A DNA stretch of 55,330 nt from a virus. Position numbers and translations under genes: made by a program. Below, piece after piece: positions 1 to 55,330 of the stretch. The notes beneath the pieces were generated by a model. It did not search any database and was not told the origin of the DNA. It saw only the letters and a program-made list of their open reading frames with translations. Position 1 is the stretch's first letter, and every line of letters begins with the position of its first letter. The stretch is taken from IMG/VR virus record IMGVR_UViG_3300023179_001998, positions 1 to 55,330 of that record. One strand, given 5' to 3'.

Positions 1-655
1 ACTCGTCAATCTTGTTGTCAGTATCCTTCTCGCGGCTCTGTAGATACTTTTCATTCAACTTGATCTTCTCACGAAGAACGGTCAAGTCTGCTTCCATGAT
101 CGTCAGTTCTTCCTTGACCTGTGATTGCTTGGTCTTTAGAAGAGCGTTCATCTGCGAGAAGATGTTGATGTCTAGGATTGACTCAACCACAGCACGACGA
201 TCTGCTGCTGTCAGTTCCATGAACGCGGTGTAGTTGGCAGAACCAAGTATGGCCACTTGGCAGAATGACTTGTAGGTTTGCCGGAGTATCTGCTCCTCAA
301 ACATACGCTGATAGTCCTTGCTCTTTGCATCTTGGTTTATGATCTCACCGTTCTTGAATATCTCAAACAGGGCGGGTTCAAGGCCGCGACGAACTTTGTA
401 CTTGTCTGCTGCAATATCAAACTCAAGTTCAACGATACAGTTTTTTTCGTTGACCGAGTTCACTATCTGCGGCTTGTTGATGTTTCGGTATGGCTTCCCA
501 AAAAGAGCAAAGGTAAGAGCATCCAATAGGGTACTCTTACCTGCTCCGTTTTCGCCCGTAATGAGCGTCGTATTTGCGGAGGTCAAGTCTATATCTGTAG
601 GATACTGTCCCGTTGATAGAAAATTTGACCACCGAATCTTGTTGAATGTAATCAT
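1..655 (-). CDS. 46: Recombination endonuclease subunit gp46 (Rad50/SbcC-like), 3' end outside window
   Basis: This is the N-terminal part of the ATPase subunit of the phage Mre11/Rad50-type nuclease, which processes DNA ends for recombination-dependent replication. The reading frame is open from the ATG at 653-655 to the window edge, about 218 residues. A Walker A motif GENGAGKST lies at about residues 34-42 in the context LITGENGAGKSTLLDALTF, as in T4 gp46. A conserved CQVAILGSANYTAFMEL block follows, and the last 50 residues begin the antiparallel coiled coil. The ABC signature, Walker B and zinc hook would lie beyond base 1. The partner gp47 is encoded 3.7 kb upstream on the same strand; in T4 the two are nearly adjacent, so accessory genes are inserted between them here. 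I see no clear Shine-Dalgarno or promoter before the start. Confidence 0.93.
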   Translation of the reverse strand, partial: MITFNKIRWSNFLSTGQYPTDIDLTSANTTLITGENGAGKSTLLDALTFALFGKPYRNINKPQIVNSVNEKNCIVELEFDIAADKYKVRRGLEPALFEIFKNGEIINQDAKSKDYQRMFEEQILRQTYKSFCQVAILGSANYTAFMELTAADRRAVVESILDINIFSQMNALLKTKQSQVKEELTIMEADLTVLREKIKLNEKYLQSREKDTDNKIDE

Positions 656-684
656 TGTTTAGAGTTCACTTGTGGAGTATCAGT

Positions 685-798
685 TCACTTGTTCCAAGGC
701 ATCTTGGCGGATACCCACTTCCAAAGTGGAGCACCGATAAGAGCACCGGCAACAAACATCAATACTGACCACCATGCTGTTCCTAGAAAATCTGCCAT
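685..798 (-). CDS. Small single-span membrane protein (37 aa), function unknown
   Basis: A 37-residue frame starts at the ATG 796-798 with an excellent Shine-Dalgarno (AAGGAGG) about 5 nt upstream and ends at TGA 685-687. The protein starts MADFLGTAWW, continues with a hydrophobic stretch (SVLMFVAGALIGAPLW, about residues 11-26) and has a basic, Trp-containing tail (KWVSAKMPWNK). That is the layout of a one-pass inner-membrane protein. It fits neatly between the HExxH gene and gp46, with no other frame that makes sense there. I do not recognise the family. It could be a superinfection-exclusion or lysis-related peptide, but nothing in the sequence decides this. Confidence 0.7.
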   Translation of the reverse strand: MADFLGTAWWSVLMFVAGALIGAPLWKWVSAKMPWNK

Positions 799-830
799 GT
801 TAGCCTCCTTTCTTGTCCATTATGTAGGCA

Positions 831-1442
831 TCAGGGGAAGTAAGAAAGAAGCCTTTCCCGAATATGTGAAGGTATCTTTTGATCCGACTTTGCTTTGAAT
901 GTATTCGGCATCATCGACATTACCGTGCGAGAAATGAATGGATCTGGACAACCGGGTTTGTATCTCCACGAACGGCGTTCCTTCATAATCCAATGCATGT
1001 AGATGTAACAGTTTGCTTGGCGAATGTACTTGTCTATATCGACATTCAGATCAAACTTCTTGATGAGTTCTACGGTTCTGCGCTCTGCATCCCTTTCCAT
1101 AACCATGACTCTACAGAATGCTTTTTCGACATCGCGGTTCTCAAACTCTTTACCACCAAGCCAATCAAACATCAGAAGACTTGCATTATCGTCTGCTCTC
1201 ATTATGTTTTGTGGTGTTTCAAGCCATTGTAGGAAATGGGAATATTCATGTGCTATAGTTGTGATTGGGTCTCTAGATTGAGTTGCTACTCTGATCTCAA
1301 TTGGATTATCAGAGAAGAAACCAATAGATCTACAGCCATCACCACAGTTGACTTTTTTACCTCTGCCGAATATCAGTTTCCCACCATATTCAGACAAATG
1401 CTCACGGACATGCTTAATGAACTTCTTGGATTTAGCGTCCAT
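831..1442 (-). CDS. HExxH putative zinc metallopeptidase-like protein
   Basis: A 203-residue protein starts at ATG 1442 behind GGAGG. It carries a clear zinc-metallopeptidase motif in the context TIAHEYSHFLQWLE (HEYSH, about residues 85-89), followed by an acidic and aromatic segment. HExxH followed by F-L-Q-W resembles gluzincin and ImmA/IrrE-type small proteases seen in phages and mobile elements, but I cannot name a family. No signal peptide or membrane segment is visible, so it is probably cytoplasmic. It sits in a leftward run of small accessory genes between the P-loop kinase and gp46. The third zinc ligand is not obvious: an Asp/Glu-rich stretch at residues 110-125 (e.g. FENRDVEKAF) is a candidate. 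Proteolytic activity is an inference from the motif alone. Confidence 0.6.
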   Translation of the reverse strand: MDAKSKKFIKHVREHLSEYGGKLIFGRGKKVNCGDGCRSIGFFSDNPIEIRVATQSRDPITTIAHEYSHFLQWLETPQNIMRADDNASLLMFDWLGGKEFENRDVEKAFCRVMVMERDAERRTVELIKKFDLNVDIDKYIRQANCYIYMHWIMKERRSWRYKPGCPDPFISRTVMSMMPNTFKAKSDQKIPSHIRERLLSYFP

Positions 1443-1456
1443 GTGTCCTCCGTGTG

Positions 1457-1744
1457 TTAGATCGTTCCTATTACATCTCCATTCAATTTTAGAGTGAAAT
1501 TGCCGCCTATTATACTACGAGCAACAATCTTCTCGGTTTCTGGGTAATTTGCTATTATCTTATATGATTCCGTAATGCTTTGTTCTGACATATTCTTTTT
1601 CTTGCATCCACAAACATTCGGATCATAAAACAATTTCGCTCTCCAATACCAAGAACCTAGACCCGATGGTGTCTTCATCATTGGCTCTTTGTCTACCAAA
1701 TATTGAACTAATTCTTGTGGTGATTCAAAAACTTTAGTTTCCAT
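1457..1744 (-). CDS. Conserved-looking small protein with CGC motif, unknown function
   Basis: A 95-residue frame starts at ATG 1744 behind a good GGAGG and overlaps the end of the upstream CPYC membrane protein gene by 11 nt, so the two are probably translationally coupled. The N-terminus (ESPQELVQYLVDKEP) resembles the N-terminus of the nearby P-loop kinase (TLSELVQYLEEKL), suggesting a shared small helical element. The middle has Trp-rich GSWYWRAKLFYDP and VCGCKKK. No known domain is recognised. There are no membrane segments. Confidence 0.6.
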   Translation of the reverse strand: METKVFESPQELVQYLVDKEPMMKTPSGLGSWYWRAKLFYDPNVCGCKKKNMSEQSITESYKIIANYPETEKIVARSIIGGNFTLKLNGDVIGTI

Positions 1745-2099
1745 TGTTGTCCTCCAGTCTATTCATAACTGCACTAACAGCCGTGTATCCTAATAGACCC
1801 CCTAAGTATACCGCAGGCAACCACTCAAGGCAAGAGAATCCCCAAGAAAATCCCAAAGAAAGCCATGCACCCAAGCAATACGGACAGGTTACCAATCTTA
1901 CAAAAAAGGAATCTCTCATCGTCATCATATACATCTTGTAAGAAAGTCCGAAGTCATACTTACGGTCGGCTTCGTAGTCCTTCATGTGAGTTAGCCAATT
2001 TGGTAATGGCAAACTCTTCAAATACTCATAGACTGCGGATGTCTTGTAGCAGACGAATAATGTCGCTGCAACCCATGATATGGCTGCTAGTATGTTCAT
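1734..2099 (-). CDS. DUF1360-like membrane protein with CPYCLGAW motif
   Basis: A 121-residue protein has a hydrophobic N-terminal segment (AAISWVAATLFVCYKTS), a central basic/acidic part and a C-terminal hydrophobic region (LPAVYLGGLLGYTAVSAVM). In between lies TCPYCLGAWLS, a CxxC motif characteristic of DUF1360-type small membrane proteins found in sporulating bacteria and in T4-like phages. The role is unknown; the CxxC could be redox-active or bind metal. The start at ATG 2097-2099 is fixed by GGAGG 6 nt upstream, and a late-promoter motif CTAAATA lies just before it. This suggests late expression, which would suit a protein acting on the host envelope. Confidence 0.65.
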   Translation of the reverse strand: MNILAAISWVAATLFVCYKTSAVYEYLKSLPLPNWLTHMKDYEADRKYDFGLSYKMYMMTMRDSFFVRLVTCPYCLGAWLSLGFSWGFSCLEWLPAVYLGGLLGYTAVSAVMNRLEDNNGN

Positions 2100-2114
2100 A
2101 ATGTACCTCCGTTG

Positions 2115-2121
2115 TATTTAG
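2115..2121 (-). promoter_or_regulatory. Late promoter motif CTAAATA
   Basis: CTAAATA on the minus strand, 15 nt before the start of the CPYC membrane protein gene. With T4 late spacing (+1 about 6 nt after the motif) the mRNA would begin at or next to the GGAGG ribosome binding site. Confidence 0.55.
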
Positions 2122-2122
2122 G

Positions 2123-3040
2123 TTATCTTGTGGGGATAGGAATATTGAAGCGTTTTAGTGTCTGTTGGCGGGATGCCGTTGGTCCTCCCGCATCCTTCTC
2201 TTCCTCGTCATCCAAGAAGTCATCTATGGCTGATTTTGAGGGAGCATTCTGGTAGACCCAATTCAGAATTTTTTTGTTGACCTTATCATTATCGTCCAAA
2301 GCCTGCCCTGCTTCTTTAACTTTTATGTACTTGAAGTCCTTGACTACCATGTTCGGAACTCTCGTAGCAGACTGCTTAGATGGCTCAAACATTACTGTAT
2401 TTGATGGACCACCCAAGATGACAAAGGCATCTCCGTTTATGTACTGATATGGGTAGTTCTTGGTCAACATATCCTGCATGTTTTTTGCCGCGCCCGCGTG
2501 AGTTTGAATGAGGATGTTTACGGGAACGGTTCTGCGGCGTTCGAAGTTCTGTTGTACTGCCACACGGAAGTCTGTCAGTACCCAAATCAAATGCATGTTC
2601 TCTTTGCGATATCCTGCTTCCAAAAGCATCGGAACCAACTTAGCAAAGTCGCTATTGTCTTTTAGTGTTCGGTCAAAGATGATGTTTGGAAGAATGTCTT
2701 TTGCTCTTGCGATAGAGAGAAAGGTGTTTATCTTCTTGTCTTCTGAACCCTTGCTCTTTACCCATTGGTGCAAGAAAGAAACATCGTTTGGATTACGAAG
2801 ATCTCTGCCTTTGAGTTCAGGATACTTGTTGTGAATATCATTCCACTTCAAGTATGACATCTTCATCTCATCGGGATCAAAGACCTTGAATTGCGAGGAC
2901 TGAATGAAGTTTGAGATAGCGAATCCCTTACCTGAACCTGCACCACCTGCCAAGAAAATAACTTGACCGTAGGGCTTTCCCTTACCGACTATAACTAATT
3001 TCTCTTCAAGATATTGGACTAGTTCAGATAGAGTTTTCAT
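2123..3040 (-). CDS. P-loop kinase / zeta-toxin-like ATPase
   Basis: A 305-residue protein has a Walker A motif in FLAGGAGSGKGFAISNF at about residues 25-41, followed by FDPDEMK, a layout typical of zeta-toxin and polynucleotide-kinase-like phosphotransferases. A second conserved strand, NIIFDRTLKD (about residues 137-146), is the likely Walker-B-like Asp. It then has HLIWVLTDFRVAVQQN and an Arg-rich lid (FERRRTVPV). It probably phosphorylates a small molecule or nucleic acid; the substrate is unknown. The ATG at 3038-3040 was chosen. An in-frame TTG at 3052 is only 1 nt from the AAAGAGG sequence, too close to be used. A GC-rich HAGAA segment (near 2487-2500) lies in the middle. Confidence 0.7.
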   Translation of the reverse strand: MKTLSELVQYLEEKLVIVGKGKPYGQVIFLAGGAGSGKGFAISNFIQSSQFKVFDPDEMKMSYLKWNDIHNKYPELKGRDLRNPNDVSFLHQWVKSKGSEDKKINTFLSIARAKDILPNIIFDRTLKDNSDFAKLVPMLLEAGYRKENMHLIWVLTDFRVAVQQNFERRRTVPVNILIQTHAGAAKNMQDMLTKNYPYQYINGDAFVILGGPSNTVMFEPSKQSATRVPNMVVKDFKYIKVKEAGQALDDNDKVNKKILNWVYQNAPSKSAIDDFLDDEEEKDAGGPTASRQQTLKRFNIPIPTR

Positions 3041-3058
3041 GGTGCTTATCAAGCCTCT

Positions 3059-3577
3059 TTACGCCCCATATCCTCCAGTTATAGGTCTAGGAATGGGATT
3101 TGGATTCCCCGGTGTGGCTGGAGGCCATATAATCCCTTCTGGTGAGACTGCTTGCCCGGATGCTCCTATTAAACAAGCAGGATACCTACAGGCCATACAA
3201 CTTGCAATGCAATTATTATTGATATTCTGCGCCTGTTTCAAGCAATCCGTAAGAGATTTACATGTTTCTTCCCATTGCTGCGTCATTTGATATCCGTCAA
3301 ACACGCTACCAGCACAAAAATCTTTGTCTGATTCAGACAATGTTGAATTCCTCTTGCACATGGTTATACTTTGTTGTTTTCTTGGAGTGCACCATTCCGA
3401 TATGCAACTTGATGGTGTGCGTGGTGGTTTTCCTTGGTATCTTTCACGCCAACCAAATCCCGTGCCTATTATTTTATTGCCCGGGTAGGTGACGGTGTCA
3501 TCTATGGTTTGCCAGAGTAATCTGCTCGTCCTTGAGTCATTATTTCCTTCAATTATTATTTGTTTTTCCTTGGGCAT
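3059..3577 (-). CDS. Cysteine-rich protein of unknown function
   Basis: A 172-residue protein starts at the ATG 3575-3577, fixed by AGGAGG 4 nt upstream; an in-frame GTG 15 nt further upstream lies before the Shine-Dalgarno and is rejected. It contains about ten cysteines, several clustered in CIASCMACRYPACLIG near the C-terminus, and ends in a Pro/Gly-rich tail (PPATPGNPNPIPRPITGG). There is no signal peptide at the N-terminus (MPKEKQIIIEG). A full-consensus late promoter TATAAATA precedes it, so it is expected late and may be a virion or envelope-targeted protein. No family is recognised. The cysteine clusters could bind metal or form disulfides. Confidence 0.6.
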   Translation of the reverse strand: MPKEKQIIIEGNNDSRTSRLLWQTIDDTVTYPGNKIIGTGFGWRERYQGKPPRTPSSCISEWCTPRKQQSITMCKRNSTLSESDKDFCAGSVFDGYQMTQQWEETCKSLTDCLKQAQNINNNCIASCMACRYPACLIGASGQAVSPEGIIWPPATPGNPNPIPRPITGGYGA

Positions 3578-3593
3578 AAATCCTCCTATCACC

Positions 3594-3601
3594 TATTTAT
3601 A
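3594..3601 (-). promoter_or_regulatory. Late promoter TATAAATA (consensus), divergent pair
   Basis: Exact T4-type late promoter octamer on the minus strand, 16 nt before the start codon of the cysteine-rich protein gene. It is paired with a plus-strand CTAAATA at 3607-3613. Confidence 0.75.
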
Positions 3602-3606
3602 AAACC

Positions 3607-3613
3607 CTAAATA
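3607..3613 (+). promoter_or_regulatory. Late promoter motif CTAAATA, divergent pair
   Basis: Plus-strand CTAAATA, 17 nt before the ATG at 3631. With T4 spacing the transcript starts next to the GGGGAGG ribosome binding site. Confidence 0.6.
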
Positions 3614-3630
3614 TAGGGGAGGAACCGCCT

Positions 3631-4089
3631 ATGTCGTGGGACTACCGAGTTTTGAGGAAATATGACCGTTCTGGGGGTAAAACCTTCACATTTTATGAAA
3701 TTCATGAGGTCTACTACGACGATAAGGGAAAGGTAGCCTCCATTAGCGAAAGTGCCGTAAATCCTTACGGAGAGAACATCAACGAACTTATGATTGAGTG
3801 GAGTATGTTCTCCGATGCTTTCACAAAGCCTATCCTAGACTTTGAACTAATAAACAAGCGGGGATACGAGTCGGACATACACGAATACCTGAAACCCGAA
3901 AGTTTGAGTTTCAAGAACATGTCCGAGTTCCTAGAAGATAAGAACATAGACATCAAAGAATTAGAAGAGTCGCTCAATAAAGAAAGGCTCCTCGCAGAAG
4001 ACATCTACGAGGAAGCCTGTGTAGATAAACCCAAAGAGGATGTTCTACGCTTTATTGAACTGATCCGAAAGAAGTGGCGGTCGATTTAG
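3631..4089 (+). CDS. Conserved phage protein starting MSWDYRVLR, unknown function
   Basis: A 152-residue soluble protein is the only plus-strand gene in the first 31 kb. The N-terminal half (DYRVLRKYDRSGGKTFTFYEIHEVYYDDKG split over two strands) looks like a small beta sheet with an EIHEVYYD core and an ISESAVNPYGEN loop. This 'YRV..K...G...F.IHEVYYD..G' layout recurs in small conserved proteins of T4-like and other phages; no activity is known to me. The C-terminal half is charged and helical and may be a coiled coil. The start is set by AGGGGAGGA. Its 3' end overlaps the convergent Sm-like gene by 4 nt. A late-type motif precedes it. Confidence 0.65.
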   Translation: MSWDYRVLRKYDRSGGKTFTFYEIHEVYYDDKGKVASISESAVNPYGENINELMIEWSMFSDAFTKPILDFELINKRGYESDIHEYLKPESLSFKNMSEFLEDKNIDIKELEESLNKERLLAEDIYEEACVDKPKEDVLRFIELIRKKWRSI

Positions 4090-4400
4090 TCTGTGACCAA
4101 CTTCATCTGCGGGGCAGATACCTTCTTTGATGGCGTTACCAACTTGCTAACGAATCCCGCATGATACTCCTCTTCCAAACCCTTGATTGGCTTGAATGCA
4201 AAGAAGGTGGCATCCTTTGGAACGGTGATTCCGTTCTCAACCTCGCCGTACATAAGCCAAGGCAGCAATCCCAATTCACCCTTACCCGCAGGAACGAGCA
4301 TGGCGGGCTTGGTTAGGGTATAGGTGTCACCATTATCGACCACCTGTGAAATGACATCCTCACCACTACGCATTCTGACGATCATAATCTTTGTGTCCAT
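4086..4400 (-). CDS. Sm/LSm-like small protein (paralogue 1)
   Basis: A 104-residue protein begins KIMIVRMRSGEDVISQVVDN with the pattern 'I.IVR...GE.VI..V....D.Y.L..P..L', which matches the small Sm-like barrel proteins common in T4-like phages. It then has GELGLLPWLMYGE and a final strand-rich part. The Sm fold often binds RNA or mediates oligomers, but binding here is inferred. A second, larger copy of the same fold is encoded at 6136-6654, and both flank gp47 and gp55. The start is set by AAGGAG 7 nt upstream. It follows gp47 by 10 nt, so the two are probably co-transcribed. Confidence 0.6.
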   Translation of the reverse strand: MDTKIMIVRMRSGEDVISQVVDNGDTYTLTKPAMLVPAGKGELGLLPWLMYGEVENGITVPKDATFFAFKPIKGLEEEYHAGFVSKLVTPSKKVSAPQMKLVTD

Positions 4401-4410
4401 TGTGTTCTCC

Positions 4411-5451
4411 TTAATTGAAAAGTGACTCCATATACAGTTCTCGTATGATGGTTTTGAGTTTGTTAGGGTTGACTATCTCAATTTGGTCAATCTCCTGATT
4501 GATAATGGAGAGTGTGTCCTTGCTGATATCAACCTCTTGTGATATTTCTATTCCGCTGTTCTTGTCCTCAATCACAGTAACCCCGTGTGCGCCTGAAGAG
4601 TTCACCGCATCCATATAGCGGTCGAACATGGATGGGTCTCCCTTCTTCAGCACCTTCACTCTAACAAAGGTGTTCTTGATATGGGGGAATGATGGGGTAT
4701 CGTATTGGTTCGCAGAATCGTCATAAGTGAGTTCTGTGAAGATACGCAGAGGGTTCTCCACATACTTGATAGAGTGGTCACTTGTCTCAAAGATATGGAA
4801 ACCCTTTGGCTCATTTAGATCATTGAAGGTGATCTGATAGGGTGTTCCCAAGTAGTGGACATTCCCGCCGCTGTGCTTGCAATGGAAGTGACCACTATAG
4901 ACTGCCTCAAAGCCCTTGAGTATCCCTGCGTCCATACCCTCTTCAAATTTAGTGCCACGCAACACCTCGTAGCCACTAAGTTCCAAGTGTCCCATAACTA
5001 TGGTCGCTGAGGTGTTCTTAATGAGGTTCAGGCTAGCCTCTTCATTGCCCTTGTTGATCCACGGCAGCAGCAGAAGACTAGTACCACCAATATCATATTC
5101 GCGGGGGTCTTTGACCACAGTAACGGAATCGTCGTTGCCGAACAGTTCCTCCACCGTGTTGATCTCGCTTGTATTGCGAAAAAATGTATCATGGTTTCCT
5201 AGAAGCACGGTCATGTGTATGCCGCGTTTCTTCAGAGGCTCAATGAATCGCTTGCGTGTCTCTCGCAAGGTGGCAAAGTTCACAAACTTGCGGCGATCCA
5301 TCAGGTCACCCAAATGAATGATGTGGGTTATACCCTCTTTGTCTAAGTACGGCAGAAACACCTCGTCCACGAATCGGAAGAAGTGGTGTAAGAATATGGG
5401 ACTATCGTTCCGTGCCCCGAAGTGGGTATCACAGAGTAGGGCTATCTTCAT
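4411..5451 (-). CDS. 47: Recombination endonuclease subunit gp47 (Mre11/SbcD-like)
   Basis: A 346-residue metallophosphatase nuclease is the catalytic partner of gp46 in DNA-end resection and host DNA degradation. All phosphoesterase motifs are visible: CDTHFGAR (residues 7-14), HLGDLMDRR (about 46-54), LLGNHDTF (about 83-90), a later GHLELSG and GHFHCKHSG with the metal-binding His residues. Length agrees with T4 gp47 (339). The start is ATG 5449-5451. No Shine-Dalgarno is present. Instead a near-perfect sigma70-type promoter (TTGACA-N17-TATACT) ends 6 nt before the ATG, predicting a leaderless mRNA. The gene is transcribed from within the 3' end of the gp55 gene, giving it expression independent of gp55. 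Confidence 0.95.
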   Translation of the reverse strand: MKIALLCDTHFGARNDSPIFLHHFFRFVDEVFLPYLDKEGITHIIHLGDLMDRRKFVNFATLRETRKRFIEPLKKRGIHMTVLLGNHDTFFRNTSEINTVEELFGNDDSVTVVKDPREYDIGGTSLLLLPWINKGNEEASLNLIKNTSATIVMGHLELSGYEVLRGTKFEEGMDAGILKGFEAVYSGHFHCKHSGGNVHYLGTPYQITFNDLNEPKGFHIFETSDHSIKYVENPLRIFTELTYDDSANQYDTPSFPHIKNTFVRVKVLKKGDPSMFDRYMDAVNSSGAHGVTVIEDKNSGIEISQEVDISKDTLSIINQEIDQIEIVNPNKLKTIIRELYMESLFN

Positions 5452-5457
5452 TGCGTA

Positions 5458-5486
5458 AGTATACTTTCAAGCAAGGAAGTTGTCAA
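5458..5486 (-). promoter_or_regulatory. Sigma70-type promoter of gp47 directly abutting ATG
   Basis: Minus strand: TTGACA (5481-5486), 17-nt spacer, TATACT (5458-5463), then 6 nt, then the gp47 ATG (5451). The usual +1 position falls on the start codon. Confidence 0.75.
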
Positions 5487-6030
5487 GGCGATTTTTGCCC
5501 TTATTTACCTTTGCTTTTTTTACTGCCTTCTTCTTCTTGGGCTTGATCTTCTTCTCAAATTCAATCATTTCTTCTTCGCTCATTTCAAGAACATCGGCAA
5601 AGGGATTATTTTCAGGCTCAAACTTGTCTTTTAGCCAGTTACGGAACTTGCCTGTGGGGTCTACCTGCTCAAACTGCTTCATCTTGATGTACAACTGCTT
5701 CTTCTCCTTCTGTATGCGACGGAGGAAAGCATAGAAGATTATCTGCGTGAAGAATGCGAAAGGGTTCTTTGATTTCTTGGGGTCGAAGTTAGTTGAGTAC
5801 ATGATGCAGTTTTCAATAGCATCACCTATCATCTCTTCCTTGAACGGGTAGTTTGCAAAGTTAGGCTTCTTGGCTAGATTCAGGGCTATGTCCATGAAGC
5901 ATTGCCCTATGTAATCATTAACGCCGGGTCTTGGTAAATTTTCTCGTTCTGCCTTTCTAGCGGCCTTTCTGTGGTCTACTATCTCTTTTAGAAATCTTTT
6001 GTTGTCTATGTAGTGTTCATTTTTTGCCAT
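5467..6030 (-). CDS. 55: Late sigma factor gp55
   Basis: A 187-residue divergent sigma factor directs host RNA polymerase to late promoters. The diagnostic block is KEEMIGDAIENCIMYSTNFD followed by KSKNPFAFFTQIIFYAFLRRI and KEKKQLYIKM, matching the sigma region-2-like core of T4 gp55 (QEMIADGIEASIK, NFDE, NPHAYITQACFNAFVQRI). The C-terminus RLDNFLA is comparable to the T4 gp55 sliding-clamp-binding tail (SLDFL). A Lys-rich linker (KPKKKKAVKKAKVNKGK) precedes this tail. Order 55-47 is as in T4. The co-activator gp33 is encoded at 33.4 kb, and late-promoter octamers recur through the window, so the whole late system is represented. No strong Shine-Dalgarno precedes the ATG. Confidence 0.93.
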   Translation of the reverse strand: MAKNEHYIDNKRFLKEIVDHRKAARKAERENLPRPGVNDYIGQCFMDIALNLAKKPNFANYPFKEEMIGDAIENCIMYSTNFDPKKSKNPFAFFTQIIFYAFLRRIQKEKKQLYIKMKQFEQVDPTGKFRNWLKDKFEPENNPFADVLEMSEEEMIEFEKKIKPKKKKAVKKAKVNKGKNRLDNFLA

Positions 6031-6083
6031 TTTGTAGATTCTTTCTAGATTTTTTGGGTGGTGTCTCTTCGGGGAGCATAAAT

Positions 6084-6128
6084 ACCGGTGTCTGGTTTCA
6101 ATAAAGAATTAGATTATCAGATACCGGT
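6084..6128. repeat. Direct repeat ATACCGGT flanking a 29-nt AT-rich spacer
   Basis: ATACCGGT occurs at 6084-6091 and 6121-6128 in the 105-nt gap between gp55 and the upstream Sm-like gene. Each copy contains the palindrome ACCGGT. It is the only gap of this kind in the leftward recombination block; a protein-binding site or processing signal is possible but unproven. Confidence 0.4.
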
Positions 6129-6135
6129 AAGATAC

Positions 6136-6654
6136 TTAATCATCTGGTCTGTCTGGTTGATCCAACTCGTCTTCTTCCTCATCATCATCAATATCATCAT
6201 CGGGGTAGGGGAATCCACCTAACTGGTCAGATCCTTTTGGTCCTTCCTCAAATATCTTGTTGGGATTATACCCTATATCTTGTGGGTTGTCATCATCTTC
6301 ATCCCCATTTTCCCCGAGATAGTTCTTGGCTATTGAGTCAAAGTCTTGTTGAACTTTCATCAGATCAGTTTGCTCCATCGCATCTAAGTAGTCAAGAATC
6401 AATTCTTCTTCGGGATTGCATATAAGCATAATCACATCGTCAGTAATAGCGAAGAAGTGATCTTTACTGTATTCCATCCAATCTTTCAAATACAGACTCA
6501 TACTCTTCACCCCTGTTTTACCCATGATAGGAATAGATGCTATTTGAAATGGTCTTTCCAAAGTCACTTTACCTGTCAGTTGGTTATAAGCAAATCCGGC
6601 AATGACTGTCTCGCCGTTCTTTAGCCTTACAATTCGTATGTCTGCTCTGTTCAC
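6136..6654 (-). CDS. Sm/LSm-like protein with acidic tail (paralogue 2)
   Basis: A 172-residue protein's N-terminal half shares the pattern of the 4.1-kb Sm-like gene: IRIVRLKNGETVIAGFAYN, then KVTLERPFQIASIP and SLYLKDWMEYSKD. The C-terminal half adds a strongly acidic, Asp/Pro-rich tail (YPDDDIDDDEEEDELDQPD). An Sm-like barrel with an acidic tail resembles a nucleic-acid-binding or chaperone-like protein, but no function is known. The start is GTG 6652-6654, fixed by AAGGAGG 8 nt upstream, and overlaps the uvsW stop (GTGA). It is thus coupled to uvsW. Confidence 0.6.
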   Translation of the reverse strand: MNRADIRIVRLKNGETVIAGFAYNQLTGKVTLERPFQIASIPIMGKTGVKSMSLYLKDWMEYSKDHFFAITDDVIMLICNPEEELILDYLDAMEQTDLMKVQQDFDSIAKNYLGENGDEDDDNPQDIGYNPNKIFEEGPKGSDQLGGFPYPDDDIDDDEEEDELDQPDRPDD

Positions 6655-8159
6655 TTGGTAACCTCCTTAACAGGTAGTCTAATCATACGGAAGGGAAACC
6701 CTTCTTCTGAATATATTTTGACTCTCTCAACAAAGTGCTTGAGAGTGTGGTTCTTACGACTTTTCCACCTCAAATCATCTGCAATATCGTAGAGTTTTGC
6801 TTTGTCCTTTTTGTCACTCTTACGCAACTGTCTTCCGATTGACTGTAGTACTCGGATTCTGCTCTTTGATGGACTAGCAAAGATGATGTTCTTTAGACTA
6901 CGGATATTTATGCCTGTTGAGAAGGTTCCATATGAGGCTACTATGATGGCGTTCTCTTCTCCTTCTGTAATCTGACGAACACTTTCACGGTAATCTGCTT
7001 CGGTCTCTCCATGCACAAAGAACACATGCCTATCCTTGGCTCTGCTTGCTATCATTTCATAGAGTGGTTTACCATGCTTCTCTACAAACTGAAACAGAAC
7101 AAGGGTATTGCCCTTGGTTTGTAAAGCCAACTGTGTGATGAATTCATTACGCCTACCGTTGTTTACTAGGTAGTCCATCTCATCAGGATAAGGGAAGTCC
7201 TTAACCATCTTGCATATCTCTTGTGGATAGTTCAGAACGATGCAATCAATAGACAAAGTTGACAGTAGGTTCTTGTCAATCAAATCCTTGGTTGTTGTGA
7301 CCTTGGTTGTTGCTCCAAACAAACCCTCAATAGCCAACTTGTTTGTCTTTGTTCCGTCTAATGTTCCTGTCAAAGCAATACGGTAAGGGCACTTTGTCAA
7401 CTTGGTCATGATGGAGGTTAGTGATTGAGCCTTGAACAAGTGAGCCTCGTCCCCTATCACAACTTCAAATTGGTCAAAGTATGACTTGGGCAATTCGTAG
7501 ATAGACTGCCATGTTGATATGACGATTTGTCTGCTATCCATCTTTTGTTGACCACCAAAGATGGCATGACAGTTTTTCTCCGAATCCCAATCGCTTCCTG
7601 ATGCATAATCAGCAAAGTCCGACTTCATCTGCGATACAAGAGAGATGGTTGGAACAACGATCAGTATCTTCCGATCAGGAGGAATGATGTCTTGATACCA
7701 CCGAATCAAAGAGTAGATGATGAGAGACTTGCCACTAGCAGTAGGAGATAGGAGTAATGCTCTCTCGCGGTTTATAGCCGTGTGTATAGCCTGCAATTGG
7801 TGTTCATGCGGCACTAAATCTTTCCCCCCTGCCTTTGGGGCTAAAGACGAAAGATACTCCTTGATCTTATCCATAGTGACTTCGGGAGGCTTCTCTGTGA
7901 AGTCCTTATCTAACTGGATTTCGTAGTTATGCTCCTTGGCAAACTCGGCTAGGTAATCCAATAGCCCAATGTATAACAAGCCGTTGAACGGTGTGAACAA
8001 GCGTATCTTTCCATCCCAATATTTGTTCTTGTAAGCGGGGGTAAACTTGGCGTTAGGAACTTCAAAGGTGAAGTATTCCTGTATCTCTCTAGCCACACCC
8101 GGCTCGGTCATGATACGAGCATGGACAGTATTTACCCATGATACAGAAATCACACTCAT
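6651..8159 (-). CDS. uvsW: UvsW-type RNA-DNA/DNA helicase
   Basis: A superfamily 2 helicase of about 502 residues, essentially the same length as T4 UvsW (503). UvsW unwinds R-loops and branched recombination intermediates and helps switch to recombination-dependent replication. The N-terminal UvsW domain is recognisable (NKYWDGKIRLFTP, comparable to T4 GNWDGRIRLLD). The helicase core has Walker A SPTASGKS at about residues 138-145, PTISLVSQM (Ia), DEAH (about 237-240), a TGTL motif III, ASYGTFSTGINI (motif V) and QSIGRQLRK (motif VI). The start could be ATG 8159 or the adjoining GTG 8162. A late motif CTAAATA ends 6 nt before the ATG. It lies 30 nt downstream of uvsY, as in a uvsY-uvsW operon. 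Confidence 0.95.
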   Translation of the reverse strand: MSVISVSWVNTVHARIMTEPGVAREIQEYFTFEVPNAKFTPAYKNKYWDGKIRLFTPFNGLLYIGLLDYLAEFAKEHNYEIQLDKDFTEKPPEVTMDKIKEYLSSLAPKAGGKDLVPHEHQLQAIHTAINRERALLLSPTASGKSLIIYSLIRWYQDIIPPDRKILIVVPTISLVSQMKSDFADYASGSDWDSEKNCHAIFGGQQKMDSRQIVISTWQSIYELPKSYFDQFEVVIGDEAHLFKAQSLTSIMTKLTKCPYRIALTGTLDGTKTNKLAIEGLFGATTKVTTTKDLIDKNLLSTLSIDCIVLNYPQEICKMVKDFPYPDEMDYLVNNGRRNEFITQLALQTKGNTLVLFQFVEKHGKPLYEMIASRAKDRHVFFVHGETEADYRESVRQITEGEENAIIVASYGTFSTGINIRSLKNIIFASPSKSRIRVLQSIGRQLRKSDKKDKAKLYDIADDLRWKSRKNHTLKHFVERVKIYSEEGFPFRMIRLPVKEVTK

Positions 8160-8165
8160 CACCCA

Positions 8166-8172
8166 TATTTAG
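8166..8172 (-). promoter_or_regulatory. Late promoter motif CTAAATA before uvsW
   Basis: Minus-strand CTAAATA with 6 nt to the uvsW ATG. If used with T4 spacing the leader would be about 1 nt. T4 uvsW is also a late gene. Confidence 0.5.
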
Positions 8173-8189
8173 GGTGACTGGTGGAGGTG

Positions 8190-8627
8190 TTATACAACGC
8201 CTTGTGTGAACTTACGCCACTCTATGGCGTTACGAATAGTCCAATGCCTCTGTGCAATGCCCTTGAGTATGGACTCCAAGTACTCCACCTTCTCCTTCTG
8301 TAGAGCAAGACGAGCCTCTAGTTCATTTAGATCAGCATCAGCATCCATGTACAGGTCTAAATCTTGACGCATGATGCGAGTCTGAAATGGTTCCCATCCG
8401 AGTTGAGCAAGACGCTCATGGTCTAACTTACCGGTGAACCACTCCCATTTGGTCTTGCGTAGTTCCTTGAGTGAGGTTGTCATCTTGTGAAGGATAAGCC
8501 TTTCATCGTGGAACACATTGAGATACTTGTTGTGCAACTGCGGAATACGAGCGGACTCATCGCCCAACTCGGTCTTGTCTATGACAATATCTTTTTCTAC
8601 CATCTCTCGCAGTTTGTCTAGATTCAT
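8190..8627 (-). CDS. uvsY: UvsY recombination mediator
   Basis: A 145-residue protein matches T4 UvsY (137 aa), which loads the UvsX recombinase onto gp32-coated single-stranded DNA. The N-terminus MNLDKLREMVEKDIVIDKTE matches T4 MRLEDLQEELKKDVFIDSTK in layout. The body is helical and charged (ELRKTKWEWFTGKL, LEARLALQKEKVEYLESILK), and the end RHWTIRNAIEWRKFTQG matches T4 FAIKHIQDMRAFEAG. No Shine-Dalgarno lies before the ATG at 8625-8627. A near-consensus extended -10 promoter ends 8 nt upstream, predicting an almost leaderless early/middle transcript separate from the late head genes behind it. Confidence 0.92.
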   Translation of the reverse strand: MNLDKLREMVEKDIVIDKTELGDESARIPQLHNKYLNVFHDERLILHKMTTSLKELRKTKWEWFTGKLDHERLAQLGWEPFQTRIMRQDLDLYMDADADLNELEARLALQKEKVEYLESILKGIAQRHWTIRNAIEWRKFTQGVV

Positions 8628-8635
8628 AACGATAG

Positions 8636-8663
8636 ATTATACCACAAACTACAGTAAAGTCAA
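8636..8663 (-). promoter_or_regulatory. Sigma70-type extended -10 promoter of uvsY abutting ATG
   Basis: Minus strand: TTGACT (8658-8663), 16-nt spacer, TATAAT (8636-8641) preceded by TGG (extended -10), then 8 nt to the uvsY ATG. There is no ribosome binding site in between. Confidence 0.75.
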
Positions 8664-9199
8664 AGGTTTTCTACCTTGTAGTCATTGACTGCGAACTTGG
8701 CTGTTGCTACCAAGGGCTTGTTTTCTGTGTCCGAATAATTGAAATCAAATCCCGATAACTCTGTGGGGAATATGCCAAAGAAATTTACTTTTCTGTACGG
8801 GTTTTTCTTGTTCGTTAGATATATCAAAGAGGCTTCATGCCACACTTCAAGCAAAGGTTTTACTTCGGAGAAATCTGTGTATGCGGTTCCTTCACGCATC
8901 CACTTGATGACCTCAAAGTAGTTACTGAAGTCTTCGTTCACCAAGAAGTTTATAGTCAGGGTTCCTATTCTTGCTGTGGCAGCAGGTATCTTGACCTTTG
9001 GACCGAGCATGAATTCGGTTTCAATAGGTTCTCCACCCATGTCATTAATACCAACACTCTGAATGAAGTACGAGAAGTTAGGTAACTTCTGTATGTGAAA
9101 CTCAAAGTTCTGAGGTACAGACAGATTGGTGTTCTTGGGTCTTCCTTGAAGCCCACCGTATGGTCTATCGGGTATGCCGTATGGTTTATCGTCACTCAT
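8660..9199 (-). CDS. Tail-tube-like virion protein (tandem paralogue 2)
   Basis: A 179-residue protein resembles the gp19/tail-tube fold in its strand pattern: NFEFHIQKLPNFSYFIQSVG, then LTINFLVNEDFSNYFEVIKW and a C-terminal KVNFFGIFPTELSGFDFNYS. Its neighbour at 9196-9741 has the same framework (NFVFVLPKVPNSVYFCTSVT, LVFTYLINEDMSNYDELMTW, FRGLFPSNLSGVTFNS), so the pair is a tandem duplication. In T4-like cyanophages comparable proteins are virion components; which part of the tube or baseplate they form is not known to me. The start ATG 9197-9199 overlaps the upstream TGA (ATGA), implying coupled translation. Starts further upstream would add non-conserved residues. Confidence 0.65.
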   Translation of the reverse strand: MSDDKPYGIPDRPYGGLQGRPKNTNLSVPQNFEFHIQKLPNFSYFIQSVGINDMGGEPIETEFMLGPKVKIPAATARIGTLTINFLVNEDFSNYFEVIKWMREGTAYTDFSEVKPLLEVWHEASLIYLTNKKNPYRKVNFFGIFPTELSGFDFNYSDTENKPLVATAKFAVNDYKVENL

Positions 9200-9741
9200 A
9201 CTAGAGACTCTATGGTGTAGTAGGTGAATTGCATTGTACAAGTGGCAATCAAAGAGTTTGCCTCCGGATCAGCACTATTGAAGGTTACTCCCGATAGATT
9301 TGATGGGAATAGCCCACGGAAATGAAATCTAGCCATAGGGTTTTTCTTGTTAGATAGGATCACTAATTGTCCTTCTTCGCTCATGAAATTGCGATAGTTG
9401 GCTAGACCATTGAAATCACGAAATGCTGTCATGGTTCTAAACCAAGTCATGAGTTCATCGTAGTTACTCATGTCCTCGTTAATGAGATAGGTGAACACCA
9501 AATCTCCGTGAGTAACCTCTGAACTAGGAGTCTTAACAGGCAATCCTCTACCCGTCTTTATTGATATGGATGGACAACTCATGCCGGGTATGGTTACTGA
9601 TGTGCAGAAATATACAGAGTTTGGAACCTTGGGCAATACAAACACAAAGTTTGTTTGAGCCGTTAGGTTCGTATTGGGAGGCTGTCTCTGTAGCGACCCG
9701 TAGTTTACAAATGAGGGTAGCCCGTAGTCTTTGTCTGCCAT
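9196..9741 (-). CDS. Tail-tube-like virion protein (tandem paralogue 1)
   Basis: A 181-residue paralogue of the downstream gene. Both begin M-(A/S)-D and share 'NTNL.....F.F...K.PN..YF..SV....', 'F.LINED.SNY.....W.R..TA..DF' and 'FRGLFP..LSG..FN'. This is the layout of tail-tube-fold proteins of the gp19/gp54 type. It follows the major capsid gene after a strong hairpin terminator and has its own late motif CTAAATA ending 5 nt before the ATG 9739-9741, so the late mRNA is predicted to start at the start codon. No Shine-Dalgarno is present. It could be a minor tube, terminator or baseplate-cap component. Confidence 0.65.
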   Translation of the reverse strand: MADKDYGLPSFVNYGSLQRQPPNTNLTAQTNFVFVLPKVPNSVYFCTSVTIPGMSCPSISIKTGRGLPVKTPSSEVTHGDLVFTYLINEDMSNYDELMTWFRTMTAFRDFNGLANYRNFMSEEGQLVILSNKKNPMARFHFRGLFPSNLSGVTFNSADPEANSLIATCTMQFTYYTIESLV

Positions 9742-9746
9742 AAGAG

Positions 9747-9753
9747 TATTTAG
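9747..9753 (-). promoter_or_regulatory. Late promoter motif CTAAATA embedded in terminator tail
   Basis: Minus-strand CTAAATA overlapping the U-tract of the gp23 terminator, with exactly 5 nt to the ATG of the tube-like gene. T4 late spacing would put +1 on the A of ATG. Confidence 0.6.
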
Positions 9754-9785
9754 AAAAGAACAACGCCCCCTTTCGGAGGCGTTGT
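9750..9785 (-). terminator. Rho-independent terminator after gp23
   Basis: On the minus strand an 11-bp stem (arms 9775-9785 and 9760-9770, one G-U pair) with a four-base GAAA loop is followed by a T-rich tail (GTTCTTTTC). It lies 33 nt after the major capsid stop and would insulate gp23 from the tube-like genes. Confidence 0.8.
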
Positions 9786-9817
9786 CCCATGTTTTTGGTT
9801 GTTCCTAATCTGACGAA

Positions 9818-11221
9818 TCAGAAGAGGTTTGTTACCTTGACGATACGGTAGTACATATTACGACGGATCGTGTCATCAAGAGTACTTGTTACAGCACCGT
9901 TTGAATTCAAGACGAATGGGTTGTGAATGATTCCATAACGAGTCTTGAATCCGATCTTCGGCTGGAATGAGTTCTCACCAACTGCACGAACCATCTGTAG
10001 AGGTACATATGGGCAGTAGAAGAGACCTGCATCGTATGGGCTTGAACCCTTATAGCCGACGCAGAAGAACTCATGTGCTGCTGTCTGTGAAGCGTATGGG
10101 TCAATGTACACACGGAGGCGGCCGTTTAGAACGCCTGCGAATGTATTGCCTGTATCGTCCACATTGAGGTTGGTTGACAATGCAGGAGCATAGTCAAGAA
10201 CGCCTGCCATGCTTAGAGCACTTGCAACATCTGCCGAGCAGATGATGAAGTTACCCTTGCCACGACGGGTTTCCTTGGCGATTGCATTGCACTCACGCTC
10301 AATTTGGAAGAGCAAGCCCTTGAACTTCTCAACTGACCAACGACCGTTGGAGTCAACATTCAAGTCAAACACGCCTTGGGTTTGAGTTAGACCGCTGCGA
10401 GCACCCAACTTGGCTGACACATAGATGCGACGAACGACTTCGCGGTTGATTTCAGCAAGAATTTCGCTTGACAAAATGTTGGCAAGTTCTGTCTCTGCAT
10501 CAAGACCGTGAATAGCCTTCAAGTCTTGAGCAAGTTCCATTGTGTACTCAGCCTTCAATGCACGGGTCTGAGCACTTACGGTTGCCTTCTCAATACTGAA
10601 TGCCATCTGTGCAAATTGGTCACCAGCAAATTGCGATCCGTTTGGATAACCAAGGGCTTCGCCGGTGTTGGTTGCCATTGCTGTTCCGATGAACGGATCT
10701 GACTGACCTTGACCAAAGTCACCTGCGGTTCCTGAACCCAATGTACCGTTATAGAACGGATCGGTATCGGTTGCAGTTACGCCACCAAAGTTTGCTGTCT
10801 GACCGAATCCTACGCCAGTTAGACCGGTAGCCTTATTTCCTGAGAAGCGGCTGTTTGCTTCTTGGAAGAGTGCTTCGTTACCAAACTGGTTGTTGTAACG
10901 GCTGCGTAGAGCAAAGATAAGTCCTGTTGGACCACTCATTGGCTGAACGCCGCAGACATCGTATGCCATTAGGTTTGGCATTGAACGACGAACGAGCGAG
11001 ATGAGGATCGGATCCCAACGAGCCATGTTGGCTGGTGAGGCTAGACCGCCATCGTTGCCTGAAATGTTGGCAGGACCGTCTTCGCGGAGGTACTGCTGCT
11101 GATTCTCTAGAAGAATCGTTGTTACCGCTTTACGGTATGGATCAGAGATTTCAGGAAGTTCCGGATGCTCTAGCACCGGCTTCCACTTACTCTGAAGTGC
11201 TTCAGAAATTGTTAGTTCCAT
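9818..11221 (-). CDS. 23: Major capsid protein gp23
   Basis: A 467-residue HK97-fold major head protein. The block RWDPILISLVRRSMPNLMAY followed by DVCGVQPMSGPTGLIFALRS is the hallmark of T4-type gp23. The AQMAFSIEKATVSAQTRALK and LKAEYTMELAQDLKAIHGLD blocks, and the C-terminal FCVGYKGSSPYDAGLFYCPY, are also family features. Length is shorter than T4 (521) but typical for cyanophage-like members. As in T4 the N-terminal 60-odd residues are probably removed by the gp21 protease. The start ATG is preceded by AGGAG (about 9 nt). No separate gp24 vertex gene is visible nearby. Transcription ends at the hairpin 33 nt downstream. Confidence 0.97.
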   Translation of the reverse strand: MELTISEALQSKWKPVLEHPELPEISDPYRKAVTTILLENQQQYLREDGPANISGNDGGLASPANMARWDPILISLVRRSMPNLMAYDVCGVQPMSGPTGLIFALRSRYNNQFGNEALFQEANSRFSGNKATGLTGVGFGQTANFGGVTATDTDPFYNGTLGSGTAGDFGQGQSDPFIGTAMATNTGEALGYPNGSQFAGDQFAQMAFSIEKATVSAQTRALKAEYTMELAQDLKAIHGLDAETELANILSSEILAEINREVVRRIYVSAKLGARSGLTQTQGVFDLNVDSNGRWSVEKFKGLLFQIERECNAIAKETRRGKGNFIICSADVASALSMAGVLDYAPALSTNLNVDDTGNTFAGVLNGRLRVYIDPYASQTAAHEFFCVGYKGSSPYDAGLFYCPYVPLQMVRAVGENSFQPKIGFKTRYGIIHNPFVLNSNGAVTSTLDDTIRRNMYYRIVKVTNLF

Positions 11222-11263
11222 GTGAAATTTCTCCTGTTGGAAGTTATAACTTTGTTAGTAGTA

Positions 11264-12397
11264 TCAGTTCTTGCTGTTTGTTTTAGCAGGAGCCTTCGCA
11301 CGGCTCAAGCGTGACAACATGTTTGAATATGCTTCCATCGACTCGGTGAGGGTTTCCTCTGTGTCGGTGGGTGCATTTTCGGCTGCGTCCATATCATCTT
11401 CAATCTTGTTTTCAACAAGGGTGACCTTGCCTGAACCGCCGAAGTATGATTCACGGATTACTTGTAGTTTGGTCTTGAATTCGTCATTGCTGTCAAATCC
11501 AACACCTTCTGCCAACTTAACGAAGCGATCCTTATCGGTATCAGCCAAGCCCTCTGTCATTTTGGTGACGAGTGTCTTGCGCTCCAATGAAGCGACCTGT
11601 TCCTTAAGTTCAATGCTCTTGTTGACTTGCTCGTTGAGATCATTGGTCAACTCTTCAATCTTGCCAGCCATCTCGTCTACCAAGTCAACCTTGCCCTGTG
11701 GTACTTCGATGTTGTGCTGCAAGAAAAGATTACGGAGACCTTCCATGAACTCTTCTGCGATCTCGGTGCGAAGACCCTTCTCAACAGCGAGTTTGTTCTC
11801 GGTCATCCACTCTTCAACAACATATGAAAGATATGAATCAAGTTGCTGAGTCATATCAGACTTGATGCCTTCGACTTGTTCAAGTAGACGGCTCTCATAC
11901 TCTTCCTTGAGTTCTGTTTCAATAGCCTCAACACGCTCGTTGATTGCGGTCTCAAAGATTGTTGATGCCTTTGTCTTGAAGTCCTCGCTGAGTTCTTCGC
12001 CGCTGAACATGGCATCCATATGAACCTTTACAGATTCAGTCTTGCCTGAACGCTTGGCATCTACATTCTTCATTTGCTTCTCACCTGAAGCAGTTGAGTC
12101 TGTGGCAACAGGCTCAGGTACTACTGCACCGCCGCCTACTGACTTGTATAGACCCTTGTACTTGGGTGACTCCTTTGATGGCTTGACCTTTGAAGGAGCA
12201 GGATCGGCCTTCTTACGGGCTGATGCTACAGAGGCGTTCAACTTTTCGGCTGATGTTGCTTCTTCGATAGCCTCATCCGAATCTAGTTCCTCTACTTCGT
12301 CCTCTTCAACAACTTCTTCAGTTGTCTCTTCGGTCTCTTCGATAACTTCCTCGTTGTCGAGGATTTCTTCTACTTCTTCGTTGTTGATTGAGTCCAT
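11264..12397 (-). CDS. 22: Prohead scaffold/core protein gp22
   Basis: A 377-residue, highly charged, helical protein lies between the protease gene and the major capsid gene, the position and composition of the T4 main scaffold gp22. The N-terminal 50 residues are almost entirely Glu/Asp/Val. The middle has long coiled-coil stretches (IETELKEEYESRLLEQVEG; LNEQVNKSIELKEQVASLE), and the FVKLAEGVGF segment followed by VIRESYF near residue 300 is typical of gp22. Residues 76-97 (ESPKYKGLY...GGGAVVPEP) form a short motif that recurs in the 424-residue core protein encoded at 14.1 kb. Length exceeds T4 gp22 (269). A late motif and an AAGGAG ribosome binding site precede the start. Confidence 0.88.
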   Translation of the reverse strand: MDSINNEEVEEILDNEEVIEETEETTEEVVEEDEVEELDSDEAIEEATSAEKLNASVASARKKADPAPSKVKPSKESPKYKGLYKSVGGGAVVPEPVATDSTASGEKQMKNVDAKRSGKTESVKVHMDAMFSGEELSEDFKTKASTIFETAINERVEAIETELKEEYESRLLEQVEGIKSDMTQQLDSYLSYVVEEWMTENKLAVEKGLRTEIAEEFMEGLRNLFLQHNIEVPQGKVDLVDEMAGKIEELTNDLNEQVNKSIELKEQVASLERKTLVTKMTEGLADTDKDRFVKLAEGVGFDSNDEFKTKLQVIRESYFGGSGKVTLVENKIEDDMDAAENAPTDTEETLTESMEAYSNMLSRLSRAKAPAKTNSKN

Positions 12398-12437
12398 GAA
12401 CTCGCTCCTTGTATGTTCCTAAAAAGGTTTCAAAACT

Positions 12438-12444
12438 TATTTAG
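12438..12444 (-). promoter_or_regulatory. Late promoter motif CTAAATA before gp22
   Basis: Minus-strand CTAAATA in the 52-nt gap between gp21 and gp22, 40 nt before the gp22 ATG. It would drive gp22-gp23. Confidence 0.65.
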
Positions 12445-12449
12445 TGTTA

Positions 12450-13097
12450 TCAGATATTTCGTAGGAAACGCTCAAACGCCTTGATTTTCGCTTCCTCTAG
12501 TTTGCGGGATGAGGCTTTCAAAATGCTCTTTTTAATTTCCTCAACATCCCGTTCTACCAATCTGCCGCTTTCGTAGACCCATTCCTTACCTTCCATGATG
12601 CCTCTTACGAAGGCTTCAGGAGCCGAAGGATCGGCTACAATATCTGCTGCTGTGGCTAGTTGGAAGTCATCCTTGACATAGTTGACTCCATTCTTCTCTT
12701 CCAAAGAACCAATACCACGGCTTGAAACTCCTAGTTTTGCTCCCTCGTCAATTAGATTCTTTACAATTTTGCCGTAGGGAGTATCCATGATCTTGGCTCT
12801 GCCGATAAAGTTCTTCTTATCGGAATAGAGATCGGTAATCATGTGTGAGACACGCTCTAGGTTGATGGTTGGTCCTTCTGGGTGACCCAACTCACCGAAC
12901 GCTCTCTTTTGTTTTACGAAACTGTTATTGTATTCCTTTACCTTCTTGTCCATCATCTCAAAGGTATACACACGACCGTTGCGATTCTTTTGATCGCACA
13001 TGAGGAAGATACCTTCGATGAAGTAGTTCTTCTTGCCGGGTTCGTTTTCTTCTGTGAGTACTTGAATTTCTTCGTTGATGTCGCAAAATAGTTTCAT
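12450..13097 (-). CDS. 21: Prohead maturation protease gp21
   Basis: A 215-residue serine protease of the herpesvirus-assemblin/T4 gp21 type that degrades the scaffold and trims capsid proteins. Family blocks are NYFIEGIFLMCDQKNRNGRV, then AFGELGHPEGPTINL with the catalytic His (residue 72), and KLGVSSRGIGSLEEKNG with the catalytic Ser (residue 125 or 126). The end of the conserved domain, ADIVADPSAPEAFV, matches T4 VDAVWGPSAPDAWV. Length matches T4 gp21 (212). The start is set by AGGAG. It lies between the core genes and gp22, as in other T4-like phages. Confidence 0.95.
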   Translation of the reverse strand: MKLFCDINEEIQVLTEENEPGKKNYFIEGIFLMCDQKNRNGRVYTFEMMDKKVKEYNNSFVKQKRAFGELGHPEGPTINLERVSHMITDLYSDKKNFIGRAKIMDTPYGKIVKNLIDEGAKLGVSSRGIGSLEEKNGVNYVKDDFQLATAADIVADPSAPEAFVRGIMEGKEWVYESGRLVERDVEEIKKSILKASSRKLEEAKIKAFERFLRNI

Positions 13098-13112
13098 TGG
13101 CTTCTCCTATGG

Positions 13113-13607
13113 TTAGACATTACGAGTCACAAATTCAAGCATCACGGTTGCATTCTTTGCTGCTGCACCTGCAAGATTGTTTTGAATTGCAAAGAGACCT
13201 GTTGCACCTGCCGCAAGATTTGGTATGGTCATTCTTTCTAGATTGAGGTCACCTGCTCCACCCGCAGGAATGTTGTATGCGGTAAACCCTGTTGCTCCAA
13301 GGAACACCAAGTCTACTGTTCCTGTTACTCCACCAGTTCCCCACACTATTCTTGAGATAGCAGCGGAGTTGTAGGTCAATCCTGTGGTTGTATATTCCCC
13401 CCAAGCGGTGGGACCAAAAATCGTTGGATCCATTCCAAATGTAGCACCACCACCTGCTGTGTCCGCATTAAAGTGAACTACAACTCGGTTTTTTGATCTT
13501 ACTAGGTATTCTAATCTGCTTCCCATTGATGTTTGTACTCCGTCTGGTTGATCTGTGGTGTGTTCTATTGGTGGGGGGTCTTCGGTCGGCGGCGGCTCAT
13601 TACCCAT
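13113..13607 (-). CDS. Gly/Ala-rich putative virion protein, unknown
   Basis: A 164-residue protein has a proline- and acid-rich N-terminus (MGNEPPPTEDPPPIEHTTD). It continues with a Gly/Ala/Thr-rich beta-type body (FNADTAGGGATFGMDP; GGVTGTVDLVFLGATGF; ATGLFAIQNNLAGAAAKN). The composition suggests a small beta-sandwich surface or decoration protein, and its own late motif within the head cluster supports a capsid role. It could instead be a head accessory protein specific to this phage. The start ATG 13605-13607 has a GGAAGGG-type ribosome binding site. It is unrelated to any T4 protein I recognise. Confidence 0.55.
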   Translation of the reverse strand: MGNEPPPTEDPPPIEHTTDQPDGVQTSMGSRLEYLVRSKNRVVVHFNADTAGGGATFGMDPTIFGPTAWGEYTTTGLTYNSAAISRIVWGTGGVTGTVDLVFLGATGFTAYNIPAGGAGDLNLERMTIPNLAAGATGLFAIQNNLAGAAAKNATVMLEFVTRNV

Positions 13608-13608
13608 A

Positions 13609-14061
13609 TTACCCTTCCATATTTAGGATTGAATTTTTACCATTTTCTTTGCAGAACTTTACTGCACCTTCAAATGATTCTTTACTTTCGCCTAGCATTA
13701 TGAGAAAAGCCTTTTGGCTAGTCTCATTCAAAGCATCATGAATAGTGATTGCAGATTCCGCAATTTCTGGTGTGATGCGAATGAGCGTGTTGTCTGCTAA
13801 ACGCAGGTTTGCTCCCTTGTTTTCTTGAGACACCTTTCGCAACACATCAACCATAACTTTTGTATCAAAGCCTTCGGTCATGTCTTTGTATAGAGACTTT
13901 GCTACCTTGATGTTGTCTGCTTTTGCTGAACTAACTTTTACCTGATAGCCATTAGCAGACTGAACAATCTGTGAAGTCACATCCAAATGAATGTCCTTGA
14001 GAGCCGAAGAATACTTCTTGGCTCTTGCTTCTTTACCAAAGTTGGCTAGAAACTGCGGCAT
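13609..14061 (-). CDS. Putative prohead core-associated protein, unknown
   Basis: A 150-residue soluble protein of mixed helix/strand lies between the 424-residue core protein and gp21. Its ATG (14059-14061) follows the upstream stop directly, with GGAAGGG as ribosome binding site. Visible features are an Arg/Lys-rich N-terminus, a central LRLADNTLIRITPEIAESAI strand-helix and a final KAFLIMLGESKESFEGAVKF helix. In T4 this slot holds the small core proteins 67 and 68. No clear sequence match is seen, so the core assignment is positional only. Confidence 0.5.
   Translation of the reverse strand: MPQFLANFGKEARAKKYSSALKDIHLDVTSQIVQSANGYQVKVSSAKADNIKVAKSLYKDMTEGFDTKVMVDVLRKVSQENKGANLRLADNTLIRITPEIAESAITIHDALNETSQKAFLIMLGESKESFEGAVKFCKENGKNSILNMEG
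13620..13626 (-). promoter_or_regulatory. Late promoter motif CTAAATA before the 164-aa gene
   Basis: Minus-strand CTAAATA inside the last codons of the preceding gene, 12 nt before the ATG at 13607. Confidence 0.55.
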
Positions 14062-15336
14062 TTATCCCTTCCAATTGCTCTTCACATAATCAAAGAACTT
14101 CTTCTTCTCTGCATCACTCTTGAAGTCTGATGGTGAACTTACATTGTGCTTCTTGAGTGCCTTGTCGAAGAATGCTCTATACTTCTTTTGCTTTGGAGAT
14201 AGTTCTTCTTCCTTGATCTGATATTTGCCACTCTTCATGTTGACGGCAGCAATCATTTCTCTTGTTGACATAGGAGCCTCAACTTCTTCAGCCGTGGTGT
14301 TCTTCTGTCCAACTATCTTTTCAGCAACTTGAGCGGGCTTGTTCTTGATTTCGATTGGCTCTGGGATCATTGCACCCTTTCCTGAACCATCGTTATAAAG
14401 ACCTGCAAACTTTGAAGGAGATTCTGCAATCTTCTTTGATCCTTCTCGTAGTTTGCGAGCCTGCTCCAAGCGAGCCATTGTATGCTTTACCATCTTTGTT
14501 CTGCCGTCAAGATCAACCTTCTCGCTAATCGTTTCGCCTTCTAGTTCAGCCTGCTCCTTGGCAAGGTCAGAATCCATACCATCAATGTATGACTTTGCAC
14601 CTCTCAAAGCGGCTTCAGGACCAGCAAAGAATTCCCAACGCTTGTTGTCAACATATACACGCACAGGCTTTGATAGCCCAAGACCGACTTGCTTCAGAAG
14701 AACTTTGTGACCTTTGTAGTCGGTCTCCTTCATGTAGAACTCTTTCTCAAAGTTGGGGTCTAGAGAAATGTCATCGTCCTTGGCTGTTGCCTTACCTGCT
14801 TCAGCGGCCTTGAGTCCGAATGCCGACTCTAGTTCGCTTTGCAGGTCTGCGTCTAAAGGGTCGGGGACTTCTCCTGCACCAAAATTTGATCTTTCGCTGC
14901 CGGGAATTCCTGCCTTTGCACCTGTTGCAGGAGCAGAAGGAGCAAGAACATTAGCCTCACTCACTTCGGCTTCTTCGTTCCATGCTTCTTTCTTGCCTTC
15001 TTTGCTGTCAATGTACTTGAGGGCATCTTTTCTGCTGTTGAATTTCTTTACTGGTGGAGAGAACTTTTGACCACCCATGTGACGAACTACTGCAAACTTG
15101 CCATCCTTGGTTTGGCTAATTAGCATTTCGCCCTTGGCTTCTTCAATAGTCTCTTCGTTAGTCTCAACCGGTTCGCTAACTTCTTCGTTTGCTGCAACCG
15201 AGCCACTAGCAACAGACTCCTTGCGGGTGCTGATTGCTGCATGTAGTCTTGATGCCAATTCTGTATGAATTGCGTCTTTGAAGTCTACTGCGTTCTTTGT
15301 TAGTACTGTATCTACTGCCTTCTTGAGATTTTCCAT
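14062..15336 (-). CDS. Putative prohead core/scaffold protein with gp22-like motif
   Basis: A 424-residue charged protein lies directly behind the portal gene. The N-terminus (LKKAVDTVLTKNAVDFKDAI, then LASRLHAAISTRKE) is the type found in small core proteins of T4-like heads. Residues 305-328 (ESPSKFAGLY...GKGAMIPEP) repeat a motif of the scaffold gp22 encoded nearby. The C-terminus (YRAFFDKALKKHNVSSPSDF then KKFFDYVKSNWKG) is a separate conserved small helical domain. A middle domain (about 70-120, ISQTKDGKFAVVRHMGG) looks beta-rich. A role in scaffold-to-portal or scaffold-to-shell contact is inferred from position and the shared motif. It is much larger than T4 gp67/gp68. Confidence 0.55.
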   Translation of the reverse strand: MENLKKAVDTVLTKNAVDFKDAIHTELASRLHAAISTRKESVASGSVAANEEVSEPVETNEETIEEAKGEMLISQTKDGKFAVVRHMGGQKFSPPVKKFNSRKDALKYIDSKEGKKEAWNEEAEVSEANVLAPSAPATGAKAGIPGSERSNFGAGEVPDPLDADLQSELESAFGLKAAEAGKATAKDDDISLDPNFEKEFYMKETDYKGHKVLLKQVGLGLSKPVRVYVDNKRWEFFAGPEAALRGAKSYIDGMDSDLAKEQAELEGETISEKVDLDGRTKMVKHTMARLEQARKLREGSKKIAESPSKFAGLYNDGSGKGAMIPEPIEIKNKPAQVAEKIVGQKNTTAEEVEAPMSTREMIAAVNMKSGKYQIKEEELSPKQKKYRAFFDKALKKHNVSSPSDFKSDAEKKKFFDYVKSNWKG

Positions 15337-15347
15337 TTTTGTCTCCG

Positions 15348-16853
15348 TTACTGTAGACCGAATGCTGTGTTATCCGGTGCATACATGCCCTTGTTGCGTT
15401 CAACCGTGATTTGCTTATCCATTTCCTTGATCTGACCTTCGCTCATACCCAAGACTTGAGTCCTAACCCAATAGTGGGAATAGTACTTACCTATGTATTT
15501 TTCTACTTGATTTAGTTCTTCATACATGCCCTTGCGTAGTTCTTGATTCTTGAGTTCTACGAAGTGACTATCCTTCAAATAGTCAAAGAAAAGGCATTCT
15601 TTGATATGCGCCCAATCATCAGGCTTTATGACATTCTTCATCAAGAGTTGCTTCTTGAGGAGGTCATAGAACAACTCACTAAACTTGTTACGAAGCCTTA
15701 CAACGAATTTGTTAAACTTCAACTCGTCACGGCTGATTTCTGCCGCTCTACCTAGTTGGAAGCCCTTATCTTGCTCCAAACGCGATACAGGGACATTTAG
15801 AGCCTTATACAACTTCTTCTGGAAGTAGACCACATCGGTCAATTCGCCAAGGTTCTGTGCTCCGCTGAGTGTGCTGATTTCAGTACCCTTGCTGCCTTCA
15901 CGACGGGGTAGCCAATAGTCTTCCAACATACTCATGAACTTGCGGTCATCTCTGATCTCGCCCGTGTTGGCATCATAGACCAACTTGTTACGGTAGCGGT
16001 TCATGATGTCCTTCACATACTGTTCTGCCTTGGTCTTTGGTAGTGAACCGACATCTATGTAAAAGATTCGGCGTTCGGGCGCACGGGAGATACGGTAGAT
16101 GACCACAGCATCTTCCATCATGCGAAGTTGGTTTAGTGGCTTGATAGCCTTGTGTAAGAAGCCTACGGTTCTGCGGTAGCGGCTGTCAAACAGACCCGAT
16201 GAGCAGAAAGCGATAGCATCCTCACTAATCTTGATGCCCGTAGAGTTTCCTGCGGCACGGGGATTATCCTTGTTGTACACATAGAAGTCCCGATAGCCTG
16301 TGATGATTTTAGTGCCGTCTTTACGGGTCTCTTTTTGGAATTCACGAATCTTCTGAATGTTTAGAGGGTCAACGAAACGAAGTTCCAAAATACCTTTATC
16401 TTGCTTATCTTCGTCTGCTATAAGGTGGAAATAAATCTTGCCGTCAACATACCACCTACGGAAGATTTCATATCCCTTAGTCTCAAACTGCATAAGACGA
16501 AGAACATTCTTGAACTCTTCTTGAATCTTGTCTTTGACACTCTCTGATACATTCAAATCGCTTGTGAAGAATATTTTCACAGGGGAACGCTTACCCTCAC
16601 AGACAACAGATTCGTTGATGATGTCATCAATAGCAGTTTCCGCGATTGGGTCCATAGACATTTCGCGGTACTTTGCTATTAGTTCATAATCGTTGCGTAT
16701 AGAGCCGTCGAGATCAACATACTGACCATAGAAGCCGCCTGCTTCGACTGGAATAGCACCATCGTCCGTAGTTGGAATTACGAACGACTTTAGTGCTTTG
16801 AAGTCTTGCTTCTGCTTCTTCGACCGCTCAATTTTTAAGCCGAAGAGTTCCAT
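15348..16853 (-). CDS. 20: Portal vertex protein gp20
   Basis: A 501-residue portal protein (T4: 524) forms the dodecameric DNA gate at the unique head vertex. Family blocks include YREMSMDPIAETAIDDIINE (N-terminal), GYEIFRRWYVDGKIYFHLIA, LNQLRMMEDAVVIYRISRAP, RRIFYIDVGSLPKTKAEQYV and GKYYSHYWVRTQVLGMSEGQ. The first three match cyanophage and T4 gp20 very closely. The start ATG follows AAGGAG. The gene lies between gp19 and the core genes as in T4. It is a standard phylogenetic marker and would place this phage precisely. Confidence 0.97.
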   Translation of the reverse strand: MELFGLKIERSKKQKQDFKALKSFVIPTTDDGAIPVEAGGFYGQYVDLDGSIRNDYELIAKYREMSMDPIAETAIDDIINESVVCEGKRSPVKIFFTSDLNVSESVKDKIQEEFKNVLRLMQFETKGYEIFRRWYVDGKIYFHLIADEDKQDKGILELRFVDPLNIQKIREFQKETRKDGTKIITGYRDFYVYNKDNPRAAGNSTGIKISEDAIAFCSSGLFDSRYRRTVGFLHKAIKPLNQLRMMEDAVVIYRISRAPERRIFYIDVGSLPKTKAEQYVKDIMNRYRNKLVYDANTGEIRDDRKFMSMLEDYWLPRREGSKGTEISTLSGAQNLGELTDVVYFQKKLYKALNVPVSRLEQDKGFQLGRAAEISRDELKFNKFVVRLRNKFSELFYDLLKKQLLMKNVIKPDDWAHIKECLFFDYLKDSHFVELKNQELRKGMYEELNQVEKYIGKYYSHYWVRTQVLGMSEGQIKEMDKQITVERNKGMYAPDNTAFGLQ

Positions 16854-16883
16854 TATGTAAACTCCTTTTTGAAAAGGTCACTA

Positions 16884-17516
16884 TCAGGTGGTGATGTCAA
16901 CAAGTTCGTGGTACTGGTATGACATCAATACGCCGAATTCAGAAATTGCTGTCTTGGAATCGAAGTTGAGTTCGTATCCCTGAACATCCTTTGGCCAACA
17001 ACCCACCATCTTGTAGGTGGCGATTGGGTTGCCTTCACGGGTCAAAGGCTGAACATACCAATCCGCAAGGTATGAGTTGAGGTTGTTTGGACCAACATTA
17101 CCTTGATACGAATTGATGAGGTTTGACCAAGATTCAAATGCCTTACGGAGCGAGTATGATCCGTCGTTATAGCACTTGAGATTCCAATCAGCAAACTCTC
17201 TATCTCCACCATACTTCAACTTTCTGCCCATGTAGTTAACTTCTACTTGACCCAAAGTTGAGGCAGGAATGCCCGCTGAACGGCAAAGGAATGATACCTG
17301 TGCGCCGGGGTTACCTAGACCGATTGCAGCAGCCACATTTGTAATGGCTCCTGATACTGCGCCACCAAAGAGTGCTCCTGCTACGCTAGAAGCAGCATTG
17401 ATAGCAGCCGTGCCTGCTCCGGGGAATACACCCGAAACGAGATAGAGATTGTCTCTCGCACCACCGTTGATTAGATTCGCTCTGAAAGCGTCGATGCTGA
17501 ACTGACTGTATGCCAT
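16884..17516 (-). CDS. 19: Tail tube protein gp19
   Basis: A 210-residue protein follows gp18 and precedes gp20, the fixed T4 position of the tail tube subunit (163 aa in T4). The body has the tube fold pattern: VSFLCRSAGIPASTLGQVEV, YMGRKLKYGGDREFADWNLK, SLRKAFESWSNLINSYQGNV and YKMVGCWPKDVQGYELNFDS. An Ala/Gly-rich insertion at about residues 33-65 (AINAASSVAGALFGGAVSGA) is extra relative to T4 and may be a surface or luminal loop. The start ATG is set by AGGAG. Its own late motif CATAAATA precedes it. Confidence 0.93.
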   Translation of the reverse strand: MAYSQFSIDAFRANLINGGARDNLYLVSGVFPGAGTAAINAASSVAGALFGGAVSGAITNVAAAIGLGNPGAQVSFLCRSAGIPASTLGQVEVNYMGRKLKYGGDREFADWNLKCYNDGSYSLRKAFESWSNLINSYQGNVGPNNLNSYLADWYVQPLTREGNPIATYKMVGCWPKDVQGYELNFDSKTAISEFGVLMSYQYHELVDITT

Positions 17517-17531
17517 TTGTTCTCCTATGCC

Positions 17532-17539
17532 TATTTATG
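17532..17539 (-). promoter_or_regulatory. Late promoter motif CATAAATA before gp19
   Basis: Minus-strand CATAAATA in the 36-nt gap between gp18 and gp19, followed by AGGAG and the gp19 ATG. Confidence 0.65.
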
Positions 17540-17552
17540 CGGAAACCTGCTA

Positions 17553-19265
17553 TCAGGCTCCTACTTCTTCGAACGAAACGCCTGTCTTGGTAGCAACGAA
17601 GTTCAACTGGATGTAGTTGATGCTTCGGTTTGGCTTCACATAGATGTCGGCAACAAACTGGTTGCTGTCGATAACTTGTGGTGTGTTGTTCTTCTCATCG
17701 CATACAACCTTGAAATCAACGATACCACGGCGAGCCTGAACATCACGGAGGAAGGGTTCTACTAGACCCTTGAACTGTGCTCTTGTGAATGCGTCATTGA
17801 ATTCAAAGAGACTGTACTTAGCAGCCTTGGCAATTGCCTTCTCAAGAACGATGAAGAGGCGGCGAACATTGATACGGTCGAATGCCGATGGCCTTGTTTG
17901 AGCCGTCTTATCACCGAAGAGGATTGTGCCTTCACCAGAGAAGGTTACGATTGGGTTGATGCCGTATCCGTAAATCTCATCTCTTTCAGCCTTGGTTGGA
18001 TTGAATGCGACCTTGATTGTATTACGAACCTGACCACGGTTGAAACCTGCGGGGGAGTACCAAGGATCATTTGTATTATCTGTTCTTACACATAGACCTG
18101 CGGTGTCTCCGTTCATTGGAACCCAACGGTTTACATCGTTGAATGGGTCATACATGAACTTGTATCCGCTGTCGATGAATGCGTAGTTGTTATTACCAAT
18201 CGCATCACGAAGATTCTTGCAGTTTGTGATCTTGGTAGTTGAAGCATCGGATGGATTCTTGTTTGGGGTTGACACAAACGCAACGCAATCCATACGAGAC
18301 TTTGCCAAGTCAGTTAGTTTTTGTGCATTGTTTCCTGTCAAAGGACCGCCCAAGAGTAGAGCAACATCAATATGATCTGCATCCTTGAACATTTCATAAC
18401 CACTACCTGTGGTTCCCAAGATGCTTGCTACTCCGCTGAATTCTCCCGCACCGTTTGAATAGGAAGCAGTTGCGGTTCCCCATGCTGAGGTATCTCCATT
18501 TACTGCGATTGTGCCGTTTGCCGTATAACTTGATGTTAAGTTATCTACCCCAGTTACACCCAAGCATGAGATATAGCGAGAATCGCTGTTGATCTTGCTC
18601 TTGAAGTAAGATGGAGTTCCGTCTGGATTTACTGCTCCCGCAAGTGTTGAAACCGATTCATATCTTTCTAGAACCGTTCCTGTTGCTCCACTCAACAATC
18701 CATCTTCGTCAATAACAACCAAGTGGAAAGCATCCTGTGTTGTTAGACCAGAACGGAAAGCATAATCTGACTGTGTTGGTTTGCTACTGAAGAAAGTCTT
18801 ATACGCCCAACCATTGAAGTTGTTGGATTGGGCAGCGGCAGATAGACCACCACACATTTCGACTCTTAGTGAATTGCCCAACGAACCCGGATAGCGAGCA
18901 ACGATTACTCCTGTGCTTGCTGTTGGGGTTCCGCTCTGTGCCTCTTCAACATTTCTAATGAGGGTTCCGGCCAAAGTTCCTGCTGTTGAGTTCTTTGCAG
19001 TATCCTTGTCTACATGACGAACGACCTTTAGGTTGTTGCCATAGCCAAGGAAGTTGTATGCGGTGAACCACCACTCGTAGTTTGCATCAGAGGGCATTCC
19101 GTAAAGAGCACCCAATTCCTGAACACTACTGATGAGTACGGGTTGATCTACTGGACCCCATTCAAACAATCCTGCCATACCTGCTGATGTTGTAGCAACA
19201 GAGGGAACGATTGTTGTGAGGTCTTTTTCTGAAACATTTACGCCGGGGCTGATTTGAAATGCCAT
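17553..19265 (-). CDS. 18: Contractile tail sheath protein gp18
   Basis: A 570-residue sheath protein (T4: 659). The N-terminus FQISPGVNVSEKDLTTIVPS is the classic sheath start, followed by GMAGLFEWGPVDQPVLISS. The C-terminal conserved domain is also present: RVSAFDR-type 'PSAFDRINVRRLFIVLEKAI' then KYSLFEFNDAFTRAQFKGLV and FLRDVQARRGIVDFKVVCDE, ending with IYVKPNRSINYIQLNFVATK. The middle (residues 100-300) is variable and Gly/Thr-rich, which corresponds to the surface domains. The start is set by AGGAG, and a late motif lies 40 nt upstream. Confidence 0.97.
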   Translation of the reverse strand: MAFQISPGVNVSEKDLTTIVPSVATTSAGMAGLFEWGPVDQPVLISSVQELGALYGMPSDANYEWWFTAYNFLGYGNNLKVVRHVDKDTAKNSTAGTLAGTLIRNVEEAQSGTPTASTGVIVARYPGSLGNSLRVEMCGGLSAAAQSNNFNGWAYKTFFSSKPTQSDYAFRSGLTTQDAFHLVVIDEDGLLSGATGTVLERYESVSTLAGAVNPDGTPSYFKSKINSDSRYISCLGVTGVDNLTSSYTANGTIAVNGDTSAWGTATASYSNGAGEFSGVASILGTTGSGYEMFKDADHIDVALLLGGPLTGNNAQKLTDLAKSRMDCVAFVSTPNKNPSDASTTKITNCKNLRDAIGNNNYAFIDSGYKFMYDPFNDVNRWVPMNGDTAGLCVRTDNTNDPWYSPAGFNRGQVRNTIKVAFNPTKAERDEIYGYGINPIVTFSGEGTILFGDKTAQTRPSAFDRINVRRLFIVLEKAIAKAAKYSLFEFNDAFTRAQFKGLVEPFLRDVQARRGIVDFKVVCDEKNNTPQVIDSNQFVADIYVKPNRSINYIQLNFVATKTGVSFEEVGA

Positions 19266-19304
19266 CTATCTATCTCCTTGAAGGATGCTTGATGATTCAG
19301 ACGA

Positions 19305-19311
19305 TATTTAG
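19305..19311 (-). promoter_or_regulatory. Late promoter motif CTAAATA before gp18
   Basis: Minus-strand CTAAATA in the gap between gp17 and gp18, 39 nt before the gp18 ATG. Confidence 0.65.
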
Positions 19312-19329
19312 GAAATGGTCTATTTCCGG

Positions 19330-21018
19330 TCAAAGACCATATGGGCCTTTGTACTGTCTTGTGTCTATGTCGGAAAACCATCCATTATCATTTAGGTTTC
19401 TTTTTTGTTGGGGTTCTCTTGCCAACTCCGCAGAGCCGTCATCGTCAATTTCAGTACTCAAGAAACCAAACGGCATTAGGTCTTCTTCCAACTTTTTAAG
19501 TTTGTCTTCCATCAGTTTCTTACGAATGTCGGCATTTACCAAGTCTCTAAAGTAGGGCTGTGTGGTTAGCCAAGCAAACAGAACAAGGGTAGCCACCAGA
19601 TCGTCGTTATAGCCCTCTGAAGCCTCGTAGGACGATTTGCTAGAAATAAAGGTAGACAACTCGGATACGATGTCAAAATCGTTCACAAGCAGTTTATCGC
19701 CCTCTATCATCTCTTTAAGAACTAGGCATCCCGTCTTTTTGACCTGTGCAGACATTTTCACACCATACTGAACCCTACCCGAACCGAATGTACCTGCCTT
19801 CTGACCCTTCTTGCCCTTGATGCTGATGCTTATGATGTTTTCGTACTCCAATTCATCATGGATAATGTCTGCCACTTGTTGCCCAGTATCGTTGATTTCA
19901 ACAATTACCTGTGCCTCGTTATAGCGATTGGCTACAGATACAATGAGGTTAGGTAAGAGCATAACAGGCATGGTGTTATTTCTAAACTTGCCTACGACCT
20001 TGTAGGGCATGTTGGTTACATCTATGATTGTGAAGGCGTGGTAATCTAGACCTACCGCCCTACAGGTATCCACAGACATAGCATAGATGTGACCTTCTTT
20101 TGGCTCTTCGTAGAGTTCCAATCCGTCCTTGGTTTGTATTTTCGGATTCTCATAAGTGAGGGTAGAGATTTTAGTGGTCTTGATGAGGGTGTCTTCTGAT
20201 CCCAAGAATTCACACTCATACTCGGCTAGCCAAAGGCGTTCTGAACCCAAAGCCTTCTTCGTGGTCTCTTTCCAAGCATCATCTCTGCCGGGGACTTCCC
20301 ACCAATGCACTTCAATGGCCTTGTAGGGGTTTCTACCTGCGATGGCATCCTTCCAAAGTTTGTAGTACATGTTCATACCCTTGGGGGTAGAAACAATGAC
20401 CACCTTGGAGGTTTGACCTGATGAAATGGTTGGGTATACCGATGCGAAGAACTCGTCGGCTATGTTGTTGGGGACGAATGCGAACTCGTCAAGAACGATG
20501 TAGTTGAACGAGTCACCACGGACAGCAGAAGCAGAGGTTGCTGATGCTATAATCTTTGAGCCATTCTCAAACTTGATGCTCGTCTTGTTCCATTCAACCA
20601 CACCCTGCTTGAGCCACAGAGGTAGACGCTCATATGCCAACTTGATACGGTCAAGAATTTCAGTAGCCGTTTTCTGCTTGTTGGCTAGGATGGCAACCTT
20701 GTAGTCACCATTGAACTGTGTCATGTGCAAAACATCAGCAGTTACACAAGATGTCTTTCCTGTCTGACGAGGGAACTTGCAGATATTGAAGCGGTTCTCT
20801 CTTACTGTTTTTAGGAACCTCTTTTGGAAGTCATACAGGTCAAATAGAATCGGACCTCGGTCAAGGCTTCTGATGTAGAAGTACTTGGTTGTAAAATGAA
20901 TCAGATCTTCAGATGCCTTGACATACTCCTCCATTTGCTCGGGGGAGTATTCAATCTTTACACCCGGACCCTTTAGTAGAGGGTTACCAAGATAGGCTAT
21001 ACCTTGCTTACTCGGCAT
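19330..21018 (-). CDS. 17: Terminase large subunit gp17
   Basis: A 562-residue packaging motor (T4: 610). The ATPase domain has Walker A KFPRQTGKTS (residues 81-90), Walker B NYIVLDEFAF (172-181) and the coupling motif VIVSTPKG (208-214). The RNase H-like nuclease domain shows its acidic residues in MSVDTCRAVGLDYHAF (Asp 317), IVEINDTG (Glu 373, Asp 376) and EGYNDDLV (Asp 471/472). It cuts concatemers and drives headful packaging through gp20. It overlaps gp16 by 11 nt, so the subunits are coupled. Confidence 0.97.
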   Translation of the reverse strand: MPSKQGIAYLGNPLLKGPGVKIEYSPEQMEEYVKASEDLIHFTTKYFYIRSLDRGPILFDLYDFQKRFLKTVRENRFNICKFPRQTGKTSCVTADVLHMTQFNGDYKVAILANKQKTATEILDRIKLAYERLPLWLKQGVVEWNKTSIKFENGSKIIASATSASAVRGDSFNYIVLDEFAFVPNNIADEFFASVYPTISSGQTSKVVIVSTPKGMNMYYKLWKDAIAGRNPYKAIEVHWWEVPGRDDAWKETTKKALGSERLWLAEYECEFLGSEDTLIKTTKISTLTYENPKIQTKDGLELYEEPKEGHIYAMSVDTCRAVGLDYHAFTIIDVTNMPYKVVGKFRNNTMPVMLLPNLIVSVANRYNEAQVIVEINDTGQQVADIIHDELEYENIISISIKGKKGQKAGTFGSGRVQYGVKMSAQVKKTGCLVLKEMIEGDKLLVNDFDIVSELSTFISSKSSYEASEGYNDDLVATLVLFAWLTTQPYFRDLVNADIRKKLMEDKLKKLEEDLMPFGFLSTEIDDDGSAELAREPQQKRNLNDNGWFSDIDTRQYKGPYGL

Positions 21019-21481
21019 CTATAATATCCTCGGGCTTGACCGCCTTCTCCAACTCCTTTCGTGCCTTTAGGAATTTGGAGAGTTCTGTTGTATTGCCCAC
21101 GAAGATGCTGTTGTTGGTCACATTGGTTTGCTTGACCGCATCTTCCTTCTTGATTTCCTTCAACTGCTTGTGGAGATGCATCAGTTTGTTGTTAGCCTCT
21201 AGTGTGGCTTGAATCAACTGAGCAGCAACCTCATACGCACGGGCGTTCTGTGTTTCCTCGGCTACCTGCAAGATGCCCTGAATAGCACTCTCCGACTGGA
21301 CAATAACTCTCTTGAGATTATCACGAACCTCTGAGTAGTCTTTGTCGTGATCTTTGACAGATTGCGGTGGCTTTACGGGGATAGGTACTAGCATAGTAGG
21401 CTCGGGTGTACTACGCATTGCGGGTCCACCCAATAGCACCTTGTCTAGGTTGTTGTCAACCCGTGATTCATGTCCAGTCAT
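21008..21481 (-). CDS. 16: Terminase small subunit gp16
   Basis: A 157-residue protein (T4: 164) precedes and overlaps gp17. A central pair of long helices (YSEVRDNLKRVIVQSESAIQ; RAYEVAAQLIQATLEANNKL) corresponds to the antiparallel coiled coil that oligomerises gp16 rings. The C-terminal NNSIFVGNTTELSKFLKARK matches the conserved tail of T4-like small terminases. It recognises DNA and stimulates the gp17 ATPase. No DNA-binding helix-turn-helix is obvious. Confidence 0.9.
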   Translation of the reverse strand: MTGHESRVDNNLDKVLLGGPAMRSTPEPTMLVPIPVKPPQSVKDHDKDYSEVRDNLKRVIVQSESAIQGILQVAEETQNARAYEVAAQLIQATLEANNKLMHLHKQLKEIKKEDAVKQTNVTNNSIFVGNTTELSKFLKARKELEKAVKPEDIIDAE

Positions 21482-21491
21482 AACAAACTCC

Positions 21492-22265
21492 TTAAGCGTT
21501 TTCTATTATCTGTGTCTGTGCTGTCGGTCCTGCGGGAACATATGAACCTGCTGTAATTCCTGTGTTTGGATATACATTTATAGTTGCAGCAGTAAGACCG
21601 CCCTTGAGGGAATCTCGGAGACCAACTTGAGTGTCCAAGATGACTCCCTGCTCGCGGATTGGTCCATACAAGTAAACCCGTGCGGTGAAGGAGAGGGTCA
21701 TATAGGTCAACTTGCGTAGATCGTAGTTGCCATACGAACCGTCATCTCCTTCACCGATAGTACATGATTTGAACACGATAGGTATGTTTACCTTCGGATC
21801 CATGTCATTCATTTTGATTGTGATTGTGTATTCTGGTTGGAAGTAAGGAAGTATCTGCTCTACAATTTGCAGAGCATCTTCGGTGTTCTTGGTCATTATT
21901 CCCAAAGACAAGTCCAAGTTATACGGCACACGCTCATAACGAGTTTTTAGTGTGCTCGCATCTTTGTACAGGAGAGTCCTGTTCATTGTGTTGAGTTTAC
22001 GATTCGGGTCATATGTTAGTGACTGAATCTCAAACGATAGACGAGGAATATAGTTCTCAATCTTTACTTTAGCCGCATCAAAATCTGTTCCTATGCGAGC
22101 GAGCCTGCGTATGAACTTCTGCTGTGGTCCGTAAGAGATAGGAACCTTGATACGCTCTACCTCATCTCCCGCGTCATCCAAACGAGAAATGTAGATGTTG
22201 TTGAAAAGAGAGCCAAAAGCCACAACAACTTTACGAATAGTTTGATGATAGAAGTGTTCCAACAT
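21492..22265 (-). CDS. 15: Tail sheath stabiliser/completion protein gp15
   Basis: A 257-residue protein (T4: 272) caps the finished tail and connects it to the neck. The matches to T4 are clear: N-terminal FYHQTIRKVVVAFGSLFNNI versus FYNSSFRRYATLMGDLFSNI, VPISYGPQQKFIRRLARI versus VPITYASKEHFMMKL, and the hallmark LQIVEQILPYFQPEYTITIK. The start ATG overlaps the stop of gp14 (TAATG). Confidence 0.95.
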   Translation of the reverse strand: MLEHFYHQTIRKVVVAFGSLFNNIYISRLDDAGDEVERIKVPISYGPQQKFIRRLARIGTDFDAAKVKIENYIPRLSFEIQSLTYDPNRKLNTMNRTLLYKDASTLKTRYERVPYNLDLSLGIMTKNTEDALQIVEQILPYFQPEYTITIKMNDMDPKVNIPIVFKSCTIGEGDDGSYGNYDLRKLTYMTLSFTARVYLYGPIREQGVILDTQVGLRDSLKGGLTAATINVYPNTGITAGSYVPAGPTAQTQIIENA

Positions 22266-23152
22266 TAGGTTGGGTCTCCAAACGGATGGCTTTCGGTAAA
22301 GTCAAGGAAGGTATTCGCTTCGTCCTGAATGCCCTTGTTGTTTTCATCAATAAGGACTCCAAACTTATCGCCAATACCTATGACAGTTGAGTATAGACTA
22401 TTATCACTCTTTGTTACATATAGGCTCTGTCCAGTTATACCCGTGATGCCCCAACTACCAACGATATCAGTAAGTATAAGAATTCCCGGGTTTTCTTGGT
22501 CATAGGATAGAACGGTTGCTGTTGCATCTGCTTCTGCCACAGATCCCGTTGCGGAACCATTTGCAAATTGGTATACGATATCGCCCTTTCTAAGATTATT
22601 TGCTCCATTTATTGCTCCTAGCGTGAGGTTGATGCTATAGGCATTCTGTTCTTCTACCACATCTATCTCGGGAATACCAGTATCCATCTTCTCCTCGCTG
22701 TATTGGAACAGTTCACATGTCAATTGGAAAGTTAGTCTCTTGCCAAGTTGATAGAAAGGATTCTCATGTTCTACAAACTTGATTTCAAACAGACCGTTAT
22801 TTAGAGGCAAGAAGAGTAAATCTCCTTCCATCGGTCTATCCATACCAGTCTCTCTCTTGAATCTTTTTCTAGAAACAGTAAATTTCACGCTGTCCCTAAT
22901 CTCAAAACCAAATTTGGTGAACATATCTCCACCCTCAAATGCTGTGGTTGTATCCATATACATTTCAATCATCTTGAAGGTTGAGAACCTTGAGTAAGGT
23001 GCTTCGCCAAAGAAGTCATCTTTGCGAATCATCTCTCTCGGTAAGTAAAACATTTCCATACCATGAATCTTTATAGCCTCAATAGTGAGGTCTTCGATGA
23101 GATTCTGCTCAGGTAGATTCTTGAACTTATTGAAGTATGGGTTGAGTGCCAC
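22265..23152 (-). CDS. 14: Neck protein gp14
   Basis: A 295-residue neck protein (T4: 256) has the characteristic N-terminus LNPYFNKFKNLPEQNLIEDL, IKIHGMEMFYLPREMIRKDD and the pattern FTVSRKRFKRE...RPMEGDL. The central FEIKFVEHENPFYQLGKRLT and LTCELFQYSEEKMDTGIPEI complete the family domain. The C-terminal 90 residues (Gly/Thr/Asn-rich, e.g. NLRKGDIVYQFANGSATGSV) are an extension, probably beta-rich, beyond the core. gp13 and gp14 form the collar that joins head and tail. Confidence 0.93.
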   Translation of the reverse strand: MALNPYFNKFKNLPEQNLIEDLTIEAIKIHGMEMFYLPREMIRKDDFFGEAPYSRFSTFKMIEMYMDTTTAFEGGDMFTKFGFEIRDSVKFTVSRKRFKRETGMDRPMEGDLLFLPLNNGLFEIKFVEHENPFYQLGKRLTFQLTCELFQYSEEKMDTGIPEIDVVEEQNAYSINLTLGAINGANNLRKGDIVYQFANGSATGSVAEADATATVLSYDQENPGILILTDIVGSWGITGITGQSLYVTKSDNSLYSTVIGIGDKFGVLIDENNKGIQDEANTFLDFTESHPFGDPT

Positions 23153-23155
23153 GGG

Positions 23156-23977
23156 TTATCCCATCATGAAATCTGTTGGCAACTCGTACTTGGCTATTAG
23201 GTCTTTTTCTATGTTGTCCATTTCTGTAGTAGCCTCGGACAAAATCTTTTCGCCGTTGAATGTAATATCACCCGGCAGTTTGATACCGTTATACTTGCTC
23301 AGATTGACTCCCCATTGTTTCTTTATTAGAGCGGTCACATAACGCTTGAGCATTCTGTCTTCATATATTTCAGTATGAACTCTGGGGTCTAGAATTCGAT
23401 AGGCTTCGATGATAAAATATTGCCCCGGTTGAACAAACTTCCAATCCATATCAATACGGAGTTTGTTGTTTACACGACTGAAGTTAACCATCTTTTCGGG
23501 AGACAAGTATTGTCTCAATAGAGATAGGTACTGTTGTGTTAAATCGTATTGTACAAGGTCAATGGTTCCGAATGTATACAGGTCGTTCAATGCGTATTGG
23601 TAGCGAACATCAAACATACCTACCGACTGTGCAGTAACATGAAAAATTCTTACGACGCTTGTAACTAAATCCTCCAAAAGAATATCTGCCGCAGTTACCC
23701 CTTCTTCTTGAGGCTGAATCTTTATTTCAGATTCCTCTGTAAATCCGGGGTTATCTGCCCTGATGCTGATATACCTGTTTTGTATGTCTTGTGGCTGAAT
23801 TTGATACTTCAGGTAAACTCGCTCTACACCATCAAAGTGATACTCTGAGAAGAAGCGAATAGCATCGTCAACGCGATCCTCTATCTGATCGTCATCAACA
23901 TTTATCTCAATAACGGGCGAGCCTAAAGCCCGTAGTGCGTAGTCAATTAGTTTCTTCCTCGTCCGTATTGACGGCAT
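23156..23977 (-). CDS. 13: Neck protein gp13
   Basis: A 273-residue neck protein (T4: 309). TRKKLIDYALRALGSPVIEI, DDQIEDRVDDAIRFFSEYHF and VYLKYQIQPQDIQNRYISIR match T4 gp13 (RQELVDYAFRALGGGAVNIN; QALDRVDEAINMYREFHYNG; ITDEDIANRYIKLPD). The C-terminal YFIIEAYRILDPRVHTEIYE then KRYVTALIKKQWGVNLSKY is the second conserved block. The start overlaps the upstream gene by 35 nt; it is retained because the conserved N-terminus begins at once and CGGAG lies 8-9 nt upstream. Confidence 0.95.
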   Translation of the reverse strand: MPSIRTRKKLIDYALRALGSPVIEINVDDDQIEDRVDDAIRFFSEYHFDGVERVYLKYQIQPQDIQNRYISIRADNPGFTEESEIKIQPQEEGVTAADILLEDLVTSVVRIFHVTAQSVGMFDVRYQYALNDLYTFGTIDLVQYDLTQQYLSLLRQYLSPEKMVNFSRVNNKLRIDMDWKFVQPGQYFIIEAYRILDPRVHTEIYEDRMLKRYVTALIKKQWGVNLSKYNGIKLPGDITFNGEKILSEATTEMDNIEKDLIAKYELPTDFMMG

Positions 23978-24449
23978 CTTGGTTCTCCGTTGGGTATTTA
24001 GCCTTAATGGCTTTTCTTAACTTCTGAATCTGATCTATACCGGAGTTCTTCTTGCTCTTCTTCTCTATCAGATTCTCCCACAAAGCAACTATCAAATCTT
24101 CAAGGGGTGGGTACTCGGACTTTCTCCTACTACGAGGAGTTTTGGAGTTTTCCACAAGAGTTCTAACTTCCTCATCGGTTGTTTTTGCTTCAGCCTGTAA
24201 CGCTGCTGAAGCCACAACATAATCCTTATATCTCGACAAATAGCGTTCTCCGCTCTCCCATATCCCATCTATTGAGTATTGTTTGGTGTCTGTAACAATA
24301 CTTCTTGGACCACCTTTTGTATAACTTAGACTCCTCAAATTTTCTATCTCAGTATATGACGGTTCTAGGGAGCAAAACACAGATCTTGGTATTACAGTTC
24401 CGTCTATTACTATATCGCCAAGTTCATTTCGTGCAAAGGTGTTTGCCAT
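23943..24449 (-). CDS. Putative tail-fibre-associated protein, unknown
   Basis: A 168-residue protein follows the large tail fibre gene by 1 nt and overlaps gp13 by 35 nt. The C-terminal half holds SEYPPLEDLIVALWENLIEK and a charged helix (KLRKAIKAKYPTEN). The 'YPP.....ALW......K....D.I...R.AIK.KYP' pattern is common in small tail-fibre assembly or attachment proteins of myoviruses. The N-terminal 60 residues are beta-like (GDIVIDGTVIPRSVFCSLEP). The role is inferred from pattern and position next to the fibre gene. Confidence 0.5.
   Translation of the reverse strand: MANTFARNELGDIVIDGTVIPRSVFCSLEPSYTEIENLRSLSYTKGGPRSIVTDTKQYSIDGIWESGERYLSRYKDYVVASAALQAEAKTTDEEVRTLVENSKTPRSRRKSEYPPLEDLIVALWENLIEKKSKKNSGIDQIQKLRKAIKAKYPTENQDAVNTDEEETN
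23995..24001 (-). promoter_or_regulatory. Late promoter motif CTAAATA before gp13
   Basis: Minus-strand CTAAATA within the 3' end of the preceding gene, 17 nt before the gp13 ATG with CGGAG in between. It would start the gp13-gp17 late operon. Confidence 0.6.
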
Positions 24450-24450
24450 G

Positions 24451-27400
24451 TTAGACCGCCAAATCTTGATTGAAATACGCCTTGCTGTTTTCAGTAACAG
24501 AGGTATAGTTGCCCGTGTTACCTGCGTATGACCCTGAGGAGGAATTTGTATAGACTATACCGCCAAGACGGTTTACCATGATGTTATACAGAGAGTCTTT
24601 GGCGGCAAATATCACGGACTGCGGATTTGTTTGCCCCCCTTGGGTTAAACCATAGCCATCCATAATAGAATAGTATTGACCTGTTGTTGATGGGAGGATA
24701 CTCACAACGGAATTGTTTGATGCTATTAGACCTTGCTGCCCACTAGCGGAAAGTAATCGGAAATTAGAATCTGAAACCTCAAGATTTGCTCCGTTTACAA
24801 TCATTCCTGTTCTGTTGTTTACTATTGTGTTGTGGTTATAGGTTATACCAGCAGGAACTATTTGAATTGTGCTGTTCTTGTTGGCGACAATTCCCGCCGT
24901 GTTTTGTGATAGAACAGAACCCATCATAACAACAGAAGCGTTCTCTGCGTAAATTCCAACACCATTTCTTGAGCCTATAAATCCATCAATAACAACCCGA
25001 CCACCATTACAATAAACAGCGGATCCGTTGATTGGCGTTTGATATACGCCCATACCCTCTTGGATATTTACTCTACCACCATCGCACACTATTGCTTTAG
25101 AACTATTTTCTGTGGCTGTTGCGGTTGCGGTATCGTACACTATGATAAAAGGATCGCCCCGACCGTCGTTTCTCTTACCAAGAGTCAAGGTCGCGGAAGA
25201 ATCTACTATGAACCCCGTAGTGTTGTTTAGGACAACAGAGGTCTTGTATACATTATAGAATCCTAAGTTTGCATCAGTTATTGTTCCATTGAAAACAGAA
25301 GCCCCCGATGCGCCATTTGCTATTCTTCCAAGAGCAGTAACTTTTCCTAGTTCCGAATCAACTGTTGTAACTTGGTAAATTCCACACAGAGACATGACTC
25401 CACTACTAGTATCTCCTGCTGTTCCCCCCAATAAACCCGAAGATCCCATCAAGAAAGTTTCGGGTGTTAGAGTTAGATAGTCGCCAACGGATATGTTATC
25501 TACAGGAGAAAAAATTTCTACAGTAGATGTTAGTCCACTCACAGATACATTTATCTGTAGTGGATCTATTTGAAGATAAGAATTGTCCGAAGCACAGATA
25601 TGGTAGTTTCCGTTATCGACAAAAATTGGTCTTGATAGTGTATAACTTCCTTGACCCAAAACTATCTCTGATCCCTTTATCTTCTCTATAGATTTTGCCG
25701 CAGCAGCAGAACTCATATAAGATACACTACTATAAGTTCCCTCCGAACAAGTGCTTCCGCATGGACTTTTTAGTGATACATTACTTCCCCAACCATACAA
25801 AAGCCTTGAGAGGTTTATGGGCTGTGTTCTATTGTGTGAAGCGTGTCTAGATGTTCTTGAATCGTTATACCAATAAGTAAAGGAAGATGGTTCTTCCTCT
25901 GTGGAGGAAAGATTCATCGGGAAAACCAAACCCGTTCCAAATGATCCAGAAGGAGAAAGGAATACTGTTTTGTAATCGGCATCTCCCCAAGAATACAAAT
26001 CAGAAACTCCTGTTGCTCCCGTTGCTCCTCTATCTCCTGTTGCTCCACGATCTCCTTGGAGACCCGTATTTCCCGTTATTGATCTTCCGGGTGAACCCAT
26101 ATTTCCTGTAGGAACCCAAACAATATTATAAAGACGAGGAGATGTAAAGGATAAATTGCCGCCAAGATCTACAGTTGCGGGGAATTGAAATACAGAACCA
26201 ACCTTGGTTGATGCTTGAGTTACCCCGAGTATTCTTATTGCGTCTAGTGTTACCGCATCTCTTATGTAAATAGTTCCTCTTACAATAGAAGAACTGTAGC
26301 CCCATGTTCCAAAGAAATTGGAAAGGTTTGTTACTGTTGTTCCGGTTGGTTGAACTTCATTGATATAGAAGGTTCTGCTTATTGTGTCGTACCAGAAATA
26401 ACCTTGAGGTACGGTTGTAGATGTTCCATATCGGTAAGACAGAGTTCCCAAAGAAAATCCGGTAGAACCTGTTGGTCCTGTTCTTCCATCTAGTCCCGTG
26501 ACTCCTGCTGGACCCGGAGTTCCTTGCGGACCAACTTCTACTCCCGGATTTCCTTTATTGGACTTGTATCGTATTAGCCAATTTGTTGACAAATATGGTG
26601 GTAGATTTTGGTGAGCCTGTGAACCGCCAGTCAAATCCGAAACCGCCTTGTTTGCCTGATATTGGTTGGTAATTACGCTATTTACTCCGGAAGCGGTAAC
26701 ACCAGATCCTATGGTTTGTTGTTGAGTTCCCGGTGGTGTATATCCGCCCCCAATACTACTTCTGATTGGTATTTGGTGTCTGTGTGATGGTATTTCGCTT
26801 AGTGATAGGGTGTGAGTTTCTTCTCCACCCATTTCACCCAAAATATGAGTAGACAATCCTCTTCCCCTACCTGAACCCATAACAGTTCTTCCACGAAGAT
26901 CGGGGACAAAGAAATAATCAGATGTGTATCCGGACTCTTCTCCCGTCTTAAGAGATTTTAGTGTGATTTCTGTACCTTCCGCAAGATCATTGAACGATGA
27001 TGCTCCAGATGCCCATCCCGTCATTCCTTTTAGGAATGTAAAGGTAGCATCTGTAGTTGTTCCTGTAGCAGAATAGACTCTCACTACGGCTTCTTTAGAA
27101 CCCCAAACCATTTTATAGGTTTGATTGTTTATTAGAGAGTGATTCTTTGTACTTCCGGGCTTACCCGCAGAAATCAAATGAGAATCGTCTACCGCACCAT
27201 CAAATCTAATGTAACCTGTAGATCCTGTAGTTCCGGATAGTACTAGACCAAATATAGAATACTTTTCTCCTATTGCTGTGTACAGATCGTTATATGTGTC
27301 GGAACTTGTTGTTCCTTTTGGGAAGGAGTCACCAGCACACAACAAATAATTCCCCGGAACTTTATCGGGGGTTCCTGCAAATGGAACTAGTGTTCCTACA

Positions 27401-27897
27401 GGGCTGAATATAGAGACTTGCGTATTCCCCAATAAAACAGACGCAGCAGGCAACCCATTAACAACTATGCCCGAATAAGAATCCGTGGCAATCATCATTG
27501 GTTGAACAACGGTTGAAGTTGAGGGAACTCCTGTTGTCAGACCACCGCTCAATCCAGTTGAGAGATAGTAGGTGTTGCCGGTTACCAAGGGAAACGAGAG
27601 CAGAGAAGATGTTGCCCCCGCAGGGAATTCGATTTCTCCTTGATAGACAACCTCTACTGTCCACATCCCGCTAGCGGTATATCCTCCCTGAACCACACCT
27701 ACGGTTTGTGCATTTTGCCAAACATCGGCCTTGGCTAGGTTTAGACTGCCGTCATCGTCAATGTATACCGCAGCCCCATAGTGTAGGGTTCCGCTAGGAA
27801 ATGCTTGTGGTGCAAGATTAGTATACTTCTTTAACAGCGTCGTTTGAGGAGGCTGTTGTAGAATATGAAAGCCGCCACGGGAAGTTGAAAAAGCCAT
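24451..27897 (-). CDS. Tail fibre with tail-collar domain, collagen-like repeats and beta-helix
   Basis: A 1148-residue adhesin. The N-terminal 150 residues are beta-rich. A phage tail-collar domain follows (about 165-380), starting VGTLVPFAGTPDKVPGNYLL and including a gp12-type His motif in LSEIPSHRHQIPIR. Two collagen-like Gly-X-Y blocks come next: about residues 450-485 (GPQGTPGPAGVTGLDGRTG) and about 600-630 (GLQGDRGATGDRGATGATG). The C-terminal 450 residues have repeated short V/I-rich strands with Asn/Gly turns (NGGRVVIDGFIGSRNGVGIY), typical of a parallel beta-helix receptor-binding or glycan-cleaving domain. It probably trimerises through the collagen segments. A late motif precedes the start. 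Confidence 0.85.
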   Translation of the reverse strand: MAFSTSRGGFHILQQPPQTTLLKKYTNLAPQAFPSGTLHYGAAVYIDDDGSLNLAKADVWQNAQTVGVVQGGYTASGMWTVEVVYQGEIEFPAGATSSLLSFPLVTGNTYYLSTGLSGGLTTGVPSTSTVVQPMMIATDSYSGIVVNGLPAASVLLGNTQVSIFSPVGTLVPFAGTPDKVPGNYLLCAGDSFPKGTTSSDTYNDLYTAIGEKYSIFGLVLSGTTGSTGYIRFDGAVDDSHLISAGKPGSTKNHSLINNQTYKMVWGSKEAVVRVYSATGTTTDATFTFLKGMTGWASGASSFNDLAEGTEITLKSLKTGEESGYTSDYFFVPDLRGRTVMGSGRGRGLSTHILGEMGGEETHTLSLSEIPSHRHQIPIRSSIGGGYTPPGTQQQTIGSGVTASGVNSVITNQYQANKAVSDLTGGSQAHQNLPPYLSTNWLIRYKSNKGNPGVEVGPQGTPGPAGVTGLDGRTGPTGSTGFSLGTLSYRYGTSTTVPQGYFWYDTISRTFYINEVQPTGTTVTNLSNFFGTWGYSSSIVRGTIYIRDAVTLDAIRILGVTQASTKVGSVFQFPATVDLGGNLSFTSPRLYNIVWVPTGNMGSPGRSITGNTGLQGDRGATGDRGATGATGVSDLYSWGDADYKTVFLSPSGSFGTGLVFPMNLSSTEEEPSSFTYWYNDSRTSRHASHNRTQPINLSRLLYGWGSNVSLKSPCGSTCSEGTYSSVSYMSSAAAAKSIEKIKGSEIVLGQGSYTLSRPIFVDNGNYHICASDNSYLQIDPLQINVSVSGLTSTVEIFSPVDNISVGDYLTLTPETFLMGSSGLLGGTAGDTSSGVMSLCGIYQVTTVDSELGKVTALGRIANGASGASVFNGTITDANLGFYNVYKTSVVLNNTTGFIVDSSATLTLGKRNDGRGDPFIIVYDTATATATENSSKAIVCDGGRVNIQEGMGVYQTPINGSAVYCNGGRVVIDGFIGSRNGVGIYAENASVVMMGSVLSQNTAGIVANKNSTIQIVPAGITYNHNTIVNNRTGMIVNGANLEVSDSNFRLLSASGQQGLIASNNSVVSILPSTTGQYYSIMDGYGLTQGGQTNPQSVIFAAKDSLYNIMVNRLGGIVYTNSSSGSYAGNTGNYTSVTENSKAYFNQDLAV

Positions 27898-27926
27898 TTA
27901 GATAAGCCCTCGTTGTATCTAGGTAC

Positions 27927-27933
27927 TATTTAG
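27927..27933 (-). promoter_or_regulatory. Late promoter motif CTAAATA before the tail fibre gene
   Basis: Minus-strand CTAAATA, 29 nt before the tail fibre ATG, in the 59-nt gap behind the glycosyltransferase gene. Confidence 0.65.
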
Positions 27934-27956
27934 TAGCACCCAGAAACTGCTAGGAC

Positions 27957-29147
27957 TTATGCAATGCCCATAGTGGCTTCTTCCATGATCTTATCTGTAG
28001 CAAACTTGAGATTTGCTTCGATTCTTTGCTTTTGATCTTCAGGGAATTTGTTTTCCTGAAGCATCTTAGCACAAGCCATGCGGGATTCCTTGTATCTCTC
28101 GGTCCAATATGCAGAGATGGCAAATTCGTCCAAGATCATCCAATCGTATACTGGCTGGGCCACAAACAAAGCCCCTTCGGGGTATTTAATGCTGATTGCC
28201 AATTTGGCAAAACGATATGCTTGGTCAAACCTATTTGTAAGACGGCAAACTCTAGAAGCAGCCCAAAGACTTTCCGCTCTCCAAGGTGCAGCCTGATAGG
28301 CTTGGAAATACGATGCAACAATGTCATCAATACTATGCTTCAGTATTTCTCTAATACGGCCCACCTGAAACAGGCTGTAGAAGACTTCCTCATTCCATCC
28401 ACCCAACTGCGCTCTTTTGATATAAGCATCAAGAGCCTTTTCCCATTGATTTGAATCTCGGTATGACTGGGCTAGGTAGAAGTGATATCTGTTGATATCC
28501 TTTTCCTCAACCTTTCCGCTAGCCAAAGCCTTTTCAAAGGTTTCAGCGTCCTTTTGGTACTTTTGAGGATTCTGTGAACGAGCACCGTCCTGAATTGGGG
28601 TGTTCGTAAATCCGCGAGCAAAATCCCGAGTTCTAATCTCGTCATGGCAATCCACATACTCATGTAGAACGCCACGGTAATAGTACTTTCTCTTATTGCT
28701 AGTCAATTGCGGACGATGATACCGAGTATTACCGTAGAACGCCCAAACATTGTAAAGATCTGCGGTTAGGCTTTCCTTAAACTTGTCAGGGTCAAATCCG
28801 GGGTCAAAAACCAAAATCTCATCAGAGTCGATCATAAGGCAATAATCAATATCTTCATTTTTTCGTGCTAACTCTAGTACTTCTGAACGATTTGTTCCAA
28901 AGTCAACCCAAGGACTCTCATGAAGTTCTCCCTTAATGCCAACAGTATCAAAGAACTTCTTAATCTTTTCTTGAGTACCATCGGTTGAACCCGTATCACA
29001 AATAACCCATGTGTCAATAAGGGGAAGAACAGAAGTAAGGCATCGTTCTATCACTTTAGCCTCGTTCTTTACGATCATGCAAAGTGCGAGTTTCTTCTTC
29101 TTTGGGGTTTCTGTGATTACAGATTCGGCGGTAGCATTATCTGACAT
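27957..29147 (-). CDS. Family 2-type glycosyltransferase with C-terminal helical repeats
   Basis: A 396-residue protein has a GT-A domain: LALCMIVKNEAKVIERCLTS (about 19-38), TWVICDTGSTDGTQEKIKKF and a metal-binding DxD-type strand YCLMIDSDEILVFDP (about 104-118). The C-terminal half contains TPR-like helices (YHFYLAQSYRDSNQWEKALD; EVFYSLFQVGRIREILKHSI). It transfers sugar from a nucleotide donor to an unknown acceptor. Placed directly before the tail fibre gene, it may glycosylate a virion protein or modify host surface glycans; both are inferences. The start is set by GGAG 8 nt upstream. Confidence 0.85.
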   Translation of the reverse strand: MSDNATAESVITETPKKKKLALCMIVKNEAKVIERCLTSVLPLIDTWVICDTGSTDGTQEKIKKFFDTVGIKGELHESPWVDFGTNRSEVLELARKNEDIDYCLMIDSDEILVFDPGFDPDKFKESLTADLYNVWAFYGNTRYHRPQLTSNKRKYYYRGVLHEYVDCHDEIRTRDFARGFTNTPIQDGARSQNPQKYQKDAETFEKALASGKVEEKDINRYHFYLAQSYRDSNQWEKALDAYIKRAQLGGWNEEVFYSLFQVGRIREILKHSIDDIVASYFQAYQAAPWRAESLWAASRVCRLTNRFDQAYRFAKLAISIKYPEGALFVAQPVYDWMILDEFAISAYWTERYKESRMACAKMLQENKFPEDQKQRIEANLKFATDKIMEEATMGIA

Positions 29148-29195
29148 TGTATATCTCCATTGTGAGAAAGTGTTGTAGTTTATGTATGTTGCGTT

Positions 29196-29363
29196 TTAGC
29201 GACCGCGAAACTTTTCACGGTTTTCATACTGATCGTCATCATTATCATTTCCGTAGCGTTCCATCCAATTCTTTGAACTGTTCTTCTTCTTCTTGTTCGT
29301 AGAATTGCGAGCCTTGCGGGAATCGTGATCTTCCCACTCTCGGTATTCATTGTTGCGACTCAT
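29196..29363 (-). CDS. Small charged protein (55 aa), unknown
   Basis: A 55-residue frame runs from ATG 29361-29363 to TAA 29196-29198, with GGAGG 10 nt upstream. The protein is very hydrophilic: Arg/Asp/Asn/Lys-rich (MSRNNEYREWEDHDSRKARN, KKKKNSSKNWMERYGNDNDD, ending REKFRGR). It fills the gap between the DUF6433-type gene and the glycosyltransferase and overlaps neither. It is probably an RNA- or DNA-associating basic/acidic peptide; nothing specific is recognised. Confidence 0.6.
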   Translation of the reverse strand: MSRNNEYREWEDHDSRKARNSTNKKKKNSSKNWMERYGNDNDDDQYENREKFRGR

Positions 29364-29368
29364 GTGAT

Positions 29369-29800
29369 TTAAGCCTCCACAGGGATACGAATGGGTCTTT
29401 GAAGTAGACCCGGATAAGCCTTCTCCGCAAGATCTTTTGAGACCTCGGGGATGTTCTTGAGAAGGATGTTCTCTAGAATCTTTGACTCTGCTCCACTCAA
29501 AGCCTCAAGCATCTGAATGAGCAAAATATTCTTACGGGCAGCATCAACTCTTGTTTGTTCTAGGAACAAATAGAATCTCTTATGCTCAGAATACAAGGTA
29601 GTCATAGCCAACCCATCAGGAGACTGATCGGGGGTGTATGGCGGAACCTTGTTTGTAAAGAACTTGATGTTTGGATCATATGCCCAATGAAGGACATCTT
29701 CTAATGCGGGGGAGTAGTTCTCACGAAGGAGGTTGATCTTCTTCGCCTCTGTTTCCGCTGCTGCAACTTTGGCTAGTATTTCAGATACGAGTAGTTTCAT
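29369..29800 (-). CDS. DUF6433-type conserved T4-like phage protein
   Basis: A 143-residue helical protein. The N-terminus 'MKLLVSEILAKVAAAETEAK' then INLLRENYSPALEDVLHWAY and the 'PPYTPDQSPDGLAMTTLYSE' loop match a family conserved through T4-like and cyanophage-like genomes (as far as I recall listed as DUF6433). The function is unknown. A full-consensus late promoter TATAAATA lies 27 nt before the start, and AAGGAG is the ribosome binding site, so it is a late gene and possibly a virion or assembly protein. Confidence 0.7.
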   Translation of the reverse strand: MKLLVSEILAKVAAAETEAKKINLLRENYSPALEDVLHWAYDPNIKFFTNKVPPYTPDQSPDGLAMTTLYSEHKRFYLFLEQTRVDAARKNILLIQMLEALSGAESKILENILLKNIPEVSKDLAEKAYPGLLQRPIRIPVEA

Positions 29801-29827
29801 TGTTTCGCTCCTTCATGATGACGAGAC

Positions 29828-29835
29828 TATTTATA
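29828..29835 (-). promoter_or_regulatory. Late promoter TATAAATA (consensus)
   Basis: Exact late octamer on the minus strand in the 40-nt gap before the DUF6433-type gene; it would also read into the glycosyltransferase gene. Confidence 0.75.
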
Positions 29836-29840
29836 CGATC

Positions 29841-30974
29841 TCACTTGTAGACTGTAAGAATAATGGTGTCTTCGTTAGTTCTGCCCTTGCCGATCTTTTC
29901 CTCGGTTTTTAGTGCATCAAAGGCATTCTTGAAGGCACGGATACCACCATCCTTGATTGCCTTGATGAATTCCTTGGGCTTTCGTACCTTTTTGCACTTG
30001 CAGCCCTTGGAGTCAAAAGATACCACAGATGTTCCCTTCACATCAAGACCATCAGCATTCTCTGCTTCTAGTAGGGTTACTACTCGGGTCTTGGTGTTGA
30101 ACAGAACAACCTTAGATGCACCAATCATACGGCTAGGATGAATGGACTCCACACCAAGATCAGTATCGGACTTCTTCCACTTCATGCTCTTCACGCGATC
30201 AATCGGAGACTTTCTGCGACGAACCCTACGAATAGGAGTCGGTCGCTTCATCTCTCGGCAAGTATCCACTACATGGGTAAGCCAAGCCATACACTTCTTC
30301 AGTTGAGACTTGGTGTAAACAGAGTAGCCTTCCTTCAATTGATCGTCAGCAGAGCCACCGATTACTGCCTTGATGTCTTGCAGAGAATGGTCAAACCAAT
30401 CCGCAATCATGTGGGCTTGCATGGGCTTGACTTGGCGAGACTTGATAAAGTCAGAGCATTCCCACTTGACGGGTTTGCCTAGCAGGATGGAGTCGTAGAC
30501 CAACTCAATCTCTTCAATCAGTTCTCGGACCTGATCCTTAACATAGTCCCTCACGCTCGCACGGGCGGCCGCGGGTGCGCCTGTGGGCGCGTCCTTCTGC
30601 TTCTTACCCTTCTCTATAAGGGTCAGGATAGCCTTACGGAAGGAATCTACCTGTTGGGTCATAAGAGGAGCACCCAAGGTCAGCATTCGTGCTATTGGTC
30701 CTGTAATGATGCCTAGGGGCAGATCGGCGTTATCGCCCGGATAAAGACTAACATCAGCCAACTTCTTTACAGCGGCTAGGGCATCAGCCTTGTACTTGTT
30801 ATCGGACATCCACTCTATGACCCACTTCTTATGGTCATCGGTATCCGACATATTGTGATACCATTGAACCGCCCTGCAATACTGCGTAGCGATCTTGGGG
30901 TCTTTTGGATCTCGGGGAAGGTGATCCCAAGGAGGCTCGCTTCCCCAATACTGCTGTTCAATTTTGTTAGCCAT
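29841..30974 (-). CDS. Conserved T4-like phage protein (377 aa), unknown function, early promoter
   Basis: A 377-residue protein. The N-terminal half is helical with WGSEPPWDHLPRDPKDPKIA and repeated charged helices. Residues about 127-136 (PTGAPAAARA) form a GC-rich linker unlike the rest of the gene. The C-terminal half contains RRVRRRKSPIDRVKSMKWKK and a beta-type end (SKVVLFNTKTRVVTLLEAEN, VSFDSKGCKCKKVRKPKEFI). The basic central stretch suggests nucleic-acid contact. It is the only leftward gene in its area with a strong sigma70-type promoter, whose -10 ends 7 nt before the ATG, so the mRNA is predicted to be leaderless and early. I do not know a function for this family. Confidence 0.65.
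   Translation of the reverse strand: MANKIEQQYWGSEPPWDHLPRDPKDPKIATQYCRAVQWYHNMSDTDDHKKWVIEWMSDNKYKADALAAVKKLADVSLYPGDNADLPLGIITGPIARMLTLGAPLMTQQVDSFRKAILTLIEKGKKQKDAPTGAPAAARASVRDYVKDQVRELIEEIELVYDSILLGKPVKWECSDFIKSRQVKPMQAHMIADWFDHSLQDIKAVIGGSADDQLKEGYSVYTKSQLKKCMAWLTHVVDTCREMKRPTPIRRVRRRKSPIDRVKSMKWKKSDTDLGVESIHPSRMIGASKVVLFNTKTRVVTLLEAENADGLDVKGTSVVSFDSKGCKCKKVRKPKEFIKAIKDGGIRAFKNAFDALKTEEKIGKGRTNEDTIILTVYK
30571..30591. repeat. GC-rich repeat, copy A (in the 377-aa gene)
   Basis: The 21-nt core is identical except for one base to copy B at 37334-37354 (shared GCGGGTGCGCC, then CTG(T/C)GGGCGCG). It encodes PTGAPA in a linker. Confidence 0.65.
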
Positions 30975-30981
30975 GCGTTCT

Positions 30982-31009
30982 AGTATAACTCCAAAAAAAG
31001 TGATGTCAA
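30982..31009 (-). promoter_or_regulatory. Strong sigma70-type promoter abutting ATG (divergent pair)
   Basis: Minus strand: TTGACA (31004-31009), 16-nt spacer, TATACT (30982-30987), then 7 nt to the ATG of the 377-residue gene. The usual +1 falls on the start codon. No Shine-Dalgarno is within reach. Confidence 0.8.
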
Positions 31010-31018
31010 GCCCTTGAC
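31005..31018. repeat. Palindrome shared by two divergent -35 boxes
   Basis: GTCAAG-CC-CTTGAC is a perfect inverted repeat made of the minus-strand TTGACA (31004-31009) and the plus-strand TTGACT (31014-31019), which are only 4 bp apart. Confidence 0.75.
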
Positions 31019-31041
31019 TTATGGATTGCCTGTGCTATTAT
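31014..31041 (+). promoter_or_regulatory. Sigma70-type extended -10 promoter of the rightward early block
   Basis: Plus strand: TTGACT (31014-31019), 16-nt spacer, TATTAT (31036-31041) preceded by TGC (extended -10). +1 is expected near 31048, giving a leader of about 54 nt before the ATG at 31102. Confidence 0.75.
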
Positions 31042-31059
31042 ATTAGTATTGAAGCATTT

Positions 31060-31082
31060 GGGGTTCACCTGTAGTGATCCCC
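31060..31082 (+). promoter_or_regulatory. Hairpin in the early leader RNA
   Basis: GGGGTTCAC (31060-31068), loop CTGTA, GTGATCCCC (31074-31082): a 9-bp stem with one internal mismatch, followed by TCTTT. It lies between the early promoter and the first gene and could be an attenuator or a stability hairpin. Confidence 0.55.
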
Positions 31083-31101
31083 TCTTTAGCAAAGGATACC
31101 T

Positions 31102-31335
31102 ATGGCACAAGAAGAGTTCCTCACGCCGGGTACGAAGGTTTGGTGTAATTCGGAAGAGCGAGCGGGTATGATCGTTCGCACGGAGCGTGACCACAACTAT
31201 GGTCCGCAGTATCTTGTCTCGTTCCATGAGCCTGACACGATTGAGAACACGCACCCATACGAGCAGCGGTGGATCAAGAGTACCGATGTGGTCTCTTACG
31301 GTGCTCCCAAGAAGGAGAACAACCGTGGACGCTGA
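31102..31335 (+). CDS. Small early protein (77 aa), unknown
   Basis: A 77-residue protein is the first gene of the rightward early block. The start ATG 31102 has an AAAGGA-type ribosome binding site about 8 nt upstream. The sequence TPGTKVWCNSEERAGMIVRT then YGPQYLVSFHEPDTIENTHP looks like a small five-stranded barrel (SH3-like), as in chromatin or ribosome-binding modules, with a basic C-terminus. The function is unknown; early takeover proteins in T4-like phages often have such sizes. Codons are GC-richer than in the neighbouring late genes. Confidence 0.6.
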   Translation: MAQEEFLTPGTKVWCNSEERAGMIVRTERDHNYGPQYLVSFHEPDTIENTHPYEQRWIKSTDVVSYGAPKKENNRGR

Positions 31336-31612
31336 TCCGATGAACGAAGATGTGGAAGACTTCCTCTCCCAAGAGGGTGAGTTTTTTGACCCTGACGAGG
31401 ACGGCTACGATGACGATGAGCATCAGTTCGTGGATGATGACGATGACGCAGAGGGTGTAAACCTTCCCGACCACCGTCAGAACCGAACCAACGACGAGAC
31501 CAACGATTGGGAACATAATTGGTCTAGCCACAACAGCGACGAACCCGCCGAGGAGTTTGACGATGATGATGGCTTCGTCTTTGATGACGATGACGAGTCC
31601 GAAGAGGACTAA
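31325..31612 (+). CDS. Highly acidic early protein (95 aa)
   Basis: A 95-residue protein starts at GTG 31325, chosen because AAGGAG lies 7 nt upstream; an ATG at 31340 lacks a ribosome binding site. It overlaps the preceding gene by 11 nt. Nearly half of the residues are Asp or Glu, in runs such as EFFDPDEDGYDDDEHQF and EEFDDDDGFVFDDDD. Such extreme acidity together with strong early expression resembles DNA-mimic proteins (e.g. anti-restriction proteins), but low-complexity acidic proteins also serve other roles. No fold is recognisable. Confidence 0.6.
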   Translation: MDADPMNEDVEDFLSQEGEFFDPDEDGYDDDEHQFVDDDDDAEGVNLPDHRQNRTNDETNDWEHNWSSHNSDEPAEEFDDDDGFVFDDDDESEED

Positions 31613-31640
31613 CTAAACTCACGGGTGTGAAAACCGACAC

Positions 31641-31666
31641 AGGAACCTTGCCTTGGCAGGGTTCTT
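31641..31666. repeat. Inverted repeat overlapping the -35 box
   Basis: Arms AACCTTGCC (31644-31652) and GGCAGGGTT (31655-31663) pair with a 2-nt gap and one G-T pair, extendable to 31641-31666. It covers the -35 element of the next promoter. It may terminate the upstream early transcript or act as an operator. Confidence 0.5.
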
Positions 31667-31676
31667 GTGCTATAAT
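31648..31676 (+). promoter_or_regulatory. Sigma70-type extended -10 promoter abutting ATG
   Basis: Plus strand: TTGCCT (31648-31653), 17-nt spacer, TATAAT (31671-31676) preceded by TGC, then 6 nt, then ATG 31683. This predicts a leaderless mRNA for the next gene. Confidence 0.75.
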
Positions 31677-31682
31677 AGTACC

Positions 31683-32249
31683 ATGAACATCTTTGCATTA
31701 GATACCTGCCCCAAAACGGCAGCACAGTACCATTGTGACAAGCATGTAGTCAAGATGATTCTTGAGTACGCTCAACTGCTATCTACTGCCCATCGGGTGT
31801 TAGACGGCGAAGAAGTCATGTCCCTGTCCAAGACCAACAGGAAGGTTAGTCGGTGGATTCTTCCTGACCCCCTGTTGAATGAGCGACTGTACTTCGCTAC
31901 TCATGTAAACCACCCATCCGCTATTTGGGCGAGAGAGTCCAAACAGAACTACGAGTGGCTTTATGCTCTCATGGTTCACCTCATGGACGAGTATACGCAC
32001 AGGTATGGCAAGGTACACAAAGTGGAGTCTGATCTAAAGACTCTGCTAGCCACCCTGCCTCAAAACATCAAGTCCAAAGGCTTGACTGAAATACCACAGG
32101 CCATGCCCGATCATTGTAAAATTATGGGCAATACAGTATCCGCCTATCGCAGTTACTACAACATCGAAAAGAAGGGGTTTGCCAAGTGGAAAAATCGTTC
32201 CCGCCCACGATGGTTTACTCCAACTACCCTAGTCATCCTAGATACATAA
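31683..32249 (+). CDS. Conserved phage protein (MNIF..AQYHCDKHVVKM family)
   Basis: A 188-residue protein starts at ATG 31683. An in-frame TTG at 31653 would give a longer frame but sits inside the promoter. Family marks are CPKTAAQYHCDKHVVKMILE, HVNHPSAIWARESKQNYEWL, EYTHRYGKVHKVESDL and the end FAKWKNRSRPRWF. These belong to a widespread phage family of unknown role; some databases attach a pyrimidine-dimer-glycosylase-like label, which I cannot support from the residues. Conserved His and Cys suggest metal binding. There is no Shine-Dalgarno; an extended -10 promoter ends 6 nt before the ATG. Confidence 0.75.
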   Translation: MNIFALDTCPKTAAQYHCDKHVVKMILEYAQLLSTAHRVLDGEEVMSLSKTNRKVSRWILPDPLLNERLYFATHVNHPSAIWARESKQNYEWLYALMVHLMDEYTHRYGKVHKVESDLKTLLATLPQNIKSKGLTEIPQAMPDHCKIMGNTVSAYRSYYNIEKKGFAKWKNRSRPRWFTPTTLVILDT

Positions 32250-32258
32250 TAGATCATT

Positions 32259-32519
32259 ATGCCTTTATACGAATACAAGTGTAATGCTTGTGACCATCAA
32301 TGGGACGATTTCTACACGGTAGCGAATCGTAACAAGCCAACAAAAAAGCCCTGCCCGAAGTGCGGAGAGAAAAAGGTAGCCAAGTTGGATGCCTCTTCTG
32401 TGCAATGCATAGATTCTGTTCGCCTTGGTATTCGTAGACCCGATAACGGGTTCAAGGAGATCATCTCAAAGATCAAGAAGGGCAATCCCCGTAGCGACCT
32501 ACACAAGAAAGACTACTGA
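32259..32519 (+). CDS. FmdB-type zinc-ribbon protein
   Basis: An 86-residue protein starts MPLYEYKCNACDHQWDDFY, the signature of the FmdB/CxxC_CxxC_SSSS zinc ribbon. Cysteine pairs are C8/C11 and C32/C35 (CPKC), enough for one zinc ion. The C-terminal half is basic (KEIISKIKKGNPRSDLHKKD). In bacteria these are small putative regulators; T4-like cyanophages carry similar genes without known function. No good Shine-Dalgarno precedes the ATG. It is followed by the exonuclease gene with a 1-nt overlap. Confidence 0.8.
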   Translation: MPLYEYKCNACDHQWDDFYTVANRNKPTKKPCPKCGEKKVAKLDASSVQCIDSVRLGIRRPDNGFKEIISKIKKGNPRSDLHKKDY

Positions 32520-33202
32520 TGAATCATGTTTTAAAGTCAATTGAAATTGACGGTATGGGCCGTTTCTACCAATCCGCAAACACGGGCAATTGGTATCCTT
32601 CGGTCACTACTGTCACAGGTTTTGCCAAGAAAGACTTTTGGAAAGAGTGGAGAAAGAACCCTGAAAACAGAAAGACTAGCGAGGCGGCTATGCGTCGTGG
32701 TACGGCTCTGCATACGATGGTTGAGGAATACCTCAATGATGGTACGGAGTACAAAACAACAGACGAGAAAGCACAAGCACTATTTGACCAACTTGTTCCG
32801 AATCTGAATAAGATCAACAAGGTCATAGCACAAGAATCACAACTGTGTTCTGATACACTACGCATGGCAGGACGATTCGACTGTATTGGGGAGTATGAGG
32901 GAGTACTCTCTGTCATCGACTTCAAGAGTGCCAAGTCCTCTCGCAAAGAAGAGTGGATCACAAACTACTTTGAACAGACTGCTGCATACGCATACATGTG
33001 GCTAGAGAACTACAACGAACGGATTCCGCAGGTAGTAATCCTGATAACATCAGAAGATGGCACAACCCAAGTATTCAAGAAGAAGACCGAGGAATATAAG
33101 GAAAGTCTCGGTGCTGCTATCAAGAACTATTGGGCAAACAACAACTTCAAAGAACTACAGAGGACTATCAATGAAATGGTTGAAAAAACTGCTATCGGCT
33201 AA
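32519..33202 (+). CDS. PD-(D/E)XK exonuclease (Cas4/RecB-like)
   Basis: A 227-residue nuclease. Motifs in order: YPSVTTVTGF at the N-terminus, RRGTALHTMVEEYL (His-containing motif I), MAGRFDCIGEYEG (motif with Asp), VLSVIDFKSAKSSRK (D-x-K core) and FEQTAAYAYMWLE (motif IV with Gln). This layout matches RecB-type and MGME1-like single-strand exonucleases found in many phages. It likely trims DNA ends during replication or recombination. The start ATG overlaps the FmdB stop (TGATG), so translation is coupled. Confidence 0.85.
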   Translation: MNHVLKSIEIDGMGRFYQSANTGNWYPSVTTVTGFAKKDFWKEWRKNPENRKTSEAAMRRGTALHTMVEEYLNDGTEYKTTDEKAQALFDQLVPNLNKINKVIAQESQLCSDTLRMAGRFDCIGEYEGVLSVIDFKSAKSSRKEEWITNYFEQTAAYAYMWLENYNERIPQVVILITSEDGTTQVFKKKTEEYKESLGAAIKNYWANNNFKELQRTINEMVEKTAIG

Positions 33203-33401
33203 TGAAGAGCCGACCAAGCCTATTATTGAAGACGGCATAGACAAGCCCGATGAGTCGGTTCTTGCCAAGTTAGGTGATGGCAAGCACATCATTCACATCA
33301 TGCTGCACGAAAAGGAAATCACACTTGCTTTCTCTGATGAAGAGTTTCAAAACGGAATGCTCAGAGGTCAGCAACTAACCAAGATACCGAGAGAGGAGTG
33401 A
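33171..33401 (+). CDS. Small conserved-looking protein (76 aa), unknown
   Basis: A 76-residue protein overlaps the end of the exonuclease gene by 32 nt. The start ATG 33171 has AGAGGA about 7 nt upstream. A basic N-terminus (MKWLKKLLSANEEPTKP) precedes a small strand-rich body (KHIIHIMLHEKEITLAFSDE) and a final GMLRGQQLTKIPREE. It precedes gp33 by 1 nt. There is no family that I recognise. Confidence 0.6.
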   Translation: MKWLKKLLSANEEPTKPIIEDGIDKPDESVLAKLGDGKHIIHIMLHEKEITLAFSDEEFQNGMLRGQQLTKIPREE

Positions 33402-33402
33402 G

Positions 33403-33630
33403 ATGGGGTCAATCATAAACCTACAGAATGATTTCTGCCGAGAAGTAGAAGAGTTGTACAAGAGCCGAAAAGATACAACCTATGTTGAAGTGATCGTTGA
33501 TCTGTGCGAGAAGCACGGGATTGAACCTGAAGCCGCAGCAAAACTGCTAACAAAACCAATCAAGGAAAGATTGAAGGCTGAAGGTCAAAGACTGAACATG
33601 GTCAAGAAGAGTTCCAAACTTCCTCTATGA
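33403..33630 (+). CDS. 33: Late promoter transcription accessory protein gp33
   Basis: A 75-residue protein. The core EELYKSRKDTTYVEVIVDLC then EKHGIEPEAAAKLLTKPIKE and the end KKSSKLPL correspond to the short gp33 of cyanophage-like members; T4 gp33 is longer (112 aa). gp33 links gp55-RNA polymerase to the sliding clamp at late promoters. The gene order 33-59-32 is that of T4, which strengthens the call. The start is set by GAGGAG, and the stop overlaps the gp59 start (ATGA). Confidence 0.75.
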   Translation: MGSIINLQNDFCREVEELYKSRKDTTYVEVIVDLCEKHGIEPEAAAKLLTKPIKERLKAEGQRLNMVKKSSKLPL

Positions 33631-34262
33631 TGAATCCCTACGAGGTCTATCAGACCTATCTTGCGTTGAAAGCCCACTTCAAAGGTCAAGGCTTCAATTA
33701 CAATACTCACGGTAGAACCCGAACTACTCCACAGTCGTTTGAGAGTAGAAAGGACAGATACTACTTTGAGAAGATGGCTAAGAAGTTCAAGAAAGACGAT
33801 CTTGTAGAGTTCTTTGTCTCTCAGTTTGTCGGCAAGTCAGACCCTTGGGTTGGCGATATGTTTAGCGAAGAGGCAGAAGACCTGCATAGACAAAGGATGC
33901 GTAGAGTTCAGGCTCTAACAAACACAATCAAAACCGATATCAAGAAGTTGTGGGAAAGGTCGGGAGAAAACCCCGAAAGGTTTCACAACCTGTTTATCCC
34001 CAAAGAGCGGGGGACATACGCTCCAATATTTGAAGCAGTCATTCAGAAGAAGATTAGTCCCGAAACCTTTCTTGTTCTGAACGACATACTTGATTTTACA
34101 AAGTCATGGGCGGTTGCCAACGATCCCGTATGGGAGGAGATTGGAATCCCCCTAATTAGATATAGCCCGTTTCTTCAACTTGAGAGTAGAAGAGGCGAGT
34201 TAAAGAAAATCATCGCAGAAGTTGTGAGAAAAGACTTGCACCTATCTGCTGATGATGTATAA
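33627..34262 (+). CDS. 59: Helicase loader gp59
   Basis: A 211-residue protein (T4: 217) loads the gp41 helicase onto gp32-coated forks. The N-terminus NPYEVYQTYLALKAHFKGQG and YNTHGRTRTTPQSFESRKDR, then YYFEKMAKKFKKDDLVEFFV and QFVGKSDPWVGDMF match the two helical domains of T4 gp59. The C-terminal YAPIFEAVIQKKISPETFLV and FTKSWAVANDPVWEEIGIPL complete the family domain. ATGATG at the start overlaps the gp33 stop. The gp32 promoter lies in its last codons. Confidence 0.93.
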   Translation: MMNPYEVYQTYLALKAHFKGQGFNYNTHGRTRTTPQSFESRKDRYYFEKMAKKFKKDDLVEFFVSQFVGKSDPWVGDMFSEEAEDLHRQRMRRVQALTNTIKTDIKKLWERSGENPERFHNLFIPKERGTYAPIFEAVIQKKISPETFLVLNDILDFTKSWAVANDPVWEEIGIPLIRYSPFLQLESRRGELKKIIAEVVRKDLHLSADDV

Positions 34263-34263
34263 T
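34236..34263 (+). promoter_or_regulatory. Sigma70-type promoter of gp32
   Basis: TTGCAC (34236-34241), 16-nt spacer, TATAAT (34258-34263), inside the end of gp59. A leader of about 32 nt with AAAGGA precedes the gp32 ATG, in contrast to the leaderless promoters nearby. Confidence 0.7.
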
Positions 34264-34301
34264 ACCGTTTACACTCCGTCATACAACGAAAGGAAATACA
34301 C

Positions 34302-35216
34302 ATGGCCGGATTCGCAGATATGAAGAAGATGAGCAAGAACTCTGTAGGCAATCTACAGAAGGAACTAGAGAGAACCAACGAGAGCAAGTCCTACAAGGAT
34401 GACCGCTTTTGGACTCCCGAGCGTGGGAAGGATGGCAATGGGTTTGCTATTGTTCGCTTCCTGCCTTCGTGCGAGGGCGAGGATGTTCCTTGGGTTCGCC
34501 TGTTCAACCACGGCTTCCAAGGCAAGGGTGGTTGGTACATTGAGAACTGCCCGACCACTCTTGGTCTGAAGTGCCCCGTGTGCGAGGCAAACAACGAACT
34601 GTGGAACAGCGGCATTGAGTCCGATAAGGAAATCGCCCGCGCCCGTAAGCGTAAGTTGTCGTACATCAGCAACATCATGGTTATCAGCGATCCCGCTAAC
34701 CGCGAGAACGAGGGTAAGGTGTTCCTGTTCCGCTACGGCAAGAAGATCTTTGATAAGATCAGCGATTGTATGCAGCCGAAGTTCCCCGGCGAGCAGCCAA
34801 CCAATCCATTTGATTTCTGGAATGGTCGTAACTTCAAGATGAAGATTCAGACGGTGGCAGGTTACGCAAACTACGACAAGAGCGAGTTTGATACGCAGTC
34901 TGCACTTCTTGACGGCAAGGATGAACTCCTTGAGAAGGTTTGGAAGTCGCAGTACCCGCTGTCGGAACTCGTCGGCAAGGACAAGTTCAAGGCTTACGAA
35001 GAGTTGAAGGAACGGTTTGATACCGTCATCAACACGGAGGCAAAGCCCTCCAAGAAGGCCGAGGACGAGGAACCCATCCGTGAGTCTCTGAGTGAGAAGT
35101 TCCGCAAGAACGAGGCGAAGGTCGCTGCTGCGAAGAAGCCTGTTCCGACCAACGATGATGAAGACGGCGAGGGAGATACCCTTGACTACTTCCGCAAGTT
35201 GGCCGAAGAGGATTGA
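34302..35216 (+). CDS. 32: Single-stranded DNA binding protein gp32
   Basis: A 304-residue protein (T4: 301). The core domain has FAIVRFLPSCEGEDVPWVRL and a zinc site in NHGFQGKGGWYIENCP...LKCPVCEAN with ligands H70, C83, C91 and C94, the same order as T4 (H64, C77, C87, C90). The C-terminus is acidic (TNDDEDGEGDTLDYFRKLAE), the arm that recruits UvsY, gp59 and polymerase. Codons are visibly GC-richer than in neighbours, as expected for a very abundant protein. It ends back-to-back with the tape measure gene, with no gap and no strong terminator. Confidence 0.97.
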   Translation: MAGFADMKKMSKNSVGNLQKELERTNESKSYKDDRFWTPERGKDGNGFAIVRFLPSCEGEDVPWVRLFNHGFQGKGGWYIENCPTTLGLKCPVCEANNELWNSGIESDKEIARARKRKLSYISNIMVISDPANRENEGKVFLFRYGKKIFDKISDCMQPKFPGEQPTNPFDFWNGRNFKMKIQTVAGYANYDKSEFDTQSALLDGKDELLEKVWKSQYPLSELVGKDKFKAYEELKERFDTVINTEAKPSKKAEDEEPIRESLSEKFRKNEAKVAAAKKPVPTNDDEDGEGDTLDYFRKLAEED

Positions 35217-38200
35217 TTATCCTGCGGGACGGTAAGACACCTGATATGCCACCTTGGTAGCATCGGTGTGACTGCCTGAATAAAGCGGAATCATGGTAGC
35301 ACCTCCACCCCCACCGGATGGGGGTGCTATCATTTGGGGAGCATTTGTATTGTTTACTACCACGGGCTGTATTTCTCCTCTTGAACGCAATTCTCCTAGA
35401 ATTTGTCTGAGAAGATCTTCACTCAATTCTCTTTCAATACCTTCAGATTTCTCCATGTCTCGCTTTTCTAGATTTGCTTCAGCGATTAAAGTTTCTGTGC
35501 TAACTCCTTTGGTGGTCAACACACCATTGGTGAAAGATAGATTACTTGCTAATGGAGTTCCTTCCTTTGCAGCAGGAAGCAGATACTCTTCTCCTCCATA
35601 CTCTACTGTACTGCCTCTTGACTTTGGTGTAGTTAGTGGTGGGGGCTGTGCAGCAGCAAAAGCCATTAGAGATTGCCCCATAGACTTCAATTTGTCAAAC
35701 ACACCCGGCTCTGTACTACCAATCTTATCTACTAGAGAACCAATTTTATCCAAGCCCAACATCTCCCCGAACTTGGTGTTTGAGAATCGTTGAAGAGCAT
35801 CTGCTAGAGCATTGATAGCCATAGCACCTTCGTTTATCTTCGGAGCCATTTCTGCGAAACCGACGAACATACCAAGCATTTCTATTGGTGATGGAGCCTT
35901 CTTACCAGTAAAGAAACCAATCACTCCCGATACTGCATCACCTATAGCACCCGTGACTTGCCCCGCCGCACCCATAGCACTAAATGCCAATAGTGCAGCA
36001 CCAACAGCACCTATACCCACAGCAGTAGCAACAAGACCTGCGGCTATCTGCACACCATTCATTCCAATGTCTGCAATTTGAGACAGAATGTCCATAGTGC
36101 CCGATGCTTGAACAACAGCCATAGCACCAGCGAACTTGAGAATGCCGGGTGTTGCGATTGCTAGACCAAAGGAAAGTGCTACAAGAGCGACAGCCATAAT
36201 TGTCATAGCAGCAGAAGCAAGAATTAGTAGAGGAGACATCGCTCCAACTATAGCCATAGTGGTAGCCAATTCCATAATACCTGCCGACAGGGAGGGTATG
36301 CTGTCCATCCCTACGCTATTAATTATTGAAAGACCCGCACCTAGCGACATCAATCCAACACCCAATATTGCCATAGCAGCGGCTCCTGCTGCTATTAACA
36401 ATGACATGAATCCTATACCTGCAAATACAAGAGCAAATCTAATTATTGCTGCTCCTGCAACAGCCAAAGATTCCCAACCTACGGCATTGAACATTATTAG
36501 AGCAAGAGCCAAAGGAATAAGAGAAGCACCCAATACCGCAATAGCCAAGGCTCCCGGCAGAATGAATGATGCCAACTGACCCAGTAATCCTGCCGCTAGA
36601 GCAAGACCAACCAAAGTAACCGCCATCTTTCCTATGGCTTCCCAACTAACCATGCTCATCATGATAAGACCCAAGGCTAGCGGAACTAGAGAAACGCCTA
36701 GAATTGCAATTGCCAAAGCACCCTTAATCAAAGAACTTGTGTCTATTTTGCTTATACCATACAAGACTCCCATGAGACCAAGAATTGCAACGCCGGTCTT
36801 AAGCATCGCTCCTGCATTCACTTTAGTCATCAACAGCATTCCTACAGCGAGAGGTATCAACGATGCCCCAACTAGAGCAAGAGACATTGCAGACTTCATA
36901 AGTTTTGAGGAGTCTACTTTGGATAGTAATTGAAGAACACCAACCATAGCAGTAAGACCTATTGCGGTCTTGATAAATCCTTCAACTCCCACATTCTTCA
37001 TCAGCATCATTCCGATAGCCAAAAAACTAACAGAGGCAGCAATCAATAGCATGGACTCTGCTGCTTTCTTTAGATTTGCTGCGGGCAGTTTTGCTAGCAA
37101 ATATAATCCGCCACCCAAAGCACTCATTGCTACGCCTGCTTTTAGCAAGGTTTCGGGATCAATTTCTTTCATCAACTTCAAACCAACAGCCAAAACCAAC
37201 AAAGAGCCTGCAATCAAGAGCATTGCTTGCGCCCCCTGCTTTGCCGCATTCAAGAAATTGCCTAGCATTCCTGCCTTCTCTGGCGGTTTTGCCTCTGCCT
37301 TTTCACCCGGTTTCTCGGGGGCTCCTGCGGGCGCGGGTGCGCCTGCGGGCGCGGCTCTTTCTTCCTCGCTAATATCAAGAGCACTTTCTCTAGCAGCAGC
37401 CTCAGTTCTTAGTGCGGATGCTGCTATTGAAGCCAAAGAATCTTTCATATCCATAGCATCCAAGGCTATGGATATGATATTATCATTCATCTTCTTGGTT
37501 TCATCTATTAGAAGATTGACATACTCTGCTACTGTATCTGCCGATCCTCCCTGTACAGATGTTTTGGATATGTCCAATAGAGCATTCATGCTCTTCTGTA
37601 TTTGCGTTACTCCGTCCTCTGTTGACTGTAGATAAAGATCAATTGATCTTAGTATATCTGGTAAGGGGGAGAGGATGTCATAGAAAGTGCCTGTCATAAA
37701 CTCCAAGAATTGAACTGCGTCATTAGAATACTTCTCAAACGAGTAAACCAATCTCTGAGTGTTTAGACTCATGATTGTTATACCATCTCTAATTTCAGAC
37801 ACGAACTTTAACATCTCCTTTAGACCATCGGAGATATCTTTTAGGGGGTTTTCTAGTTTTGATGTTGGGGATCCTGCTGCTTTACCTCCACCCAAAGTTA
37901 GTTTACCAAATCCGGAAAATAAGACGGGAGCAAGATTGCCCATAGCCAAGGCAAATCCCGCTTTTAACGAATCCTTCAACGATGGTAATGCTTTTGATAT
38001 TCCCCTAATAGAATCACCAAATGCTTCAATTGCTGCTCCGTCTGCCTTGAGACTTTCTGTTATTGGCTTGAGTTCTTTTTCAAGTTCTGTTAGTTCTCTA
38101 GGAATACCATCAGCATACTCATCTAAGGCATCTGCAAAGGCATCCAAACTTTTGGTGGCATGTTCTTGAACCTCTTCGCTTGACTCCAAAGAATCACGAA

Positions 38201-38570
38201 GTTTACTTAACGCCCCCCCAACCTTCTTTAATTCTCCTTTCCATTTGTCTTGGAGAGCAATAAGTTCTTTTTCTTGCGCTATTTCTTCATTTGTGAGTTT
38301 GATTCCAAGTTTTCTTTTTTCATCAATCTTCTTCATCTCTTCGTTGTTTTTACGAAGACCTTCTTTTAGACTAAACCCTTCTCTTGAGAGATCCATGATT
38401 CTCTCAACAGCAAGTTCTGTCTTGGTTTTCAAATCCTTTACCTTTTCGGTAAGGTCTTTCATGCTCTCTGCCGCTTTCTTTGCGGCTTCAGTATCAGATG
38501 GCAGCGGACTGCCTGAAGGTGGTCCTCCCGGCGGTGGTGGTGTTCCAAAATCCCCGAATTCTTCGGCCAT
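35217..38570 (-). CDS. Tape-measure-type tail protein with 57-residue hydrophobic repeats
   Basis: A 1117-residue protein lies directly behind a gp26-type chaperone pair, the classic position of a tape measure. The N-terminus is Pro/Gly-rich, followed by long coiled-coil helices (MKDLTEKVKDLKTKTELAVE; GLRKNNEEMKKIDEKRKLGI). A linker at about residues 403-430 (PAGAPAPAGAPEKPGEKAEA) carries a GC-rich repeat. Residues about 445-820 form six to seven tandem repeats of about 57 residues (e.g. SMLLIAASVSFLAIGMMLM...; SLALVGASLIPLAVGMLLM...), strongly hydrophobic. The C-terminus is soluble. In T4 tail length is set by gp29; this protein is nearly twice as long and not recognisably gp29. Confidence 0.75.
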   Translation of the reverse strand: MAEEFGDFGTPPPPGGPPSGSPLPSDTEAAKKAAESMKDLTEKVKDLKTKTELAVERIMDLSREGFSLKEGLRKNNEEMKKIDEKRKLGIKLTNEEIAQEKELIALQDKWKGELKKVGGALSKLRDSLESSEEVQEHATKSLDAFADALDEYADGIPRELTELEKELKPITESLKADGAAIEAFGDSIRGISKALPSLKDSLKAGFALAMGNLAPVLFSGFGKLTLGGGKAAGSPTSKLENPLKDISDGLKEMLKFVSEIRDGITIMSLNTQRLVYSFEKYSNDAVQFLEFMTGTFYDILSPLPDILRSIDLYLQSTEDGVTQIQKSMNALLDISKTSVQGGSADTVAEYVNLLIDETKKMNDNIISIALDAMDMKDSLASIAASALRTEAAARESALDISEEERAAPAGAPAPAGAPEKPGEKAEAKPPEKAGMLGNFLNAAKQGAQAMLLIAGSLLVLAVGLKLMKEIDPETLLKAGVAMSALGGGLYLLAKLPAANLKKAAESMLLIAASVSFLAIGMMLMKNVGVEGFIKTAIGLTAMVGVLQLLSKVDSSKLMKSAMSLALVGASLIPLAVGMLLMTKVNAGAMLKTGVAILGLMGVLYGISKIDTSSLIKGALAIAILGVSLVPLALGLIMMSMVSWEAIGKMAVTLVGLALAAGLLGQLASFILPGALAIAVLGASLIPLALALIMFNAVGWESLAVAGAAIIRFALVFAGIGFMSLLIAAGAAAMAILGVGLMSLGAGLSIINSVGMDSIPSLSAGIMELATTMAIVGAMSPLLILASAAMTIMAVALVALSFGLAIATPGILKFAGAMAVVQASGTMDILSQIADIGMNGVQIAAGLVATAVGIGAVGAALLAFSAMGAAGQVTGAIGDAVSGVIGFFTGKKAPSPIEMLGMFVGFAEMAPKINEGAMAINALADALQRFSNTKFGEMLGLDKIGSLVDKIGSTEPGVFDKLKSMGQSLMAFAAAQPPPLTTPKSRGSTVEYGGEEYLLPAAKEGTPLASNLSFTNGVLTTKGVSTETLIAEANLEKRDMEKSEGIERELSEDLLRQILGELRSRGEIQPVVVNNTNAPQMIAPPSGGGGGATMIPLYSGSHTDATKVAYQVSYRPAG
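36130..37230 (-). repeat. Tandem ~171-bp coding repeats in the tape measure gene
   Basis: Six to seven consecutive units of about 57 codons, conserved as 'S...(L/I)..SL..LA.GL.LM..V....(L/I).K.G.A...L.G.L.LLSK.D...L.K.A'. The first three units are 57 residues each without gaps; later units diverge. Confidence 0.7.
37334..37354. repeat. GC-rich repeat, copy B (in the tape measure gene)
   Basis: The 21-nt core differs by one base from copy A. A second partial unit (CCTGCGGGCGCGGG) lies just before it at 37324-37337. It encodes APAGAPAPAGA. Confidence 0.65.
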
Positions 38571-38573
38571 CTA

Positions 38574-38765
38574 TTACCTCTTTGGCATCTTTGCTTCTAG
38601 TTCCTTCACCTCTTCATTATGTTTCTTCACATACTCCGAAATCATACCCACATAAATTTGCTTTTCCCACGGCAGCATGTTTTCAATATCAGTCAGCGAA
38701 TAGTGATGGTGCTGCATCATCTGAAAATGTGTTTCTAGCATGTTGCCGAGGTTATCGTGCATCAT
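38574..38765 (-). CDS. Second-frame tail assembly chaperone segment downstream of gp26
   Basis: An open frame of 63 residues counted from ATG 38763-38765, which overlaps the gp26 TGA (ATGA). The frame is open further upstream through the end of gp26 (to 38822). The body HFQMMQHHHYSLTDIENMLP followed by WEKQIYVGMISEYVKKHNEE is the pattern of the short C-terminal partner of phage tail assembly chaperones ('hys..eie.lpw.e...y...i..y'). It may be made as a -1 frameshift extension of gp26 at a T-heptamer (38774-38780), or start independently at the ATG; no Shine-Dalgarno is near that ATG. It ends 3 nt before the tape measure gene. Confidence 0.7.
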   Translation of the reverse strand: MMHDNLGNMLETHFQMMQHHHYSLTDIENMLPWEKQIYVGMISEYVKKHNEEVKELEAKMPKR

Positions 38766-39481
38766 GCTGATTGAAAAAAATCTTGCGCCCCCCTCAAGGT
38801 TACTTTGCTCTTTGTCTTGCACTTATCACAGTCACAAGTCACTTCTTTTGATATTGCGGGCATCTTATTGAAGAAGTTCATGATCTTTGCAAACACTCCC
38901 TGTGGAAGATTCTCAATAAACTCCAACAGTTCTTCTTTCTTATAGTCCTTGGCTTCGTATATCTGCTTATCGTCATAGATGCTCTCTATGCAAACTGTAA
39001 CGAAGTTCAGCAACTCTTCTGCTCCCTGTCCCTTTTCCTTGTTTGCCTCAAGACTCTGAAGAGTGTTGAAGTTGGGATACTTCATGATGATACCCATAGT
39101 ATTACTGATGGCTACCTTATTTGAGTAACCCTTCTCCTTTACAACCTCAACCTCATTCAGATTGATGTTTACAGGAACCATGTTCTCACACTTTGGGCAC
39201 TTGATCTTTACATCTACGGACTCACCGACAGACTTTGAGCGGAGTTGCAGGAAGATGTATTCAATGTCAAAAGTCGCAGCCTCATCGGGGTTTACTTCAT
39301 TGAAGGTGCAGTTAGACACGATGTCTTTCATCGCAGAGATGATCTGCTGCTGATCCTTTGTCTCATTGGCTAGAAGAAGAATCTTCTCTTCCTTGACTAG
39401 GAATGGACGATACTTTACCTTCTTGCCCGTTGAGGGAAGGGTCAATTCATACTTTGGTGTTGTAATAATAGGCAGACTCAT
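38762..39481 (-). CDS. 26: Baseplate hub assembly/tail chaperone gp26
   Basis: A 239-residue protein. The N-terminus YELTLPSTGKKVKYRPFLVK then EEKILLLANETKD is the mark of gp26-type proteins of T4-like phages. Blocks IVSNCTF, FDIEYIFLQLRSKSVGESVD and MGIIMKYPNFNTLQSLEA follow. A zinc ribbon is formed by C95-P-K-C98 and the C-terminal CDCDKC (C216-C221). It probably chaperones the tape measure before hub assembly. The last codons contain T_TTT_TTT in the slippery X_XXY_YYZ phase; a -1 shift there would give a 302-residue fusion with the next frame. The start is set by AAGGAG, with a late motif upstream. Confidence 0.85.
   Translation of the reverse strand: MSLPIITTPKYELTLPSTGKKVKYRPFLVKEEKILLLANETKDQQQIISAMKDIVSNCTFNEVNPDEAATFDIEYIFLQLRSKSVGESVDVKIKCPKCENMVPVNINLNEVEVVKEKGYSNKVAISNTMGIIMKYPNFNTLQSLEANKEKGQGAEELLNFVTVCIESIYDDKQIYEAKDYKKEELLEFIENLPQGVFAKIMNFFNKMPAISKEVTCDCDKCKTKSKVTLRGAQDFFQSA
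38774..38780 (-). other. Candidate -1 programmed frameshift site T_TTT_TTT
   Basis: On the minus strand the gp26 codons read GAT TTT TTT CAA (D234-F235-F236-Q237). A -1 slip gives ...FF-SISMMHDN... and continues for 66 residues to the stop at 38574. An A-G6-C run 14 nt upstream is a second weak candidate. Confidence 0.6.
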
Positions 39482-39513
39482 AGTTTATTCTCCTTGGACA
39501 TGATGTCTTTCAG

Positions 39514-39520
39514 TATTTAG
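39514..39520 (-). promoter_or_regulatory. Late promoter motif CTAAATA before gp26
   Basis: Minus-strand CTAAATA at the very end of gp54, 32 nt before the gp26 ATG. It would drive gp26 and the tape measure. Confidence 0.6.
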
Positions 39521-40539
39521 ATGCCTTTGAAGAGGGCGGCAGTATTGATACCTGATGTGATTAGGTTGTTTAGGAACACATTTGCGGCAATGTTCTTTGG
39601 CTGTGGAGGCAATACCACATTGGTAGATGCTTCCAAGTTTTGTGGTTCCGGCGGCAGGACAGCCTTGGGTACTCCCTGTGGTTGCATAACAGGAGGGAAG
39701 GTAATACCTTCTTTGTTTGAACCCAAAGGCTTCTGAGCCAAGAACATGCTCTTAAATTTTTGAATCTCGGCTTCGTTATAATCTTTCTTTATACCGTCAG
39801 GTATCGGTATAGTCTGAACCCCCTGCCCCGGATTTAGTGCAGCCATAGCGTAACGGAAGTCTTCTGTGTAATCTCTGAATGGAACAAGTTCGCGGAAACC
39901 AAAGTTTACATTAACGCTCAAAGTAGCATTGCTGGTCTCGGTTTGGATTTGCTGTAGGGCAACAGTTTTTGGGTATATTTCACTAAAAGTCACACCATAT
40001 ATTTCATTGGCCTCAAGACGCTCCAAAGCCTCGTTGTAATTTCTGACATATTGGGGCAACAACATTACGGTAAGTGTGCAGTTTTTTGCATAGTCATCGT
40101 AGAATGCAGGATAGCGATAGACAGGATCTACAATAGCCCGCTGCCAAGATCTAAACACCAAGTATTCATACAAGTCTGTACCGCACAAGAAACTAAAATT
40201 ACTGCTACTATCTCCAAACTGTTGTACGAAAGGTATAGTTTGTTTTGGTCCCGCTATATTTCTATCTGCGGTAGCAAATGTTGCTTCTGGGAATGTTACA
40301 GACGAACAACTAATTGAAAGTCTCCTGCTGTCTACGGGAATAAGACTGGCCGCTGTAGGAACACCATTAAAAAGAATGCAGTAACGATTGTTACGCATGA
40401 ACCCAACATTACGAGAGAATGCAACTATCTCCTCCGCAAAAGACGCTCCGCTTCTTGATCTTTGGGATGGAGAGGCCCGAAAAGATGGCGAAGGACTTAA
40501 CAAATCCGCGAACGACTTGAATACATTGTTGAGAGACAT
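39517..40539 (-). CDS. 54: Baseplate-tail tube initiator gp54
   Basis: A 340-residue protein (T4: 320). The N-terminal part is basic and Ser-rich (SFRASPSQRSRSGASFAEEI), then RYCILFNGVPTAASLIPVDS, RRLSISCSSVTFPEATFATA and the end of a tube-like domain (LYEYLVFRSWQRAIVDPVYR; YPAFYDDYAKNCTLTVMLLP). The 'ALERLEANEIYGVTFSEIYP' block is typical of gp54, which caps the baseplate and starts tube polymerisation. The C-terminal 80 residues are Pro/Asn-rich. The start is set by AAGGAG. It is leftward, whereas its partner gp48 is rightward. Confidence 0.85.
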   Translation of the reverse strand: MSLNNVFKSFADLLSPSPSFRASPSQRSRSGASFAEEIVAFSRNVGFMRNNRYCILFNGVPTAASLIPVDSRRLSISCSSVTFPEATFATADRNIAGPKQTIPFVQQFGDSSSNFSFLCGTDLYEYLVFRSWQRAIVDPVYRYPAFYDDYAKNCTLTVMLLPQYVRNYNEALERLEANEIYGVTFSEIYPKTVALQQIQTETSNATLSVNVNFGFRELVPFRDYTEDFRYAMAALNPGQGVQTIPIPDGIKKDYNEAEIQKFKSMFLAQKPLGSNKEGITFPPVMQPQGVPKAVLPPEPQNLEASTNVVLPPQPKNIAANVFLNNLITSGINTAALFKGI

Positions 40540-40548
40540 GTTACTCCT

Positions 40549-41139
40549 TTAGAGGGAAGCCGCCCATTTCCAAACTTCCTCGCGTGAGGCTTTCTGAAAT
40601 CTATCTAGGGGCAAAAACGGAACGATCTTCCAATCGTATGGTGCTACTTGAACTACCCCCGACAAGAAATGCCCGTATCGGTAACTCTTGATACACGCCT
40701 TAAGAAATTTACGCATACTTGGGCTTTTCTTGAGAAGGTAGTACTCCAATAGCATGGATGCCTTGGGGTCTTCAAACCAATCCACGGCATCCGCAAAGTC
40801 AATCAGGTAGTTCAGGAACACCGCACGGTTATGGAACCGCAGGTAGTGTAGATTTAGTCCTAAGAAGCCGTTCTTTTCGTAGTTCAATACCACAACAAGC
40901 GGGAACTGATCGTAAAAGGGCATCTCGTATTTTCCTTTGGGGTCATAGGAGAAGAAATACATCTTTCCGGGCTTGACTGAGTTTGGGGATTGAACCCCTG
41001 AACGCAGAATGGCTCCCTGACTCATTGGTTTTATTCGGGATAGATTATCCTTTAGCCAATAAGTAGCCTTCTTTGAGGTCATTTCCATGTCCTCAAATCG
41101 GAACTGACGGACTACCTTTAGTACATCCTTCTTACTCAT
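40549..41139 (-). CDS. Putative DNA end protector gp2-like protein
   Basis: A 196-residue protein directly downstream of gp4, with an ATGA overlap. The block KPGKMYFFSYDPKGKYEMPF then YDQFPLVVVLNYEKNGFLGL and NLHYLRFHNRAVFLNYLIDF is conserved in T4-like and jumbo phages under the label DNA end protector (gp2), which blocks RecBCD on injected DNA ends. The 2-4 gene pairing also occurs in T4. The T4 protein is longer (274) and I cannot show similarity beyond this block, so the name is tentative. Confidence 0.55.
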   Translation of the reverse strand: MSKKDVLKVVRQFRFEDMEMTSKKATYWLKDNLSRIKPMSQGAILRSGVQSPNSVKPGKMYFFSYDPKGKYEMPFYDQFPLVVVLNYEKNGFLGLNLHYLRFHNRAVFLNYLIDFADAVDWFEDPKASMLLEYYLLKKSPSMRKFLKACIKSYRYGHFLSGVVQVAPYDWKIVPFLPLDRFQKASREEVWKWAASL

Positions 41140-41597
41140 GCCTTAGCCTTACCGAATATCTCTTCTTCCGTTAGGATTTTGAACTTCCATCCCCTGTCAG
41201 CACAGAATGCTCTAGCGGCTTCCCATTTACTGCTGTTGACCATCCAATCCCTGATCTCGTTCAGTTTGTTTCGGGTCATCTTCTTACCCTCTGTGATTGG
41301 CTGAACAGTCATTTTCTTTGGCTTGATCTCTATGAGCATAGACTCCTCTATACCTTGGGAGTTCTTGGCTTTGATCCAAAAGTCAACGAAGTATCTGTGT
41401 ACCTTCCCGTCCACGGGCGAGCGGTATGGGACGATGATTTCTTCCGAAGACCACTTTAGGATTGATTCGGTTAGGTCACAGTATTGCATAAAGCGGCGTT
41501 CCCACAACGAACGATACACACATTTGGTGGGATCGCCTTTATACTTTTGGGGGTTCTGTGGGCGGTAGAACCCTTTATATGTTTTGAAGGTTCCGAT
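41136..41597 (-). CDS. 4: Head completion protein gp4, probable non-canonical AUC start
   Basis: A head completion protein/nuclease-fold protein of 153 residues if started at ATC 41595-41597 (T4 gp4: 150). Diagnostic blocks: YRSLWERRFMQYCDLTESIL, WSSEEIIVPYRSPVDGKVHR and YFVDFWIKAKNSQGIEESML. A GTG at 41519 would drop the conserved N-terminal GTFKTYKGFYRPQNPQKYKG, which matches the usual start of this family. The open frame reaches back to a TAG at 41616-41618 without any ATG, GTG or TTG before that block. AGGAG (41606-41610) lies 8 nt before the ATC, and a consensus late promoter TATAAATA lies just upstream. Either AUC is used or a base is wrong in the sequence. Confidence 0.85.
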   Translation of the reverse strand: MGTFKTYKGFYRPQNPQKYKGDPTKCVYRSLWERRFMQYCDLTESILKWSSEEIIVPYRSPVDGKVHRYFVDFWIKAKNSQGIEESMLIEIKPKKMTVQPITEGKKMTRNKLNEIRDWMVNSSKWEAARAFCADRGWKFKILTEEEIFGKAKA

Positions 41598-41605
41598 GAC
41601 CGTAT

Positions 41606-41610
41606 CTCCT
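41606..41610 (-). promoter_or_regulatory. Ribosome binding site deciding the gp4 start
   Basis: AGGAG on the minus strand, 8 nt before ATC 41597 and 5 nt before GTC 41600; no standard start codon lies within range. Confidence 0.6.
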
Positions 41611-41616
41611 ATCTTC

Positions 41617-41624
41617 TATTTATA
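41617..41624 (-). promoter_or_regulatory. Late promoter TATAAATA (consensus) before gp4, divergent pair
   Basis: Exact late octamer on the minus strand. T4 spacing puts +1 near 41611, immediately before the AGGAG at 41606-41610. It is paired with a plus-strand CTAAATA at 41634-41640, as at 3.6 kb. Confidence 0.75.
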
Positions 41625-41633
41625 AAACATCTA

Positions 41634-41640
41634 CTAAATA
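41634..41640 (+). promoter_or_regulatory. Late promoter motif CTAAATA before gp48, divergent pair
   Basis: Plus-strand CTAAATA, 17 nt before the GTG start of gp48, followed by AAGGAG. It is the only clear promoter of the 13.6-kb baseplate operon. Confidence 0.65.
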
Positions 41641-41657
41641 GCAGTAAGGAGAACAAA

Positions 41658-42911
41658 GTGCCAAATAACGAAACCAGAATTCCAAGTTCGGGTCAACAAC
41701 CTGTCACATCATTACAACCAAGAAATGTTAGAGAGTCTTTTGTAGGGAACACCCTTTACACATATCCACTAACTCTTGGATCAGTTCCCGAGTATCAAAA
41801 TTTCATGACATTTGAGATATTTGAAACAGGAGGTCAAGGGTTAAATTCACAGAAAGATTCCTATAGTGATAATCCTTTTTCGGGAACAAGTGTTCAATTC
41901 CCCGTTTCGGTAGCAGGAGGCGTTTTAGCAGAAAGAGGAATTAGTAGTCTGGGTAAATTAGGAGAAGGTGTTATTAGCCAAGGATTAGGAAGTTCTGTTT
42001 TGGGTAAAATTGGCGGGGCGTATGGCGGGTTTGCAATTCTATCTGTCATAACTAGTGGTGTTGGTGCAGATGTCTTCAATCAAGTAAAAGATGGGTTTGG
42101 TTATAACAAAGGTATGGGAACAGGGGAGTTTGGGTTTACTCAAGAGGTAACTAAATTCAACACAGCAAACAGAAGAGTAGACAAAACAATCTGCCTGTAT
42201 CTTCCGGCAAACATCAAAACTTCGTATGGAGTAGAGTATACTGAAGAAGATATGGCTTCTACAGCACTTGCAGCAGACACACTAAAAATAACGGCGCAAT
42301 CGCTGAAAAATTTAATCTCGGGCGGCGATGTTGGAGGCATGAAAGATAGTCTAAAGGCCGCTTTGGATAAGGGAACCGGTAACCTTTTGGGAAGACAGTC
42401 TCTAAAGGTCGCTTCCGAATCGTTATCAATTTTGGCAAAACCAATATTCGGTGATGATGTAAAGTTGGACAAGTTGTATGAAGGAATGACAAGACAAGTT
42501 GCTAATCCTATGGTTGTGAATATGTTTAAGAGTGTAAAGAGAAGGTCTTTTACTTTCTCTTTTGTATTTGTCCCAACATCAAGGGAAGAATTGAGAAACA
42601 TCTACAACATCATCACTTTATTCAAGAAGTATTCTATGCCAAAGAGAGCGGACGATTCTTCTGGTGGACGCTTACTAGAATACCCGGCAGAATGGAGAAT
42701 TCGCTTTTGGAACCATCAGAATGAGAATCTTTATCTTCCAAGAATAGCAAGATGCTGCTTGAAAGACATAAACCTTACATATGGTGATACACCATTTACA
42801 ACATTCGCTCCAGAAGAAGGATTAGGTGCAGCCCCAACAAAGTATGAAATGGAATTAACCTTTGAAGAACTAGAAATCTTGGTACAACAGAGAATAGACG
42901 AGGGGTACTAA
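41658..42911 (+). CDS. 48: Baseplate tail tube cap gp48
   Basis: A 417-residue protein starts at GTG 41658, fixed by AAGGAG about 6 nt upstream; the open frame further upstream overlaps gp4 and is not used. The N-terminal YTYPLTLGSVPEYQNFMTFE, then NTANRRVDKTICLYLPANIK (typical of gp48-like proteins) and the C-terminal FVPTSREELRNIYNIITLFK...WRIRFWNHQNENLYLPRIAR match the T4-like gp48, which caps the baseplate under gp54. It is longer than T4 (364) owing to an Ala/Gly-rich helix region at about 85-150. It is the first gene of the rightward baseplate operon. Confidence 0.85.
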   Translation: MPNNETRIPSSGQQPVTSLQPRNVRESFVGNTLYTYPLTLGSVPEYQNFMTFEIFETGGQGLNSQKDSYSDNPFSGTSVQFPVSVAGGVLAERGISSLGKLGEGVISQGLGSSVLGKIGGAYGGFAILSVITSGVGADVFNQVKDGFGYNKGMGTGEFGFTQEVTKFNTANRRVDKTICLYLPANIKTSYGVEYTEEDMASTALAADTLKITAQSLKNLISGGDVGGMKDSLKAALDKGTGNLLGRQSLKVASESLSILAKPIFGDDVKLDKLYEGMTRQVANPMVVNMFKSVKRRSFTFSFVFVPTSREELRNIYNIITLFKKYSMPKRADDSSGGRLLEYPAEWRIRFWNHQNENLYLPRIARCCLKDINLTYGDTPFTTFAPEEGLGAAPTKYEMELTFEELEILVQQRIDEGY

Positions 42912-42913
42912 TC

Positions 42914-43801
42914 ATGAGTTATTTCTCTTATTTTCCTCTTACTCCTGTTGTCCTAAACCAAGATACCGTTGATATACGGCAGGCTCGTAACATTCTAAAA
43001 CGAGCGAAGTTTTCGTATTACATAAAGGAACGGGAGGGGCTATACGAACTATATCAAATTAGAGATGGCGAGCGGCCGGATACTCTAGCCCACAAATTTT
43101 ATGGTAGATCCGAATTGCATTGGGTGATACTGCTGTTCAACGAGATTATAGATCCCTACTATGAGTGGCCGATGTCAACCGATGAGTTGAATCGTTACAT
43201 AGCGTATAAGTATCCGGGCAAGGCAGTTTATGTTGATGACACCTTCTTCTATGAAGATGGCGTAAAAAGAAATCAGCGTATTGACCCAACAGAACCAATA
43301 CTAAACGGGGAAGCAATAGCAAATATAACTCAAGGCTTAGAAACTAGGCAACTCAAAGTTATATCTTATGATCCTTTGCTCATGAAAATGGTTGTCTTGG
43401 ATGACGGGTGGTTGAACACCGGTGTTCCCACCAACAGAAAAATAACCCTAAAAAATAGTAATGGAAACAACATCTTCAGTTCAATACGATACATAGAACA
43501 AAATGACACAGCAGTACACCACTTTACAGATGGTGCAAACGAAATAGTAAACCCAAGAGGAAGAATTGATGAGACATCGGATTTTTTGGGAGTCACAGTA
43601 AGAATACTTCTGTATACAAACCCCAATCCAGATATTAGAACTCCATCTCTTGCAGTTCTTCCGTATGTAAACAATAGCGAATATGAATATCAGTTGAATG
43701 AGAGTAAAAGAACTATCAACCTCTTGAAACCATATTTCCTCAACGAGGTTTTGAAACAGTTCTCTGCACTATTCAGCAAAGGAAGAGTAAGCGGAGTGTG
43801 A
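42914..43801 (+). CDS. 53: Baseplate wedge protein gp53
   Basis: A 295-residue protein. RDGERPDTLAHKFYGRSELH then WVILLFNEIIDPYYEWPMST matches T4 gp53 (GSPRPEELANAIYGNPQLYW; VLLMCNDNYDPYYGW), the LysM-like core of the wedge protein that joins wedges around the hub. It is about 100 residues longer than T4 gp53 (196), the extra part being a beta-rich C-terminal region (residues 130-260) before the final LLKPYFLNEVLKQFSALFSK helix. The start ATG follows gp48 by 2 nt. Confidence 0.9.
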   Translation: MSYFSYFPLTPVVLNQDTVDIRQARNILKRAKFSYYIKEREGLYELYQIRDGERPDTLAHKFYGRSELHWVILLFNEIIDPYYEWPMSTDELNRYIAYKYPGKAVYVDDTFFYEDGVKRNQRIDPTEPILNGEAIANITQGLETRQLKVISYDPLLMKMVVLDDGWLNTGVPTNRKITLKNSNGNNIFSSIRYIEQNDTAVHHFTDGANEIVNPRGRIDETSDFLGVTVRILLYTNPNPDIRTPSLAVLPYVNNSEYEYQLNESKRTINLLKPYFLNEVLKQFSALFSKGRVSGV

Positions 43802-43802
43802 A

Positions 43803-45137
43803 GTGGGTAGAGTATCTAATTCAAAACTAGCCGCACCCGGCGACCTGATTATTGAGGACATCACCCTCACATCAGCAAGCGGCTTTTCTTTGAGCATATG
43901 GAACATGATCTACTCCGTTGAGTTGTTTGAAGATTTGTATTCAAACTCTCTGTCGGGAACTATCATATTCGGAGACTCGTTGGCGTTATCTCGCCACTTG
44001 CCCCTTCTTGGCGAAGAGAAGGTAAAGATCGTGTTTTACACCCCCGGTCAAGAAGATCAACCACAAAAGAAAATTGAATTGAACATGCGAGTCTATAAGA
44101 TTTCGCAAAGAACAGAGATGGGTTCGGACAAAGCCGTAATGGTTGGCGTTGAATTGGTATCGGAAGAATTCTTTATCAACAGCACCATAAAGTTCAGTAA
44201 AGCATATTCTAGTATGACTTATAGCGACATGGTTCGTAGTATTTTTGATGAGTATGTTGACCCTGCCGTAAACGAAAGCGGAATTGCAGTAAACAAAGAT
44301 TCGCAAAGACTACACATTTATCCCACGGATGGAGCAAGAAATCTTGTTGTCCCATATTGGTCTCCGTTCTACACCATAAATTGGTTAGCCAACAAATCCA
44401 GTGCAGCATCAAATCAAGCCATGTCCGACTACATGTTCTTTCAGTCGCTTGATGGGTCATATCAGTATATGCCCATATCGCATTTCAAAATGGTGCCGGT
44501 AACTGCCTCATATACCCATATACCTCCCGATAAAACCAAAGATTTGTTAGCCTTCAATAATTTGTCCCAAGTTTCAATTTTGAATAGCGGTAACCGAATG
44601 GAGAATATAGGAACAGGAGTGTTTTCTTCTTTGTTGACCACCTTTGATATAAACTCAAAACGGATAGAGTCAAGTATCTACCGCTACTCCAAAAACTATA
44701 CCGATGTTGACCATATTGACAAGTATCCATTGGTTCCTTCAAGTCTTGACAAATACAGCGACAAAATAATGAGTTATAGGAAGGTTCTTCCTAAAAACAC
44801 ATTCAAGTTTAATGGCGTATCAGACAACGAAACTCACGACTTGTATGCTTTGGGTAGACAGAGTTTACTCAATCAGATGAACACCATAACCCTTCAGGTA
44901 GTTGCAAGTGGAGACTCTAGAAGAAGAGTGGGAGACATAGTAGAACTGAAGTTAGTATCACAGGAAGACACCGCAAAGAAAGACGATCCTTATGATCCGT
45001 ATCTCAGCGGGAATTACATGATTACAAAGATAAATCACTCGTTCACCCACGATGACTATGAGATCATAATGACTCTATCTAAAGACTCATATGCTTCTCC
45101 ACTACCCGATACAAAGGAATCAACCCTCAAGGTGTAA
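43803..45137 (+). CDS. 27: Baseplate hub protein, gp27-like
   Basis: A 444-residue protein starts at GTG 43803 with GGAG 6 nt upstream. It opens GDLIIEDITLTSASGFSLSI then NMIYSVELFEDLYSNSLSGT, a tube-like domain; KVVLPKN-type middle domains follow, and the C-terminus (RRRVGDIVELKLVSQED; LSGNYMITKINHSFTHDDYE) is the second tube-like domain, as in gp27-type hub proteins. T4 gp27 has 391 residues. It forms the trimeric ring that holds gp5. Position directly before gp5 supports the call. Confidence 0.75.
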   Translation: MGRVSNSKLAAPGDLIIEDITLTSASGFSLSIWNMIYSVELFEDLYSNSLSGTIIFGDSLALSRHLPLLGEEKVKIVFYTPGQEDQPQKKIELNMRVYKISQRTEMGSDKAVMVGVELVSEEFFINSTIKFSKAYSSMTYSDMVRSIFDEYVDPAVNESGIAVNKDSQRLHIYPTDGARNLVVPYWSPFYTINWLANKSSAASNQAMSDYMFFQSLDGSYQYMPISHFKMVPVTASYTHIPPDKTKDLLAFNNLSQVSILNSGNRMENIGTGVFSSLLTTFDINSKRIESSIYRYSKNYTDVDHIDKYPLVPSSLDKYSDKIMSYRKVLPKNTFKFNGVSDNETHDLYALGRQSLLNQMNTITLQVVASGDSRRRVGDIVELKLVSQEDTAKKDDPYDPYLSGNYMITKINHSFTHDDYEIIMTLSKDSYASPLPDTKESTLKV

Positions 45138-45139
45138 AC

Positions 45140-47002
45140 ATGGACTCATCTATCATACACGATCAGATGGGAAAGAACGGCTTTGTGTGGTTTCACGGAG
45201 TTGTTGAGGATGTAGATGATCCTCTTATGATGGGAAGAGTTAGAGTTCGTTGCTTTGGTTTTCACACAGGAGATAAGGATCTTCTTCCAACAGACAGTTT
45301 GCCTTGGGCTACTACTCTACAACCAATAACAAGTGCAGCAGTAAGCGGTAAAGGAAGAAGTCCTACTGGCGTTCTCACAGGTTCTTGGGTTGTTGGTTTC
45401 TTCCGTGATGGTATAAACTGTCAAGACCCAATAATCATTGGAACATTTGCTGCCTATCCTGAACCAGATCCCGATACAGGTAAGATGTCAAACCCCAAAG
45501 AAGGGTTCAACGATCCACAGGGGAAATACCCAAGCGAAGATTACGCCGGAGAACCAGATACAAATCGTCTTGCAAGAAATGAAGAGATAGACAAAACCAT
45601 AGTAAAAGTAAAGAGGGATGAAGCAGAAAGCGGGGTCGCAACCGCCTTGGTTGGCAGTTGGAATGAACCCGAAACTCCATACTCCGCCAAGTATCCAAAG
45701 AACCATGTCATAGAAACCGAAGCAGGACATATCATTGAGTTGGACGATACTACAGGAGCAGAGCGTATTGGTATCTACCACAAGGCAGGCACATGGTTTG
45801 AAATACATCCTGACGGCAAGAAGGTGGAGAAGATAAAGTCCGATAACTATGAGATTGTTGCGGGGAACAATCATGTTTTAATCAAAGGCAATTGCGATCT
45901 CAACATTAATGGCAATAGCAAGCAAAAGGTCGGTAAAGACCTACTCGTAGAAATAGCAGGCGATGCCAAGATTTTAGTCAACGGCAACATTATCATGGAG
46001 ACCAAGAAGGATTTCGTCCACAAGGTTGGAGGAACTTATACGGTCGCAAGTGGTGGAAACATGTTGTTTGTTGCCCCACGCATAGATTTTAACCCAGAGG
46101 GTCTAGATCCGGGAGCAATTATTACTGGTCTCATGCCCACGGGCGTGGGCGCACCCGCGAGAGCGAGTGCTTTGTCTGTAGCAGCGGCAGGTGGTAATGT
46201 AACCACGGTAAGCAGCGTAACAACCACAACTTCAACTATAACAACCGCCAATCCAATAGCAGGAGGCGGAATAGCAGCATCACAAGCAACTCAACTTGAT
46301 AGTGTCCAGACGGCAGCACAGCAGGCACAGGCATCAGCAAATCCCGTGCAAGCAGTAGCAGGTGAAGCGGATACTGGACTAAACAGCGTAGTGTCTGGTA
46401 TAGGTTCCGTGATATCAGGAATTCAATCTGCTGTCGGTGGGGTTGTTGGGGGTATTGGTCAAGCGGTAGGTGGTGCAGCAGAAGGAACTGGATTAGGATC
46501 AATTGGTCAGGGTGCAGGTCCACTAAATCTTGGAAGTCTATTGGGTGTTGGTGGAGCAATACTTGGTGGAGGTGGCGCAGCGGCTCCTGTTGGTTCTGCT
46601 GTTGGTGGAATCGGAGGAAATATGCAGGCGGGCGGTATTGCAGGAGTAGCAAACCAAGGAACCGATCTTGGAGCCATGTTTGCCACAAATTCAGCAGCGG
46701 CAGGAACACAGACACAGACGGCTCTGCCTCCTGTAGCAGCAGGTATAGCAGGACAGAATCAACCTGTCACAAGCGTAAACCTAGCCCCCACAGCCGCACC
46801 CGGATTGCCTACAACGAGTTTGTATGCTGTTCAGGGTGGAAAGGCTACTCTTATCACAGGATACCCCGGCAAGGCTGCTACGCAACTAAATGACCCATCA
46901 GTAGGCAGTTCACCAGCAATCCCCGCCGTTCCAATCGTTGCATACGAGACTAACTTCCCGTCCGACGCAGTAGATCAGGTTGACGGTGGGGAGTTTGCAT
47001 GA
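45140..47002 (+). CDS. 5: Baseplate central spike gp5-like, no lysozyme domain seen
   Basis: A 620-residue protein. The N-terminal OB-fold is clear: GFVWFHGVVEDVDDPLMMGR then VRVRCFGFHTGDKDLLPTDS and TGVLTGSWVVGFFRDG. A beta-helix/VgrG-like part follows (HIIELDDTTGAERIGIYHKA; NNHVLIKGNCDLNINGNSKQ; GTYTVASGGNMLFVAPRIDF). No T4-type lysozyme domain lies between them, in line with cyanophage gp5. From about residue 335 the protein is Gly/Ala/Ser/Gln low complexity, starting at a GC-rich patch that encodes PTGVGAPARAS. It pierces the envelope, tipped by the PAAR protein encoded 3' of it. Confidence 0.85.
   Translation: MDSSIIHDQMGKNGFVWFHGVVEDVDDPLMMGRVRVRCFGFHTGDKDLLPTDSLPWATTLQPITSAAVSGKGRSPTGVLTGSWVVGFFRDGINCQDPIIIGTFAAYPEPDPDTGKMSNPKEGFNDPQGKYPSEDYAGEPDTNRLARNEEIDKTIVKVKRDEAESGVATALVGSWNEPETPYSAKYPKNHVIETEAGHIIELDDTTGAERIGIYHKAGTWFEIHPDGKKVEKIKSDNYEIVAGNNHVLIKGNCDLNINGNSKQKVGKDLLVEIAGDAKILVNGNIIMETKKDFVHKVGGTYTVASGGNMLFVAPRIDFNPEGLDPGAIITGLMPTGVGAPARASALSVAAAGGNVTTVSSVTTTTSTITTANPIAGGGIAASQATQLDSVQTAAQQAQASANPVQAVAGEADTGLNSVVSGIGSVISGIQSAVGGVVGGIGQAVGGAAEGTGLGSIGQGAGPLNLGSLLGVGGAILGGGGAAAPVGSAVGGIGGNMQAGGIAGVANQGTDLGAMFATNSAAAGTQTQTALPPVAAGIAGQNQPVTSVNLAPTAAPGLPTTSLYAVQGGKATLITGYPGKAATQLNDPSVGSSPAIPAVPIVAYETNFPSDAVDQVDGGEFA
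46135..46163. repeat. GC-rich repeat, copy C (in gp5)
   Basis: Shares GGCGCACCCGCG with copies A and B in the coding sense and the CCCACGGGCG motif with copy D. It encodes PTGVGAPARA at the border between the spike and the low-complexity tail. Confidence 0.55.
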
Positions 47003-47988
47003 GGCAGGTCAACTCCCCGTATAACAGAATTGCATATGTGGTTCAGGCTCAATGCACCTTGGGCGATGGATCAGACAAATACAGCAATACGGAACCCCAA
47101 CTTTGGACAGGATGGCTAGGTAGATACACGCACAAGGGGATGCGACCCCCTGAGTTCTACTATCCTGAAGGTCCATACAGAGTAAATGGGGTCGATATTA
47201 CTCCCGAAGATGGGTGTCGTTCTATTGGAGTAACCGCCCATTACTATCACCAAAGTCAATCAGTCGGTTCTCTCATATCAGGAGCAACGGGGTCTGCCTT
47301 AAATGGAGCCTGTCTAATTGAGTTTGGTGAATTGGGTAAGAGCAAGAGTATGGCTAACACCTTGGCAACCAACATCACAGTTAGGGAGTTGCAGTATTTC
47401 TCTGAAGAGAATACGACAATGTACTTTCCTGCTCACCCCGCACCCGGACCATACACAAACACTTTGGGTGGAGTATCTAATGCGTACTCTGCTGATGGCT
47501 ATTACGGATCAGTATATCGCTACGAATGTAACGGATGTTGTGACATCAAATACATGGTAGTTGGCGGGGAGTTCCCGCCCGATTTGACTTTAGACATGGA
47601 GACAGGAAAGGCATACGGGTTCATATCAGAAATGGACTTGCCCGACAATCCGGGAGACCCCGCCGAGAAGGACTACTTCACAGAGGCTTTCCGTCTACCC
47701 AAAGACTTTCAAATTGATGAAGAGAACTACGCTACGGTTGGTTCTGCCGCATCTTTTTTGAATGGCAGAGGTGGATATGCAACGGCGAAGTTCACAATAC
47801 GAGCCTTCAACGCCAGAGACCCTAGAGTATTTGCAGACAGGACTTTTAGCCTCAAGATCAGCAACAACTGGTCTTCTGATAGAGATAGGCTCATCCTAAA
47901 TATCAAGAATAGATTCTACATTGATGGCAAACCCGCTACCAACAAGGAATACCTGTTGGAGATGAAGAAGAGAGGATACTTTCCATAA
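46999..47988 (+). CDS. Putative baseplate/spike-associated protein with Ig-like segment, unknown
   Basis: A 329-residue protein between gp5 and the PAAR gene, overlapping both (ATGA and TAATG). Regions: an aromatic N-terminus (PQLWTGWLGRYTHKGMRPPE), a middle with CNGCCDIKYMVVGGEFPPDL, and TLDMETGKAYGFI. The segment 'GGEFPPDLTLDMETGKAYGF' has the form of the putative-Ig (He_PIG) repeat 'G.LP.GL.LD..TG.I.G'. The C-terminus (YATAKFTIRAFNARDPRVFA) is beta-like. It probably decorates the spike or hub. I know no T4 counterpart. Confidence 0.6.
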   Translation: MRQVNSPYNRIAYVVQAQCTLGDGSDKYSNTEPQLWTGWLGRYTHKGMRPPEFYYPEGPYRVNGVDITPEDGCRSIGVTAHYYHQSQSVGSLISGATGSALNGACLIEFGELGKSKSMANTLATNITVRELQYFSEENTTMYFPAHPAPGPYTNTLGGVSNAYSADGYYGSVYRYECNGCCDIKYMVVGGEFPPDLTLDMETGKAYGFISEMDLPDNPGDPAEKDYFTEAFRLPKDFQIDEENYATVGSAASFLNGRGGYATAKFTIRAFNARDPRVFADRTFSLKISNNWSSDRDRLILNIKNRFYIDGKPATNKEYLLEMKKRGYFP

Positions 47989-48287
47989 TGGCAGGAGCAG
48001 CACGGTTCGGAGACATTTGCACAGGACATGATTGTTGGCCCCCTCGCCAAAACATAGCAGGGTCATCAAATGTTTACATCAACAGCAGAGGGGCACACCG
48101 TCAATTTGATGGTTGGGGTCCACATTGTTGGGTATGCTGCTGCGACGATCATTGCCATTTGGCTATATCTCTCAAGGGATCATCAATGGTCTTTGTAAAC
48201 AGCAGGCAACTGATGAGACTCGGTGATCCTATCAGTTGTGGTTCGGCAGTCGGATGGGGAAGCAAGAATGTAGGCTGTGGTGGTTAA
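47988..48287 (+). CDS. PAAR-type spike tip protein
   Basis: A 99-residue protein. The start MAGAARFGDICTGHDCWPPR, then SSNVYINSRGAHRQFDGWGP, HCWVCCCDDHCHLAISLKGS and SMVFVNSRQLMRLGDPISCG is a PAAR-domain layout: a small conical beta protein that binds a metal ion with His/Cys and sharpens the gp5 spike (T4 gp5.4). It is unusually rich in Cys and His (about eight Cys), probably several of them metal ligands. It overlaps the upstream gene by 1 nt. Confidence 0.85.
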   Translation: MAGAARFGDICTGHDCWPPRQNIAGSSNVYINSRGAHRQFDGWGPHCWVCCCDDHCHLAISLKGSSMVFVNSRQLMRLGDPISCGSAVGWGSKNVGCGG

Positions 48288-48296
48288 GGAGTTCAT

Positions 48297-48941
48297 ATGT
48301 ACAACACCTCAAATACAAATCTAGATTTTTGGGTCAACTTGGGTATGGCAATAGCAGGGCTTTTCGGAGGTATGATGCTTACCTTCGGATACATCAAGAA
48401 AAAGTATGGTGAGTTTGTTACCAAGAAAGAAGACCCAAAGGAACTATGCATATCAGCAAAGCCCGATCTTAAGCACAGCCACATTCATGAGATGTTGACT
48501 TCTCTTCGTATCAACATGGAGGCTGACCGAGTTCAAATTGGTCAGTTCCACAACGGTGGTCGCTTCCTAGAGGGATCGCCCATGAAGAGGTTTAGTATAT
48601 CCCATGAGTCATGCAGACCGGGTGTGTCTATGGAATACCCCTATCTTCAGAATGTCCTCACAACAATCTTTTGGGACATGATTGAAATGATTAAACAGGA
48701 CGATCCAAAGATTCGTCTAACAAAAGCATTAGTTGAGGAATCCTCTTTGAGGGTTTACAACGAGTCCAAAAACATAGAAGCCTTCATCCTGATGCCCATC
48801 AAGAAGCAAGAATTATATGTGGGCTTCATTCGTGTTGAATGGAATGACAAGAATAATGTACCAAGTGATACCGATGACATCATGAGATTAGTGGAGAGAT
48901 ACAGATCCTTTGTAGAACTTGAGATCATAAGGCAATACTGA
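48297..48941 (+). CDS. Membrane-anchored GAF-like protein in the baseplate operon
   Basis: A 214-residue protein has one N-terminal membrane segment (VNLGMAIAGLFGGMMLTFGY, about 13-32), a basic stretch and then a GAF-like domain: SLRINMEADRVQIGQFHNGG, RFLEGSPMKRFSISHESCRP, FILMPIKKQELYVGFIRVEW and a final long helix (IMRLVERYRSFVELEIIRQY). This 'ADR..I..FHNGG.F..G.P....S...E' layout recurs in phage and plasmid proteins without a known role. It may be a membrane sensor or a tail component touching the host membrane. AAGGAG is present. It is followed with TGATG overlap by gp25. Confidence 0.6.
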   Translation: MYNTSNTNLDFWVNLGMAIAGLFGGMMLTFGYIKKKYGEFVTKKEDPKELCISAKPDLKHSHIHEMLTSLRINMEADRVQIGQFHNGGRFLEGSPMKRFSISHESCRPGVSMEYPYLQNVLTTIFWDMIEMIKQDDPKIRLTKALVEESSLRVYNESKNIEAFILMPIKKQELYVGFIRVEWNDKNNVPSDTDDIMRLVERYRSFVELEIIRQY

Positions 48942-49333
48942 TGGTAACAAAGAAGAACTACTTCCGAGATCTAGACTTGAGTTTTCAGGCAAACCCTGTA
49001 ACCAAGGATGTTGCTGCCAAAGAAGATGCCGAAGCAGTCAAGAGGGCTATCCGTAACCTAATTCTTCTAAAGAGGTACGAGAAGCCTTTCCATCCCGAGA
49101 TATCTTCGGGGGTTCAGGATTTGCTATTTGAGAACTACAATCCCGTTACTTACGCGGTTATGAAAAGCCAAATAACGGACATGATACGAAGATATGAGCC
49201 AAGAGTTGAAAACTTGGAGGTAACATTCAATCCAAGCCCAGATCAAAACGCCATAACTATAAGTATCCTGTTTACGATTATCAATAAGCAAGAGATATTT
49301 GAGACAAACATTTTCTTGGAGAGGACTAGATGA
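48941..49333 (+). CDS. 25: Baseplate wedge subunit gp25
   Basis: A 130-residue protein (T4: 132) of the gp25/lysozyme-like family, the sheath-initiator fold. RDLDLSFQANPVTKDVAAKE, then DAEAVKRAIRNLILLKRYEK, PFHPEISSGVQDLLFENYNP and the EPR motif in RRYEPRVENLEVTFNP are the standard blocks. The ITISILFTIINKQEIFETNI strand pair closes the fold. The stop overlaps the gp6 start (ATGA). Confidence 0.95.
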   Translation: MVTKKNYFRDLDLSFQANPVTKDVAAKEDAEAVKRAIRNLILLKRYEKPFHPEISSGVQDLLFENYNPVTYAVMKSQITDMIRRYEPRVENLEVTFNPSPDQNAITISILFTIINKQEIFETNIFLERTR

Positions 49334-50073
49334 GCAACAATAACGCAAATCTCCGCATAGATGGTTTAGACTTTGATGCCATCAAAACAAACCTCAAAGA
49401 TTACTTACGAACCCAAAATCAGTTCAAGGACTTTGATTTTGAAGCATCAGGAATGAATGTTCTCTTGGATGTTCTTGCCTACAACACCCACTATCAAGCC
49501 TTTTATGCCAACATGGTGGCGAATGAAGCGTTTTTGGACTCTGCTGTATTGCGTCAAAGTGCTGTGTCAATAGCCAAGCACTTAGGCTACACCCCGAGAT
49601 CAACCAAGTCATCAAAGATAGAGGTAGATATTGTTTTCAATCCCGGCAGAGATAACCTTGTCCTGAATTCTGCTATACAGGGGAACGCATTCATAAATCG
49701 CGGAGACATTTTTAGAGGCAAGTTGGGGAGCACCACATACAACTTTGTTTGTTTGGACTCGTATAAGGTTCAGGTTGTCAGCAACACACCGGTAGTTAAG
49801 TCTGTAAAGTTGTATGAGGGAACTCTGAAATCATACTCGTTCGTTGTCAATAGTTTTGATCCTACACAGAAGTTTGTTCTTCCGAGTAACAAGATAGATG
49901 TTGACACACTAACTGTTCGCGTTCAAGAGTCAACCACAAATACATCAGGATTAGTCAATCTTTGGTTCAAGGCGACGGACATAAATGGTCTAAATGGAGA
50001 ATCGTTGGCTTACTTCCTTCAGGAAACAGAAGACGGCAAGTTTGAAATCTACTTCGGATGGCATTCTGGGTAA
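49330..50073 (+). CDS. 6: Baseplate wedge subunit gp6, N-terminal part before a frameshift
   Basis: An open frame of 247 residues: LRIDGLDFDAIKTNLKDYLR then FDFEASGMNVLLDVLAYNTH, YQAFYANMVANEAFLDSAVL and RQSAVSIAKHLGYTPRSTKS, the standard gp6 start. The conserved text runs to ETEDGKFEIYFG (residue 242), after which the frame reads WHSG and stops at TAA 50071-50073. The expected continuation GDGILGKKLRNGNV is present in another frame from 50057. gp6 forms the ring around the baseplate and is essential, so either this sequence has lost 2 nt or a ribosome or RNA event joins the frames. Confidence 0.9.
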   Translation: MSNNNANLRIDGLDFDAIKTNLKDYLRTQNQFKDFDFEASGMNVLLDVLAYNTHYQAFYANMVANEAFLDSAVLRQSAVSIAKHLGYTPRSTKSSKIEVDIVFNPGRDNLVLNSAIQGNAFINRGDIFRGKLGSTTYNFVCLDSYKVQVVSNTPVVKSVKLYEGTLKSYSFVVNSFDPTQKFVLPSNKIDVDTLTVRVQESTTNTSGLVNLWFKATDINGLNGESLAYFLQETEDGKFEIYFGWHSG

Positions 50074-51247
50074 GAAGTTGCGTAACGGTAATGTGATTAT
50101 AGTGGAGTACATACAAACCAACGGATTAGAAGCAAACGGTTGTACTATTAACACATACTCAAGCGGTCCAAACAGCCTGCTTCTTGGAAATGTCAATTCA
50201 ATCACCGCAGTTCTAAACGATTTCAACAAGCAGGGAGTTTCTTATGGGGGGACAGACCCCGAAAGCATAGAGTCAATCAAGTACTATGCTCCACGAAACT
50301 ATCAGGCTCAAGAGAGAGCAGTAACCGAAGAAGATTACAAGACCATATTGGTTAGGGAGTTTTCTGATGGTATTGATTCATTCTTGGTTTGGGGGGGCGA
50401 GCAGAACGACCCACCGTCATATGGTAAAGTCTTCATTTCAATCAAACCCAAGAACGGAAAGCGTATCAGCACACTTGAAAAATTGGCTCTTGAGAAGTCG
50501 GTGTTGAGCAAAAGAAACTTGGTTGGCATCACACCCGAGATTGTTGATCCAGACTTCCTTTTCTTGGAAATAAGCAGCAACTCCTACTATAACACATCGA
50601 AAACAAACCTAAGCCCTGATGGTCTTTCTGCATTCATCTTGAACAACATCAAGACTTTTGAGAGCGAAAATCTGTCTAAATTTGGCAAGAACTTCAAGAT
50701 GTCGAAGTTTCTCTATTCTCTAGACAATACCAATGCTGCGATAAATGGCTCTAGAGTATCTCTACGGCTGAACAAAAAGATTGAGCCTCTACTATCATAC
50801 TCTGCACCATACAACATAAAATTTGACAACGCATTACTTCACCCAATAGATGGATACCAGCCAATACTTTCATCATCGGGGTTTGGTTACGCAGATTCAA
50901 CAAGTCCACTACTAGTCAAGCCGACTGTTGATTGCTATTTGGACGATGACGGAAGAGGCAATATTAGAATCTACAAAGTAGTTGGTACAGAAAAGGTCTA
51001 TATCAATAGAAAGACAGGAACAATAGACTACACCACAGGTAAGGTAGTCCTAAACAACTTCAAGGTAGAGTATATCAACCCAAGAACGGATTCTGAAATC
51101 AAGATAACCGTTATCCCTGCTGCACAAGACATATCAGCAAGACGAAATCAAATCATAATGATTGACTACGATCAGAGCAATATACAAGTGGAACCCGAGT
51201 CTTCATTTGGTTCTGATAGTAGAAGTGCTACCTCATTCCCCTATTGA
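50057..51247 (+). CDS. 6: gp6, C-terminal part in the shifted frame
   Basis: The frame starting DGILGKKLRNGNVIIVEYIQ continues gp6 for 396 residues: ARNYQAQERAVTEEDYKTIL-type block (YYAPRNYQAQERAVTEEDYK), FLVWGGEQNDPPSYGKVFIS, KNLVGITPEIVDP-like (KRNLVGITPEIVDPDFLFLE) and a C-terminal beta region. Together with the N-terminal part the protein is about 638 residues (T4: 660). It has no start codon, promoter or ribosome binding site of its own at this point; an ATG at 49994 in the same frame is a shadow inside the N-terminal part. The joint needs a +1 step (or 2 missing bases) at 50055-50058. Confidence 0.9.
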   Translation, partial: DGILGKKLRNGNVIIVEYIQTNGLEANGCTINTYSSGPNSLLLGNVNSITAVLNDFNKQGVSYGGTDPESIESIKYYAPRNYQAQERAVTEEDYKTILVREFSDGIDSFLVWGGEQNDPPSYGKVFISIKPKNGKRISTLEKLALEKSVLSKRNLVGITPEIVDPDFLFLEISSNSYYNTSKTNLSPDGLSAFILNNIKTFESENLSKFGKNFKMSKFLYSLDNTNAAINGSRVSLRLNKKIEPLLSYSAPYNIKFDNALLHPIDGYQPILSSSGFGYADSTSPLLVKPTVDCYLDDDGRGNIRIYKVVGTEKVYINRKTGTIDYTTGKVVLNNFKVEYINPRTDSEIKITVIPAAQDISARRNQIIMIDYDQSNIQVEPESSFGSDSRSATSFPY

Positions 51248-51250
51248 TAG

Positions 51251-54200
51251 ATGTTAGAACAGAACAAAAATCCAGTCTCACCTTTTGTAAATGGACAGGT
51301 TCCTGAGTTTGTCAGGATTGACCATCCGTCATTAATAGCATTTCTCACAGCATATTATGAATGGCTGGACAAAGATACTACCTATCTTCGTTCCCCAAAA
51401 CGACTAAAAGAGGTAGTGGATATAGATCAGACTATGGATGAGTTTGTGGGTAAGTTCAAGAAAGAGTTCTTGTTTGAGTTCCCCGAGACTCTAGCCATAA
51501 CAGATGACAAGACCCTTCTTGACACAACCAAACTAGTAAAGAACATTCGAAGTTTCTACAAAGCCAAAGGTACGGAAAAGACTTACGATTTTCTATTCCG
51601 TATCCTTTATGACACCGCAGTAGAGTTTTATTACCCAAAGAAGGACATCCTAAAACTATCCGATGGTAAATGGATTCTTCGCAAAACCATCAAGTTATCT
51701 AATGCTCTAGGAACAAAAATATACGATTCTCTAGGGACAAGCGTGATTCAAAAGAACAACGAAGGCGAGATTATCGCTAGCGGAAGAGTTCTAGATGTTT
51801 CCACCTACAGAATTGGAATCTACGATGTTGCAGAACTATCCTTGGGTGGAATAAATGGAGAGTTTGAATCGGGCTACTATGGAATTGAGTTCACCGACCA
51901 AGATGGAAACCTACGCAAAGAAAACAGAGTGTTTTCGGTTATCGGTGATATCACCATAACGAGTGGTGGTTCAAACTATAAGGTTGGGGATACGGTAGTC
52001 TTTACTCCATCGGGGAGCGATACTGGAGTTAAAGCAGCAGCGAGAGTATCTGAGGTTGATTCTTCGGGAAGTATCAAGAAAATCACCATCGACAACTTCG
52101 GCATCAACTACAAGATCGCTCCAACCATAACGGTGGAATCCGAAATCGGAACGGGATTTGCAGGAACGGTAACAGTCAAGGGACAAGCAGAATACCCCGG
52201 GTATTACGCAAATAATGACGGTAGGTTGAGCAGCAACAAAGTAATGCAGGACAACCGCTACTATCAGGACTTTTCGTATGTCCTACTCACCGAGATCACG
52301 ATAGACCGATATCGTGATGTGATTAGAAGACTTCTGAATCCGGCGGGTATGGCATTCTATGGCAAAGTGCTTCTTAAGAGATGTGCTTATACAGATCTAA
52401 ATCAAGCGACCTCATTGATCGAATATGATGTTCCTATAATAGGACACTATCTTCCATACACATTCTTGACCCATGACGATCTAAACAAATGGTTTAGAAA
52501 AGTTAGTGTTGTGAACGGTGAGGTGATATCAGAACCATCAGGATACAACAGAACAAGGCATACTCCACCAATACAATATGATTTGGGAGGAGTGCCGGAT
52601 GGCAAGGTTGATTTGGAGGACTATTCGGTTTACCTAGAAAATCACCCAGACGCTTCACTAAACGATTTCTTCCATGTAATAGGTAATCCATTTGCATCTG
52701 GAATCTCTTATCAAGAACCCGATTCGTCAACTCCTCCATTAGGTTTATCGGGGCAGGCAAATGCTGATCCGTTTTGGATTGTTTACCAACATCCAAATAG
52801 GAGAATGAGTGACCCTGTGGTGGCAAGAATACCTTATGATCTAAAGGATGAGTTCCTAACAGATCACGGTGCAGCATCGGTGTTTGGCTATCCCACGCCC
52901 ACGGGCGCGTGCGGGCATACGGGATATTGGAGAGAATGGACAGAATCAGTAACGGCAAACCGAGAAGAATGGGCTACAGGGTTTACATCAGGCGAGCGTT
53001 ATGTGATGCTCTCTTACAATCCACTAGTTCCTTTCTACGGACCAATATCTTCGGCTATTTCTGCGGGTACTAGCCAAAGCCTTACCGCATATAGACAAGA
53101 AACCACAGGACCAGAGGGCAATCCAACATTCCTGTATGATCCATTTACTGTTGAGTTTAGAAACACACAACCATCAACCTTAGTTGACTTCTCAGTATTC
53201 TTAACACAAACAAGCCCACTATATGGTCCAAAACTCATAGGCGGAAAACCGTGCTACCGATTTACAGATGAGATTTTGGCTGCTTCTACAGCACCAACAC
53301 TACAGCAAATAGTAGATTCTTTGGATTCTTGGCTGCAATCAAACGGACTGAATAGACAATCCCAAGAATATGTAATGATTGATCTGAACAATATCTTCAT
53401 ACCATCAAAAATACAGCCAACATATGCAGGATCGTTTACAGATCAACAAGAAATAGAAGACAAGAATCAGATACTATCTGACATGGTGGTTGTCTTGAAG
53501 TTGATTAAACTAAAGTATCCTCTGTGTAGATTTGGTTATAACAATTGGCCACGAATACCAAACTTTGTGAATGTAGTCGAAGACCTATACCGATCACTAG
53601 AAAATCTGCCCAACGAAAATCAAAAGGCTTTAGCCATAGAGGCAGCAGAAAATGTCAAGGCACTTATCCGCGAACAAGATGTAATGTATTTGGACTGCCA
53701 CTTTAGATCACCATCAATCCAAAAGAACATCACTAAATTCAAGAGGTTGTTGGATGCTAGCAAATACCTAAATGAGACATTTGTTGGGGAGGGGATAGAG
53801 AGAAAGTTTGTGATAATGGTATCCAGCCGTCTTTATAAGACAAATGGAAAGGACACACCAAACTTCTTCATCTCATCCTTATCTGATACAAGAAAGTATC
53901 TTCCCGAATACTCAGCAATCAAAGCATCGGTGTTTTACTCTGTGTGGGAAGATATACTCAACGATTCTGATTATGGATGCCGTTTGATAGATGGTTTCTA
54001 TAATGATCTGAACCCATCATTTTTGCTTGATGCTTTGATGGGTTCAACAGGTCAAGATGCGGTATTTGCCCCATACAGCAAATCTCCAAATATCTTCAAC
54101 CAAGACAGATCGACTAACGGGGATAACTATCAAATAATACTTCGAAGAGCAATGACCCCGTATTTGCACTATGCTTTGGGATACACAGGAGCAACAGGAG

Positions 54201-55294
54201 AAAATGCAGAATTCTATTCTGCTACGGGACCGACTGCACTATGCCCTTCATATTGGTTCCCCTTGGGAGACAAGAAGATAGTTGGTTATACAGGAAGCAT
54301 GAACTCCTTTGAAACTATACGATATAACTTGGCTAACCAAATTGTCATGCCACTCTACTGCACCTTCAATAGTTTTATTGCAAGAGAATGGGCATTCGCA
54401 AGTCCAACAAGTGGCAATCTTGATACTTATTCGGCGTATTCTCAATTCAATAATTCTCCTGAAGTTCCATCCACATTTGCGGGATTTGTTTTGGGAGATG
54501 CAGACGGAAGTGGAGTAGTTGATACCGGAGATCTTGCTCTTCTTTTATTGGGGTGGGGAGAATATACAGGAGCATCTGAAAATTTCTATGATGCTCCTTG
54601 GGATTATACCCCCGTTGTTCAGGGTATCGAATCCACAACCAACGGTGAGTTGCTTGGGTATAACATCGCCTATTCAGATTTTAGAAAGATCACGGCTAGA
54701 GCCTTCTTCAGTATGCCCGTAGGTAAGGAATTCAATTGCACCAACGATCAGGTAAAGGCTCCTCCGTTCCCACAGGTATACGCGGAGAAAATGAACGGGC
54801 TTACCGCCCCCGCTGCCAACAACTACGATTACAGAGAGCCTGCCAATTTAGTTACGGGCGGGAAGAACCTAATACTAAATCTTGAGGCTGTCAGAGGTAT
54901 TACGGGAACTCCCCAAGAAGGGGTTTCTACTCTTGTTTATCTCGGCTACTACGGTATCCGCTCTTTGTGGGCAGAACTATATGCAGTAAAGCCGTCAGAT
55001 TCTAGCGGTCCCGAAAAGGAGTACATGTTGGCAAATGCTGGTCCATTCTCCCCCACATCTACTCTAATTTCAATAAATTCTCCATTCCCCAACTTCGAAA
55101 ACCCCGACAGTACCGGGGAAATGTTCACAGCAAACTACTTTGATTCTAATGGTCCAATCTTCAGATTCAGAGGACAGGACTACCACAGCAACAGGCACTT
55201 CATGAGACTAAAGTTGGTATTCCGCAACTCGGCAAATGTTGTCGTTCCAGAAGCCACCAAAGTCATGGATTTTAACTACAACAAAACATCTTGA
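51251..55294 (+). CDS. 7: Large baseplate wedge protein gp7-like with inserted domains
   Basis: A 1347-residue protein after gp6. The N-terminal 400 residues are the conserved part: FVRIDHPSLIAFLTAYYEWL, then FLFEFPETLAITDDKTLLDT, VKNIRSFYKAKGTEKTYDFL and FRILYDTAVEFYYPKKDILK, with a beta region (SGGSNYKVGDTVVFTPSGSD) and INRYRDVIRRLLNPAG-like end. The middle and C-terminal 900 residues are extra. They include a GC-rich PTPTGACG patch, an alternating strand-helix region (about 690-920) that looks like a TIM-type barrel, and a dockerin/EF-hand-like DADGSGVVDTGDLALLLLGW (about residue 1083). T4 gp7 has 1032 residues. The exact gp7 name rests on position and the wedge-like N-terminus. No Shine-Dalgarno is seen. 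Confidence 0.75.
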   Translation: MLEQNKNPVSPFVNGQVPEFVRIDHPSLIAFLTAYYEWLDKDTTYLRSPKRLKEVVDIDQTMDEFVGKFKKEFLFEFPETLAITDDKTLLDTTKLVKNIRSFYKAKGTEKTYDFLFRILYDTAVEFYYPKKDILKLSDGKWILRKTIKLSNALGTKIYDSLGTSVIQKNNEGEIIASGRVLDVSTYRIGIYDVAELSLGGINGEFESGYYGIEFTDQDGNLRKENRVFSVIGDITITSGGSNYKVGDTVVFTPSGSDTGVKAAARVSEVDSSGSIKKITIDNFGINYKIAPTITVESEIGTGFAGTVTVKGQAEYPGYYANNDGRLSSNKVMQDNRYYQDFSYVLLTEITIDRYRDVIRRLLNPAGMAFYGKVLLKRCAYTDLNQATSLIEYDVPIIGHYLPYTFLTHDDLNKWFRKVSVVNGEVISEPSGYNRTRHTPPIQYDLGGVPDGKVDLEDYSVYLENHPDASLNDFFHVIGNPFASGISYQEPDSSTPPLGLSGQANADPFWIVYQHPNRRMSDPVVARIPYDLKDEFLTDHGAASVFGYPTPTGACGHTGYWREWTESVTANREEWATGFTSGERYVMLSYNPLVPFYGPISSAISAGTSQSLTAYRQETTGPEGNPTFLYDPFTVEFRNTQPSTLVDFSVFLTQTSPLYGPKLIGGKPCYRFTDEILAASTAPTLQQIVDSLDSWLQSNGLNRQSQEYVMIDLNNIFIPSKIQPTYAGSFTDQQEIEDKNQILSDMVVVLKLIKLKYPLCRFGYNNWPRIPNFVNVVEDLYRSLENLPNENQKALAIEAAENVKALIREQDVMYLDCHFRSPSIQKNITKFKRLLDASKYLNETFVGEGIERKFVIMVSSRLYKTNGKDTPNFFISSLSDTRKYLPEYSAIKASVFYSVWEDILNDSDYGCRLIDGFYNDLNPSFLLDALMGSTGQDAVFAPYSKSPNIFNQDRSTNGDNYQIILRRAMTPYLHYALGYTGATGENAEFYSATGPTALCPSYWFPLGDKKIVGYTGSMNSFETIRYNLANQIVMPLYCTFNSFIAREWAFASPTSGNLDTYSAYSQFNNSPEVPSTFAGFVLGDADGSGVVDTGDLALLLLGWGEYTGASENFYDAPWDYTPVVQGIESTTNGELLGYNIAYSDFRKITARAFFSMPVGKEFNCTNDQVKAPPFPQVYAEKMNGLTAPAANNYDYREPANLVTGGKNLILNLEAVRGITGTPQEGVSTLVYLGYYGIRSLWAELYAVKPSDSSGPEKEYMLANAGPFSPTSTLISINSPFPNFENPDSTGEMFTANYFDSNGPIFRFRGQDYHSNRHFMRLKLVFRNSANVVVPEATKVMDFNYNKTS
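52893..52915. repeat. GC-rich repeat, copy D (in the gp7-like gene)
   Basis: CCCACGCCCACGGGCGCG encodes PTPTGA. It shares CCCACGGGCG with copy C. Flanking codons are AT-rich. Confidence 0.5.
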
Positions 55295-55307
55295 ATAGAT
55301 AGAGTAT

Positions 55308-55330
55308 ATGGCTTCATCTTGCTCACCAAT
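55308..55330 (+). CDS. Start of the next baseplate gene (partial)
   Basis: ATG at 55308-55310 opens a frame MASSCSP that runs off the window. It follows the gp7-like stop by 13 nt, where gp8 is expected in the T4 order 6-7-8. The ribosome binding site is weak (GATAGAG). Too little is visible to name it. Confidence 0.35.

Follow-up and report, generated by a model that had tools for sequence, protein, structure and literature searches.

Start region of gene 4

Where does translation of gene 4 begin in the virus of IMG/VR record IMGVR_UViG_3300023179_001998? The window, i.e. the whole stretch of DNA analysed, is 55,330 nt long, and in the frame of the gene 4 product (gp4) on its minus strand none of ATG, GTG and TTG occurs from the TAG at 41618-41616 up to the conserved gp4 N-terminus. 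The original prediction was that gp4 starts at AUC, and its coordinates for the start region as well as the lack of a canonical start were both borne out by reading of the sequence. The features of the region are the following.

41136..41597, minus strand: gene 4 (head closure / completion nuclease), ATC start, 153 codons plus stop
41595..41597, minus strand: proposed start codon ATC (AUC), the sole conserved codon upstream of YKG; AUC, AUU or AUA in 61 homologous loci
41606..41610, minus strand: Shine-Dalgarno (SD) sequence AGGAG, 8-nt spacer to ATC, duplex with the 16S tail -7.3 kcal/mol
41616..41618, minus strand: in-frame TAG closing the gene 4 frame upstream, 6 codons between TAG and ATC
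41617..41624, minus strand: T4-type late promoter TATAAATA of gene 4, ending 19 nt before ATC
41517..41519, minus strand: GTG, the start of a standard gene caller (127 aa), rejected as main start
40549..41139, minus strand: gene 2, DNA end protector (phrog_429, E 8e-40), its ATG overlapping the gene 4 stop
41634..41640, plus strand: late promoter CTAAATA of the divergent gene, assigned from the sequence and, in representatives, from a TATTTA element at 24-46 nt from the start
41658..42911, plus strand: divergent gene, GTG start after AAGGAG at 41646-41651, assigned from the sequence and the neighbour annotation in relatives

On the minus strand the order is TATAAATA, GAAGAT, AGGAG, ATACGGTC and then ATC GGA ACC TTC AAA ACA TAT AAA GGG. 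Read from the stop, the gp4 frame is TAG AAG ATA GGA GAT ACG GTC ATC GGA ACC TTC AAA, and the promoter and the in-frame TAG share two bases. The consensus late promoter first noted ahead of gp4 is present, and the spacer between AGGAG and ATC 41597, when re-read, was 8 nt as first described. The T4 late promoter rule gives the position of the mRNA 5' end relative to the promoter, and from it we infer a gene 4 leader of about 14 nt. In the window there is no ATG in any frame from this predicted 5' end to the conserved gp4 codons. The upstream gene (41658..42911), which stands where relatives have the tail tube cap gene, is divergent, and therefore there would be no translational coupling or hand-over of ribosomes into gene 4. 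Both observations argue against initiation at an ATG elsewhere followed by a frameshift, a ribosome hop or RNA processing, which is extremely improbable.

Identity of the gene 4 protein

The protein matched phrog_218 (head closure) over residues 5-149 (E 3.1e-58) and the TnsA-like endonuclease family PF08722 over residues 44-144 (E 1.5e-22). A Foldseek search with its predicted structure gave TnsA (1t0f/1f1z) as the best matches, E 2e-4, and residues D72, E90 and K92 are invariant in the gp4 alignment. The segment YKGxYxPxNPxKYxGDP is conserved in AUH (AUC, AUU or AUA) and ATG phages alike, and is modelled with high confidence. Gene 2 follows directly downstream, as in the T4 gp4 family. From its sequence and predicted structure, gp4 is a TnsA-like PD-(D/E)XK nuclease of the T4 gp4 head completion family. 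T4 gp4 was assigned to the PD-(D/E)XK nucleases in 2005 (PMC1189080), and its DNase activity is required for packaging according to Benler 2020, as relayed in PMC7824862.

Start codons among relatives

The survey, five scans of viral contigs plus annotated phages, covers 238 distinct gp4 loci. The start is ATG in 172 of these, AUH in 61 (30 ATC, 20 ATT and 11 ATA) and ACG in 2, and 3 could not be assigned. A sixth scan brought no further AUH lineage; the loci that it added have ATG, plus two with GTG and one with a likely TTG. All 18 cultured phages examined have ATG. The 80 relatives of the first scan, at 55-98% identity, have ATC, ATA or ATT at the position seen in the window or at most two codons from it, with one group of four (L077-L080) as the exception. 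L001, from another metagenome, is 98% identical to gp4 of the window over 122 residues, and L020 is 92% identical; both have the identical ATC and AGGAG. A single wrong base in assembly or sequencing would suffice to turn ATG into ATC, a doubt already raised with the original prediction, but this was tested and excluded, since the ATC recurs in these independent contigs from other metagenomes and AUH in 61 distinct loci. The probability of such an error is negligible.

In several lineages an in-frame stop stands shortly before the ATH codon (TAG CCC ATT CCT in L016-L018, TAG GAG GGG TTT AGA ATC in L004, TAA GTT GCT ATC in L002), and therefore no canonical codon is available there. Sister phages differ in the start codon itself, ATG AAA AGA TCC AAC GAA in L188 as compared to ATC AAA AGA TCC AAC GAA in L094. 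Column 1 of the gp4 alignment is almost invariant, and the residues that follow are free to vary. In 273 pairwise comparisons of the AUH codon the first two bases never differ and the third differs in 112; sites upstream of the codon differ in about half of the comparisons. Counted over codon positions 1/2/3 in the largest group, there are 342/407/421 differences upstream, 0/0/106 in the start codon and 527/466/1607 past the anchor, that is, codon-position bias is absent upstream of AUH and present downstream. An in-frame ATH at SD spacing was found in 37 of 37 representative AUH loci as compared to an expectation of about 15% per locus after shuffling, a comparison that ignores shared ancestry and uses loci classed by the AUH codon itself. 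The pairwise invariance of the first two bases is the firmer test.

The AUC start first proposed for gp4 is thus supported by AUH at the homologous codon of relatives, by the upstream stops, by a codon-position bias with its onset at AUH, and by sister phages with ATG at the identical codon. Judging from these comparisons of sequences, it is very likely that translation of gene 4 begins at the AUH codon.

The competing start is an internal canonical codon, with the upstream frame untranslated. In the window this is GTG 41519-41517, the first canonical codon downstream of ATC, 26 codons in. It is the choice of ORF callers, and the PF08722 domain would remain intact. However, the first canonical codon shifts among relatives, from codon 6 to codon 31 past the YKG anchor, and GTG 41519 has no strong SD (-3.9). 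Furthermore, an internal start would delete the YKGxYxPxNPxKYxGDP segment, which is conserved, codon-biased and confidently modelled. Such a start is very improbable, and GTG 41519, which had been named as the other candidate, is unlikely to be the gp4 N-terminus. Gene callers limited to ATG, GTG and TTG truncate gp4, and it is therefore likely that gp4 is misannotated throughout the group. For Aeromonas phage avDM5 (L408, OP380602.1) the annotated gp4 of 119 aa begins at an internal ATG; an ATG that gives the full N-terminus lies upstream, and the annotation is plainly wrong.

Another non-canonical codon was observed in L109 (IMG/VR 3300010354_020073) and L122 (IMG/VR 3300032288_006298), which are 94% identical and come from two metagenomes. 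Both have ACG at the exact place of the ATG of relatives; A-YKG follows directly, a stop lies 6-7 codons before the ACG, and AAAGGAAA is upstream. Over the next 31 codons no canonical codon occurs in either locus. The ACG seems to be a non-canonical start of gene 4 that arose independently.

Ribosome binding sites, promoters and history

The AUH loci have a mean SD duplex energy of -8.7 kcal/mol, and 97% of them are at -6 or better. The distance from the late promoter to the AUH codon is mostly 19-21 nt among the AUH representatives (range 14-25), and an opposite late promoter lies further upstream of gp4's own. In Kyanoviridae-like phages with an ATG start the SD is generally absent (mean -0.5), and in the T4-type phages RB3, CBH8, SP18 and Vibrio VS2 gp4 has AUG together with a strong SD. 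The idea that gp4 never pairs AUG with a strong SD thus holds for most Kyanoviridae-like loci and is false for T4-type phages. An association between AUG and loss of the SD comes from 3-4 independent pairs only (sign test, p 0.25). A hairpin that masks the SD was rejected, the predicted folds being inconsistent across the AUH clade. In Kyanoviridae-like loci such as L085 and L089 gp4 has no SD, and its ATG directly adjoins TATTTAG, which is the late promoter motif of the divergent gene.

On a gp4 tree of 107 proteins, built with the first residues omitted and with few columns and many unsure forks, the AUH rows form one clade of 42 rows, 37 of them AUH. At its base is one ATG row on a long branch, and ATG occurs inside the clade in three separate groups, L183/L091, L188 and L077. 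Third-base parsimony takes 16 steps over all rows, and about 12 changes among C, A and T on the gp4 tree compare with 3 returns to G, counts that alone do not exclude drift. The SD is lost in L183/L091, weak in L188 (-4.0) and kept in L077 (-7.1). It appears from the tree that T4-like phages of a large group, as yet uncultured, have kept a weak gp4 start through long evolution.

Why a weak start may be kept

A weak start kept for so long suggests that gp4 is deliberately made in small amounts. Initiation at AUH codons uses fMet and is repressed by IF3. In the explanation that we favour, the SD would guide initiation with fMet-tRNA at AUC 41597 on a very short late mRNA leader, and the strength of the SD would set how far initiation proceeds from the weak codon. 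Selection would hold the AUH class as a weak start that limits gp4 synthesis. Head completion would take only few copies of this TnsA-like DNase, and an excess may harm. AUU and AUA starts that follow a strong SD in S. aureus reach about 10-30% of the AUG output (PMC13009471), and for Streptomyces sigR a non-canonical start has proved essential to the correct dose (PMC5472188). We give the whole reading, a real AUH start whose weak codon limits the dose of gp4, a probability of roughly 0.57. That the purpose of AUH is to limit dose, and not a matter of history or timing, has somewhat better than even odds. Caution about the purpose comes from the T4-type relatives, where gp4 has AUG behind a strong SD, so that throttling of gp4 is not needed everywhere; these phages may have another limit on gp4, or tolerate more of it.

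An explanation without selection on dose is that the AUH start is real and a historical accident, which arose once and is compensated by the strong SD to an about normal output. The single AUH origin on the gp4 tree and the strong SD in 97% of the AUH loci are consistent with this, and SD compensation for weak starts is known (PMC5622118). But ATG is only one base away, and although the third base has changed many times, 37 of the 42 clade rows are still AUH. Two of the three returns to ATG have an absent or much weaker SD, as if extra output were unwanted. An accident of this kind seems rather unlikely.

The AUH codon could also be a real but IF3-sensitive switch, with gp4 rising late as the IF3/ribosome ratio falls, so that it would control timing and not merely lower the output. 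AUH and GUC starts of infC and sigR are repressed by IF3 (PMC5472188), the AUA start of ccpN responds to the growth medium (PMC13009471), and gene 4 is a late gene behind the TATAAATA promoter. Against a switch, neither the window nor four relatives have an IF3 gene, and AUG has been regained three times in the clade; we would not expect it to be the answer. A broader idea, that AUH in the clade and ACG elsewhere both place the head nuclease under IF3-dependent control of dose or timing by host proofreading, is possible and still doubtful. If the IF3-gated reading were true, the identity of the start codon would be a selected regulatory element in phage morphogenesis.

Comparison with known weak starts

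Conserved AUH starts are known in very few bacterial genes. The start of infC is AUU in E. coli, ATC in Streptomyces and AUA in S. aureus (PMC5472188, PMC13009471), that is, an AUH class with a free third base as in the phage gene 4. The product of infC is IF3, which autoregulates its own gene, whereas gp4, a phage head nuclease, cannot do so. The original prediction placed the AUC start among rare cases of the infC kind. Its AUH start class stands, but it is not the peculiarity of one phage, since the feature spans a whole clade. Autoregulation as in infC does not apply, as the gene 4 product is a nuclease instead of an initiation factor and a search of the window and four relatives for IF3 was negative; a dose limit is the more probable role.

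According to a title cited in PMC13009471, E. coli pcnB has an AUU start, and in S. aureus the weak starts AUU of cvfC1 and AUA of ccpN stand behind strong SDs (PMC13009471). These genes share with gene 4 the weak AUH codon behind a strong SD, and in them expression is limited. They are chromosomal, whereas gene 4 is viral and late, has a leader of about 14 nt and has its AUH start fixed across a phage clade. Streptomyces sigR is similar in its conserved non-canonical start, its extended ribosome binding site and its long misannotation (PMC5472188), but its codon is GTC, and repression by IF3 has been shown experimentally for sigR. In T4 and the Kyanoviridae, gene 4, as a rule with gene 2 as its neighbour, encodes the ortholog of this TnsA-like head completion nuclease and starts with ATG in the cultured phages examined, T4-type with a strong SD and Kyanoviridae mostly without. 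Gene 4 of the window is of the AUH-start kind in having no in-frame canonical start, an AUH at SD spacing, and AUH conserved in orthologues with a strong SD.

We found no earlier report of an AUH start in a phage morphogenesis gene in the openly licensed literature. If the dose-limit reading is right, the choice of start codon sets the dose of a DNA-cutting assembly protein in phages. The free drift of the third base among C, T and A, the occasional returns to AUG and the separate ACG lineage offer natural replicates with which to study the retention of a weak start.

Gene specificity and host

The other genes examined in the window start with ATG, GTG or TTG, and the window, a 177-kb relative (G001) and a 120-kb relative (G004) yielded no further convincing AUH gene. 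The AUH candidates in the two relatives are seemingly shadow ORFs or have an alternative SD-led start available, and the strongest-looking of them has no family match. The start of gene 2 is canonical in all 57 readable AUH loci. The host would therefore not be generally permissive. A special phage initiator tRNA was rejected, since no tRNA factor is common to the window, G001 and G004; there are no tRNA genes in the window or in G004. The 177-kb relative has ten tRNA genes, including a tRNA-Ile(UAU) at L397:8884-8958.

By capsid protein, the virus is closest to cultured pelagi-, methylophilales- and cyanophages (about 60%). A search for gp4 in bacterial genome contigs gave one distant match, in a Glaciecola MAG, with an ATG start. 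Elsewhere on the minus strand of the window, 2123-3052 encodes a Zeta-toxin-like kinase domain (PF06414, E 2.8e-9) that may be a polynucleotide kinase, and 24451-27897 encodes a long, 1148-aa tail-fibre-like protein with weak matches to collagen repeats and tail collar.
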